Source of the DNA: Nanobdellota archaeon | Lineage (GTDB): Archaea > Nanobdellota > Nanobdellia > Parvarchaeales > Parvarchaeaceae | Assembly (NCBI GenBank): GCA_021836125.1 | Contig: JAKBJF010000003.1 | Coordinates: forward strand, 1-35,611 | DNA length: 35,611 bases | Direction of reading: 5' to 3' | Part shown: one piece after another, positions 1 to 35,611 of the stretch | Numbering within the stretch: the stretch's first letter is position 1 | How the letters are laid out: every line of letters begins with the position of its first letter | The notes under the pieces: model-generated | What the model was told of the DNA's origin: nothing | Databases searched by the model: none | The model's input: the letters and a program-made list of their open reading frames with translations, nothing else | Program-made: the position numbers and the translations under genes

Positions 1-150
1 TGGTACGACAAGTATGGGTTCGAATTTCATGTTTTCCGATTTTATACCCTCCTTTTCGGCGAGGTCTTTGTAGTTCAAATCGAAAATTTTACCCGTCTGC
101 AGTATTTTCCCTATAAAATTTATAAACACGAAGTCGCTTTCGTTTATCAT
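1..150 (-). CDS. FKBP-type peptidyl-prolyl isomerase, N-terminal fragment (runs off left edge)
   Basis: The first 50 codons of a minus-strand gene are present; the rest lies beyond position 1. The visible part has the FKBP opening: a short acidic start, then FVFINFIGKI and G-K-I-F-D, which matches the usual 'V-Y-G---G--FD' first strands, followed by the archaeal continuation ending KFEPILVVP. Archaeal FKBPs catalyse cis-trans isomerisation of Xaa-Pro bonds and often act as chaperones through an inserted flap domain; that part cannot be seen here. Its ATG overlaps the Alba stop codon by 4 bp (ATGA), so the two are probably translationally coupled and cotranscribed. The family call is fairly firm for such a short piece. 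Confidence 0.75.
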   Translation of the reverse strand, partial: MINESDFVFINFIGKILQTGKIFDLNYKDLAEKEGIKSENMKFEPILVVP

Positions 151-422
151 ATTCCCTTTTTCATTTCTATCGATATAAAGGAAACCTTTCTTATTTTAGA
201 GTCTTCTCCTTTAAGCTCTTCTGTACCTACGTCTATTTTTGTTATCGCTAGACCCTGAGAGAACTTACGCATAACAATTTGTGATACGTCTACGGCCTTA
301 GATATAAGAGAACCCCTTGCTTTTATGACAACCAAGTCGTTTCCCGAATTTATGTGGGTCAAAACGGCAAGGACGTATGAAATCATTGGTTTTTTACCTA
401 TCAGCACCGCACCATTATCCAT
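147..422 (-). CDS. albA: Alba-family chromatin/RNA-binding protein
   Basis: This 91-residue protein matches the Alba family over its full length. It opens with the conserved IGKKP segment (residues 8-12; the paired lysines correspond to the nucleic-acid-contacting, acetylatable lysines of Sulfolobus Alba), then MISYVLAVLT, the VVIKARGSLISKAVDV stretch, and a C-terminal IGTEEL-like segment (here VGTEEL) with a closing beta strand. Alba dimers coat double-stranded DNA and also bind RNA, and are among the most abundant archaeal nucleoid proteins. A TATA box at 447-454 is centred about 28 nt before the ATG, which suggests a leaderless, independently transcribed mRNA although the gene lies downstream of the translation operon. 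FKBP follows with a 4-bp overlap. Confidence 0.95.
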   Translation of the reverse strand: MDNGAVLIGKKPMISYVLAVLTHINSGNDLVVIKARGSLISKAVDVSQIVMRKFSQGLAITKIDVGTEELKGEDSKIRKVSFISIEMKKGI

Positions 423-446
423 ATCGCTATTGCATACTTATTATAA

Positions 447-454
447 TATTTATA
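447..454 (-). promoter_or_regulatory. TATA box (box A) for alba
   Basis: Read on the minus strand the sequence is TATAAATA. Its centre is about 28 nt upstream of the Alba ATG at 422, the spacing expected if transcription starts at or next to the start codon. Confidence 0.6.
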
Positions 455-477
455 TGTTTAATTTTTGCATAAGAGAC

Positions 478-834
478 TCAAGTGATAATACTAAAATGAT
501 CCTTCCCTGACCTGCGTATTATAACTACACCTGCGAGCCTAGCTTTTGCTATAAGCTTGCGGTCTTCGGTCATTACATGCATATTTTTTTCTTTCGCAAG
601 GCGTATAAGTTCTCCATCAACGTCTCCCGGTTCGCTTTCGATTACGTTGAACCTTAATGATTTGATAAGACTGACGACATCCTGTCGTTTAAGTTTTATC
701 AGTTCGTTTATGCAGCATTGCGGTACAAAAAGTTTGTAGGGTCCTCCCAAAGAGAGGTCGAGCGCAGATTCTATGTCAGTTTTGTTGTCAAAAATATACA
801 CTAAAGAATTTGTATCCAGAGCTATCTTAATCAT
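478..834 (-). CDS. PIN-domain ribonuclease-like protein (aIF2-gamma-linked)
   Basis: A 118-residue single-domain PIN protein. The likely catalytic acidic residues, counted from the chosen start, are D7 (in ALDTNS), E44 (CINELIKL), D71 or D73, and D91 (MTEDRKL), which is the usual Mg2+-binding pattern of PIN nucleases. I chose the ATG at 834 because it sits across the aIF2-gamma stop codon and puts the first strand (MIKIALDTN) at the N terminus; an ATG at 855 would add seven residues. Archaeal genomes commonly carry a PIN protein of the Fcf1/rRNA-processing type next to aIF2-gamma, so a role in rRNA processing is more likely than a toxin role, and there is no antitoxin gene beside it. The actual substrate is unknown. 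Confidence 0.85.
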   Translation of the reverse strand: MIKIALDTNSLVYIFDNKTDIESALDLSLGGPYKLFVPQCCINELIKLKRQDVVSLIKSLRFNVIESEPGDVDGELIRLAKEKNMHVMTEDRKLIAKARLAGVVIIRRSGKDHFSIIT

Positions 835-2020
835 ATATCTTGCCTGAACCTGCAAGAGTCCAAACGTTGTCTAATTTTCTTGAAATTATTGCGTTGTCTC
901 CCACGTAGTAAGGAAGAACTGAATTGCTTAATGCAGCTACAACCTTATTGCCGGATACGGCCGTAACTGTAGCTAGAGCTTTGCCGGCAAGAATGTTAAG
1001 GAGGACTACTTCATTCTTTTGAATTGACCTCTTGAATAAGTTCTTTTCTTGTTTCTCCAGAGGGGAATATTCGAATGAAATGCGCGGTTTTAGCTGCGGT
1101 CGATTCTTAACCGATACTATAAGACTCCCTGCAAGATTGTCTCTCCTTGTAAGTGCAGGATCAAGAGCTGTCTGTAGCCCCACTGTCAGCCCTTTTGAAA
1201 CTTTTGACTCTTTGCCAAACTCACTGTGCATATCTATAACTTTGCTCTTAAGCGGCTGCCATCCGTTTTTAACCTGGATTCCAGGGTATATCTCTATTTC
1301 GTCACCAGAGGACAATTCTCCCTCCTTTAAGGCACCGCCGAGTATTCCGCCGACAAGTTCTTTTATAGCTGTGCCTGGGCGATTTGCATCGAAACTTCTT
1401 ACTGCCAGCATAACGGGTGCCTTCTTTGCTACGCTGTTTTCCAAAGGAAACTTGCCTATCTCCTGTATCAACTCGACAATGTTTACGTTAGCAGTAGAAA
1501 ACACAGGGATTATGGGTACATTATCGAAACCGCTATCTGACAAGAACTTCTTTATTTCCTGATAGTTTTCCTTCGCTCTCTGCGGACTCACTATATCCAC
1601 CTTTGTCTGTGCTACGACAAGGTTCTTTATTCCTATTATCCTAAGCGCATTAAGATGCTCTTCGGTCTGCGGTTGTGGACATTTTTGATTTGCTGCGATA
1701 ACAAGTATAGCACCGCTGACCAGAGCGGCACCGCTTAACATTATTGTCATCAATGTCTTATGGCCTGGAGAATCTATTATTGATACCTTTCTGAATAATT
1801 CAGAGGCGGAACCGCATGTCTCGCACTGCTGTTTTCTGCTCAAATAGCCGCACTTTTTGCATTTGTATAATACAAAGTGTGCATAACCCAATCTTATTGT
1901 AATACCCCTCTTTTTTTCCTCGCTGTGACGCAGCGTCGACTCGTTAGTAAGTGCACGCACCAATGTGGTTTTACCGTCAGCAAAACTGCCGACTACGTCT
2001 ATTATTATATTTTCAACCAT
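827..2020 (-). CDS. eif2g: Translation initiation factor aIF2 subunit gamma
   Basis: A 397-residue GTPase that, with alpha and beta subunits, brings initiator Met-tRNA to the small ribosomal subunit. Visible in order: P-loop at residues 11-18, switch I RGITIRLGYA, a zinc knuckle with C54/C57 and C66/C69, the G3 motif DSPGHKT with H87, the signature ILVIAANQKCPQPQT, the G4 motif TKVD at 139-142, then the two beta-barrel domains. Two motifs are unusual: the P-loop reads GSFADGKT where the family has GHVDHGKT, and G4 reads TKVD instead of NKxD. The Walker A lysine and threonine are kept. It overlaps the S6e stop by 8 bp and the PIN gene start by 8 bp, forming a tight translation operon. Confidence 0.96.
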   Translation of the reverse strand: MVENIIIDVVGSFADGKTTLVRALTNESTLRHSEEKKRGITIRLGYAHFVLYKCKKCGYLSRKQQCETCGSASELFRKVSIIDSPGHKTLMTIMLSGAALVSGAILVIAANQKCPQPQTEEHLNALRIIGIKNLVVAQTKVDIVSPQRAKENYQEIKKFLSDSGFDNVPIIPVFSTANVNIVELIQEIGKFPLENSVAKKAPVMLAVRSFDANRPGTAIKELVGGILGGALKEGELSSGDEIEIYPGIQVKNGWQPLKSKVIDMHSEFGKESKVSKGLTVGLQTALDPALTRRDNLAGSLIVSVKNRPQLKPRISFEYSPLEKQEKNLFKRSIQKNEVVLLNILAGKALATVTAVSGNKVVAALSNSVLPYYVGDNAIISRKLDNVWTLAGSGKIYD

Positions 2021-2393
2021 CAGTCTTCTTACCGAGAACCTCTTTAAGGGATTTTTCGCCCTGTTTGGTTATCTTCAAATTAACCTGTGAAGTGAACTGA
2101 CTTATTGTGTTTCCTGCTACAGACTTCTTAAGTCTTATGTTCTCATTGTTCCCAAGTTCTTTCCCAATAAGTATCTTTTTTAGACCTATTCCATCTACGT
2201 CATTCCTCATTGGCATTCCGGTCATATAGCTACCGCCGGTTATCTGTGCTTCATATCCATCCAGACCCATGAAAGAAAGTGCTACGTTTTCGCCGAGCTT
2301 TTTGCCGATTAGAGTTTCCATCTCTTCTGAATTGAGCACTTTATTAAAACTCTCCCCTGTTTTCGGGTCGCTGACAACAATCTTAGTTTCCAT
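2013..2393 (-). CDS. rps6e: 30S ribosomal protein S6e
   Basis: A 126-residue protein of normal archaeal length. Diagnostic parts are the central G-G-S-Y-M-T-G-M-P-M-R-N-D-V segment (family: GGSDKDGFPMR-DV) and the VAGNTISQFTSQVNLKI segment near the C terminus (family: RGNTIS---VQINLK). S6e is a component of the small ribosomal subunit. It is first in the minus-strand operon S6e, aIF2-gamma, PIN, an order common in archaea. The TATA element at 2417-2424 lies about 28 nt upstream, consistent with a leaderless message. Confidence 0.95.
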   Translation of the reverse strand: METKIVVSDPKTGESFNKVLNSEEMETLIGKKLGENVALSFMGLDGYEAQITGGSYMTGMPMRNDVDGIGLKKILIGKELGNNENIRLKKSVAGNTISQFTSQVNLKITKQGEKSLKEVLGKKTDG

Positions 2394-2416
2394 AACACAG
2401 ATTAATTAGAGATACG

Positions 2417-2424
2417 TATTTATA
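2417..2424. promoter_or_regulatory. TATA element shared by divergent rps6e and dph2-like genes
   Basis: The intergenic gap is only 57 bp. It holds a single clear box: TATAAATA on the minus strand and TATTTATA on the plus strand. The centre lies about 28 nt from the rps6e ATG (2393) and about 30 nt from the ATG at 2451, so the same element is correctly placed for leaderless transcription both ways. Confidence 0.45.
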
Positions 2425-2450
2425 CCTTTATCTTTGACTAAATATAGTTT

Positions 2451-3137
2451 ATGGAAGTAATGTTTGTTGAAGCGAGATATAACGGCAAGATTAGCGATTT
2501 GTTCATGAATAAGATAAAAGAGGCTTTATCGCAGTATAAAAAAATAAACGCGGTTGCGGCCATACAATACATTGATCAGATGAATTATGTGGTACAAAAT
2601 ATAAAGGAAAAGGAATTCGTTGTCATAAAGTCAAAATACCGCGCAATGTATCCGGGTCAGATACTCGGATGTGACGTGGACGCTGCACGTTGCGAGGATT
2701 GTGATGTAACCCTTGCATTTACACAGGGGGTTTTTCATCTCTTGGGCATACCTATAAAATTGGGCAAACCACTTCTGAACGTAGACCCGGAAAGCGAGAC
2801 TATAACTTTTATTGACGGTAAAGCCGGTGACAAATACCGAAAAAGAGTCCTCCAAGCTATAGGTACGGCACTGTCTGCAAAAAACGTCATGTTTGTGGAG
2901 TCCATGAAAAGCGGCCAAACGTACGGCGTCAATCTTCTTAAAGAAGCGCTAAAAAAACGCGGAACGAAAATCTTTTCTACGATAAGCGATGAAATAAACT
3001 TTAACAGGTTAAATGAGTTTCGGGACATTGACGTCTTCATAAATACGGCATGTCAAAGGATAGGGATAGATGATATGGAAAAACTGGAGAAACCCATAGT
3101 CAATGCAGAAGATCTTGAGCCATATCTATTGAAATAA
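2451..3137 (+). CDS. dph2: Dph2-like diphthamide biosynthesis protein lacking domain 1
   Basis: 228 residues that align from start to end with roughly residues 98-342 of archaeal Dph2, the [4Fe-4S] radical enzyme that moves the 3-amino-3-carboxypropyl group of SAM onto a histidine of elongation factor 2. Recognisable parts are PGQILGCD (C74), GVFHLLGI, KPLLNVDP, and near the end NTACQRIGIDD (C201) and KPIVNAEDLE. C74 and C201 correspond to the second and third cluster cysteines; the first cysteine lies in domain 1, which is missing. An in-frame TAG at 2445-2447, directly before the ATG, excludes an upstream extension. Extra cysteines C81 and C84 follow C74. The fold family is clear; whether it is catalytic alone, needs a separately encoded domain 1, or has another role is open. 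Confidence 0.85.
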   Translation: MEVMFVEARYNGKISDLFMNKIKEALSQYKKINAVAAIQYIDQMNYVVQNIKEKEFVVIKSKYRAMYPGQILGCDVDAARCEDCDVTLAFTQGVFHLLGIPIKLGKPLLNVDPESETITFIDGKAGDKYRKRVLQAIGTALSAKNVMFVESMKSGQTYGVNLLKEALKKRGTKIFSTISDEINFNRLNEFRDIDVFINTACQRIGIDDMEKLEKPIVNAEDLEPYLLK

Positions 3138-3227
3138 ATAGCGTATTATTCGCCTAAACCCCTATTTTCGCAGAAGTAAAGCTTTATATATTAGAATATT
3201 TCATTACTATAAAATAATAAAATAATC

Positions 3228-3234
3228 GGGAGGT
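3228..3234 (+). promoter_or_regulatory. Strong Shine-Dalgarno site upstream of 3241 gene
   Basis: GGGAGGT sits 6 nt before the ATG at 3241. A TATA-like TTTATATATT at 3183-3192 lies about 53 nt upstream of the ATG, so this mRNA should carry a leader of about 25-30 nt, unlike its probably leaderless neighbours. Confidence 0.6.
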
Positions 3235-3240
3235 TAAGTT

Positions 3241-4179
3241 ATGGCTAAAGAAAACAATAAAAAGAGTGTTGAGAAACCTAAGGCTGAAAAGCCCGCCGAG
3301 GTGCCACAAAAATCGCAAAAAGACAAGAAAAATGGTGATCAGGCAGGCCTTGAACGTTATCTGTCGAGAAATGGCCATTACTTCGTAATCGCTGACGCTA
3401 TATCAGAGTACAAGAGTCAGAAGGGACAGCCTGGTTTTGATCCGAATGAAGTGGCTGCCAAGCTTTACAAACCTTTCCTTTACATAAACGGCAAATTCAA
3501 CAACGAGATGGAAGGAATAATAAACCAGCAGTTAGGTCTGCTTATACAGAATAATGCCGTAACGGAACCTTATCTGAGTAATATGGTCGGTAGAATAGAA
3601 CCTATGCTCGGCAAGTATCGCAATGAACTAATAGCAATGTTGCCAGATGACGCCCATAAGCAGCTTGCTTTTATGATAATGAAAGATAAAAACAAAAAAC
3701 CGGGTCTGGCCAGCAAGATTATGGGAAACCCTGCAATGCAGAGACCTGCCACATTATTACAACTACTTGACAATGTAAACGGGACTGAAGACATGGCAGG
3801 AGACGTAGGAACTGGTTTCTACGACAATATATCTTCAAACAATCCTACGGATTATACAAAAGGCGGCACTATGACCAACGATGAAGCACGTTCGTATATA
3901 GATAAAGGCCGCGCAATGTTCGTGGAAGGTCTTAAAGCCTTGAAAAATACCGGTGCGATGGAAAGAATGAAACAGATAATACTCGGAACGACCGCGAAAC
4001 AACTTGATTACGAGATGAAAAAGATGGATCCAACACACGTTAAAAACGCACTAGCAACTGCAGACCCTGTTGAAGTAATGTCAACGGTTTACCGCGGTCT
4101 GCTGCAAAGACCTGTAAAACAATCAGCAATTGAACAAGAACCCGAATTAAATACCTCCCTTTCAGGAGAGCCTTCTTAA
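3241..4179 (+). CDS. Unrecognised 312-residue soluble protein with charged N terminus
   Basis: I do not recognise a family. The first 35 or so residues are very rich in lysine, glutamate and proline and look disordered. The rest (from about residue 37) is predicted by eye to be mostly helical and globular, without membrane segments or a signal peptide, and has no obvious catalytic motif. The C-terminal 20 residues are again polar and loose. Its expression signals are the best in this part of the window: a TATA box, a short leader with a strong Shine-Dalgarno site, and a perfect terminator-like hairpin that contains the stop codon. This suggests an abundant or well-controlled monocistronic product. 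The neighbours (Dph2-like upstream, transporter downstream) give no functional clue. Confidence 0.8.
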   Translation: MAKENNKKSVEKPKAEKPAEVPQKSQKDKKNGDQAGLERYLSRNGHYFVIADAISEYKSQKGQPGFDPNEVAAKLYKPFLYINGKFNNEMEGIINQQLGLLIQNNAVTEPYLSNMVGRIEPMLGKYRNELIAMLPDDAHKQLAFMIMKDKNKKPGLASKIMGNPAMQRPATLLQLLDNVNGTEDMAGDVGTGFYDNISSNNPTDYTKGGTMTNDEARSYIDKGRAMFVEGLKALKNTGAMERMKQIILGTTAKQLDYEMKKMDPTHVKNALATADPVEVMSTVYRGLLQRPVKQSAIEQEPELNTSLSGEPS

Positions 4180-4189
4180 AGGCTCTCCT
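4164..4189 (+). terminator. Hairpin terminator overlapping the stop codon of the 3241 gene
   Basis: A perfect 11-bp inverted repeat with a 4-nt loop (arms 4164-4174 and 4179-4189, loop CTTA) is followed by TTATAA. The TAA stop at 4177-4179 lies in the loop and at the start of the second arm. It also faces the convergent small gene ending at 4210 and could separate the two transcripts. Confidence 0.65.
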
Positions 4190-4209
4190 TTATAATCAAT
4201 AATCCTCAA

Positions 4210-4386
4210 TTAAGGGATCGGTGTATTGTTTTCTGTCTTGTTTGCGATTTTATTAAGATTGAAAAGCTGGTTCAGGAGCCCCGATTGTATCAAGTATATG
4301 AGGACTATCAATATTATGACTGCTATTATTATTAGTATAATCACCTCTAAGCCAAGAGACATCGCACCTGCACTGTTGAATGCCAT
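4210..4386 (-). CDS. Small single-span membrane protein (58 aa), possibly pilin-like
   Basis: A 58-codon gene starting at the ATG at 4386 and ending in TAA at 4210-4212. The N terminus is MAFNSAGAMSLGLE, then about 20 strongly hydrophobic residues (mostly I, L, V; residues 15-33) and a short polar tail containing NKT. The layout, a short polar leader with S and E just before one hydrophobic helix, resembles archaeal class III signal peptides (Q-x-S-x-E), but the motif is not exact, so a plain small membrane protein is equally possible. A T/A-rich segment with TATA character (near 4403-4412) lies upstream on the minus strand. It follows the transporter gene with a 33-bp gap. Confidence 0.6.
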   Translation of the reverse strand: MAFNSAGAMSLGLEVIILIIIAVIILIVLIYLIQSGLLNQLFNLNKIANKTENNTPIP

Positions 4387-4419
4387 ATAGCGGTGTGTTT
4401 TTTTTTAAATTTATACTTG

Positions 4420-5658
4420 TTATATCGAAAGGAAAATCCAATACACCAGCGCATTAAGAAGCGTCAAAACCGCACCTATCTTGGCGAATTCCAAAAAGCC
4501 ATAGGGCTCTTTCTTCATTCTTTCTGTGCTATTTACGATTATTATATTGCTGGCTGCGCCAAGTAGCAAAAAGTTTCCGGCTATTGTGCTTCCCGCCGCC
4601 AAAGCTATAAACGAGCCTATGGTCGCACCACTTCCCGCTATTATAGGTATAAACAGCGCAACAAGAGGCACATTGGACAAGAACTGGCTTACTATTATAC
4701 TAAAAGACAATATCGCTGCTGTGCTGGTTACATTTATGTCGTAATAATTTATCAAAGTCTGGAAAACACCGGACAGAAAAACGCTTTGCATGAGGATAAA
4801 CATGGATATAAAAAATGCTATTGTCTTCCAGTCTATATTTTTTATTATTTTGTACCTGTCCTTAGCGAATATGATTATAGGCAAAGCCGATATAAGCGCT
4901 ATACTGCTGAGCGGAATTGTTTGATGTATGAAGAACGAAGACAAAGAATATATTATCATCATTGCTATCAGCAGCAATAATGAGCTTTTTGTCAGCATCG
5001 CAAGTGATTTATCCTTTATAGGAGATACGTTTATGCGCCTCGGCTTGTCGTCAAAAATATTTCCAAAGAAAAACCTTATCACCACATACACCAGCAAAAG
5101 ATTTATTATCGTCGGCACGAAAAGCCGGCTAAAAAAATCAACAAATGGATTACCTACGAATCCGCTTGCGGCTATCAATAGATTCTGCGGGTTGCCTATC
5201 GGACTCATCACGCTACCAGTAGTTATTGCAAAGGAAAGAGTGAATAGCAGCGCCTTATGGTTTATCCTGAGTCTGCGAGCTAGAACAAGCATTACAGGAG
5301 TACCTATTATCGCGAGCGTATCGTTCAAAAGTATTGTCGATATCAGACCTACAAAGAATATCATTATTATAATCAAGTAGTCCATGTTCTTTGCGCCGTG
5401 AAGCACTCTTGTGAAAAGATTCAGTATATAACCGCTTTTTATGCCGGCTTCACCGATTATGAACATCCCTGCCAGAAAGAATATCACGTTAAGGTTTATC
5501 GAATTAAAGGCTGCGAGCGGTGTTATCTGGCCTAAAAACAAGGCTCCTAAAGCCCCTAATGACATTATTTCCCATATCTGGAGCCTCTTGCCGCCTACGG
5601 TCCTCCTTGCTATCAGCGCGAAAACTATCAGAAGTATCGCCAATGGGACAAAGTCCAT
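4420..5658 (-). CDS. ArsB/NhaD-type (ion transporter superfamily) membrane transporter
   Basis: A polytopic membrane protein of about 412 residues with around 11 hydrophobic segments. Family signs are FNSINLNVIFFLAGMFI near the N terminus, LLNDTLAIIGTPVML, the re-entrant TGSVMSPIGNPQNL, and in the second half the matching AAGSTIAGNFLLLGAASN followed by NSTE. These are the paired helix-breaking motifs of the ArsB/NhaD/CitMHS group, which moves arsenite, Na+/H+ or organic anions; the substrate cannot be told from sequence. I place the start at the ATG at 5658 because the TATA box 5678-5684 is about 23 nt upstream of it. A GTG at 5673 would add five residues but sits only 8-9 nt from the box. 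Confidence 0.88.
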   Translation of the reverse strand: MDFVPLAILLIVFALIARRTVGGKRLQIWEIMSLGALGALFLGQITPLAAFNSINLNVIFFLAGMFIIGEAGIKSGYILNLFTRVLHGAKNMDYLIIIMIFFVGLISTILLNDTLAIIGTPVMLVLARRLRINHKALLFTLSFAITTGSVMSPIGNPQNLLIAASGFVGNPFVDFFSRLFVPTIINLLLVYVVIRFFFGNIFDDKPRRINVSPIKDKSLAMLTKSSLLLLIAMMIIYSLSSFFIHQTIPLSSIALISALPIIIFAKDRYKIIKNIDWKTIAFFISMFILMQSVFLSGVFQTLINYYDINVTSTAAILSFSIIVSQFLSNVPLVALFIPIIAGSGATIGSFIALAAGSTIAGNFLLLGAASNIIIVNSTERMKKEPYGFLEFAKIGAVLTLLNALVYWIFLSI

Positions 5659-5677
5659 AAAAATTAACGCCACGCGC

Positions 5678-5684
5678 TATATAA
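5678..5684 (-). promoter_or_regulatory. TATA box for the ArsB/NhaD-type transporter
   Basis: TTATATA on the minus strand, centred about 23 nt before the ATG at 5658. It decides the start choice against the GTG at 5673. Confidence 0.5.
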
Positions 5685-5773
5685 TATTATTGCGCGGTAT
5701 TTTGATACGGTGATATAGCCTCTCTAAAGTAACATCTGCACGTCACTTCAGAAGCAGACGAATAAAATTAAAT

Positions 5774-6733
5774 TTATTGTCTTCTTATGCTTCTTACCGG
5801 CATCTCAACGAGTCTTAATTTTGTTTCCTGCCTGCTTTTACCGCGTATGAACCGTATCTGCACGCTTTCGTTTATGTGCATTTGGGACATGCTGCGAAGC
5901 AGGTCTTTCACGCTTTTTATTTCATATTGACCTACACGCTGTATTATATCGCCTTCCCTCAAACCCGAACGTTCCGCTGGCCCGCCTGAAGAGACATTTG
6001 CCACAATTACCCCTTCTTCAGTATAAAGTCTGAATCGCCGGGACAAAGCAGGCGTAACATTTATCACTGACACCCCTAACATTGGTCTCGTGACTCTTCC
6101 TTTTTCCATGACTTGTTCTAAGACCCATTTAACAGTGTTTATAGGTATTGCAAAACCCACGCCCTGTGCAAAGGGTATTATTGCGGAATTTATGCCTATT
6201 ACTTTGCCGCTTATGTCTGCTAATGGTCCACCACTGTTTCCCGGATTTATAGCGGCGTCTGTCTGCAGAAGCCCTTCAAATATGAAATCGGCCCACGGCA
6301 TAGGTCTGCCTATAGCACTTATTGACCCTACTGAAACCGTCGGCGCTCCTGGAAGATCCAGCGCATTTCCTATCGCAAGCGCGAATTGCCCTACTTTTAA
6401 TTTTTCAGAATCACCTAAGTCGGCTGCGGGAAGATTTTTGCCTTCAACTTTTATCACTGCTATATCGGTAGCTCTGTCTCCGCCTACAACTTTTCCAAGA
6501 TAACTGGTCCCGTCTTTAAGCATGACCTCGACATCGTCCGAATCCTGGATCACATGATAATTCGTAATAATATGGCCGCCGCGGTCCACTATCAAGCCGG
6601 ATCCTGAACCGTTCACCTTTGCATCGCTGAATGGGTAATTTTCAATAAGCCTCGTACTTCTTATTGTTACTACGCTTTCGCTAAGTTTTTCCACTGAGTC
6701 TGTTATTTCATTTTCGATTCCTGCCAAAACCAT
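5774..6733 (-). CDS. HtrA/DegP-like trypsin-fold serine protease with one PDZ domain
   Basis: 319 residues. The protease domain has a complete catalytic triad: H60 in TNYHVI, D90 in ATDIAVI and S167 in INPGNSGGPL. A single PDZ domain follows at about residues 215-310 (GGPAERSGLREGDII). No signal peptide or membrane anchor is visible: the protein begins MVLAGIENEITDSVEKL, so it is probably cytoplasmic, unlike bacterial DegP/DegS and most archaeal HtrA proteins with an N-terminal anchor. A Shine-Dalgarno GGGAGG at 6738-6743 precedes the ATG. The gene is divergent from a PadR regulator, and the palindrome at 6773-6788 lies in its promoter region, so PadR control of this quality-control protease is plausible. 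Confidence 0.93.
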   Translation of the reverse strand: MVLAGIENEITDSVEKLSESVVTIRSTRLIENYPFSDAKVNGSGSGLIVDRGGHIITNYHVIQDSDDVEVMLKDGTSYLGKVVGGDRATDIAVIKVEGKNLPAADLGDSEKLKVGQFALAIGNALDLPGAPTVSVGSISAIGRPMPWADFIFEGLLQTDAAINPGNSGGPLADISGKVIGINSAIIPFAQGVGFAIPINTVKWVLEQVMEKGRVTRPMLGVSVINVTPALSRRFRLYTEEGVIVANVSSGGPAERSGLREGDIIQRVGQYEIKSVKDLLRSMSQMHINESVQIRFIRGKSRQETKLRLVEMPVRSIRRQ

Positions 6734-6772
6734 ATTTCCTCCCGTCCGACATAAGAATACTCGTTATCTCAT

Positions 6773-6788
6773 TATAGGACATCCTATA
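6773..6788. promoter_or_regulatory. Palindromic operator candidate O1 (PadR/htrA intergenic)
   Basis: A perfect inverted repeat, TATAGGA-CA-TCCTATA, in the 99-bp gap between htrA and padR. It lies about 40-55 nt upstream of the htrA ATG and can overlap its box A. Confidence 0.6.
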
Positions 6789-6800
6789 TTATTTTTCTTA

Positions 6801-6814
6801 ATATTTAAATATAT
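6801..6814 (+). promoter_or_regulatory. TATA box for padR
   Basis: ATATTTAAATATAT, centred about 25 nt before the PadR ATG at 6833, fits a leaderless transcript. Confidence 0.6.
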
Positions 6815-6827
6815 CGGTCATCCTATA
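6812..6827. promoter_or_regulatory. Palindromic operator candidate O2 (padR promoter)
   Basis: TATCGGT-CA-TCCTATA repeats O1 with two changes in the left arm, keeping the GG-[AT]-CATCCTATA half. It lies between the padR TATA box and the ATG, at the expected transcription start, so occupancy would block padR expression. Confidence 0.6.
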
Positions 6828-6832
6828 TTTTT

Positions 6833-7138
6833 ATGATACGAGATTTCGGTTGCGATATGCGCGGCATGCTGTCGTTTCAGATAATGTGGCTTCTATCAAA
6901 ACGGGAAATGAACGGCGAAGAACTGGCAGAAGAAATAGAAAAAAGACGCGGCGAAAAACCTAAACCAGGCACGTTGTATCCGGCACTTAAACAATTAAAC
7001 GAAAGATTATTGGTCGAAGGCGACAAGGAAGGCAGGGCAATCATATATTCTTTGACAATAAAAGGGGAAGAATCTCTTGAAGACGCCATGGAATATTTTG
7101 TTTCTTGTTTTGGTGAAATCTTCAGAGATGAAGAATAA
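6833..7138 (+). CDS. PadR-family transcriptional regulator
   Basis: 101 residues with the compact winged-helix PadR fold: an N-terminal helix (GMLSFQIMWLLSKREMNG), the recognition-helix region EKPKPGTLYPALKQLNERL, the wing with GRAIIYSLTIKGEESL, and a short C-terminal helix for dimerisation. PadR proteins bind palindromes at their own promoter and are released by small ligands; no ligand can be inferred here. The gene is divergent from htrA, and two copies of a 16-bp palindrome lie between them, one covering the probable padR start site, which indicates autoregulation. Transcription is probably leaderless. Confidence 0.92.
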   Translation: MIRDFGCDMRGMLSFQIMWLLSKREMNGEELAEEIEKRRGEKPKPGTLYPALKQLNERLLVEGDKEGRAIIYSLTIKGEESLEDAMEYFVSCFGEIFRDEE

Positions 7139-7218
7139 GCAGTTAATTCTGAGCTCTTATTATGCTTGGATACTGATAAATAGCAGATGCAATCTAAACT
7201 CTTTATAAAAAATACAGT

Positions 7219-7806
7219 ATGAGTAAGATAATATTAGTAAGACACGGCCAAAGCGAAGGAAATGTAAAAAACATACTTAGTCATGATCCTGACAAATTTC
7301 CGCTCACTGCTAAGGGAGTAGAACAAGCACTTCATGCGGCAGAAGAGCTAGCAGCAACGGGTATAGTACCAGCGCTGTTTTCAAGTAATATATTACGGGC
7401 ACATCAGACAGCTAAGATTATAGGCAGTCGATTTGGGGTTGAACCAATAATAGATGAAAGATTAGCTGAGAGATATATGGGCGAGTTTAATAATAAGCCT
7501 ATATCGCCAGTGCCTGGGTGGCATAGAAAACTGCTGACTTCTGGAGATTTACATGGTTTTGAATCGTGGAACGACATAACTAAAAGAGTGAGGGAATTCA
7601 TAGAATCCAACAAAAACAGGGATTTAATTGTCGCGGTTTCGCACGGGGACACTATAAAGGCGTTTATGTCGGAGACACTACAGTGTGACGAGTTTCCGGT
7701 GTTAGGTATCCGAGTTCACAATGCAAGCTTCACGGTGATTGATACTGTAAAAAAACACGTTCTGCTTGTATCTTCGCTTTCTCTCCCGAAGGAAGCCTTT
7801 GAATAA
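7219..7806 (+). CDS. Histidine phosphatase superfamily (phosphoglycerate mutase-like) protein
   Basis: 195 residues. The catalytic motif is L-V-R-H-G-Q-S at residues 6-12 with the phosphorylated H9; the second histidine is H142 in VSHGDTIKAF; R60 and E84 complete the phosphate pocket. The superfamily covers cofactor-dependent phosphoglycerate mutases, SixA, CobC and broad phosphatases. At 195 residues, and because a separate ApgM-type mutase is encoded at 28317, a general or specialised phosphatase is more likely than glycolytic mutase. TATA-like TTATAAAA at 7203-7210 is rather close to the ATG, so the exact promoter is unsure. The next gene starts 34 bp downstream on the same strand. Confidence 0.9.
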   Translation: MSKIILVRHGQSEGNVKNILSHDPDKFPLTAKGVEQALHAAEELAATGIVPALFSSNILRAHQTAKIIGSRFGVEPIIDERLAERYMGEFNNKPISPVPGWHRKLLTSGDLHGFESWNDITKRVREFIESNKNRDLIVAVSHGDTIKAFMSETLQCDEFPVLGIRVHNASFTVIDTVKKHVLLVSSLSLPKEAFE

Positions 7807-7840
7807 AGGATAAATAGAAGCTTATATCTTTGTAAAAGAT

Positions 7841-8521
7841 ATGGCCAGAAAGACTCTTGAAGACGTTGTTAATGGGCTTGCAGACACTTACAATCTTTCT
7901 AGCTATGAGCATCTAAATCTTTATCTCGTAGTCGAGGGCATCATGCCTGCTGCTTATATAAATTTCCATATAAAAGAAGAAAGAAGCAAAACTTCATCAA
8001 GAATAAATGATTTTAATATTGATTCAATCAAAAGCGAAAGAGAAAAAATAAAACGTACTCTTAGGCATAAACTAGGCTTAAACACAAGATTTGCCGGTCT
8101 GTCTTTAAACGATTATTTCTGCATGGGCCACAAAGAGATATACACGTCAGTGGATTTTAGCGTAAGCAGGGACAGTTATAAAAATAAGGAGCACATGTAC
8201 GCTGAAGACGATTATAAATTCGGGATTGCAAGCGGATTTCCATTACCTGCGGTTTTAAGATATTCATATCCTGGTGATCAAAGTCATTGGTACTGGTACG
8301 AAGTAAGAGACATACGATACGATGCTCTCAAAAAAAATCCCGAGAAGCACATTGAGCAGGCGTACCTTCTATGGGTACCGGAAGGCATCGATAGAGAAAG
8401 TGGGGACATAGCACCGACAAGCAGACAAAAATGCATCGAAATAATGAATTTCGTCAGAAAAAACAATCCTAAACTCGCAAAAAAAATGGAAGACGAATTT
8501 TTGTCGGATCTAAAAGATTAA
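7841..8521 (+). CDS. Unrecognised 226-residue protein
   Basis: I do not recognise a family. The protein is soluble and has no signal peptide or membrane helix. Visible points are an N-terminal helical part (MARKTLEDVVNGLADTY), a basic stretch around residues 60-80 with many R and K, a tyrosine/tryptophan-rich patch at about 147-157 (SHWYWYEVRDIRYD), and a charged helical C terminus. The start is the only reasonable ATG; TATA-like TTATAT at 7822-7827 precedes it by about 17-20 nt. It ends 10 bp before the convergent EamA gene. Confidence 0.75.
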   Translation: MARKTLEDVVNGLADTYNLSSYEHLNLYLVVEGIMPAAYINFHIKEERSKTSSRINDFNIDSIKSEREKIKRTLRHKLGLNTRFAGLSLNDYFCMGHKEIYTSVDFSVSRDSYKNKEHMYAEDDYKFGIASGFPLPAVLRYSYPGDQSHWYWYEVRDIRYDALKKNPEKHIEQAYLLWVPEGIDRESGDIAPTSRQKCIEIMNFVRKNNPKLAKKMEDEFLSDLKD

Positions 8522-8531
8522 TTATACAAAG

Positions 8532-9398
8532 CTAGACCGCGCTCAGTACTATAGTACTAATTATTAGTATAATGAAACCGAATATCTGATGCTTTTTGAA
8601 TCGCTCTTTATACATTAGATAACCTGCAAGGACTACCAGCGCCGGTTCAACAGCGGCTATGGTTGAGCCCAACGCCAACACGCCGAAGGAAGCAAGGAAG
8701 AGCAGTGAAAATGACCCTGTTGCGTTGAAAACGCCCGTAAATGCGTTTATCACCAAAGTCTTAAGTCCTATGTTACGAAAACTTCTCCTACTGAAGCTTT
8801 TGGTTTTTTCCGGGTAAAATTTAAGGTACATGCCTAGCAAAGGTATAGCTATTGCCCTGTTTACCAATAATGGGAACAAAAGATTGCCAGAAGCCTGCTC
8901 TGCAAAGACCAAAAACATGAAATTTACGCCAAAAAGACACATAGATAATGCTGCTGGCAAATATCCTCTGTTGAATCTGAAGTTCTCCTTGGTCGTGACA
9001 AGAAATGCGCCGATGAAAACGCCTACAAATGCCACGAGCGTTATCGTAGCCAGACTCTCACCTAGAACGGTTATTGAAAATATCGCTATCAATATGTACT
9101 CTATTCCTACCAATGATATGCTATTGGATACTTGTTGCTTTTCAAGAGACTTGTAAAGAAGGAGATAAGCGACGCTGTATATAGCTCCGGATCCTACAGC
9201 TATAAGTGCAGCAAAAACGTTCACGTTTACCCCACCGACGAACAGGGCAATCAGACCGAAAGTTACAAAACTGAAACAGAACATTATAAATGTCGTTCTC
9301 TTACTGCCTATCTGGGATGAAACCTTCTTAGCAAGAAGATCAGAAGCTGCGAAGGACAGCATCACGAAAAATGCGATCGCCAGTCCAAGATTAAACAT
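8532..9398 (-). CDS. EamA/DMT-family membrane transporter
   Basis: 288 residues with about ten hydrophobic helices in two repeats, the classic EamA (drug/metabolite transporter) layout. Repeat one ends in the SISLVGIEYILIAIFSITVLGES segment and repeat two in the matching STIAAVEPALVVLAGYLMYKE segment; the proline/glutamate after helix 8-9 and the closing 'E' are typical. Substrates of the family are metabolites, amino acids or sugars and cannot be predicted here. It lies 60 bp downstream of PGK on the same strand, but a TATA-like TTTATAAAT at 9426-9434 fits its own promoter about 30 nt before the ATG. Confidence 0.88.
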   Translation of the reverse strand: MFNLGLAIAFFVMLSFAASDLLAKKVSSQIGSKRTTFIMFCFSFVTFGLIALFVGGVNVNVFAALIAVGSGAIYSVAYLLLYKSLEKQQVSNSISLVGIEYILIAIFSITVLGESLATITLVAFVGVFIGAFLVTTKENFRFNRGYLPAALSMCLFGVNFMFLVFAEQASGNLLFPLLVNRAIAIPLLGMYLKFYPEKTKSFSRRSFRNIGLKTLVINAFTGVFNATGSFSLLFLASFGVLALGSTIAAVEPALVVLAGYLMYKERFKKHQIFGFIILIISTIVLSAV

Positions 9399-9458
9399 AA
9401 TGTCTAATAGATATCACTTTTGCGATTTATAAAGTTCCGGAAAATTCTCGGTAAATAA

Positions 9459-10622
9459 TCATTGTACTACTAGATTTTTAATTCCTGGAAGTTCCTTTCC
9501 TTCCAGAGCCTCAAGAAAAGCTCCTCCTCCTGTAGATATGTAACTAAAGCAGTCGCTTAAGCCGTTGTTTTCAACAAATGCTGCCGTATCTCCACCACAG
9601 GCAACTTTAATGCCGTCTACGGATTTTATCGCTTTACAAACGGCGATTGTACCGGCCTTAAATCGTTCATCCTCTGCCAAACCCAACGGACCGTTAAAAA
9701 CTACCGTCTTCGCTTTCCTTATTGTATCCGAGAAGCGTGTCGCACTCTTTGCGCCTATGTCAAATATTGCATTTTCTAGTTTAAGTTCCGAAACGTCTTC
9801 TGTTGACGCTTTTTCACCGTACTTTCCCAATACCACAACATCCTCAGGTAGCAGTATCTTGTTTAGCCTGTCTTTTTTGAGTATCTCGTTTGCTATTTCA
9901 ACGGAATCGAATTTGGAACTGCCTATTTCGAAACCTTTCGCCTTCAAAAATGAATTCGCAAGTGCGCCTCCGAGTATCACCGTATCCGCAACTTCTATAA
10001 ATTTTTCTATAAGTGCGGTTTTATCGGATACTTTCGAGCCGCCCAATACGACGACGTACGGTCTTTTGATATCCCTTAACAACGAGTGCAGGAAGTTCAG
10101 TTCTTTTTCCATCAGGAAGCCAGCATATGATGGAAGATGATCGGATATACCTGTGGTAGAACTGTGTGCACGATGTGCAGTACCAAAGGCATCCGAAACG
10201 AAAATGTCACCCAAATTTGACAAAAGTTTAGAAAGTTCTGAGTCGTTTTTTTCTTCTCCTTCGTGAAATCTTATATTTTCCAATAATGCTATTTCCCTAG
10301 ATCCAAGCTGTGCTATTTTTTCCGATGTTTTTTCATTTATTTCATCTATAAGTATGACTCTAACGCCTAACAGCTTTGACAGTTCGTCAGCTACGGGTCT
10401 TAAAGAAAGGCTATCATCCCTGCCTTTCGGTCTACCGAGATGGGATAGTAGCGTTATTTTTGCACCTTTACTAAGGAGGTGCCGTATTGTAGGAACGGCT
10501 TCCCTTATACGCCTGTCGTTTGTGACCTTACCGTTGGTTATTGGAACATTAAAGTCTACTCTGAGCACGACGCGTTTATTTGTTAGGTCTGCATCCTTTA
10601 AAGTTCTTAGAGGAAACTGCAT
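9459..10622 (-). CDS. pgk: Phosphoglycerate kinase
   Basis: 387 residues, normal for the family. It interconverts 1,3-bisphosphoglycerate + ADP and 3-phosphoglycerate + ATP. The N-terminal domain shows RVDFNVP, the substrate-binding arginines in DRRIREA, LLSHLGRPKG and NIRFHEGEEKN; the hinge and nucleotide domain show VVLGGSKVSDK, VFNGPLG and GGGAFLEALEGKELPG. All key residues appear present. Its ATG follows the GAPDH stop by a single base, so the pair is cotranscribed and coupled, matching consecutive steps of the pathway. Confidence 0.97.
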   Translation of the reverse strand: MQFPLRTLKDADLTNKRVVLRVDFNVPITNGKVTNDRRIREAVPTIRHLLSKGAKITLLSHLGRPKGRDDSLSLRPVADELSKLLGVRVILIDEINEKTSEKIAQLGSREIALLENIRFHEGEEKNDSELSKLLSNLGDIFVSDAFGTAHRAHSSTTGISDHLPSYAGFLMEKELNFLHSLLRDIKRPYVVVLGGSKVSDKTALIEKFIEVADTVILGGALANSFLKAKGFEIGSSKFDSVEIANEILKKDRLNKILLPEDVVVLGKYGEKASTEDVSELKLENAIFDIGAKSATRFSDTIRKAKTVVFNGPLGLAEDERFKAGTIAVCKAIKSVDGIKVACGGDTAAFVENNGLSDCFSYISTGGGAFLEALEGKELPGIKNLVVQ

Positions 10623-10623
10623 A

Positions 10624-11640
10624 TTAACCCAAAAGGCTCTGATTAGTAATATCTATCGATTTTTGCGGGTCTGTTTCCAGCTTCAACATCGCCCTTACTG
10701 CATCTATGTTTTCAGGTACTACTATAGATTCCTGATGCACTGCCTGCATATAATGTACCTCATTGTCTTTAACATATACGGAATCTGACCACACTACCAC
10801 TTCCGGCATGTCGTTTCTTGGTCTTTTAAGATCTTTGGCAAATTCTAGTATGGATGCTGTAGAGTCTATTCCCGTGCTAGAATCCACCAGTCTTATGCGC
10901 TTTGATTTACTGAGTGCGCTCAATATATTATCCTTTGTTGAAGCACGTTCAAGCTGTGCGCTTACTACATGCACGTGCATAAGCGTAGTTGGTGCTATGA
11001 CTGCAGAAGTAAATATATCCAGGCCTTTTAGTATAGTGCGTACGTCTTCCGCATGATGTGAGGGGAGCTTAGCAGGATTAGGGACAAGCGAATTTATTGG
11101 TCCTTTTTTTATTTCGTTTGGATCGGCTGCGCGCCTAACTATCACTGCATTTACTTTTTTTAGTCCAACTTCTTCGTTTATTCTACTTAGCGTCCTGCAA
11201 AGTCCAGTCGTATTACAGGATACGACGCGCACAAAATCCTTGCCTAATGAGTCGGCGTAGTTTACTTCTGAGACAAATGACGTTTGCGCTATATCAGGTT
11301 TTTCACCGCCCTGGAACACGGCTTTTATGCCTACTTTCTGATAAAGCTGCTTGTTCTTTGCACCAGTGCCTTCCGGAGTGCAGTCTATAATGACATCTGA
11401 TTCGGCGAGCATGTCCTTCAATAATCCAGATGTACTTATCCCGCTGGATTTCATTGCTGCATCTGCTTCCTGCGTCACAGCATACAGACGTATGCCATGT
11501 TCAGTTATAAATGATGATTCGAAATCCGCGCGTACTTTTGAAACTCCTGTAAGTTTTAAATCCGGTTGAAGACGTATGGCGTCAACTACACGTTTTCCTA
11601 TGGTACCATAGCCAACTACTCCTACCCTTGTCTGATTCAT
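10624..11640 (-). CDS. gap: Glyceraldehyde-3-phosphate dehydrogenase, archaeal type II
   Basis: 338 residues of the archaeal phosphorylating GAPDH class: N-terminal Rossmann motif VGVVGYGTIGKRV, IDCTPEGTG, the catalytic cysteine C142 in VSCNTTGLCR, and the PSHHAEDVRT region. It converts glyceraldehyde 3-phosphate with NAD(P)+ and phosphate to 1,3-bisphosphoglycerate, the substrate of PGK encoded one base downstream. A Shine-Dalgarno GGAGGGG at 11645-11651 and a TATA-like TTTTATAC near 11679-11686 suggest an mRNA with a short leader, one of the few here. Confidence 0.97.
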   Translation of the reverse strand: MNQTRVGVVGYGTIGKRVVDAIRLQPDLKLTGVSKVRADFESSFITEHGIRLYAVTQEADAAMKSSGISTSGLLKDMLAESDVIIDCTPEGTGAKNKQLYQKVGIKAVFQGGEKPDIAQTSFVSEVNYADSLGKDFVRVVSCNTTGLCRTLSRINEEVGLKKVNAVIVRRAADPNEIKKGPINSLVPNPAKLPSHHAEDVRTILKGLDIFTSAVIAPTTLMHVHVVSAQLERASTKDNILSALSKSKRIRLVDSSTGIDSTASILEFAKDLKRPRNDMPEVVVWSDSVYVKDNEVHYMQAVHQESIVVPENIDAVRAMLKLETDPQKSIDITNQSLLG

Positions 11641-11644
11641 AGCG

Positions 11645-11651
11645 CCCCTCC
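11645..11651 (-). promoter_or_regulatory. Shine-Dalgarno site of gap
   Basis: GGAGGGG on the minus strand, four bases from the ATG at 11640. Confidence 0.6.
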
Positions 11652-12041
11652 TGATAAATAGACTTAGAAAAAGACTCGTATAAAAGGTTTAATTATGAAT
11701 ACGGGTCGAAAAGTAATACCCGCTTTTTTCGTGTTTCCTAACTTCGTAAATACGTAAGAATGTACGGATTATAGCTAGTTCGATATATACGCGTGCACAT
11801 ATCGTTATGCGTGCAGTTTATATGGCTTGAATTATCCTAAATTAAAAGGGGGGATAGTACTAAGTACCGAAAAGTGTACGCTCACTTTGTAGTTAAAACT
11901 AATTCGATCCAAAAGCTATTTACTTGTATCTACAAGTATTATCTAGATATAGCAAACTGTTAAGGATACTGACGCTAACATCTATAAAGCCACGAAATAA
12001 CTGTATAATACTTAAATACGTCTATCGTTGTAATAACAAAT
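11652..12041. other. Long intergenic region, mostly unassigned
   Basis: About 390 bp between divergent gap and the 12042 gene. It contains the gap promoter at its left end, a short CGGGT/ACCCG hairpin with a T run (11702-11729), the 30-bp repeat copy A (11849-11878) preceded by TTTATATG at 11817-11824, and at its right end a TATA-like CTTAAATACG about 28 nt before the ATG at 12042. I found no convincing protein gene or known RNA in it. Confidence 0.5.
11849..11878 (+). repeat. 30-bp direct repeat, copy A
   Basis: Begins GGGGGATA, contains CTAAGTACC and ends AAAAGTGTA. It matches copy B at 12645 at 27 of 30 positions in the same orientation, 796 bp apart, with one unknown gene between them. 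Upstream of both copies is a TATATG segment. Here the end of the repeat forms a 6-bp hairpin with the following bases (AAAGTG/CACTTT); copy B lacks this hairpin. Confidence 0.75.
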
Positions 12042-12575
12042 ATGAGCAACTGCAAAATATTAACAGATAATGACCTTGATAAAATCGTAGACAGAAACGG
12101 GCTTCACTTAGATATTAAGATAAGACCTCTAGTTGCTGCTGTAAATCTGTATAACTCAACTACTGCCTCATGCGAAGGACACGACGATCGAGCCAACCCA
12201 TTTCCATGGGTCGAGCTCCGCGATGAAAAAGGGGATTTTTCAGAAATTATAGAAAGATTAAAAGAATGGAATGCCGGTAGAGAAGTTAAATGGCATTTAG
12301 TCAGTATCGGCGCCGGACTTTATGGGCATATCCAAAAAGAACTTAAGCCGGCTCTTAGCGAGAAATATCTATTAAAATTTAAGAACTATACGAAATGGAA
12401 TGAGAGCTCAGAGTACTGCAAGAAACACCATATATCTTATTCTCCTTTGGATGTCGCACCGGAAGAATTATTAAGAGATTGCCGTTTAGATATTTCTTTA
12501 ACAGAGCTACAGGAAGAGATTAACTCCCTGGCTGATTTTTTAAAGTCTAGAAGTATTTTAGAAAGTTTATTATAA
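12042..12575 (+). CDS. Unrecognised 177-residue protein bracketed by direct repeats
   Basis: No family recognised with confidence. The protein is soluble. An STTASCEGHDD segment at about residues 40-50 followed by PFPWVEL, with several other cysteines and histidines (SEYCKKHHISY near residue 127), could bind a metal or a nucleophile-dependent substrate, but that is a guess. The C terminus is a charged helix rich in leucine and glutamate. A TATA-like box about 28 nt upstream fits leaderless transcription. The gene lies between two copies of a 30-bp repeat and next to a run of tRNA genes, a setting compatible with an acquired gene, though there is no integrase or transposase nearby. Confidence 0.75.
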   Translation: MSNCKILTDNDLDKIVDRNGLHLDIKIRPLVAAVNLYNSTTASCEGHDDRANPFPWVELRDEKGDFSEIIERLKEWNAGREVKWHLVSIGAGLYGHIQKELKPALSEKYLLKFKNYTKWNESSEYCKKHHISYSPLDVAPEELLRDCRLDISLTELQEEINSLADFLKSRSILESLL

Positions 12576-12644
12576 ATTTTCTCTATTGCGCCTTCATTAG
12601 TGAAATTAAGGATGTCAGCGTGCTATATGCTGATTACTTCACTT

Positions 12645-12674
12645 GGGGGATAATGCTAAGTACCTAAAAGTGTA
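12645..12674 (+). repeat. 30-bp direct repeat, copy B
   Basis: Same orientation as copy A, differing at repeat positions 9, 11 and 21. It lies 70 bp after the stop of the 12042 gene and 120 bp before the tRNA-Lys gene. CTATATGC at 12623-12630 precedes it, as a TATATG segment precedes copy A. The 120 bp after it contain no gene I can support. Confidence 0.75.
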
Positions 12675-12794
12675 GGGGCAGTTACTCTTGCAGGAATAAA
12701 GCAAAGGTGTAACCTTTAGTTCGGCAATAACTCTAAATTAGTACAAGTTTTTAACTAAACATTTTAAACCTTAAAAATTTTCGAAAACTAAAAA

Positions 12795-12868
12795 TGGGCC
12801 CGACGGGATTTGAACCCGCAACAAGCTGGTTAAGAGCCAGCTGCTCTACCGAGTTGAGCTACGAGCCC
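12795..12868 (-). tRNA. tRNA-Lys (CUU)
   Basis: A full cloverleaf on the minus strand: acceptor GGGCTCG pairs with CGGGCCC (one G-U), discriminator A, T loop TTCAAAT, and anticodon stem GCTGG/CCAGC enclosing CTCTTAA with anticodon CTT. No intron and no encoded CCA. A T run follows the 3' end and may act as terminator. Confidence 0.95.
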
Positions 12869-12896
12869 GATTTTAATAATATCCTTTTGAGGTTTA

Positions 12897-13460
12897 TTAA
12901 GACTTCTTAACTTGTAGATACTTGTTGGATTGATAAAAACTTTCGACAGAAGATTTGTTCCACCAGCCCTCAAGCTCTGGTTTCTCTATTAATTCCTGTC
13001 TATGGAATGGAACCTGACCTGGTGAAAGTATCCTACTCAATGGATGCGTACCCAACCTGTCCCTTATCTGTATCGGTTCGCTTCCCTTGAATTTCGTTCC
13101 AAGCCGGGTTAATACTCGTCTTATCGCTATGTCCTGTATATGGGTCCTATTTGTTTCCTGTGCACCATAATCCAGTCCAGAAGTCATATTGGATATATCA
13201 TCGTCATATACATCAGATGCAGAAGAAACTAATTGCTCTAAAATACTCGGATTGTTCTTGAGGAAACTGAAATACGCGTCCTCATAAAGGGTGCTCACAG
13301 TATACTTATCAAAAAATTGACCTTCTATTTTCCATGCTATCCTCCAATTGTCCTTGCCATAAATTGAGTCGTACTGCGAGTATGTGTCATTTCTCTTGGC
13401 GCCGAAATAACCTGGTCTTCCTATGGTTTTCCATTCGCTTTTCGAATTTTCTAAATCCAT
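12897..13460 (-). CDS. Unrecognised protein of about 187 residues
   Basis: I cannot name a family. Conserved-looking parts are an N-terminal GRPGYFGAKR, then YGKDNWRIAWK, a DRLGTHPLSRILSPGQVPFHR segment and an aromatic C terminus with EGWWNKSSVESFYQSNKYL. The strong G, W, P and H pattern suggests a real, conserved soluble enzyme-like or binding protein. I chose the ATG at 13460; a TTG at 13484 would add eight residues, but an AT-rich box near 13490 is better spaced for the ATG. It sits between tRNA-Lys (same strand, 28 bp after its stop) and divergent tRNA-Val. Confidence 0.75.
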   Translation of the reverse strand: MDLENSKSEWKTIGRPGYFGAKRNDTYSQYDSIYGKDNWRIAWKIEGQFFDKYTVSTLYEDAYFSFLKNNPSILEQLVSSASDVYDDDISNMTSGLDYGAQETNRTHIQDIAIRRVLTRLGTKFKGSEPIQIRDRLGTHPLSRILSPGQVPFHRQELIEKPELEGWWNKSSVESFYQSNKYLQVKKS

Positions 13461-13516
13461 AATTTTTATATAATCGCATTGCAAAGATTAATAGGTTATT
13501 TGCGTATGTGCTTTAT

Positions 13517-13588
13517 GGGCCTATAGTCTAACGGCTATGACGCGTCCCTTACACGGATGAGATAGGAGTTCAACTCTCCTTAGGCCCA
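13517..13588 (+). tRNA. tRNA-Val (UAC)
   Basis: Acceptor GGGCCTA pairs perfectly with TAGGCCC, discriminator A. Anticodon stem CGTCC/GGATG encloses CTTACAC with anticodon TAC. The T arm GGAGTTCAACTCTCC is complete. No intron, no encoded CCA. Confidence 0.95.
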
Positions 13589-13626
13589 CTTTCGATAAAA
13601 CATAGGACTTTAGTGCAGCGATTTTT

Positions 13627-14181
13627 ATGTACGAATTCAAAATCAAAAATACTAGATTGATAATAAAATTAGGAGACATAACTGACGAAGAAACGGATGT
13701 GATAGTAAACGCCGCCAACAGCTCCCTTATGGGCGGCAGGGGTGTGGACGGTGCGATACACAAAAAGGGCGGGCCTTCCATACTCGCTGAGTGCATAGAG
13801 ATACGCAAGACTCTGCCGATGGGGCTCCCAACTGGCGAAGCCGTTATGACGAACTCTGGAATGCTAAAAGCAAAAAGAATCATACACACGGTTGGTCCCA
13901 TATGGAACGGTGGCTCGCACGGGGAACCAGAACTGCTAAAAAATACTTATTTCAATTCGTTGCTTATGGCCAAAAGAAACTCGTTAAAAACAATATCTTT
14001 TCCTTCGATAAGCACGGGCGCTTTTGGTTACCCGGTAAAGCTTGCGGCTCCAACGGCATTAAATGCAATTGCAGACTTTGTATACTCGGAAGACAGCATA
14101 GATACAATATTTTTGGTGCTTTTCCACGAAAGTGATCTATCCGAGTATGTAAACGCGGCTAAGAACCTATTCAAAAACTGA
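13627..14181 (+). CDS. Macro-domain ADP-ribose-binding/hydrolase protein
   Basis: 184 residues forming one macro domain of the MacroD/YmdB type: GDITDEETDVIVNAANSSL with the key N31, the glycine-rich GGRGVDGAIH loop with D41, the RIIHTVGP strand, and the ISTGAFGYPV phosphate-binding loop. Members remove ADP-ribose from proteins or deacetylate O-acetyl-ADP-ribose, and some act on nucleic acid ADP-ribosylation. No ADP-ribosyltransferase gene is nearby. It sits between tRNA-Val (38 bp upstream) and a convergent tRNA-Ser whose 3' end is one base past the stop codon. Confidence 0.93.
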   Translation: MYEFKIKNTRLIIKLGDITDEETDVIVNAANSSLMGGRGVDGAIHKKGGPSILAECIEIRKTLPMGLPTGEAVMTNSGMLKAKRIIHTVGPIWNGGSHGEPELLKNTYFNSLLMAKRNSLKTISFPSISTGAFGYPVKLAAPTALNAIADFVYSEDSIDTIFLVLFHESDLSEYVNAAKNLFKN

Positions 14182-14182
14182 G

Positions 14183-14267
14183 CGCTCAGGGTGGGATTTG
14201 AACCCACGCGAGATTTCTCTCATACGATCTCCAGTCGTACGCGTTTACCAGGTTTCGCTACCTGAGC
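14183..14267 (-). tRNA. tRNA-Ser (GGA)
   Basis: Class II tRNA with a long variable arm. Acceptor GCTCAGG pairs with CCTGAGC, discriminator G as expected for serine. Anticodon stem TACGA/TCGTA encloses CTGGAGA with anticodon GGA; variable arm GAGAGAAATCTC forms a stem; T arm GTGGGTTCAAATCCCAC. No intron, no encoded CCA. Confidence 0.95.
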
Positions 14268-14337
14268 ACTATTATTGATTTTATGATAGAAACAGACGTC
14301 GTTAAAATACTTTGCAATGTATCAAATGCGGTTAGAA

Positions 14338-14879
<542 letters not shown>

Positions 14880-15006
14880 TGCAGAGGGTGGGATTTGAAC
14901 CCACGAGGGCGCTGAGCCGCAGGATGTCTTACCTTGCATCGGTTTTGATACAAGACAGATAATGGGCTTAAGTCCTGTACGTTGGACCGGACTTCGCTAC
15001 CTCTGC
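14880..15006 (-). tRNA. tRNA-Leu (UAA) with intron
   Basis: Class II tRNA. Acceptor GCAGAGG pairs with CCTCTGC, discriminator A; T arm GTGGGTTCAAATCCCAC; long variable arm. The anticodon stem CAGGA/TCCTG encloses CTTAAG plus A, anticodon TAA, interrupted after position 37 by a 41-nt intron (14926-14966). A TATATC box lies about 25 nt upstream. Confidence 0.92.
14926..14966 (-). other. 41-nt archaeal tRNA intron at position 37/38
   Basis: The junctions form a bulge-helix-bulge motif: exon bases CTTA (32-35) pair with intron bases TAAG, flanked by 3-nt bulges AGC (cut AG^C) and ACA (cut AC^A). The intron interior has an 8-bp hairpin, CTTGTATC/GATGCAAG, with loop AAAACC. It would be removed by the tRNA splicing endonuclease. 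Confidence 0.85.
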
Positions 15007-15049
15007 TTATAGATTGATATATTTTGCCATTAATAATAGATTCTATCCT

Positions 15050-16738
15050 CTATATCTTATAATAAGACCCGTTAATTTTTTCCGCGGATTGTAAATGCAG
15101 GGCATCAAGCAATTTATCCGTCTGGGATTCCTCTCCATCCTTGGGAAGCCTTATCTCTATGAATTTGCCTATGTGTTTTCTTTCCGGACCGTCTATCCTG
15201 TAAACGTCGTCCAATGTGAATATCATCCCATTGAGACTATACACTTCCCGCGTCTTTGATATTTGACTATACACGGAATAAAGCCTTGATATGAGTTCCT
15301 TCTCTATTCTGCCGTTTATTTCAAACTCAAACTTCGGTCTTTCCGAAGAGCCGTCCTTTTTTGGGCCTTTGTAAGTCAAATAACAACTGTCGCTTTCGTG
15401 TCTTACCCTTAGTATTTCGTCCTCGGATGTAAACCCTTTGTCTTTTGGCACGTAATAGTCGTCGTTCTGCCGAAGTGTCGCTATATGTTCTGCTCCGAGA
15501 AGTATTATGTTTTTCTGCACATCCTTGTCGTCCATCATCCTGAGCTTTATCTGTTTTTCCCAACTTCTCAAGGATCTGGTCTCTATTTCTGGTTTATATT
15601 CGTTACTGATAAGGATGTCGGCGTTTTCAGCCGTCGGTTTTATGTATTTATCGTACATAGGTTCGACCGTGCTCAGCGAATACTCCAAGGTGTACGCTGG
15701 TGACCAGCTTGCTCTTTCAACATCCCTGAACATTTTCCTGAGTAGCCTGCCGTGCGAACCGGTGTCAACAAATATTTTCAAGTCTCCGACACCTTCCAGT
15801 TCCGGGCTAAGGGCAAAAAGCCCTTCAACTATTATGAGCTTGTTCGGCGAAAACTCAGAATAACCTGTCCGTTCTCCAATCTTGAAGCTATAGTTCGGTG
15901 CCATTATTTTCCTGCCTTCAGAAAGCTCTTTTATCTGGACTTTAAGAAGCTCCAAGTCCAATGCCCTTGGCTCATCAAAGTTCAAACTGTGCTCCGATAT
16001 ATATTTAGTGCCGCGATAATAGTCATCCATTGAAAGTATCGCAGAAGAATCTGGGAACATGTTTTTAATCCCTCTAGCTATTGCTGTAGTTTTACCGGAA
16101 GCAGAACCACCTGCAACCATCACTATGGTCGGCTTATCCTTAGATGAAAGAATACGTTCAATGCTCTCCTTCGCCTCTTTAAGCCCGGATTCTTTATCTG
16201 AGAGCTCAAGGCGTAATTTTTTTGGGATACCACTAGTAGCCAAACTAACGTTCTTGTATCGGCTCGCGTTTGTTACTTCGACTCCGAACCATGGTTGAAC
16301 TGGGAATTTTCCGCTTTCTGCAGTGGATGGAAATTCTATCTCCACGGTATTCAAGCCGTTCAGTTTACCAGAATAAACGTCGATGTATGCTGCTATTCCC
16401 TTAACACCTATCTTGTATCGGCGTTTTTTTATGCTAGCTTTTGAAAGCTCCAACAAAGATTCAAAATCCGACCCCGTTATCCTCATTTCTCTTTCTATTC
16501 TATCTATGCCGCTGCCGAGTTTCTCGGTTATGAAAAAATCGTTATTTTCGTGTCTTATTCTGGCTTCTCGGCCATCGTCTATAATCAAATAATGTTGCTC
16601 TATTTCATACTCTTCCGCATTTTCTAAAGAAGGGAGAGTCGATAAGAGAAATTTTCTTTCTATCTCGTGTTTATTCAAAGAATCGCTAGCTGATAACTGA
16701 TGCAAAAGCTCATTCAACCTTACCTTTGGGGCAGTCAC
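15050..16738 (-). CDS. CYTH - uridine-kinase-like - CYTH three-domain protein
   Basis: 562 residues in three domains. Residues 24-165 are a complete CYTH (triphosphate tunnel) domain: EIERK at 25-29 (E-x-E-x-K), R58-R60-R62, K73, the RIEREMRI strand, KKRR at 104-107, D120, E133/E135 and a closing EVTNASRYKN. Residues 204-390 are a P-loop kinase like uridine kinase: GGSASGKTT at 210-218, MDDYYRG with D238/D239, FDEPRALD, and VEGLFAL with E305. Residues 405-562 are a second tunnel domain with R444-R446, K457, FEFEI, K495/R497, D510 and E528, but no E-x-E-x-K. Plant TTM1/2 have kinase-CYTH; a CYTH on both sides is unusual. The start is a GTG at 16738, with a TATA box 24 nt upstream. It probably works on nucleotide or inorganic polyphosphate; the exact reaction is unknown. 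Confidence 0.85.
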   Translation of the reverse strand: MTAPKVRLNELLHQLSASDSLNKHEIERKFLLSTLPSLENAEEYEIEQHYLIIDDGREARIRHENNDFFITEKLGSGIDRIEREMRITGSDFESLLELSKASIKKRRYKIGVKGIAAYIDVYSGKLNGLNTVEIEFPSTAESGKFPVQPWFGVEVTNASRYKNVSLATSGIPKKLRLELSDKESGLKEAKESIERILSSKDKPTIVMVAGGSASGKTTAIARGIKNMFPDSSAILSMDDYYRGTKYISEHSLNFDEPRALDLELLKVQIKELSEGRKIMAPNYSFKIGERTGYSEFSPNKLIIVEGLFALSPELEGVGDLKIFVDTGSHGRLLRKMFRDVERASWSPAYTLEYSLSTVEPMYDKYIKPTAENADILISNEYKPEIETRSLRSWEKQIKLRMMDDKDVQKNIILLGAEHIATLRQNDDYYVPKDKGFTSEDEILRVRHESDSCYLTYKGPKKDGSSERPKFEFEINGRIEKELISRLYSVYSQISKTREVYSLNGMIFTLDDVYRIDGPERKHIGKFIEIRLPKDGEESQTDKLLDALHLQSAEKINGSYYKI

Positions 16739-16758
16739 ACCGATTATATGCAGTGAGC

Positions 16759-16766
16759 ATATAAAA
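16759..16766 (-). promoter_or_regulatory. TATA box for the CYTH-kinase-CYTH gene
   Basis: TTTTATAT on the minus strand, centred about 24 nt before the GTG start at 16738. It suggests the gene can be transcribed apart from its upstream partner and supports the GTG as a leaderless start. Confidence 0.5.
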
Positions 16767-16801
16767 ACCTAAGAAAAGAAGCTTAATTATTATTTTTGTG
16801 C

Positions 16802-18253
16802 CTATGCGCCATTTTTAATCGATGAAAGCCATTTTGCCTTTGTAAGAGTCGTGGGCTTAAGGTGGGGATACCTTTTCAGTATTCCATTTGTGATTCGGCC
16901 TATACCATCGACAGCCGCATCCTCCTCCTTTTTCGAAGGCGAAAGAAGCGTTCTTTCGACTTCTATCTGGAACAAGTGTCTGCGCATATTGCTCGAATCG
17001 TCCATAGACACGCAATAAGTACTTCCATTTGAATCTTCCACGATGAAATATTTGCGTCTCTTTATTATAGTGTTTGATATGCTCCTGAGAAGATCGGTAG
17101 CATCGCTTGAGCGGCCACTCTTCTCTTTTATTTCTGTCCTTTTCAGGATACAGCCCAAGCCAAAATCATCGTTCATAATTTGTTCGCCGGATTTTGTGGT
17201 CGTTCTCTTCATACTGGTCCTTAATACGCGACCCGCTTCATTAAAATCATAAACGTGCACCGCGGAACTCTCGAGTGTCCACGGAAGTCTACCGCTAACA
17301 TTGAAACCACTAAAAACTCCATTATAAAAATCGTATTTTATCCTATGAAAGATAAATTGGTCCTTCCTGTTTAAAGACAATTTTGCTTCTATCTCTGTGT
17401 CAGATTCTTCAACGGGCATTTTTGCCGCTTCTCTTAGATACTTGCCAAGTTTTTTATATCCAGCGTATTTTTTTCCTATTTCTATCATTGCGCCATTATC
17501 GCTTAGTAATTCGAGCAGGCTGTGCGTCGCCTCGGAATCAATTTTATCAAGCGGCATTTTTATCTCTATTCTCGCCTTATTCTCTTTTCCTATGCTATTC
17601 CCATTCAGACCGTTGCGTAACCAGAAGAACTCGGTATTTCTATCCACTGTAATACGTATACTATTGTCTGCTTTTGCCTCAAACTGCACGCGGTTATAAC
17701 TGTCAGCAGTGTGTGGTGCTAGCGGCAAAGTTAAGGTTAGATTACACGGATTACACTTTGCGACAGACAAAGATTCGCCAAGCGAAAGCTCCTCTCTTTC
17801 TTTTATTGATGAACCATCCCCTTCGCTGTACTTTGTCTCGAAGAGCCATTTTCCATAAGGGCGTAATTTAAAGGAATGTGGAAGCGTATAAGAAGAGTAT
17901 CTTCTTGCGCGCATAGATAGACCAAACGGCAATTCATGTTCTAGGTTATTGAAATAAATAGTGTGGTTAAAATCTTTGGCGACATACTTCTCTTCGGCAA
18001 AATCGTTTAACTCGGATAGGAGACTAGATATTTTGGACTTGCTCACTGAATAACCCCATTCGATCCTAGCGCCCTGATCCGCCGTATTTTGCATTAATTG
18101 TTGAAGAAAACAATTAGTATAAAAACGTTTTATGCTTGAATTTACACGCGATACGCCTAGACGCTTCTTTCTCGCATCAGTCTTCTCTTTCTCTTCCTGT
18201 CGAGCATTTTCTTCTTTCTCGTCTTCCAGCGATCCTTGTGATACTTTTTCCAA
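16802..18253 (-). CDS. Double triphosphate-tunnel protein (VTC-like + CYTH-like)
   Basis: 483 residues. After a strongly charged N terminus (about 1-35), residues 60-275 resemble the VTC polyphosphate-polymerase tunnel domain: TIYFNN, MRARRY (R115, R117, R118), LFETKYS (E139, K141), KEREEL, ITVDRNTEFF, RIEIKMP and a closing YKKLGKY. Residues 284-440 look like a CYTH domain with EIEAK at 287-291, RVLR, LKRTEIK, a basic IIKRRKY patch, MDDS and FQIEVERT. There is no SPX domain and no membrane segment. The domain calls rest on motif spacing read by eye; the first is less certain than the second. The start is a TTG; an in-frame TAA lies two codons upstream. The gene precedes the CYTH-kinase-CYTH gene by 63 bp on the same strand, which suggests a joint role. 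Confidence 0.7.
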   Translation of the reverse strand: MEKVSQGSLEDEKEENARQEEKEKTDARKKRLGVSRVNSSIKRFYTNCFLQQLMQNTADQGARIEWGYSVSKSKISSLLSELNDFAEEKYVAKDFNHTIYFNNLEHELPFGLSMRARRYSSYTLPHSFKLRPYGKWLFETKYSEGDGSSIKEREELSLGESLSVAKCNPCNLTLTLPLAPHTADSYNRVQFEAKADNSIRITVDRNTEFFWLRNGLNGNSIGKENKARIEIKMPLDKIDSEATHSLLELLSDNGAMIEIGKKYAGYKKLGKYLREAAKMPVEESDTEIEAKLSLNRKDQFIFHRIKYDFYNGVFSGFNVSGRLPWTLESSAVHVYDFNEAGRVLRTSMKRTTTKSGEQIMNDDFGLGCILKRTEIKEKSGRSSDATDLLRSISNTIIKRRKYFIVEDSNGSTYCVSMDDSSNMRRHLFQIEVERTLLSPSKKEEDAAVDGIGRITNGILKRYPHLKPTTLTKAKWLSSIKNGA

Positions 18254-18373
18254 TTTTTAGAGCTTCTCTTCATATGTTTTATTTTTAGGAGCCATGCTAA
18301 TTTATACCTTTGCTTATAACCTCAATTTGCCTGAGTTGAAAGACTTTTAAAGTTGTAGATAATAATAAGTTTT

Positions 18374-19105
18374 ATGAGAAAAAGCGCGGAATCCATACTA
18401 AATGAATCAATAAAAAACGGGTTCTTGTCGATGTACAATGACAAAAGATTGCTTGTGCCTTTCTTGATAATGATCGTAATGTCATCTTTGTTGCTTTTAT
18501 CTTTCTACGCAAATATCAGCGTCGGGAGCTTCGTTTCAACGAGAAGTTTGGCTCTTAATTACTACACTGTCGCTGGCCTTACAAATTTTATGCCCATATA
18601 CATGTTTCTTATAACATTGATAATATTTGGCGCCGTAACGGTATACGCAGTGTCCCTTACAATTAGCTTATACATGAACAAAATGGACAAAAAAACCATA
18701 CCGAGGCCGTTGCTACACTCGATAAAGGTGTACCCCCTTCTTTTTTGGAGCGGCTTAATAAAATGGGTGTTCATATTCGCATCCTCCTTCGCATTGGTCA
18801 TACCATCGATATTCCTCTTCATAAAGTTATCAATGAGCGCACAGGAAGTAGTATCCAACAAGAAAGGTCCTCTTCTAGCGCTTAAGAGCTCCTATCTGCT
18901 TACAAGCAGGAGATTTTGGGAAGTATTTGGTATAGTGTCGGCCTTGATTGCGGTGTACATTGGTCTTAATATATTGCTTAATATGTTCAGCCTCAGTCTT
19001 TACGCTTCTACTATTGGTTCGAGTGTAATATTCAGTTTTCTTTTTATATTTTTTGTTTCATGCAGCACACATTATTTCGTATTGTTAAGAAAATATGCAG
19101 TATAA
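18374..19105 (+). CDS. Multi-span membrane protein, function unknown
   Basis: 243 residues with about six hydrophobic helices (near 27-45, 72-98, 120-150 as two spans, 182-205, 215-235). The N-terminal amphipathic segment (SAESILNESIKNGF) and the layout resemble the diverse archaeal/bacterial integral membrane proteins of the YciC or glycerophosphodiester-membrane-domain type, in which a soluble N-terminal helix precedes six spans. No catalytic motif is visible. It overlaps the start of the metallo-beta-lactamase-fold gene by 11 bp, so the two are translated from one message. Confidence 0.75.
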   Translation: MRKSAESILNESIKNGFLSMYNDKRLLVPFLIMIVMSSLLLLSFYANISVGSFVSTRSLALNYYTVAGLTNFMPIYMFLITLIIFGAVTVYAVSLTISLYMNKMDKKTIPRPLLHSIKVYPLLFWSGLIKWVFIFASSFALVIPSIFLFIKLSMSAQEVVSNKKGPLLALKSSYLLTSRRFWEVFGIVSALIAVYIGLNILLNMFSLSLYASTIGSSVIFSFLFIFFVSCSTHYFVLLRKYAV

Positions 19106-19754
19106 AGATATATTCCTGGACCGGCTTAGGCATAATTGTTTCAGGATAAAGGGTAAAAAAACGACTGTTTTCACCGATCCTTACATGATACAGAAGGAAT
19201 ACCACGAGGCGGATGTCGTTCTAATAACCCATGACCATTACGACCATTTAGAATTACAGAGCATAAAAAAGGTAATAAAGGACACTGGTGTGATTGTTGC
19301 TCCGCAGAACTGTTCGGATAAATTTGACGGGATTAGGAATAAGCTTGTGCTGGTCAAACCGAATGAATTTAAGATAGTCGGGGACGTACCGATAAAGACG
19401 GTCCATTCTTATAATACCAATAAATTCAAGACAAAAAATGAGGTCTTTCATCCAAAAGAATACGGTAACGTCGGGTATGTGTTTATAGTTGACGACGTGC
19501 GCATATACATAGCAGGAGACACTGACTTAATCCCAGAAATGGCTGATGTAAAGGTCGATATAGCACTGTTACCGATAAGCGGAATATACGTCATGACTGC
19601 GGAGGAAGGGGCGGAAGCTGCTATAAAAATAAAGGCTGATTTGACCATACCTGCACATTATGGTTCGGGAATAGGTACCGAAGAGGATGCGCGGCGATTT
19701 AAGAATTTATTAAAAGGTAAAATAAATGTTGATATTTTAAATTCTATAGATTAG
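19095..19754 (+). CDS. Metallo-beta-lactamase-fold hydrolase (UlaG-like)
   Basis: 219 residues with the core metal motif HDHYDH at 46-51, upstream TDPY, a histidine in VHSYN, the AGDTD motif with its bridging aspartate and the late PAHYG histidine. The short length and the motif order put it with the UlaG-like/UPF0173 metal-dependent hydrolases, whose substrates range from lactones to phosphodiesters. Its start overlaps the preceding membrane-protein gene by 11 bp. Confidence 0.9.
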   Translation: MQYKDIFLDRLRHNCFRIKGKKTTVFTDPYMIQKEYHEADVVLITHDHYDHLELQSIKKVIKDTGVIVAPQNCSDKFDGIRNKLVLVKPNEFKIVGDVPIKTVHSYNTNKFKTKNEVFHPKEYGNVGYVFIVDDVRIYIAGDTDLIPEMADVKVDIALLPISGIYVMTAEEGAEAAIKIKADLTIPAHYGSGIGTEEDARRFKNLLKGKINVDILNSID

Positions 19755-19804
19755 CGTACCTGCGTAAAAAGTTTTAAATACTACCAGTCGCATACCATTC
19801 TGAT

Positions 19805-20182
19805 ATGTCAAAAACGGCTTCTTCGACTTTGAGGAAAAAAGGCGGGGGCGTAAAGGGGAAGAGACGCGACAAACGCAGGAGTGAAAGCATAACGCCGGCG
19901 GCAAGCCTCCAGGTAGGGGACAATAAAGTTAAACTCATAAGAGGACGCGGCGGTTCGTATAAAGTTAGATCACTAAAATTAAAATCGGCAAATATGTTCG
20001 ATCCGTCGACAAAGAAATCTGCAAAGGTTGAAGTTATAAGGGTACTAGAGAACAAGGCTAACCGAGAATATGCCCGTCGAAACATAGTAACAAAAGGAAG
20101 CATTGTTGAAACCTCTGCGGGAAAGGCTGTAGTTGTTAATCGCCCGGGTCAATCCGGCCAGATAGCACTAAAAAAACTATAA
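19805..20182 (+). CDS. rps8e: 30S ribosomal protein S8e
   Basis: 125 residues, typical for archaeal S8e. Signs are the basic N terminus (KKGGGVKGKRRDKRRSE), the VKLIRGRGGSYKVR segment, and the conserved end RRNIVTKGSIVETSAGKAVVVNRPGQSGQ. It belongs to the small ribosomal subunit. A TATA-like TTTTAAATAC lies about 28 nt upstream of the ATG, so it appears to be transcribed on its own and without a leader. Confidence 0.96.
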   Translation: MSKTASSTLRKKGGGVKGKRRDKRRSESITPAASLQVGDNKVKLIRGRGGSYKVRSLKLKSANMFDPSTKKSAKVEVIRVLENKANREYARRNIVTKGSIVETSAGKAVVVNRPGQSGQIALKKL

Positions 20183-20241
20183 GTGAATTATCCTGTTTAA
20201 AGCTTTTAAACGTTTATGTACATCAAATCCTATAAGACTTC

Positions 20242-20793
20242 GTGGAACAAACTAAAAATAATATGATCCAAGACATATTTGATACTCACATAAGTTTAGT
20301 GATGGCTCAGGACAGGGGGAAACTTGAAGAGGGTGTGTATAAACTGCTGTCGCTTGCTGAAAGCAAAGGTTTTAGATCTATTTACATATCTAATACTGTT
20401 CCCGGTTCAAACATAAGGGAAACTTGTGAAAAAAATAAGCTGAAGTGCACCACTATAATAGACACTATCAGCAGATCTCTTTCTGGCACGGAAGAACCAA
20501 AAGCGGTTACGGATTGTATATTCTGCAATTCGCCCGAGGACCTCACGTCTTTACATATGCAAATATCTTCGGCCATAAACGGTGGCGAAAACACGCTGGT
20601 TGTTTTGGATTCAATAACTACCTTTCTTATTTACAATTCACAAAACTCAATGTTAAGGTTTATACATTCACTTGCATCCCTCGTCAGAGAAAAATCCACG
20701 AAGGCAGTTTTCTTCATGATGCAGACAAATAGGACCAATGAAAAGTTCTTTGAGGACTTGCAGGGCCTAACCGACAGAACGTTCAAACTTTAA
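20242..20793 (+). CDS. RecA/KaiC-fold protein lacking Walker A
   Basis: 183 residues resembling the RecA-fold core of small archaeal KaiC-like proteins: strand SIYISNT, a LVVLDSITTFL strand in the Walker B position with D at its end, and the following AVFFMMQTNRTNEKFF strand. The P-loop is missing: the place where GxxxxGK[ST] should sit reads AQDRGKLEEGVYKLL. So ATP binding is doubtful and a regulatory or partner role is likely. The start is GTG at 20242, with an ATG eight codons in as alternative. Its end overlaps the convergent thrS end by 11 bp. A complete KaiC-like ATPase is encoded at 25802. Confidence 0.65.
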   Translation: MEQTKNNMIQDIFDTHISLVMAQDRGKLEEGVYKLLSLAESKGFRSIYISNTVPGSNIRETCEKNKLKCTTIIDTISRSLSGTEEPKAVTDCIFCNSPEDLTSLHMQISSAINGGENTLVVLDSITTFLIYNSQNSMLRFIHSLASLVREKSTKAVFFMMQTNRTNEKFFEDLQGLTDRTFKL

Positions 20794-22690
20794 ATTTTCT
20801 CTTGGATATCACATCTTTCATTGAATCTATAAACTCCATCAAATCTATAGCATAGCTGGTCTTTCCGTCTCTGGATCTGACGGCTATCTTACCTGCCTTT
20901 TCTTCCTTGTCGCCAACTATTATCATGTAAGGTATCTTTTTAAGTTGCGCATCCCTTACTTTGTATTCCAGAGTTGAACTACTACTATCTAGTTCTACTC
21001 TTATTCCTGCATCGTTTATCATGCCGAATACTTTCTCTGCGTATTTGTTGTTCCTCTCGGTAAGCGAAAGGACCCTAGCATGCACTGGCATTATCCATAG
21101 CGGCAGGTCACCACTGGTGTTTTCCAATATTATACCCATAAACCTGCCATAAGATCCCATTATGGACCTGTGTATGACCACTGGATTGTGCTCTTTATTG
21201 TCGCTGCCTATGTATTTTGCGTCAAACCTGACGGCCAGGTTGAAATCTACCTGTATAGTCGATACAGCATATGCGGTCTCTGGTCTGCCAGTGAAATCGA
21301 GCACGTATATGTCTATTTTCGGCCCATAGAACGCACCGTCGCCCTCCTTTATGCTGTATTTATATCCACTTTTCTCAAGAGAGTTCTTTAAAGCTGATTC
21401 TGCAGCATCCCACATCTCCTCAGTGCCTATCCTGTCCTTAGGTCTGGTTGCAAGCACCATTATTGGTTTAAGATCGAAAAGCGCGTATATGTCTTTGGCC
21501 ATATCAAACAGCCGCAGTATCTCGCTCTCTATCTGTTCCTGCATTACATAGACGTGTGCGTCCTGTTGGTGTATAAGTCTAGTCCTTAATAGCCCATCCA
21601 ACGCACCCTCAAGTTCGTATCTGTGTACTAATCCGTAATCGGAGAATCTAAGCGGGAGGTCCTTATAACTTCTTACCTTCGACTTGAAAATAAGTATGGA
21701 GAAAGGACAGCTCATGGGTTTGAGCGCATATTCTTCTTCCCCTTTTGAAAATGGAGTTACCTTATACATGTTATCTTTATATTTTTCAAAATGCCCGCTT
21801 ACCTTCCACATGTCTATCTTGGCTATCATCGGAGATATTATCTCTTGATAGCCGTATTTTCTGTCAAGCTCCCGTGCAAGTCTTATGAGCTCATTGTATA
21901 CGGATGCGCCATGCGGGGTAAATATCGGACAGCCGGGCGAAAGCTCTGGAACCATGAAAAGCTCCAGTTCTTTGCCTATCTTTTTATGGTCATGTTTTGA
22001 ACGTTCTTCCTCAAACTTCAAGTATTCGTCTAGCTGTGCCTTTGATGGAAAAGATACGCCGTATACTCTAGTCATCACTTCTTTCTTGCTGTCTCCCTTC
22101 CAGTATGCGCCTGCGACTTTCAGAAGTCTTAAAGCCTTAACATACCTGGTTGAAGGAATGTGCGGTCCTTTACAAAGATCTAAAAAATCGCCAGTCTGAT
22201 AAGCGGTTATTTTACCTTCAACATCCTTAAGAATCTCGATTTTGAACTTGTTTTTAGAGAACAACTCCTCCGCCTCACGTTTTGACAATTCTTTTCTAAC
22301 GAACTTGCTGTCCTCATCGACTATCTTCTTCATTTCCTTTTCTATATTCTGTAGGTCATTATCACCTATCTTAAGATTGTAGAAATCATAATAAAATCCA
22401 TCATCTATAGCCGGTCCAATACCGAGAAGTGCATCGGGATATAATCTTAACACTGCCGCGGCCATGATATGTGCGCTCGAATGCCATAGAACGGATTTTC
22501 CTTCCTTTGAATCAAAATCCAACAGTTGCACTTTGGCGTCAAAATCTATCTTCCGACCGAGATCAAAAAGTTCGTCGTTTACTTTAGCAACGAGTTTACC
22601 CTTTAAGTCCGCATTGAACTCTTTAGCTAATTCTATAGGAGACTTCGGCTCCTCAAAGCGTTTCTTCTTGCCCTCGAAATCTATTTCCAT
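20783..22690 (-). CDS. thrS: Threonyl-tRNA synthetase, bacterial/eukaryotic-type with TGS and N2 editing domain
   Basis: 635 residues: TGS domain (about 1-60), then the N2/SAD editing domain with its four site residues H70, H74, C173 and H177 (HSSAH and CKGPH), the class II catalytic core (PMSCPFSILIFKS, motif 2 with FSDYGLVHRYELEGALDGLLRTR, motif 3 region near HRSIMGSYGRFMGILLE-like sequence), and the anticodon-binding domain. It charges tRNA-Thr and clears mis-acylated Ser-tRNA. Many archaea use a ThrRS with a DTD-like editing domain instead; this one has the bacterial/eukaryotic editing domain. Its start overlaps the 96-residue gene by 10 bp, making a likely three-gene operon with the winged-helix gene. 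Confidence 0.96.
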   Translation of the reverse strand: MEIDFEGKKKRFEEPKSPIELAKEFNADLKGKLVAKVNDELFDLGRKIDFDAKVQLLDFDSKEGKSVLWHSSAHIMAAAVLRLYPDALLGIGPAIDDGFYYDFYNLKIGDNDLQNIEKEMKKIVDEDSKFVRKELSKREAEELFSKNKFKIEILKDVEGKITAYQTGDFLDLCKGPHIPSTRYVKALRLLKVAGAYWKGDSKKEVMTRVYGVSFPSKAQLDEYLKFEEERSKHDHKKIGKELELFMVPELSPGCPIFTPHGASVYNELIRLARELDRKYGYQEIISPMIAKIDMWKVSGHFEKYKDNMYKVTPFSKGEEEYALKPMSCPFSILIFKSKVRSYKDLPLRFSDYGLVHRYELEGALDGLLRTRLIHQQDAHVYVMQEQIESEILRLFDMAKDIYALFDLKPIMVLATRPKDRIGTEEMWDAAESALKNSLEKSGYKYSIKEGDGAFYGPKIDIYVLDFTGRPETAYAVSTIQVDFNLAVRFDAKYIGSDNKEHNPVVIHRSIMGSYGRFMGIILENTSGDLPLWIMPVHARVLSLTERNNKYAEKVFGMINDAGIRVELDSSSSTLEYKVRDAQLKKIPYMIIVGDKEEKAGKIAVRSRDGKTSYAIDLMEFIDSMKDVISKRKFKV

Positions 22691-22971
22691 AGAATTTTAA
22701 TTGGTTTTTGTAATTTATATTTACAATTATTCGGTTTAAAACTTAAAATAGGTTCAAATGCTTCGTTACTGGCAATACGCGGTAGCTCAGCTAATATTTC
22801 GATCATATCTGGATTTAGCATTGCTGCTATACTGTATGCGCTCCATAGCCCGTCGTATTTTCGTGACCTATCCGCCCTTCCAAGAGAATCTCTTTTATAA
22901 TTGCCATTGAAAAGTATTTTACTGTCCATACTGTCTGGCAGCACTATCTCCAAATGCTTATTCTTCCGCAT
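22681..22971 (-). CDS. Unrecognised 96-residue protein in the thrS operon
   Basis: No family recognised. The protein is basic and soluble, with an N-terminal strand (HLEIVLPDSMDSKILF), a polar RADRSRKYDGLWSAYS segment and a lysine-rich end. It overlaps the winged-helix gene start side by 14 bp and thrS by 10 bp, so translation is coupled along the operon. Its real start may be internal, but the ATG at 22971 is the first available. Confidence 0.65.
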   Translation of the reverse strand: MRKNKHLEIVLPDSMDSKILFNGNYKRDSLGRADRSRKYDGLWSAYSIAAMLNPDMIEILAELPRIASNEAFEPILSFKPNNCKYKLQKPIKILWK

Positions 22972-23203
22972 AAATACCCCTTAGAACTATAAAGCCGGCA
23001 TCAGTTAACCTCAGCATGCTGCCTTTTTCTTCGATATAGCTGTATTCAACCATGCCAAGTCTTTTTAGGCTATTAAGCCTGTCCCAGGCAGCGGACCTTG
23101 ATAAACCGCGATTCATGCTGAAAATGTCTACAAACCTGTTCGGACTGTCTGCTTCTCCGTAGTATAAGACATCAAAAAGCATCATCTTTTGACCTGCTGA
23201 CAA
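22958..23203 (-). CDS. Winged-helix DNA-binding protein (C-terminal part of a probable frameshifted gene)
   Basis: The open frame encodes a compact winged-helix domain: SAGQKMMLFDVLYYGE, then NRFVDIFSMNRGLSRSAAWDRLNSLKRLGMVEY as recognition region and a wing with LRLTDAGFIVL. Starts in this frame are weak: TTG at 23203 or ATG at 23185. The frame stays open upstream to about 23283 without an ATG, while a well-placed TATA box and ATG lie further up (23366) in another frame. I think the true gene is 23366 to 22958 with a +1 shift; see the finding. As a regulator at the head of the thrS operon it could control that operon. Confidence 0.65.
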   Translation of the reverse strand: MSAGQKMMLFDVLYYGEADSPNRFVDIFSMNRGLSRSAAWDRLNSLKRLGMVEYSYIEEKGSMLRLTDAGFIVLRGIYAEE

Positions 23204-23246
23204 GCTATTGCTTGAGACTAGTATTAAAGAATTTAACAGACGTTCT

Positions 23247-23366
23247 TTATTGGCTTTTACGGATTGTGGGTAAACGCTGCATACTTAATATGTAGTCGGG
23301 ACTAAGTGCAGCTATCTCGCCCGACAGGCTTACGGATCCAATTTTAACGAGATATTCTGATTTCAT
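23247..23366 (-). CDS. 39-codon ORF, probable N-terminal part of the winged-helix gene
   Basis: Starts at an ATG 25 nt downstream of a strong TATA box and ends at TAA 23247-23249. The product begins MKSEYLVKIGSVSLSGEIAA and ends IRKSQ. Its stop codon lies inside the open upstream part of the winged-helix frame; skipping one base at the stop would join it to KERLLNSL and then the winged-helix domain (about 135 residues in total). Alternatively it is an independent leader peptide. Confidence 0.5.
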   Translation of the reverse strand: MKSEYLVKIGSVSLSGEIAALSPDYILSMQRLPTIRKSQ

Positions 23367-23384
23367 AGCACGTTATAGATGGAG

Positions 23385-23397
23385 TTAATATATAAAA
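23385..23397 (-). promoter_or_regulatory. TATA box of the winged-helix/thrS operon
   Basis: TTTTATATATTAA on the minus strand, centred 25 nt before the ATG at 23366 but about 188 nt before the TTG at 23203. It favours 23366 as the true start of the first gene. Confidence 0.6.
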
Positions 23398-23446
23398 CTT
23401 CTGTACGGAAATTGTCGGACAGTCATTGATCTTAAATGTAAAAAAT

Positions 23447-25792
23447 TTAAGGAAATGCCGCGTAAGCGAATTTCACTGATGGCATGATCCCATTCGGGGG
23501 TGTGTTCCTTAATCTGGTCCAGCTTATATTAACTTGGCTGTTCATCTCGTTGGATAGGCTAAAACCTATAGAAGACGACAATGAAGGAAGATTCGTAAGT
23601 ATTGATGAAACTTTCGAGGTATAATTGTTAAGATAATAGTCTGCCTGTGCTGTGGAGAAGCCGATTGAATAATTATTATAAGAGTTTCCGGTATAGCTTC
23701 CGATACATGATGAAGATGTTGAGCCTACTTTTTCTGAAGATGCGCACATGCTTGAATTACTTAAATCTGCCAGTCCTACGCCGTTTCCAGTGTTCAGCCA
23801 TGTTGTTGGTGCTGTATCTGTAAAGCCCCATCTGAATGTATTTGGATTGCCCGGCTGGAAAACATAAGCGACTATGCTGGCCGAACCGCTTCCGCTAAGA
23901 CTTGCAGTTACACTGTAACTGTTTACCGCTTGGCTCGGGCAAACTGCTATGTAAGCACTTTCGTATGTCTCAGACCCGTTTATGTATTGCTGTGCTGTGC
24001 AACCGGCTGGTACGCTGACACTGGACAACCCATAAAAACCGACTGCAATTGCTATCACTACAAATGAATTTGGTGAAGACACCGAATAGGAGAGTGATAA
24101 AGATGAGGAAGTTCTTGAGCCGCTATTTGTTCCTTGGATCGAATATGGTGTTGAATTATCGAAACCGATGCTGGATAATACTATCTGTTGACCGGTCGCT
24201 GACCCAGCTACTGTTGAACATGGAGAACCTGTCTGATGCCCGATTGAGGTATAATTATTACCATCGTGCTCATCCTGTGTCCAAGATACCGAAGTAATTG
24301 GTGCGTAGGGACTTGCACTTCCACCGCTAACTGCGGCGACGCACAGGTATGAATCATACCCATAGGGGTTAGTAACGGAAAGAGACGTAGACGTACTTGT
24401 ACCTGATGCGCTATGGGGTACGTATATGCCGGAATAGGTTGTTCCTTTCTCATTAGTGTCTGCGGTCAGATTTGACGTTAGTTCTGACGATGGCACGTTC
24501 GAATAAACCCACGTCTCAAATTTCTTGCCCAAATTATAACCACCGCCTGTCAACGACAAACCATTGTTGACGATTATGTCTGAAAGACTTCCCGATGAAC
24601 CGTTGCTTCCGTAAGAAGCCCATTTTGTCGCATTAAGCGACGAACCCGCAAAGTTGTCATAGAAGTTGAAGATATTCGCACCATCATCGTATTGTCCATA
24701 TGTACCTGAAAGTGAAGGCGCTTCGCCCGTATTTACCTTGTTCATACTATTTACAAGGCTCATGTTGAACGCCATATACACAGTTAGGTTGCTGTTTGCA
24801 GGTATAGGGGGTATTTTTAGCCAATATAAAGTGCGCTGCGATGTCTTGCTGTTGCCACTCTCAAGCCAAGAAGGTACAATTGAATAGTTCTTAAAAAGAA
24901 ATACTATATTGTTTAGATTAGAAGCTTCCCAGTTTTGGTAGTTGGAAGCATTAAAGACAAGAAGTTGTTGAAAAGGAGATGCCGTTGGTTTTGATTGTTT
25001 ATTGGAAATGGTCATGTTGAGCATGCAGAGGGTCTGGGCCTTTAAGAATACTACCTTAAGCACCGAGCCCGCATTAAGATTTCCAGACTGCGAGGAGGGG
25101 GCCTTTGTGGTATTGCAAGATCCGGAAACATTGTATATCTTTTTAACTGAATAGCCATAATTTCCGACGCTGTTATAAAACACTATTTGGTCAGAAGTCG
25201 AATTCTCAGAGTTCGAACCGAGCGTCGCGTACCACCTCGTGCCGGATGGCAGACCGCTTTCAGTGATTACTGTTATAAGCTCTGATGATTCTAGCGGTAT
25301 ATTCCCCTGTGTAAGCGTCAAAAATATACTGCCATAAGATACTGCCGTTTCTGCGGCAAGACCGTTAAAATATGAATAGTCTATATAAACGTTCGTATAA
25401 ACAGGAGAAGATAAAGATACGGACGCGTAGCATACAGTCTGTTGGCCAGGATATAATGAAGTATAAGCACATGACATAGAATTGTTCGCCGAATTTATAT
25501 TAAAAATCACGGAGGATAGGTTCGCTTTGCTGTTTCCGTTGTTAACGACCACTATTGCCATCTCGGTGGAATTTGCATACGCAGACGTAACTTCCATATT
25601 GGAGGAAAAACCGGATATCTGCGTGTTTTTAGACACGAAAAAATTGAAATTAAGAATGCCTGTATAAAAAAGAAGCGCAAGGACCAGACCTACGATAAGG
25701 AATACCCAGCCATATGATATCATGAACTCTACAGATGATTGACCAGTTTTGTAAAGTCTGCTTAGTTTCGTTATTCCGCCGTAAAGTCGCAT
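23447..25792 (-). CDS. Large pilin-like surface protein with DUF2341-type domain
   Basis: 781 residues. The N terminus has a class III (archaeal type IV pilin) signal: KTGQSSVEFM with G17, Q18, S20 and E22, then a hydrophobic helix (about 26-46), so cleavage before Q18 by a prepilin peptidase is expected. Then come a beta-rich region of about 130 residues, an ESGLPSGTRWYATLG motif near 178-192, and from about 258 a stretch (MTISNKQSKPTASPFQQLLVF, LYWLKIPPIPANSNLTVYM) typical of DUF2341 domains. The rest is a serine-, glycine- and asparagine-rich beta region with many N-x-S/T sequons. Far larger than ordinary pilins, it is probably an exposed adhesin-like subunit. It follows a KaiC-like ATPase gene by 9 bp. 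Confidence 0.85.
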   Translation of the reverse strand: MRLYGGITKLSRLYKTGQSSVEFMISYGWVFLIVGLVLALLFYTGILNFNFFVSKNTQISGFSSNMEVTSAYANSTEMAIVVVNNGNSKANLSSVIFNINSANNSMSCAYTSLYPGQQTVCYASVSLSSPVYTNVYIDYSYFNGLAAETAVSYGSIFLTLTQGNIPLESSELITVITESGLPSGTRWYATLGSNSENSTSDQIVFYNSVGNYGYSVKKIYNVSGSCNTTKAPSSQSGNLNAGSVLKVVFLKAQTLCMLNMTISNKQSKPTASPFQQLLVFNASNYQNWEASNLNNIVFLFKNYSIVPSWLESGNSKTSQRTLYWLKIPPIPANSNLTVYMAFNMSLVNSMNKVNTGEAPSLSGTYGQYDDGANIFNFYDNFAGSSLNATKWASYGSNGSSGSLSDIIVNNGLSLTGGGYNLGKKFETWVYSNVPSSELTSNLTADTNEKGTTYSGIYVPHSASGTSTSTSLSVTNPYGYDSYLCVAAVSGGSASPYAPITSVSWTQDEHDGNNYTSIGHQTGSPCSTVAGSATGQQIVLSSIGFDNSTPYSIQGTNSGSRTSSSLSLSYSVSSPNSFVVIAIAVGFYGLSSVSVPAGCTAQQYINGSETYESAYIAVCPSQAVNSYSVTASLSGSGSASIVAYVFQPGNPNTFRWGFTDTAPTTWLNTGNGVGLADLSNSSMCASSEKVGSTSSSCIGSYTGNSYNNYSIGFSTAQADYYLNNYTSKVSSILTNLPSLSSSIGFSLSNEMNSQVNISWTRLRNTPPNGIMPSVKFAYAAFP

Positions 25793-25801
25793 AAATACGT
25801 A

Positions 25802-26497
25802 TTAGAATACGGGCTGATCCTGAAATATCTGTATGCCTTTCTCTGTTATATCGAACGGGTGCATGCCTGTGCTGTGTGACGAGAAACGCATCTTTATTAT
25901 TGATATGGCTTTCTGATAGAAATTTTGGTTCTGTATCATAGACATTAAAATAACCATGTCCGAAAGATACAATGGTATTGCTAATTCCTCTGAAAGTTCA
26001 AGCTTATTGATGTCTCCGTATTTTTCTATAGTGACTATCACCGTACCGAATGACCTTAACATGGAATAAGTATCCCCTAATATCGTCCTTTGCAATGATG
26101 GATCCTTTATCTCCCACAAGAACGGCGTAAGCGGATCTATCACTATTCTTGAATGTTTGCCTTCACGTGCCTGAAGTATCTTAGGCAATTCCACGGATAA
26201 AAAGTTCTTGAAGTCATGGCCGCTCATTTTCAAGAAAACGAAATTTCTATTGAGTTCTTTTCTAAATTCCATAAAGCCAAACGCTTCTGCGCCTTTCAAA
26301 AAGGAATCCAGGTCCTGCTCCATGCTTATGTAAAACACTTTTTCATCGTTGTTTATACCCTCTCTCAGAAACTCCATGCAAAAAACGCTTTTACCTGCAC
26401 CTGGAGAACCGTAAACCGACGCTACGCTATTTTTAACAAAACCGTTGTTTATCAAAGGATCCAGTCCGGGTATTCCGCTTTTTATTTTTTCGACCAT
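25802..26497 (-). CDS. KaiC/FlaH-like RecA-fold ATPase
   Basis: 231 residues with a full RecA-fold core: opening SGIPGLDPLINNGFVKNS, Walker A GSPGAGKS at 30-37, the FYISMEQD strand and Walker B RIVIDPLTPFLW. Single-domain archaeal KaiC-like proteins include regulators and FlaH, which works with archaellum and pilus motors. The next gene, 9 bp downstream on the same strand, encodes a pilin-like surface protein, so a role in its assembly or regulation is plausible but unproven; no pilus secretion ATPase or platform gene is present in the window. Confidence 0.88.
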   Translation of the reverse strand: MVEKIKSGIPGLDPLINNGFVKNSVASVYGSPGAGKSVFCMEFLREGINNDEKVFYISMEQDLDSFLKGAEAFGFMEFRKELNRNFVFLKMSGHDFKNFLSVELPKILQAREGKHSRIVIDPLTPFLWEIKDPSLQRTILGDTYSMLRSFGTVIVTIEKYGDINKLELSEELAIPLYLSDMVILMSMIQNQNFYQKAISIIKMRFSSHSTGMHPFDITEKGIQIFQDQPVF

Positions 26498-26607
26498 AAC
26501 GGCATAATAATTATACTTTACAGACTGATTTAAACTTTACGTGAGTCTTCTCGACAGCTATATTGATACGAAATCTTTTGATTATTTTTTAACGATGATT
26601 ACATAGA

Positions 26608-28320
26608 TCAGCGTTTCAGGGAGATTACCTGTTTGCAATCGAACGCGTTTATAACGTTCCTTTTTTCGAGCCATCCGCGCCTGGCTATCGCCGTTGCCAT
26701 GTGTATGAACCTCAAGTGATCGACCCTGTGTGAATCGCTCCCTAAACTGAATAACAACTTATGGGATTCGTTTGCTGTTTTGACGATGTCAAAAGGGAGG
26801 TCTGAACGTTCAGGATATCCGTTTATCTCCACACAGACAGAATTTTTCTCGCATGCTTCGAAAACTTTATTTAAGTCTATGTTCATTCCTTCCCTTTGGC
26901 CTATTATTCTGCCAGTTGGATGTGCAAAGGAGGTTATTAAACCGCTATTTATAGCGGATAATGCACGATTTGTAAGTTCGGTCCTGTCCTGGTTCGTATT
27001 TTGATGTACTGCTGCGACTACGAAATCCATCTGTTTAAGAAGTTTACTCGGCAGATCCAGGCTCCCATCCTTAAGAATTTCTAGTTCTACACCTTTAAGG
27101 ACATGCACGTCGTTTTCAGTTTCGTTTATTCTGTCTATTCTATTGAACAACTCTATGAATCTCTTTTCATCAAGTCCCTTTGCTACTTTAAGACTCTTAC
27201 TGTGATTTGTTATTGCTATATAACGCAAACCCTGTTTTTTTGCCCCTCTTACCATCTCATCAAGAGAATTTGCTCCGTCACTGTCGTTTGTATGAGCGTG
27301 CAGATCGCCAATAATTTCGGTGTATTCGACCAATTTCGGCAGCCTCCCTTCCTGCGAAGCTTCTATTTCACCCATGTTTTCTCGAAGTTCCGGCGGCATG
27401 ACTTTCATTCCCAAAGAAGAGTATACGCTTTCCTCCGTCTTTCCCGCTATCGATTTTTTATCTTTAAATAAGCCATATTCGTTGAGTTTTAGCCCTTTAG
27501 ATATTGCTATCTTTCTAAGTTTAACATTGTGGTCCTTATTTCCTGTGAAATACTGCATGGCGGCACCAAAAGAATTCTTGTCTATAACGCGCAAATCGCA
27601 GTTCATATCATTATCGAGTTTAACGGATGTCTTCGTTTCTCCGCTTACAAGAACTTCTTTGACCTCCTTCAACTTTATAAAAAGGGCCGTCGCTTTTCTT
27701 GCATCTGCGGCAGAGGACAGTATATCAAAATCTCCAACAGTTTCTTTCATTCGCCTTGTTGATCCCGCGATTTCGACCTGGTAAAAAATTCCGGAATCGC
27801 GAAGTTCCTTGATAATTCCGTTAATGTATTCTATAACGAAACCGAGCGGTTTTCTTCCCTGCTCTCCCATCTTTAAAAAAGCGTTTACACTGTTTATTAG
27901 CTCGTTCTCGCTCTTTACACCGAAGCCTTCTAAACCGCGTATTTTATTGTTTGCAAGAGCGTCTTTCAGGTCTTCTAAATTTTTTATCTTCAATTTTAGG
28001 TACAGCGTATATGCTGTCCGTGGGCCCAGGCCCCTTATTAAGCGAAATGTGGAGAAGTCTATCGGATACCTCTTTTTAAGCTGCTCATGCTTTGCTATTT
28101 TACCTGTCTTTATGTATTCCTCTGTCTTTTTGCATATCGCTTCGCCGACTCCTTCAAGTTCTCTTAGCTTCCCTTGATTGTACACTTCGGTTATATCAGT
28201 AGAAAGCGTGGATATGGTAAGCGCGGCCTTTCTATAAGCTAATGGCTTCCATTTTATGCCCTGTATATCAAGCATATCGGCTATATCATAGAATAGGTTC
28301 GCTAGCTCCTGATTACTCAT
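26608..28320 (-). CDS. polX: Family X DNA polymerase with PHP domain (PolX)
   Basis: 570 residues in the bacterial-type PolX layout: helix-hairpin-helix N-terminal domain (8-kDa-like, ELEGVGEAICKKTEEYI), the nucleotidyltransferase palm with GSTRR at 186-190 and catalytic D197, D199 and D242, the thumb with YFTGNKDHNVKLR, then a PHP phosphoesterase domain starting GDLHAHTNDSDG (H341, H343) and continuing NHSKS, GVELEI, HPTGR and GSDSHR. It fills short gaps in base-excision repair, and the PHP domain gives 3'-5' exonuclease and AP-endonuclease activity. All metal ligands seem present. It overlaps the ApgM stop by 4 bp. Confidence 0.95.
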   Translation of the reverse strand: MSNQELANLFYDIADMLDIQGIKWKPLAYRKAALTISTLSTDITEVYNQGKLRELEGVGEAICKKTEEYIKTGKIAKHEQLKKRYPIDFSTFRLIRGLGPRTAYTLYLKLKIKNLEDLKDALANNKIRGLEGFGVKSENELINSVNAFLKMGEQGRKPLGFVIEYINGIIKELRDSGIFYQVEIAGSTRRMKETVGDFDILSSAADARKATALFIKLKEVKEVLVSGETKTSVKLDNDMNCDLRVIDKNSFGAAMQYFTGNKDHNVKLRKIAISKGLKLNEYGLFKDKKSIAGKTEESVYSSLGMKVMPPELRENMGEIEASQEGRLPKLVEYTEIIGDLHAHTNDSDGANSLDEMVRGAKKQGLRYIAITNHSKSLKVAKGLDEKRFIELFNRIDRINETENDVHVLKGVELEILKDGSLDLPSKLLKQMDFVVAAVHQNTNQDRTELTNRALSAINSGLITSFAHPTGRIIGQREGMNIDLNKVFEACEKNSVCVEINGYPERSDLPFDIVKTANESHKLLFSLGSDSHRVDHLRFIHMATAIARRGWLEKRNVINAFDCKQVISLKR

Positions 28321-29570
28321 AGCTTATCCATTACGAACGGCATTATGTCCGTTGCTTTCTTTATGTTCTTTAAAGCATGCTTTGAACAGTAAGTCTCGCC
28401 GAATTCCCCACATCTTCCAAACTTTCTGCTTGCAAGTAACACGGGGATCCTGTCATTAACATGCATCTTCAGCGAAGAAGAAGTTACATGATCACACGTT
28501 AGCACCAGCCGGTCTCCTGAAGGTATATCCAGCGAGTGTAACAAGTTCCCTATCACTATTTCATCTATAAGCATTATCACCCTGCATTTCTCCACAAAAT
28601 TGCCAAGATGTGATGCGGCGTCTGTCTGTTTTATGTGCAGATAAACGCAGTCCGACTGTTGAAGCGCCCGTATTGCAGCTTCTGTCTTCTTTTTTAAGTC
28701 CTTCTCCACGTTTTCAGATTCTCCGGTATCAAAAACCTTCATTCCAGAAGCGATTGCTATTCCTTTTTCCAAAGGCATTCCGAGCACGGCAGACCACTTC
28801 TTATTAAATCTTTTGTTTATATCAAAAAGCCTGGGATCTTTAACCGCACCGTCTCTTAACATTATGCAGTTAGCTAGATTTTTGCCCTCTTTCTCGCGTT
28901 CTTTGTTTACTTGAGAAGCTGCTAAAACCTTATTTGCCTCGCTTACGAAAATATTGAGTATTTTGGCGGTATAGTCTGCAGTGGATTTAAGTGCTTTTAC
29001 TTTTGGGACTATATTTATTTTAACCTGTCTTGCAAACCCTAACTTATTTTCTCCAAAGAATTTAACGGCATAGCCCGGTTGCGTATTTGAAATGAAGGCT
29101 GAAAAAGTCTTTGACTTCGCCCTTATTATAAGACCGGCGCGGTAGCCTTCTCCGGCTTTAAATTCAAATTCCACTGGTAAGGAGACTTTGTTATTTATTT
29201 CCTTTTCCAATGTCCTGAATTCGTCTATGGAAAGGTAAGTCCTTACCGATTTTAGCTTTCCTCTTGTTGACTCACCTATGTTAACTCTCAGACTTATATC
29301 TCCTTCCCGGGGATGCATGTCCAAACCAAGGCACTCGAACCACCCTCTGCCAGTAGAAAATCGGACTGGGTCATAGCCTAAATCTGCCAAGACGCCGGCA
29401 TCGCTCTCCGGTGCAAGTTTGCCTAAAACTGAGGGATAAGCGCATGCCGCTTCTTTAAGTAAGGTGGCGATGTTCGGTTTCAGTACGTATCCTAAAGGAG
29501 TATTGTTATTAAGCTGATTGATGCGCCTATCGCCCATACCATCGACGATTATAAAGACTGTCTTACCCAT
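28317..29570 (-). CDS. apgM: 2,3-bisphosphoglycerate-independent phosphoglycerate mutase, archaeal type
   Basis: 417 residues of the ApgM/alkaline-phosphatase superfamily, converting 3- to 2-phosphoglycerate. Visible: FIIVDGMGD with metal ligand D10, PLGYVLKPNI, the ESDAGVLADLGYDP segment with the phospho-serine S56, GRGWFECLGL, KQTDAASHLGNF and CDHVTSSSLKMH for the second metal site. It supplies the step after GAPDH and PGK, which are encoded separately at 9459-11640. Its ATG overlaps the end of the coiled-coil gene by 8 bp and it overlaps polX by 4 bp. Confidence 0.95.
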   Translation of the reverse strand: MGKTVFIIVDGMGDRRINQLNNNTPLGYVLKPNIATLLKEAACAYPSVLGKLAPESDAGVLADLGYDPVRFSTGRGWFECLGLDMHPREGDISLRVNIGESTRGKLKSVRTYLSIDEFRTLEKEINNKVSLPVEFEFKAGEGYRAGLIIRAKSKTFSAFISNTQPGYAVKFFGENKLGFARQVKINIVPKVKALKSTADYTAKILNIFVSEANKVLAASQVNKEREKEGKNLANCIMLRDGAVKDPRLFDINKRFNKKWSAVLGMPLEKGIAIASGMKVFDTGESENVEKDLKKKTEAAIRALQQSDCVYLHIKQTDAASHLGNFVEKCRVIMLIDEIVIGNLLHSLDIPSGDRLVLTCDHVTSSSLKMHVNDRIPVLLASRKFGRCGEFGETYCSKHALKNIKKATDIMPFVMDKL

Positions 29571-30345
29571 TTGTGCTTGCTTCCGCTAATCTTCTCATTA
29601 GTTCGGAAATTCTTGAGGATTTACTTGCGTTTCTTGTTTCATTTATTATTTCTTTAAGTTCATTTGCAACCATGAAATTGCTATTTACGAGTTCATTGAG
29701 TTTTCTTATGAGTGCGTTTAAATTCTCTATTTCTGCCTGTGTTACCTGCGGCTGCTGCTTTTGAACGTATTGCTGCGGCTTTGAAACGGGAATCTGCTGT
29801 TGTCCGGCCTGCGCCTGCGGAGATTTCATGCCTTCGACGCTTTGACGAAGCATTTCGATTGTCGATTTCATTTCTTCTAATTGCCTAAATTTCTCTTTGA
29901 TGCTAGAGTAATCGTTTTCTGTACCTGACACAGGCCTATTTGCAACTGCAATCTGGCTTGTTTGTACCTGCGCGGTTTCTGCATTAGGTTTCTTTACTTC
30001 TACTGCCTGAACGGGCATAGAGTTCGAAGGTATACTATCCGTTTCCTCTATCACTTTCTCTTGTTTTGTCATAGGCGTAGTACTGCGTGTGAAAGTAGGC
30101 TGTACATTGGCGTTTTTAGGTGCTTGGTAAAATGCGGGGGCTATTGGTATCTTAATCATACTGGGGATGGTCGTCTTTTCTAATGGTTTCGTTTGGGATA
30201 TAACTGTTTTAGGCAGTTCCTCGGATGGCTCCCATGCAAAAATTCCAAGCTCATGCTCTATCTTATCTATAAGACGCTTTGCTTCAATTATTTTAAGTTC
30301 GAGATTCTGTTGGTCCAAGCTTATTTGCGGTATGTAGTCTGGCAT
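29563..30345 (-). CDS. Unrecognised coiled-coil protein with Q/P-rich linker
   Basis: 260 residues. Residues 1-45 and 145-170 look like amphipathic helices; residues 46-140 and 172-202 are rich in proline, glutamine, threonine and valine and are probably disordered; residues 203-260 form a heptad-like helix (ENLNALIRKLNELVNSN, ANELKEIINE) that could dimerise. There are no membrane segments and no catalytic motif. The build suggests a scaffold or tether. It is coupled to apgM by an 8-bp overlap, but no shared function is evident. A TATA-like box lies near 30368-30374. Confidence 0.75.
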   Translation of the reverse strand: MPDYIPQISLDQQNLELKIIEAKRLIDKIEHELGIFAWEPSEELPKTVISQTKPLEKTTIPSMIKIPIAPAFYQAPKNANVQPTFTRSTTPMTKQEKVIEETDSIPSNSMPVQAVEVKKPNAETAQVQTSQIAVANRPVSGTENDYSSIKEKFRQLEEMKSTIEMLRQSVEGMKSPQAQAGQQQIPVSKPQQYVQKQQPQVTQAEIENLNALIRKLNELVNSNFMVANELKEIINETRNASKSSRISELMRRLAEASTNG

Positions 30346-30389
30346 ATCTTAAGATACCAATTTATCGTATTTATCCTTTCCCGGTAGAA

Positions 30390-31061
30390 TTACCCGTTTC
30401 TTATAAATATCAGCTCATGGTCCTTTTGGAACGGGGAAAGGGGAACCGAATTCGTTATGATAAACCTTTTTTGAAGCTGGGATTTGGCTGCTGCTATAAC
30501 CTTATACGGTGACTCAGTTACGTCTATACTTCTCGATTTTATAGCTATAGCACCGAATCCTCCTCTCTTCAAAAAGGCATTCGCATTTTCTATGAATATG
30601 CCTATTTGATCTTTTTGGGCTATGTCTTGATATAAAAAATCGCATTTTGGTACTATGTCTTTATATTCTGAGATTCTTGAGGCATCGGCGATTATGGGAA
30701 ACAAGTTATCCCTTGTTTTTGCCAGAAGTATAAGATGCACTCCCATTTCTTCTGCTATCTCAACTGCGTATACCTGGCCGTTGTGTCCTATTATGTCAGA
30801 CACATGGGAGACCGTCGTTCCTGAAGACGCACCCAAATAAAGGACTCTTGAACCGCTATGAAGCTCGATTCCCCGTACTCCTTTGTATATTGCAGCAGCA
30901 AGCTTACTTCTAAAAGGTATCCATTCCCTATACTGTGTTCCCTTTACATCGACAAGGCGTTCACCGTAAACACTCTGCTCCTTAACAAGGTTTAAAGAAA
31001 CGAGCATCCGCCTGTTATTCCCCACCCAATAAACGTTATCCATCACCTTGTTGAGTTCCAT
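30390..31061 (-). CDS. flpA: Fibrillarin-like 2'-O-methyltransferase
   Basis: 223 residues, normal for archaeal fibrillarin, the SAM-dependent catalytic subunit of box C/D RNPs that methylate rRNA and tRNA riboses. Visible: VYWVGNNRR, YREWIPFRSKLAAAIYKG, the SAM-binding VLYLGASSGTTVSHVSD, VYAVEIAE, FLYQDIAQ and the AIKSRSIDV segment with the catalytic lysine. I use the ATG at 31061, which overlaps the Nop5 stop (TGATG); a GTG one codon earlier is also possible. The gene is coupled to Nop5, its direct partner. Confidence 0.96.
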   Translation of the reverse strand: MELNKVMDNVYWVGNNRRMLVSLNLVKEQSVYGERLVDVKGTQYREWIPFRSKLAAAIYKGVRGIELHSGSRVLYLGASSGTTVSHVSDIIGHNGQVYAVEIAEEMGVHLILLAKTRDNLFPIIADASRISEYKDIVPKCDFLYQDIAQKDQIGIFIENANAFLKRGGFGAIAIKSRSIDVTESPYKVIAAAKSQLQKRFIITNSVPLSPFQKDHELIFIRNG

Positions 31062-31801
31062 CACTTTAATGACCTTATTTTTGAATTCATTTTATCGAGT
31101 AGAATCTTCGACTCGTCCTTTTTCGAAAAATAATCTACTTTTGCAGCAAGACTTATAAAGGATGCGACTATTCTTGCTATTTTGCCGCGCTTTTTCTGAT
31201 TAGCGCTTTCCAGCGCCGCGTGATGGTAGATAACGCCATACTTCGGCGTTCTCTTGCTCTTTGTAAACAGCCCTTTTTCCGCGCCTAATACTTGTATCTT
31301 TGAGCTCGGCATAAATGAAAGTTGCTTTACGCCTCCGCAAAGGAGTATCAGTCTTGCAGCAACGAGTGTACCTGCAACTGCGTGCAGATTTGGATAATTT
31401 GTCCGAACAACGGCGTCCATGTGTGAATTTATCGATTTTGAAAGTTCTTTTAGATTAGATATCTGTTTTATCACGTCTTCTAACAACTTTAAATCTGCAT
31501 CTGACATGTCATATCCCATGCTTGAACTGGTTATGCTTAGAAATGATGCTAGTTTTTCTCTTGTTATGTTTCCCCTGATGGACTCTATGAACCTGTCCCG
31601 TTCCTTCAGCAGCGATGCGCCTTCTGGAAAATACAGAAAATAGGCATCAAAAAGCGCCTCGAACGCATTGTTCTCCGCCTTTTCCAGACCGTCGACGAGA
31701 TTGACTAACCTCGAGATTAGATCGTTTACTGAGAGTCTATTTTTTACTTCCTTACCGGCTCTCTCTATATAATCTGAATTTTTCCTTTTCGTTTCTTCCA
31801 T
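31061..31801 (-). CDS. Nop5-like box C/D RNP protein lacking the N-terminal domain
   Basis: 246 residues. The coiled-coil and Nop domains are present: LHAVAGTLVAARLILLCGGVK, SKIQVLGAEKGLF, PKYGVIYHHAALESA and KKRGKIARIVASFISLAAKVDYFSK, which contact L7Ae and the kink-turn RNA. Ordinary archaeal Nop5 has about 370-420 residues; here the first roughly 110, the domain that binds fibrillarin, is absent, and the protein begins at the linker helix (IERAGKEVKNRLSVNDLI). Only about two dozen more in-frame codons exist upstream before a stop, so this is not a start-site error. I use the ATG at 31801, with TTTATT about 25 nt upstream; a TTG at 31819 would add six residues. Confidence 0.88.
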   Translation of the reverse strand: MEETKRKNSDYIERAGKEVKNRLSVNDLISRLVNLVDGLEKAENNAFEALFDAYFLYFPEGASLLKERDRFIESIRGNITREKLASFLSITSSSMGYDMSDADLKLLEDVIKQISNLKELSKSINSHMDAVVRTNYPNLHAVAGTLVAARLILLCGGVKQLSFMPSSKIQVLGAEKGLFTKSKRTPKYGVIYHHAALESANQKKRGKIARIVASFISLAAKVDYFSKKDESKILLDKMNSKIRSLK

Positions 31802-31908
31802 TGTATCAAATGACTGCAAATAAAGCGGGGCTAAGGCTGTTGCATTTATAATGATTAACCAACAGCGATTGCTTTAATATCTTTTTTAGTATGTACTTTA
31901 CTAACGAT

Positions 31909-33840
31909 TCATATGGATTCTTTGGTATTAATCGCTAAATCGCCAATATCGCCGCCAAATGGAACAGAACCGAAGGTGCTTATAACTTGATTACTACTCG
32001 TGTTTATCACGGAAAAAGCGCTTCCGCCAAGAGTGATGGTGTAAACGAACTTACCATCGGGAGTTATCGCTATAACACCCGCTCCCGAAGTTCCTATAGT
32101 TGTTATTATCGAATTCGTTGTCGTATTTATAACGACAATGACACTGCCACTTATAGATACATACGCAAGTTTACCGTTCGGAGTTATCGCTATTCCTTCC
32201 GGGTTCCCGCCCAATGAAGTTACAGTGTATAGTACCTTATTGCTGGATGTATTGATTACAGAGACTGCCTTTGCGCCATAATCCGCAACGTAAGCAAGTT
32301 TACCGTTCGGAGTTATCGCTATTCCTTCTGGTTCTATACCGACAGGAATGGTCGCAATGGTAGAAAAAGTGGAGGTATCTACAACTGAGACCGTATTATC
32401 ACCATAATTTGCAACATAGACGGACATTCCATTCGGTGTCACTGCTACTCCGTCAGTGCCGGCGCCTACGGTAATGTTCTTTATGATTTTGTATGTAGAC
32501 GTGTCTATTACAGACAAATTGCCCTTAGGTCCATTTACATCGATGTATACGAACCTGCCATCTGCAGAAGTGGTCAATCCGGATGCTGCACCGATGGGAT
32601 AAGGAAATACTATATTGGTTATCGCGGAATAGCTGGAAGTGTTTACAACCGTGACCTCGTCTCCAGCGTGATTAATCATGTATAAAACCTTGCCATTAGG
32701 AGACATTACCGCGTTTAGCGGATAAGACGCACTAATAGAAGCCGGAAAGGCAGTATTGTTGCTGGTATTTATGGCTTCTACAGACCATGGTTCGGTCTCT
32801 GGCGAATATCCGATACGGCATCCTGTAGACGCAAAGAAAGGTACTGGGGTATTATGTCCTGCCGTGACACTACTTGAAGTCTGGTTAGGTACATAAGCAC
32901 TCTCCAAACGACAGTAACCTGATGTAGAATTCATCTGCAGGGGTACACTGTATATAAACGGTCCTCCAGAGCTGCCCGTAAAGGATATAGAAATACCAGA
33001 ACTCACTTTTGTTACGCCGTCGTACGTGATATTCCAGGTATAGCCCGTCGGAAGACCTGATTCAGTAAACATTGTCGTGCAAACGGTTGAAGGTGAGAAT
33101 GTTATGCTCACGGTTGAGCCCACGTTTGCAAAACCAGATGCAGGAGAGGGGGTGAAAGTGGTAGTGCACTGCCCAGTTGTATTTGACAGTGTCTGCACAG
33201 AAAAAGTATAACCTGGCACTGAACCGCTGCTAAAGGGGTTATTGAAGCTTATTGGAGCCTGTCCTTTCGCCTGTTCGGTAATCCCGTTATAAGTAACGCT
33301 CCACCAATATCCTGAAGAATTATAAGGTACGACAGATCTCTTGAATACCGTAAAGAAGGAGGAAAAGAAATAATAAATGCCGTATGTTTCTCCTGCGGAT
33401 AACTTAGCTAGAGATAGGTTAGCGTAATAAAACGCATTGCCGGAGGTGAAGTTATACGTTTTGTATATATACTGTCCGGGATGTACATAGGGAAAAGTTA
33501 TGTTTTTGGTTGCATTGTTCGAAAGATTCTGTCCATTGTAGTTAACGTACAATAATAGGGTAGAATTGCTGAATCGCGAGCACGACGTTGGCGTGGAACA
33601 ATTAAACAAGGTAAAATTAACAGACTGAAAAAGGAGCTCGTTGTTGCTTCCGTTGCCACCACCGCCAGTTTGAGTACCGTTTTGTACTAACCCTATACTC
33701 TTTCCTATATGAGCTAGCTCGTTTATTATTACTGAATTTATGGGGGTTATGAAAGCTATCAGTATTATTATCGCGAGGATTATAACTATTAAAACCACCA
33801 GCGCAAGAGCGGTTATTCCCTTTTTGGAATTCAAAGGCAT
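31909..33840 (-). CDS. Membrane-anchored YVTN beta-propeller surface protein
   Basis: 643 residues. The N terminus has a short basic leader (NSKKGITALALVV) and one hydrophobic helix (about 9-32), a pilin-like or uncleaved anchor. Residues 60-340 are asparagine- and serine-rich beta domains with an ESGLPTGYTWNITYDG motif near 265-280. Residues 345-643 carry about seven YVTN-type beta-propeller blades (GVAVTPNGMSVYVANYGDN and similar, with VVNTS repeats). Many N-x-S/T sequons suggest a glycosylated extracellular protein. Comparable YVTN proteins are S-layer or surface proteins in archaea. Two blades share an exact 35-bp DNA stretch. Confidence 0.88.
   Translation of the reverse strand: MPLNSKKGITALALVVLIVIILAIIILIAFITPINSVIINELAHIGKSIGLVQNGTQTGGGGNGSNNELLFQSVNFTLFNCSTPTSCSRFSNSTLLLYVNYNGQNLSNNATKNITFPYVHPGQYIYKTYNFTSGNAFYYANLSLAKLSAGETYGIYYFFSSFFTVFKRSVVPYNSSGYWWSVTYNGITEQAKGQAPISFNNPFSSGSVPGYTFSVQTLSNTTGQCTTTFTPSPASGFANVGSTVSITFSPSTVCTTMFTESGLPTGYTWNITYDGVTKVSSGISISFTGSSGGPFIYSVPLQMNSTSGYCRLESAYVPNQTSSSVTAGHNTPVPFFASTGCRIGYSPETEPWSVEAINTSNNTAFPASISASYPLNAVMSPNGKVLYMINHAGDEVTVVNTSSYSAITNIVFPYPIGAASGLTTSADGRFVYIDVNGPKGNLSVIDTSTYKIIKNITVGAGTDGVAVTPNGMSVYVANYGDNTVSVVDTSTFSTIATIPVGIEPEGIAITPNGKLAYVADYGAKAVSVINTSSNKVLYTVTSLGGNPEGIAITPNGKLAYVSISGSVIVVINTTTNSIITTIGTSGAGVIAITPDGKFVYTITLGGSAFSVINTSSNQVISTFGSVPFGGDIGDLAINTKESI
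32165..32328 (-). repeat. Exact 35-bp duplication within propeller blades
   Basis: The 35-bp sequences at 32165-32199 and 32294-32328 are identical, 129 bp (43 codons) apart and in frame, both encoding the EGIAITPNGKLAY blade motif. The spacing equals one blade. Confidence 0.85.
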
Positions 33841-33866
33841 ATATTTCTTTTATAGCAGCATTACTT

Positions 33867-34460
33867 TTAATCGTTGCTTGTCCTATAAACTATACAAATA
33901 GGTAAATCAACTGCCTCTTTTTTGTGGAATCTTGCGGTTCTCTTTAATCTTATGTCGCCGAGCTCATATATCTTGAAGCCTTTCTTTTCAGCAAGCGATT
34001 CTGCAAAGTTGTTATGTTTATACAATACAAAGACGTTTTTAGACATTTCATATGCTTTTTCTAGAAATGTCTCAATGCTGAAATTCGTTTGAAAACCGAA
34101 CGGCGGATTCGACAAAACAACATCATAATTACCATGGACATCGAAAAAATCCGCGCAAAACGAAGCACATTCAGTAAGATTTAGTGCGTTTACATTGTCG
34201 GATGCTATCTCTACCGTTTTCGGGTCTATATCGTACATATCCACTTTTTCAGCACCTAAAAGGGCAGCGCCTATCCCGAGTATCCCATTTCCGCAGCCCA
34301 GGTCCGCGACTTTCATAGACTTTAGTCCGACAATTGAATTGATAAAAAATAGAAACGAGACTGCTGTCTTTATATCAGTTTGATATTGTTCAAATTTTAT
34401 TTTTGGCGTATCTATGGGCTTAAGAGAAGACAATTTTCTGGAAAGATTTAGTCTATCCAT
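33867..34460 (-). CDS. METTL5-like N6-adenine RNA methyltransferase
   Basis: 197 residues with a Rossmann methyltransferase fold: FEQYQTD near the N terminus (family: EQY-T), motif I VADLGCGNGILGIGAALLGA at 51-70, acidic DIDP at 77-80, and the N6-amino catalytic motif NPPFGFQ at 118-124. The order and the flanking GA--VD--D pattern fit the METTL5/archaeal relatives that methylate an adenosine of small-subunit rRNA together with Trm112. A Trm112 gene is not in the window. It overlaps gatE by 8 bp. Confidence 0.88.
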   Translation of the reverse strand: MDRLNLSRKLSSLKPIDTPKIKFEQYQTDIKTAVSFLFFINSIVGLKSMKVADLGCGNGILGIGAALLGAEKVDMYDIDPKTVEIASDNVNALNLTECASFCADFFDVHGNYDVVLSNPPFGFQTNFSIETFLEKAYEMSKNVFVLYKHNNFAESLAEKKGFKIYELGDIRLKRTARFHKKEAVDLPICIVYRTSND

Positions 34461-35611
34461 GTTTTACAAGCTTCGACGCTATCTCATACGCGTCCTTTGC
34501 ATCGAATGAGTGACCCAGTATGTCTCTCAAGTTAGTTATGATCGTGTCCACCCGCATTTCCTTGTTTGAAGTCATCAATTTATTTATTGCGTTTTCAAGT
34601 TCTTTGCGGGATATTTTCTTTAAAGAAAACTTCTCTATTGTTTCCTTTACCGAGTGTGATCTCCCCATAGCAATGCTTTCCATTATGAATCTCGCTGAAT
34701 CCCTCGCTACTGTTCCGTTTGATATAAGTCTTATTATTTCCTCTATGTCTCTGTCGCCTACCAAGTAACCGAATTTTCTTTTTACGTATCTGTAGTCATC
34801 TACCATAATTGAAACGAGCACGCTGAAAGGCACTGAGAATTTTTTATGAAGATCGATGGCTTTCTCGAGCTTGTTTGAGGATATCAGCATATTCAAGAAT
34901 TCCTCGCTTAAACCGTATTGCTTCTCTATCTTTTCTAGACTCAAGTCCGAATACGAAGCCGCACTGTCCATTATCTCTTTGCTGACTTTTACTATCGGAA
35001 GGTCCGTTTCCACGTACATCCTGTCTTTTCCGCCCATTGGCCGCATGAACATGGTAGAATTATCTTCCAAAACAAGTCTAACTTCAGATGGGACTGTGGA
35101 AAGCAGCGATGAAATCCTGTTGTACATATCCGTTAATACCTTCTCTAAAAACGTTTTTACTGCTGGGTCGGATCTATTCTTATTTATTATTGATATTGCG
35201 AATGCATCATTTTCGCCACACTCTAAGTGCTTTGCTATACCGTTCTTTTCCGCTTCGGATATGCCGTACGCTGGTAGTTCATCGGAATGTATTATGCCTG
35301 CACCGTCCTTTATCTTTAGATAGTCACTTACTTCCGTGCCGAATCTCTTGCCTTCAAAAAGCTCTGTACCGAGCAATCCTTTCATGCTCGTTAATCTTAC
35401 GCCTATTATAATCTTGCCCTCTGAATTGCTTTTCTTTATTATATTGGATTCGGTCGCTGCAAAAACATCGTTTATTTCCTTGTATTCAAGCGCCTTCATT
35501 TCTTTTAGAAGATAATTCTTTTCCTTCTGTATTTGAAGAAGAGAAGACTGCCGTTTGTATTCGTTCATTATTACTCTGTCCATCTCCCTTATATTTTGGA
35601 AGCAGATCGGA
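34453..35611 (-). CDS. gatE: Glu-tRNA(Gln) amidotransferase subunit GatE, C-terminal part (runs off right edge)
   Basis: At least 386 codons to the window edge; the frame is open through the last base, so the start lies outside. Visible are the end of the catalytic cradle (MNEYKRQSSLLQIQKE), the GAD-like insert domain with LLGTEL, RFGTEVSDYLKI and GIIHSDELPAYGI, DNSTMFMRPMGGKDRMYVETD, and the helical YqeY-like tail that contacts tRNA. GatDE converts Glu-tRNA-Gln to Gln-tRNA-Gln, so this archaeon makes Gln-tRNA indirectly. An internal ATG at 35583 is not the true start. The stop overlaps the METTL5-like gene by 8 bp. Confidence 0.94.
   Translation of the reverse strand, partial: PICFQNIREMDRVIMNEYKRQSSLLQIQKEKNYLLKEMKALEYKEINDVFAATESNIIKKSNSEGKIIIGVRLTSMKGLLGTELFEGKRFGTEVSDYLKIKDGAGIIHSDELPAYGISEAEKNGIAKHLECGENDAFAISIINKNRSDPAVKTFLEKVLTDMYNRISSLLSTVPSEVRLVLEDNSTMFMRPMGGKDRMYVETDLPIVKVSKEIMDSAASYSDLSLEKIEKQYGLSEEFLNMLISSNKLEKAIDLHKKFSVPFSVLVSIMVDDYRYVKRKFGYLVGDRDIEEIIRLISNGTVARDSARFIMESIAMGRSHSVKETIEKFSLKKISRKELENAINKLMTSNKEMRVDTIITNLRDILGHSFDAKDAYEIASKLVKHG

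What the first reader, a model, noticed from the sequence alone, without database searches (positions are those of the whole stretch)
2451..3137. Dph2 homologue without domain 1 and its cluster cysteine
Seen: the protein starts where archaeal Dph2 domain 2 begins, keeps the second and third cluster cysteines (C74, C201), and an in-frame TAG just before the ATG rules out a longer start. Known: Dph2 uses three cysteines, one from each domain, to hold a [4Fe-4S] cluster with an open SAM-binding iron. Inference: either domain 1 is a separate gene elsewhere (split gene), the extra cysteines C81/C84 replace the missing ligand, or the protein no longer makes diphthamide.
Basis: partly seen in the sequence, partly recalled or inferred. 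Interest (0 to 1): 0.7.

Follow-up and report, generated by a model that had tools for sequence, protein, structure and literature searches.

The report
Split diphthamide enzyme gene in Parvarchaeota
The apparently truncated gene is the back two-thirds of the diphthamide-starting enzyme Dph2, whose front third (with the missing iron-sulphur cysteine) is a separate intact gene about 143,000 bases away, an old inherited gene split already reported for such tiny archaea.

Summary
The ORF at 2451-3137 holds Dph2 domains 2 and 3 only, with two of the three cluster cysteines. No domain 1 can lie upstream: an in-frame TAG and the divergent eS6 gene block it. The genome has a stand-alone 114-aa Dph2 domain 1 with the missing cysteine (YGACD) on contig C32. 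In a second assembly of the same species both halves lie on one contig, 143 kb apart, so this is no assembly artefact. EF2 with the target-site motif, Dph5 and Dph6 are present.

The split is not local. Of 146 phylum genomes with a hit, 10 have one uninterrupted gene. Four have the halves back to back around one stop codon, with a ribosome-binding site in the three read. The rest give only partial matches. In a tree, all sampled split pairs form one clade (100/99), separate from unsplit relatives, so one origin is likely. Both halves evolve under strong purifying selection. C81/C84 add to the three ligands rather than replacing one, and occur only in this family.

Split dph2 is published for Nst1 and, via a review, for Parvarchaeota. 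Two-chain cluster assembly is inferred, not shown.

The parts
2451..3137 (+). dph2 C-terminal gene (domains 2 and 3; cluster cysteines C74 = Ph Cys163 and C201 = Ph Cys287)
   Evidence: Pfam PF01866 131.8 bits positions 64-289; 6bxm residues 92-309; AlphaFold model pLDDT 88.8 matches Dph2 6q2d residues 89-316, Z 21.6, 224 residues aligned
2419..2424 (+). TTTATA, possible archaeal TATA box 27 nt before the ATG (would give a leaderless or nearly leaderless mRNA)
   Evidence: seen in sequence; inference only
2445..2447 (+). in-frame TAG one codon before the start
2670..2672 (+). codon of C74, cluster ligand
   Evidence: invariant in 50/50 sequences
2691..2702 (+). codons of C81 to C84 (CEDC), extra cysteine pair found only in the own family
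   Evidence: 9/9 in own family, 0/41 outside with both
3051..3053 (+). codon of C201, cluster ligand
   Evidence: invariant in 50/50 sequences
2013..2393 (-). eS6 gene, divergent neighbour; followed by aIF2 gamma (827-2020); this context is kept in nearly all C-half loci of the own family
   Evidence: Pfam; neighbourhood scan

Best explanation
This is the C-terminal gene of a split dph2. Two separately encoded and translated proteins make up one archaeal Dph2: a 114-aa protein (domain 1, first cluster cysteine) and this 228-aa protein (domains 2 and 3, second and third cysteines). Most likely they associate without any covalent joining. Each active site then holds a [4Fe-4S] cluster with one cysteine from the small subunit and two from the large one. 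The open iron binds SAM, an aminocarboxypropyl radical is made, and it is put on the target histidine of EF2; Dph5 and Dph6 finish diphthamide. The natural form would be two small plus two large chains, in place of the Dph2 homodimer. Shown here: both genes, complementary coverage, the three cysteines, the pathway genes, selection on both halves, and a conserved and probably single origin of the split. Inferred: assembly of the two chains, cluster formation and catalysis.
For: Own genome: PF01866 matches at C15:2451-3119 (positions 63-289) and C32:27487-27663(-) (positions 1-59). The second is a 114-aa ORF with YGACD that aligns to 6bxm residues 4-87 (E 2e-12), while this ORF aligns to 92-309, so the halves are complementary with no overlap. 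A second assembly (99.7% DNA identity over 6.1 kb) carries both halves on one 316-kb contig at 55,078 and 198,366. Two single-contig class genomes also have them far apart (G036, G048). EF2 has LHEDAIHRGPAQ; Dph5 scores 186 bits and Dph6 224 bits. Median dN/dS is 0.019 (C) and 0.040 (N) over 7 close pairs. All 24 split or back-to-back pairs sampled form one clade, 100/99. The N half precedes rnhB in most own-family loci and in several other families; the C half is divergent from eS6-aIF2 gamma in nearly all own-family loci. Where the halves are back to back, the three junctions read (G031, G106, G107) show a GGAGG-type site just before the stop and restart.
Against: No biochemistry or expression data. 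The N half carries a tail of about 17 residues after the domain, so a simple two-piece re-assembly has some extra sequence to place. Two-chain modelling could not be run. A set of near-complete class genomes shows only the N half, which could mean loss, divergence or assembly gaps.
Confidence: 0.9

Rival explanations
1. The 228-aa protein works alone, with C81/C84 standing in for the missing ligand; the domain 1 gene does something else.
For: C81 and C84 lie 7 and 10 residues after C74 and are both present in 9/9 own-family sequences.
Against: Outside the family the split protein lacks the pair, yet the domain 1 gene keeps its cysteine in 50/50. Both genes are kept under strong selection and occur together in most genomes.
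Confidence: 0.03
2. The halves are decaying remnants or have been turned to a new use, and EF2 is no longer modified.
For: Gene splitting and genome reduction are described for DPANN archaea (PMC6349945); some near-complete class genomes show only the N half.
Against: dN/dS 0.02-0.04; all three cysteines invariant; Dph5, Dph6 and the EF2 target-site motif kept in the own genome.
Confidence: 0.04
3. An assembly or sequencing error split one normal gene.
For: The own assembly is 35 contigs and 66% complete.
Against: Neither half is at a contig end. A second assembly has both on one contig 143 kb apart. The split recurs in the relatives examined, with conserved separate neighbourhoods.
Confidence: 0.01
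4. The two products are joined after synthesis (split intein or RNA trans-splicing) into one chain.
For: N. equitans is known for trans-joined tRNAs and many split genes (PMC3655853).
Against: Each ORF has its own start and stop. The N-half tail is about 17 residues, too short for any intein half of usual size (general knowledge). In three related genomes the halves are back to back with a ribosome-binding site at the restart, as expected for two free proteins.
Confidence: 0.02

Closest known systems
Archaeal Dph2, single chain (P. horikoshii 3LZD, Ca. M. nitroreducens 6BXM, M. smithii 6Q2D; arCOG04112)
   Same: Same fold of domains 2-3 (Z 18.5-21.6), same three cluster cysteines, same pathway partners EF2, Dph5 and Dph6
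   Different: Here domain 1 is a separate protein from a distant gene; own family has an extra CxxC after the second ligand
Split DPH2 of nanoarchaeon Nst1 (Nst 222-440; Podar et al. 2013, PMC3655853)
   Same: DPH2 encoded by two separate genes
   Different: Nst1 is a hyperthermophilic nanoarchaeon; split site there not compared here
[quoted passage not shown] 2018, as cited in PMC6349945)
   Same: Same enzyme, same lineage (Parvarchaeota), same kind of split
   Different: The primary paper is not held, so its split sites and sampling could not be compared; the clade test, the rnhB link and the back-to-back forms were worked out here
Eukaryotic Dph1-Dph2 heterodimer
   Same: Two different polypeptides make one enzyme
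   Different: There each subunit is a full-length homologue with its own cysteine set; here one subunit is cut into two

Membership tests
Archaeal Dph2 (PF01866 / arCOG04112), split form | Domain 1 with first cluster cysteine (Ph Cys59, GACD motif) | tested here: met
   Present in trans: P0002, PF01866 positions 1-59 at 45.6 bits, over the 33.2 cut-off; C74 aligns to the 3lzc cysteine at the Cys59 spacing
Archaeal Dph2 (PF01866 / arCOG04112), split form | Domains 2 and 3 with second and third cluster cysteines (Ph Cys163, Cys287) | tested here: met
Archaeal Dph2, canonical single chain | All three domains in one uninterrupted polypeptide | tested here: not met
   Two genes on different contigs, 143 kb apart in a second assembly
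Archaeal Dph2, canonical single chain | NCBIfam TIGR03682 equivalog cut-off (202.8 bits) | tested here: not met
   The halves score 146.7 and 54.3 bits apart; the cut-off is set for whole proteins
Archaeal Dph2 (PF01866 / arCOG04112), split form | Pathway context: EF2 target histidine, Dph5, Dph6 in the genome | tested here: met
Archaeal Dph2 (PF01866 / arCOG04112), split form | [4Fe-4S] cluster, SAM cleavage to an ACP radical, EF2 modification | not testable with these tools
   Needs purified proteins
Archaeal Dph2 (PF01866 / arCOG04112), split form | Dimer of Dph2 units | not testable with these tools
   Only single chains can be modelled here

The most novel reading that the evidence does not exclude
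A radical-SAM-type [4Fe-4S] site whose three cysteine ligands come from two separately encoded, non-covalently assembled proteins, fixed once in an ancestor of a large DPANN clade and kept ever since, with an extra family-specific CxxC beside the cluster in Parvarchaeota.
Probability: 0.8. Interest if true: 0.45.

Novelty: new member of a known kind. Interest (0 to 1): 0.3.

Why it matters
It settles that the truncated-looking gene is not a broken enzyme and that its genome probably still makes diphthamide. It also shows that a cluster site spread over three domains tolerates, and has long kept, a chain break between domains 1 and 2. The natural two-piece enzyme would let one add or withhold one cluster ligand in trans. 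For annotation, such genes should be called Dph2 small and large subunits rather than partial or absent.

Tried and rejected
Frameshift or missed start: rejected, because eS6 fills the upstream space and a TAG stands in frame. Assembly break: rejected by the second assembly. C81/C84 as replacement ligands: rejected by distribution. Loss of the pathway: rejected for the own genome. A second split gene in the window (gatE at 34453-35583): rejected; the frame is interrupted by a run of N in the contig just past the window end, and the N-terminal part follows directly. The first tree used some wrongly cut rows and was redone. A search for C halves in nine genomes without one found none, but that call had no positive control.

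Full report
What was checked. The ORF at 2451-3137(+) is real, 228 aa long, and is Dph2 without domain 1. Its two cluster cysteines, C74 and C201, match P. horikoshii Cys163 and Cys287 (ligands named in PMC11048331). An AlphaFold model made from 32 aligned sequences (pLDDT 88.8) matches domains 2-3 of every solved archaeal Dph2, best 6q2d at Z 21.6 over 224 residues, with the next unrelated fold at Z 8.7. The in-frame TAG is at 2445-2447. The eS6 gene starts 57 bp upstream on the other strand, so no domain 1 is hidden there.

Where domain 1 is. Searching the own genome with PF01866 gives a second match, C32:27487-27663(-), positions 1-59 of the profile. It is a 114-aa ORF with the sequence IQLPDGF...YGACD...NFGHA, which aligns to 6bxm residues 4-87, while the window ORF aligns to 92-309. 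The two genes therefore cover Dph2 end to end with a gap of four residues. The N half overlaps the rnhB gene downstream by 20 bases and stands beside an nth-like gene. A second assembly of the same species, JAKAPK010000001.1 (Nanoarchaeota archaeon YF1.bin65; 99.7% identity over 6.1 kb), carries both halves on one contig, 143 kb apart. Titles of the nearest relatives (Candidatus Parvarchaeota, Ca. Acidifodinimicrobium mancum) place the genome in Parvarchaeota.

The pathway. EF2 is complete and has LHEDAIHRGPAQ, the motif that holds the diphthamide histidine (motif from general knowledge). Dph5 and Dph6 score above their curated cut-offs. Among seven close pairs of relatives the median dN/dS is 0.019 for the C half and 0.040 for the N half, so both are under strong constraint.

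How wide the split is. In the 54 of 55 relatives with a match, no uninterrupted gene was seen; most show one N-half and one C-half match at separate places. In 148 phylum genomes of at least 85% completeness, 146 match: 10 with one uninterrupted gene, 4 with both halves in one frame around one stop codon, and the rest with partial matches only; the list of matches was cut in its N-half part. Three named Micrarchaeota genomes have a single gene; two named Woesearchaeota genomes have two.

One origin. A tree of concatenated halves (50 rows) puts all 24 split or back-to-back pairs in one clade (100/99). Nine of the ten uninterrupted genes of the same class form another clade (100/100) and Micrarchaeota a third (100/99); the tenth, G168, is a long branch beside the solved structures and its place is unsure. 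The simplest reading is one split in an ancestor of the split clade. The uninterrupted genes of the class would then be old or acquired copies rather than re-fusions; one genome, G115, has an uninterrupted gene plus a separate C half. Four back-to-back forms sit inside the split clade, so adjacency may be kept or regained. Two early-branching pairs, G039 and G049, have the halves close together around one related 93-95-aa membrane-type protein. In the three back-to-back junctions that were read (G031, G106, G107), a GGAGG-type site precedes the restart, which speaks for two proteins and against stop readthrough.

The extra cysteines. C81 and C84 are both present in 9 of 9 own-family sequences. 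Outside it no sequence has both, though 6bxm has a cysteine at the C84 column. The three canonical cysteines are present in 50 of 50. They are therefore an addition of this family, of unknown use.

What is known. Split DPH2 was reported for nanoarchaeon Nst1 (Table 1 of PMC3655853), and a review cites Narrowe et al. 2018 for split Dph1/2 in some Parvarchaeota, Pacearchaeota, Woesearchaeota and Altiarchaeota (PMC6349945). The finding is therefore a further member of a known kind. I did not find in the held library the breadth, the clade test, the link of the N half with rnhB, or the back-to-back forms, but the primary paper could not be read.

What stays open. Assembly of the two chains, cluster formation and activity are inferred from homology and have not been shown for any split Dph2 that I could find. 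Six class genomes show only the N half together with Dph5, and G060 shows the N half without either; whether the C half is lost, diverged or unassembled there is not known.

Noticed in passing
window 34453-35583 and G000:C15:35584-36390: gatE looks truncated at the window's end, but the contig has a run of N there and the N-terminal part follows directly; an assembly gap, not a split gene.
   Followed up: yes
L002:816-1794, L036, L045, L051, L061, L066-L068 and others: The stand-alone Dph2 domain 1 gene sits directly before rnhB (RNase HII), often overlapping it, in most own-family loci and in several other families.
   Followed up: partly
L048:2584-3998 and L060:1949-4061: In two early-branching split pairs the halves flank one related 93-95-aa protein that looks membrane-bound, with a shared 90-aa gene after the C half.
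   Followed up: partly
G032, G040, G060, G072, G097, G112, G128: Near-complete class genomes with a Dph2 N half but no C half found; all but G060 keep Dph5.
   Followed up: partly
G115:C1:995210-996142 and C1:741126-741674: One genome has both an uninterrupted Dph2 gene and a separate Dph2 C half.
   Followed up: no
window 3241-4179: 312-aa protein next to the C half, no Pfam match; homologues lie near the C half in several own-family loci, in either orientation.
   Followed up: no

Follow-up and report, generated by a model that had tools for sequence, protein, structure and literature searches.

A two-tunnel archaeal protein related to Vtc4, and a TTM1/TTM2-like kinase protein next to it

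Introduction

Arabidopsis TTM1 and TTM2 are pyrophosphatases in which a uridine kinase domain is joined to a CYTH domain. Their CYTH domains are reported to lack the signature motifs (PMC8233210). NeuTTM (NE1496), a stand-alone protein, is an inorganic tripolyphosphatase (PMC8615392), and SaTTM (Saci_0718) is an archaeal tripolyphosphatase. The same tunnel fold serves synthesis in yeast: Vtc4, of the VTC complex (Pfam PF09359), is a polyphosphate polymerase that is inactivated by changes at R264/R266/E426 (PMC9911596). How polyphosphate is synthesized in archaea without PPK1 is a long-standing question (PMC6864096, PMC6355812, PMC7831078); a separate crenarchaeal kinase family is reported to have been described in 2026 (Hofmann et al.). 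In Sulfolobales, CHAD, Ppx and SixA genes form clusters; the legend of the published figure also names a dTMP-kinase-like gene among them, but none of the VTC–CYTH kind (PMC10892726). CHAD binds polyphosphate (PMC6537752).

Here we describe two neighbouring genes in a 35,611-nucleotide stretch (the window) of the genome of a Nanobdellota archaeon. The original prediction was of a uridine-kinase-like core accompanied by four tunnel-type domains, together a module for making, breaking or transferring polyphosphate or nucleoside triphosphates. The four domains are indeed present, as judged from domain matches far better than chance and, for protein B, from a structure model, and each motif that had been named lies where it had been placed. 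The conserved module did not survive a survey of other genomes. It is protein B alone that we consider the interesting part of the pair, as a candidate polyphosphate maker and trimmer.

Results

Two adjacent genes. Both genomes of the species have genes A and B on one strand with 63 bases between them (Table 1). The same order, together with S8e and ThrRS, recurs on a 316-kb contig of the second genome, which rules out assembly error or contamination as its source.

The called open reading frame of protein B begins at TTG 18253. However, none of its homologues starts before residue 44 of that frame, and residues 1–33 overlap a conserved basic open reading frame in another frame, so TTG 18253 is rejected as the start. 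The true start is likely to be ATG 18094, which removes the first 53 codons and leaves 430 residues. Residue numbers below count from this ATG except where the called frame is named. The overlapping small frame encodes a peptide that resembles ribosomal protein eL41; a Pfam search with it gave no match above any cut-off.

Table 1. Positions of the genes, domains and promoter-like elements in the window
Feature	Position	Strand	Basis
Protein A, CYTH – uridine-kinase-fold P-loop domain – CYTH, 562 aa	15050..16738	-	homologues G013, G029, G006, G017, G021
A, C-terminal CYTH tunnel, residues 392-562	15053..15565	-	Pfam CYTH 1.2e-21 (residues 409-559); SaTTM 7ns8 profile match
A, uridine-kinase/phosphoribulokinase-fold domain, residues 200-390	15569..16141	-	Pfam PRK 4.7e-25 (residues 205-378)
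A, P-loop GGSASGKTT, residues 210-218	16085..16111	-	P-loop residues invariant in homologues
A, N-terminal tunnel, NeuTTM-type, residues 24-170	16229..16669	-	phmmer to 2fbl/NE1496, E 3.7e-20 (residues 24-169)
A, E-x-E-x-K motif (EIERK), residues 25-29	16652..16666	-	
TATA-like box, 22-29 bases upstream of the A GTG start	16760..16767	-	
Protein B, VTC-type tunnel + CYTH-type tunnel, 430 aa from corrected start	16802..18094	-	
B, C-terminal CYTH-type tunnel (putative), residues 230-427	16814..17407	-	model strands, conservation
B, EIEAK (E-x-E-x-K) of second tunnel	17381..17395	-	
B, N-terminal VTC-type tunnel, residues 10-222	17429..18067	-	profile matches Vtc3/Vtc2/Vtc4; Foldseek; residue table
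TATA-like box, 24-31 bases upstream of the B ATG	18118..18125	-	
Conserved 38-aa basic ORF resembling eL41	18157..18273	-	same peptide in G014, G019

Protein B has two tunnels. Protein B represents an archaeal family, hitherto undescribed, whose members carry two triphosphate tunnels per chain. Its AlphaFold model is a double tunnel (pLDDT 88.3, pTM 0.89), and a Foldseek search with this model returned VTC structures at all of ranks 1–13, followed by ygiF, HpAC1, AtTTM3 and RNA triphosphatases. The sequence passes the Pfam VTC cut-off (25.8 versus 23 bits), 16 of 17 family members match the same family (best 1.4e-13), and a profile of protein B matches Vtc3, Vtc2 and Vtc4 at 5e-8 to 1e-3. A phmmer search of the PDB with the single sequence found no match. 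The VTC likeness of the first half, proposed from YFNN, ETK, KER, EIK and KKLGKY, is therefore upheld by the Pfam and Foldseek results, and all five motifs are present. SPX and transmembrane domains are absent. Protein B consists of two tunnels only, and differs from Vtc4 in lacking both of these domains and in having a second, hydrolase-type tunnel fused to the first.

The first tunnel shares with Vtc4 the motifs Y-x-R, R-(I/V)-T/S-x-D and E-x-K. Its residues are R10, R62, R64, K88, K98, R100, R135, R147, E177, K179, K208 and K209, and those from position 62 onward (Arg or Lys at 62) are held in essentially all 17 family members. By motif pattern, R62, R64 and E177 are candidate counterparts of Vtc4 R264/R266/E426, this stretch lying outside the displayed Vtc4 alignment. 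At the positions by which Vtc4 can be told from the hydrolases (PMC4641920), which we assigned in protein B ourselves, the first tunnel has the basic residues of Vtc4 in place of hydrolase acids (R10, R100, K179), with E12 as the exception. By contrast, the second tunnel is acidic at these positions, as in hydrolases (E234, E236, E321, E380). One position sets the window species apart: residue 14, which aligns with Vtc4 Lys200, is Arg in 13 of the 13 other family members having it and Gly here, a change that may make the first tunnel less effective in this species.

The second half contains the EIEAK that had been pointed out (287–291 of the called frame, 234–238 from the ATG), and its predicted structure has the expected tunnel fold, with strands at 233–240, 274–284, 297–306, 316–325, 342–354, 359–368 and 373–383. 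The tunnel residues are E234-x-E236-x-K238, K301, R319, E321, K348, D365, E378 and E380; E236 is replaced by Lys in the main Bathyarchaeota clade of the family. Pfam CYTH matched this half in none of the family members, and hhalign against CYTH sets gave no signal. The model and the residue pattern are what suggest a CYTH-type tunnel.

Relatives of protein B sit among polyphosphate genes. In the Bathyarchaeota lineage, CHAD lies convergently after B in 11 of 11 loci, and Ppx and SixA follow beyond CHAD in nine loci, those that are long enough. These are the three genes of the Sulfolobales clusters. Moreover, each of the 12 genomes with B that were found in that Bathyarchaeota class has Ppx (exopolyphosphatase), as against 19 of the 189 others. 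The genes around B homologues from Bathyarchaeota support the polyphosphate context that had been supposed for the pair. PPK1 was not found in 22 genomes bearing A or B. PPK2, found in 10 of the 11 genomes tested from the Bathyarchaeota lineage, could be the polymer maker there.

The window itself is different, having none of CHAD, Ppx and SixA. Ppx, CHAD and PPK1 were not found in its genome or in the remaining DPANN genomes that carry A or B, and among these DPANN genomes PPK2 gave a match in G182 only, below the cut-off, so that polyphosphate metabolism in this organism stands without independent support. The genome of the window is, however, only 66% complete, and the conspecific genome 78%.

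Protein A joins a NeuTTM-type tunnel to a TTM1/TTM2-like unit. The first tunnel of protein A aligns collinearly with NeuTTM from end to end, and every catalytic motif is there: E25/E27/K29 (the E-x-E-x-K that had been read at 25–29), R60/R62, K73, E82/E84, K105, R107 and E133/E135. The acidic patch (E25, E27, E82, E135) is complete, and the tunnel residues are kept in all three homologues that have the domain. The structure model of protein A, made from just two near-identical sequences, has a pLDDT of 31.5; homology to solved structures predicts a closed eight-stranded tunnel for this domain. Whereas NeuTTM stands alone, this tunnel shares its chain with a kinase and a further CYTH domain.

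In a single-sequence search the kinase, with the GGSASGKTT that had been identified, resembles plant TTM1 more closely than it does any uridine kinase (best PDB match 7z66, E 1.6e-28). A profile match to 7z66 covers positions 154–486 and so reaches past the kinase, giving a collinear kinase–CYTH order. The proposed likeness to TTM1 and TTM2 therefore holds for the last 370 residues. The P-loop, DDYY and RxxR of the kinase core are fully conserved in homologues. The His of the uridine-kinase motif is missing (YSFKIGER versus YDFRAHTR), and both curated udk equivalog cut-offs are missed (138.9 versus 180 and 120.2 versus 220.3 bits).

The second tunnel is clearly a CYTH domain (77.8 bits versus a Pfam cut-off of 23.2), and in profile searches it matches SaTTM over its whole length (7ns8, E 1e-20), nearer in sequence than TTM1 (0.9). 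It lacks E-x-E-x-K, as had been noted, and reads E394-K-Q-I-K398; E/D-x-Q-x-K is found here in all homologues. Basic tunnel residues and E528 are kept, and three of the four acidic-patch positions are altered (Q396, K469, R530), so that SaTTM has ExExK and E-x-E where protein A has ExQxK and E-x-R. Every homologue shows this pattern of a kept basic lining and mostly lost acids. The curated CyaB cut-off for class IV adenylate cyclases is missed (49.1 versus 57.95 bits). The missing signature motifs are a further likeness to TTM1 and TTM2. Protein A differs from the plant proteins in its extra N-terminal active-type tunnel, and their C-terminal membrane segment was not seen on inspection by eye. 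What precedes the kinase–CYTH unit varies: the first tunnel is missing in G021, and L072 has a cation-efflux-like membrane domain instead.

A and B are found apart. Among the genomes searched, A and B occur together in this species only. Several species of the same genus have A without B. A is without B in G029, G006, G017 and G021, and in the relative G029 the matching place holds A and no B. B is found without A in other archaea, among them four other DPANN genomes. Because the genes occur separately and each has its own TATA-like box, a conserved A–B operon is rejected. The pairing looks like chance.

Discussion

We favour, with belief and doubt evenly balanced, the reading that A and B are separate inorganic poly- or tripolyphosphate enzymes that became neighbours by chance, B a two-tunnel polyphosphate enzyme and A a tripolyphosphatase joined to a TTM1/TTM2-like unit. 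The first tunnel of protein B, of the Vtc4 type with basic residues in the hydrolase acid positions and a single metal-site glutamate, would most likely take the terminal phosphate from a nucleoside triphosphate and add it to a phosphate chain, or do the reverse. The second, with its acidic two-metal hydrolase patch, most likely cuts short chains or triphosphate ends. As protein A combines a NeuTTM-type tunnel with a unit of the TTM1/TTM2 kind, its first tunnel most likely hydrolyses tripolyphosphate; the kinase and the degenerate second tunnel would bind nucleotides or pyrophosphate and process them, or would act as sensors of them. The presence of both hydrolase-type and altered tunnels agrees with the mix of catalytic and regulatory domains originally envisaged.

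Other readings compete with this one. Protein B may only hydrolyse or bind polyphosphate or triphosphate, its first tunnel being non-catalytic like Vtc2 and Vtc3, which accompany catalytic Vtc4 and are among its best profile and structure matches. The Gly at position 14, the acidic patch of the second tunnel and a possible PPK2 maker in Bathyarchaeota would all fit. However, the other residues of the first tunnel are held across the family beyond what a mere scaffold needs, and we think this reading somewhat unlikely. On the same unlikely side we place a nucleotide-kinase role for protein A, with both tunnels sensing polyphosphate or NTPs and tuning the kinase: the conserved kinase core, the eroded second tunnel and the variable fusion partners speak for it, yet a complete hydrolase site in the first tunnel is unexpected in a pure sensor, and the kinase lacks the uridine-kinase His and falls short of the udk cut-offs.

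Adjacency on one strand in both genomes is what recommends A and B as a functional make-and-break polyphosphate pair, but their separate occurrence and separate TATA-like boxes make this quite improbable. We judge it very improbable that the tunnels have nucleic-acid or thiamine triphosphates as substrates, in the manner of an RNA 5'-triphosphatase, a thiamine triphosphatase or an adenylate cyclase. The fold does recur in RNA triphosphatases, thiamine triphosphatase and class IV cyclases; nevertheless, the nearest matches are the inorganic-phosphate enzymes NeuTTM, SaTTM and VTC, the CyaB cut-off is missed, and polyphosphate genes adjoin the B homologues.

Beyond our favoured reading of two separate enzymes lies a bolder proposal, which we make tentatively and regard as rather doubtful. 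Protein B may be the founding member of a family of soluble polyphosphate enzymes in archaea, each with a Vtc4-type polymerase tunnel and a trimming hydrolase tunnel in one chain, a membrane-free prokaryotic relative of the yeast polymerase that works together with CHAD, Ppx and SixA in those Bathyarchaeota that lack PPK1. A single protein of this kind lends itself to experiments that set the making of polyphosphate against its breakdown, and the occurrence of a Vtc4-type tunnel in soluble proteins of archaea is relevant to how the eukaryotic VTC polymerase arose. Protein A, for its part, shows that the domain order of plant TTM1 and TTM2 exists in DPANN archaea too, with the N-terminal partners swapped.

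Protein B and its start site

The value of this locus lies in protein B, upstream neighbour of the CYTH–kinase–CYTH protein A, because it represents a soluble archaeal VTC–CYTH family linked to polyphosphate through its gene context. Every motif that the original prediction named in the two proteins is present, and its domain reading is largely right. Its start for B (TTG 18253) is wrong. Homologues from other archaea begin at or beyond residue 44 of that reading frame, and a basic Lys/Arg-rich ORF overlaps its first 33 residues in a different frame. This ORF, which at 38 aa is missing from the 80-aa ORF listing, is nearly unchanged at the corresponding places of two related genomes (G014 and G019). 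A Pfam search with it gave no match above cut-off; we take it to resemble ribosomal protein eL41. Together, the homologue starts and the conserved overlapping ORF make ATG 18094 the most likely start, giving 430 residues.

Coordinates of the features discussed
Feature	Position	Strand	Description
A	15050-16738	minus	562 aa, three domains
B	16802-18094	minus	430 aa from the most likely start
Small ORF	18157-18273	minus	38 aa, basic; peptide MKRSSKNWKKYHKDRWKTRKKKMLDRKRKRRLMRERSV
DUF2341 protein	23447-25792	minus	781 aa
A homologue, G021	L017:10126-11355	minus	kinase–CYTH
Membrane–kinase–CYTH fusion, Aenigmatarchaeota	L072:1474-3495	minus	673 aa
CHAD–Ppx–SixA and separate CYTH gene beside B, Bathyarchaeota	L050:8327-12193		matching loci L041-L049, L053

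The Pfam VTC family is matched by 16 of 17 B-family members, and the B profile matches Vtc3, Vtc2 and Vtc4. Searches of the family gave no sequence-level CYTH match to the second half, so its assignment rests on the structural model and on residues. The AlphaFold model (17 sequences; pLDDT 88.3, pTM 0.89) has two consecutive sets of about eight strands each. Its Foldseek ranks 1–13 are VTC structures, followed by ygiF, HpAC1, AtTTM3 and RNA triphosphatases. As modelled, B is thus the double tunnel originally proposed. In a viral structure library B matched SPX/VTC, CYTH and RNA-triphosphatase proteins; a strong structural match is PolyPPase_VTC_like of an uncultured Caudovirales phage (BFVD A0A6J5KVM0, 538 aa), and phages may carry enzymes related to B.

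Martinez et al. reported that four tripolyphosphatase glutamates sit where Vtc4 has basic residues leading the chain out, and that Vtc4 retains the first metal site only (PMC4641920). By our own mapping of these positions, the first tunnel of B has R10, E12, R100 and K179, Vtc4-like at three of four, with E177 retained, and the second is hydrolase-type (E234, E236, E321, E380).

Gene context of the B family

A scan of GTDB genomes found 17 B-family loci, spanning DPANN archaea (Aenigmatarchaeota, Jingweiarchaeum, Woesearchaeota and others) and a Bathyarchaeota/Crenarchaeota lineage. In the B tree, the Bathyarchaeota clade stands apart from long DPANN branches. A convergent CHAD gene follows B in all 11 Bathyarchaeota-lineage loci; beyond it, Ppx/GppA and then SixA follow in all nine of sufficient length, most with a separate CYTH gene past SixA. 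The same three genes, CHAD, Ppx and SixA, are reported together in Sulfolobales (PMC10892726). Moreover, Ppx is present in 12/12 B-bearing genomes among 201 of the Bathyarchaeota class and in 19 of the 189 without B (Fisher p 2e-11, the 12 carriers being one lineage and hence non-independent). PPK1 was found in none of 22 A- or B-bearing genomes (controls positive, 7/14).

Protein A

Protein A has three domains. NE1496/NeuTTM matches residues 24–169, spanning the entire first domain (3.7e-20), the PRK/uridine-kinase family matches 205–378 (4.7e-25) and Pfam CYTH 409–559 (1.2e-21). In our mapping the first tunnel is hydrolase-type (E25, E27, E82, E135); the last has E394, Q396, K469 and R530, a mostly lost patch, with metal-site E528 retained. 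Among 237 sampled genomes of the phylum, only those of the window's genus show all three domains in this form. The G021 homologue has no first tunnel and thus shows the same kinase–CYTH order as plant TTM1/TTM2, and an Aenigmatarchaeota protein carries kinase–CYTH C-terminal to a membrane domain, presumably a cation-efflux-like transporter. Judged from these sequences, kinase–CYTH is the stable part of the family. The A profile matches plant TTM1 (7z66) through both kinase and tunnel; the last tunnel searched alone is nearest to SaTTM. Published reports on TTM1/TTM2 describe a preference for pyrophosphate and the absence of the signature motifs (PMC8233210; PMC8615392).

Proposed working

Most likely, the first tunnel of B would transfer phosphate onto or off a chain and the second would trim chains; the first tunnel of A would hydrolyse tripolyphosphate, and its kinase–tunnel unit would handle nucleotide or pyrophosphate. 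These activities are inferred, whereas the fold of B, the domain order, the residues and the gene context are shown. Three doubts about this working are the largest. The genome of the window organism shows no other polyphosphate genes, and Ppx and CHAD were not found in DPANN carrier genomes. At position 14 of B, a first-tunnel site that aligns with Vtc4 Lys200, the window species has Gly where all 13 other members with this position have Arg. Polyphosphate in Bathyarchaeota could instead be made by PPK2, present in 10 of 11 genomes of the lineage.

The A–B pair and its locus

The original prediction of a two-gene module is unsupported. A occurs in five further genomes of the order, all of one genus (conspecific G013, G029, G006, G017, G021), whereas full-length B is found, within the order, in the conspecific only. 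In G029 the ferredoxin and metallo-beta-lactamase genes again flank A, and B's place is taken by another gene, which we take to be dCTP-deaminase-like. Conversely, other DPANN genomes with B homologues have no A, nearby or elsewhere. TTTTTATA lies 22–31 bases upstream of both start codons, which fits separate leaderless messages; the window contains 14 copies of it, where 5.5 would be expected. We best take the adjacency as incidental. TATA-like elements about 25–30 bases ahead of the start codons of most window genes suggest mostly leaderless messages.

Both genes are on the minus strand, with a ferredoxin gene on one side and a divergent gene for a membrane protein on the other. The contig, 60 kb long, comes from the 66% complete genome (∼0.8 Mb) of an uncultured archaeon. 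Nanoarchaeota archaeon YF1.bin65 is the deposited name of the conspecific genome. The DUF2341-domain protein shares just 86% identity with its counterpart in the conspecific, against 97–100% for its neighbours, pointing to a fast-changing or repeat-containing protein.
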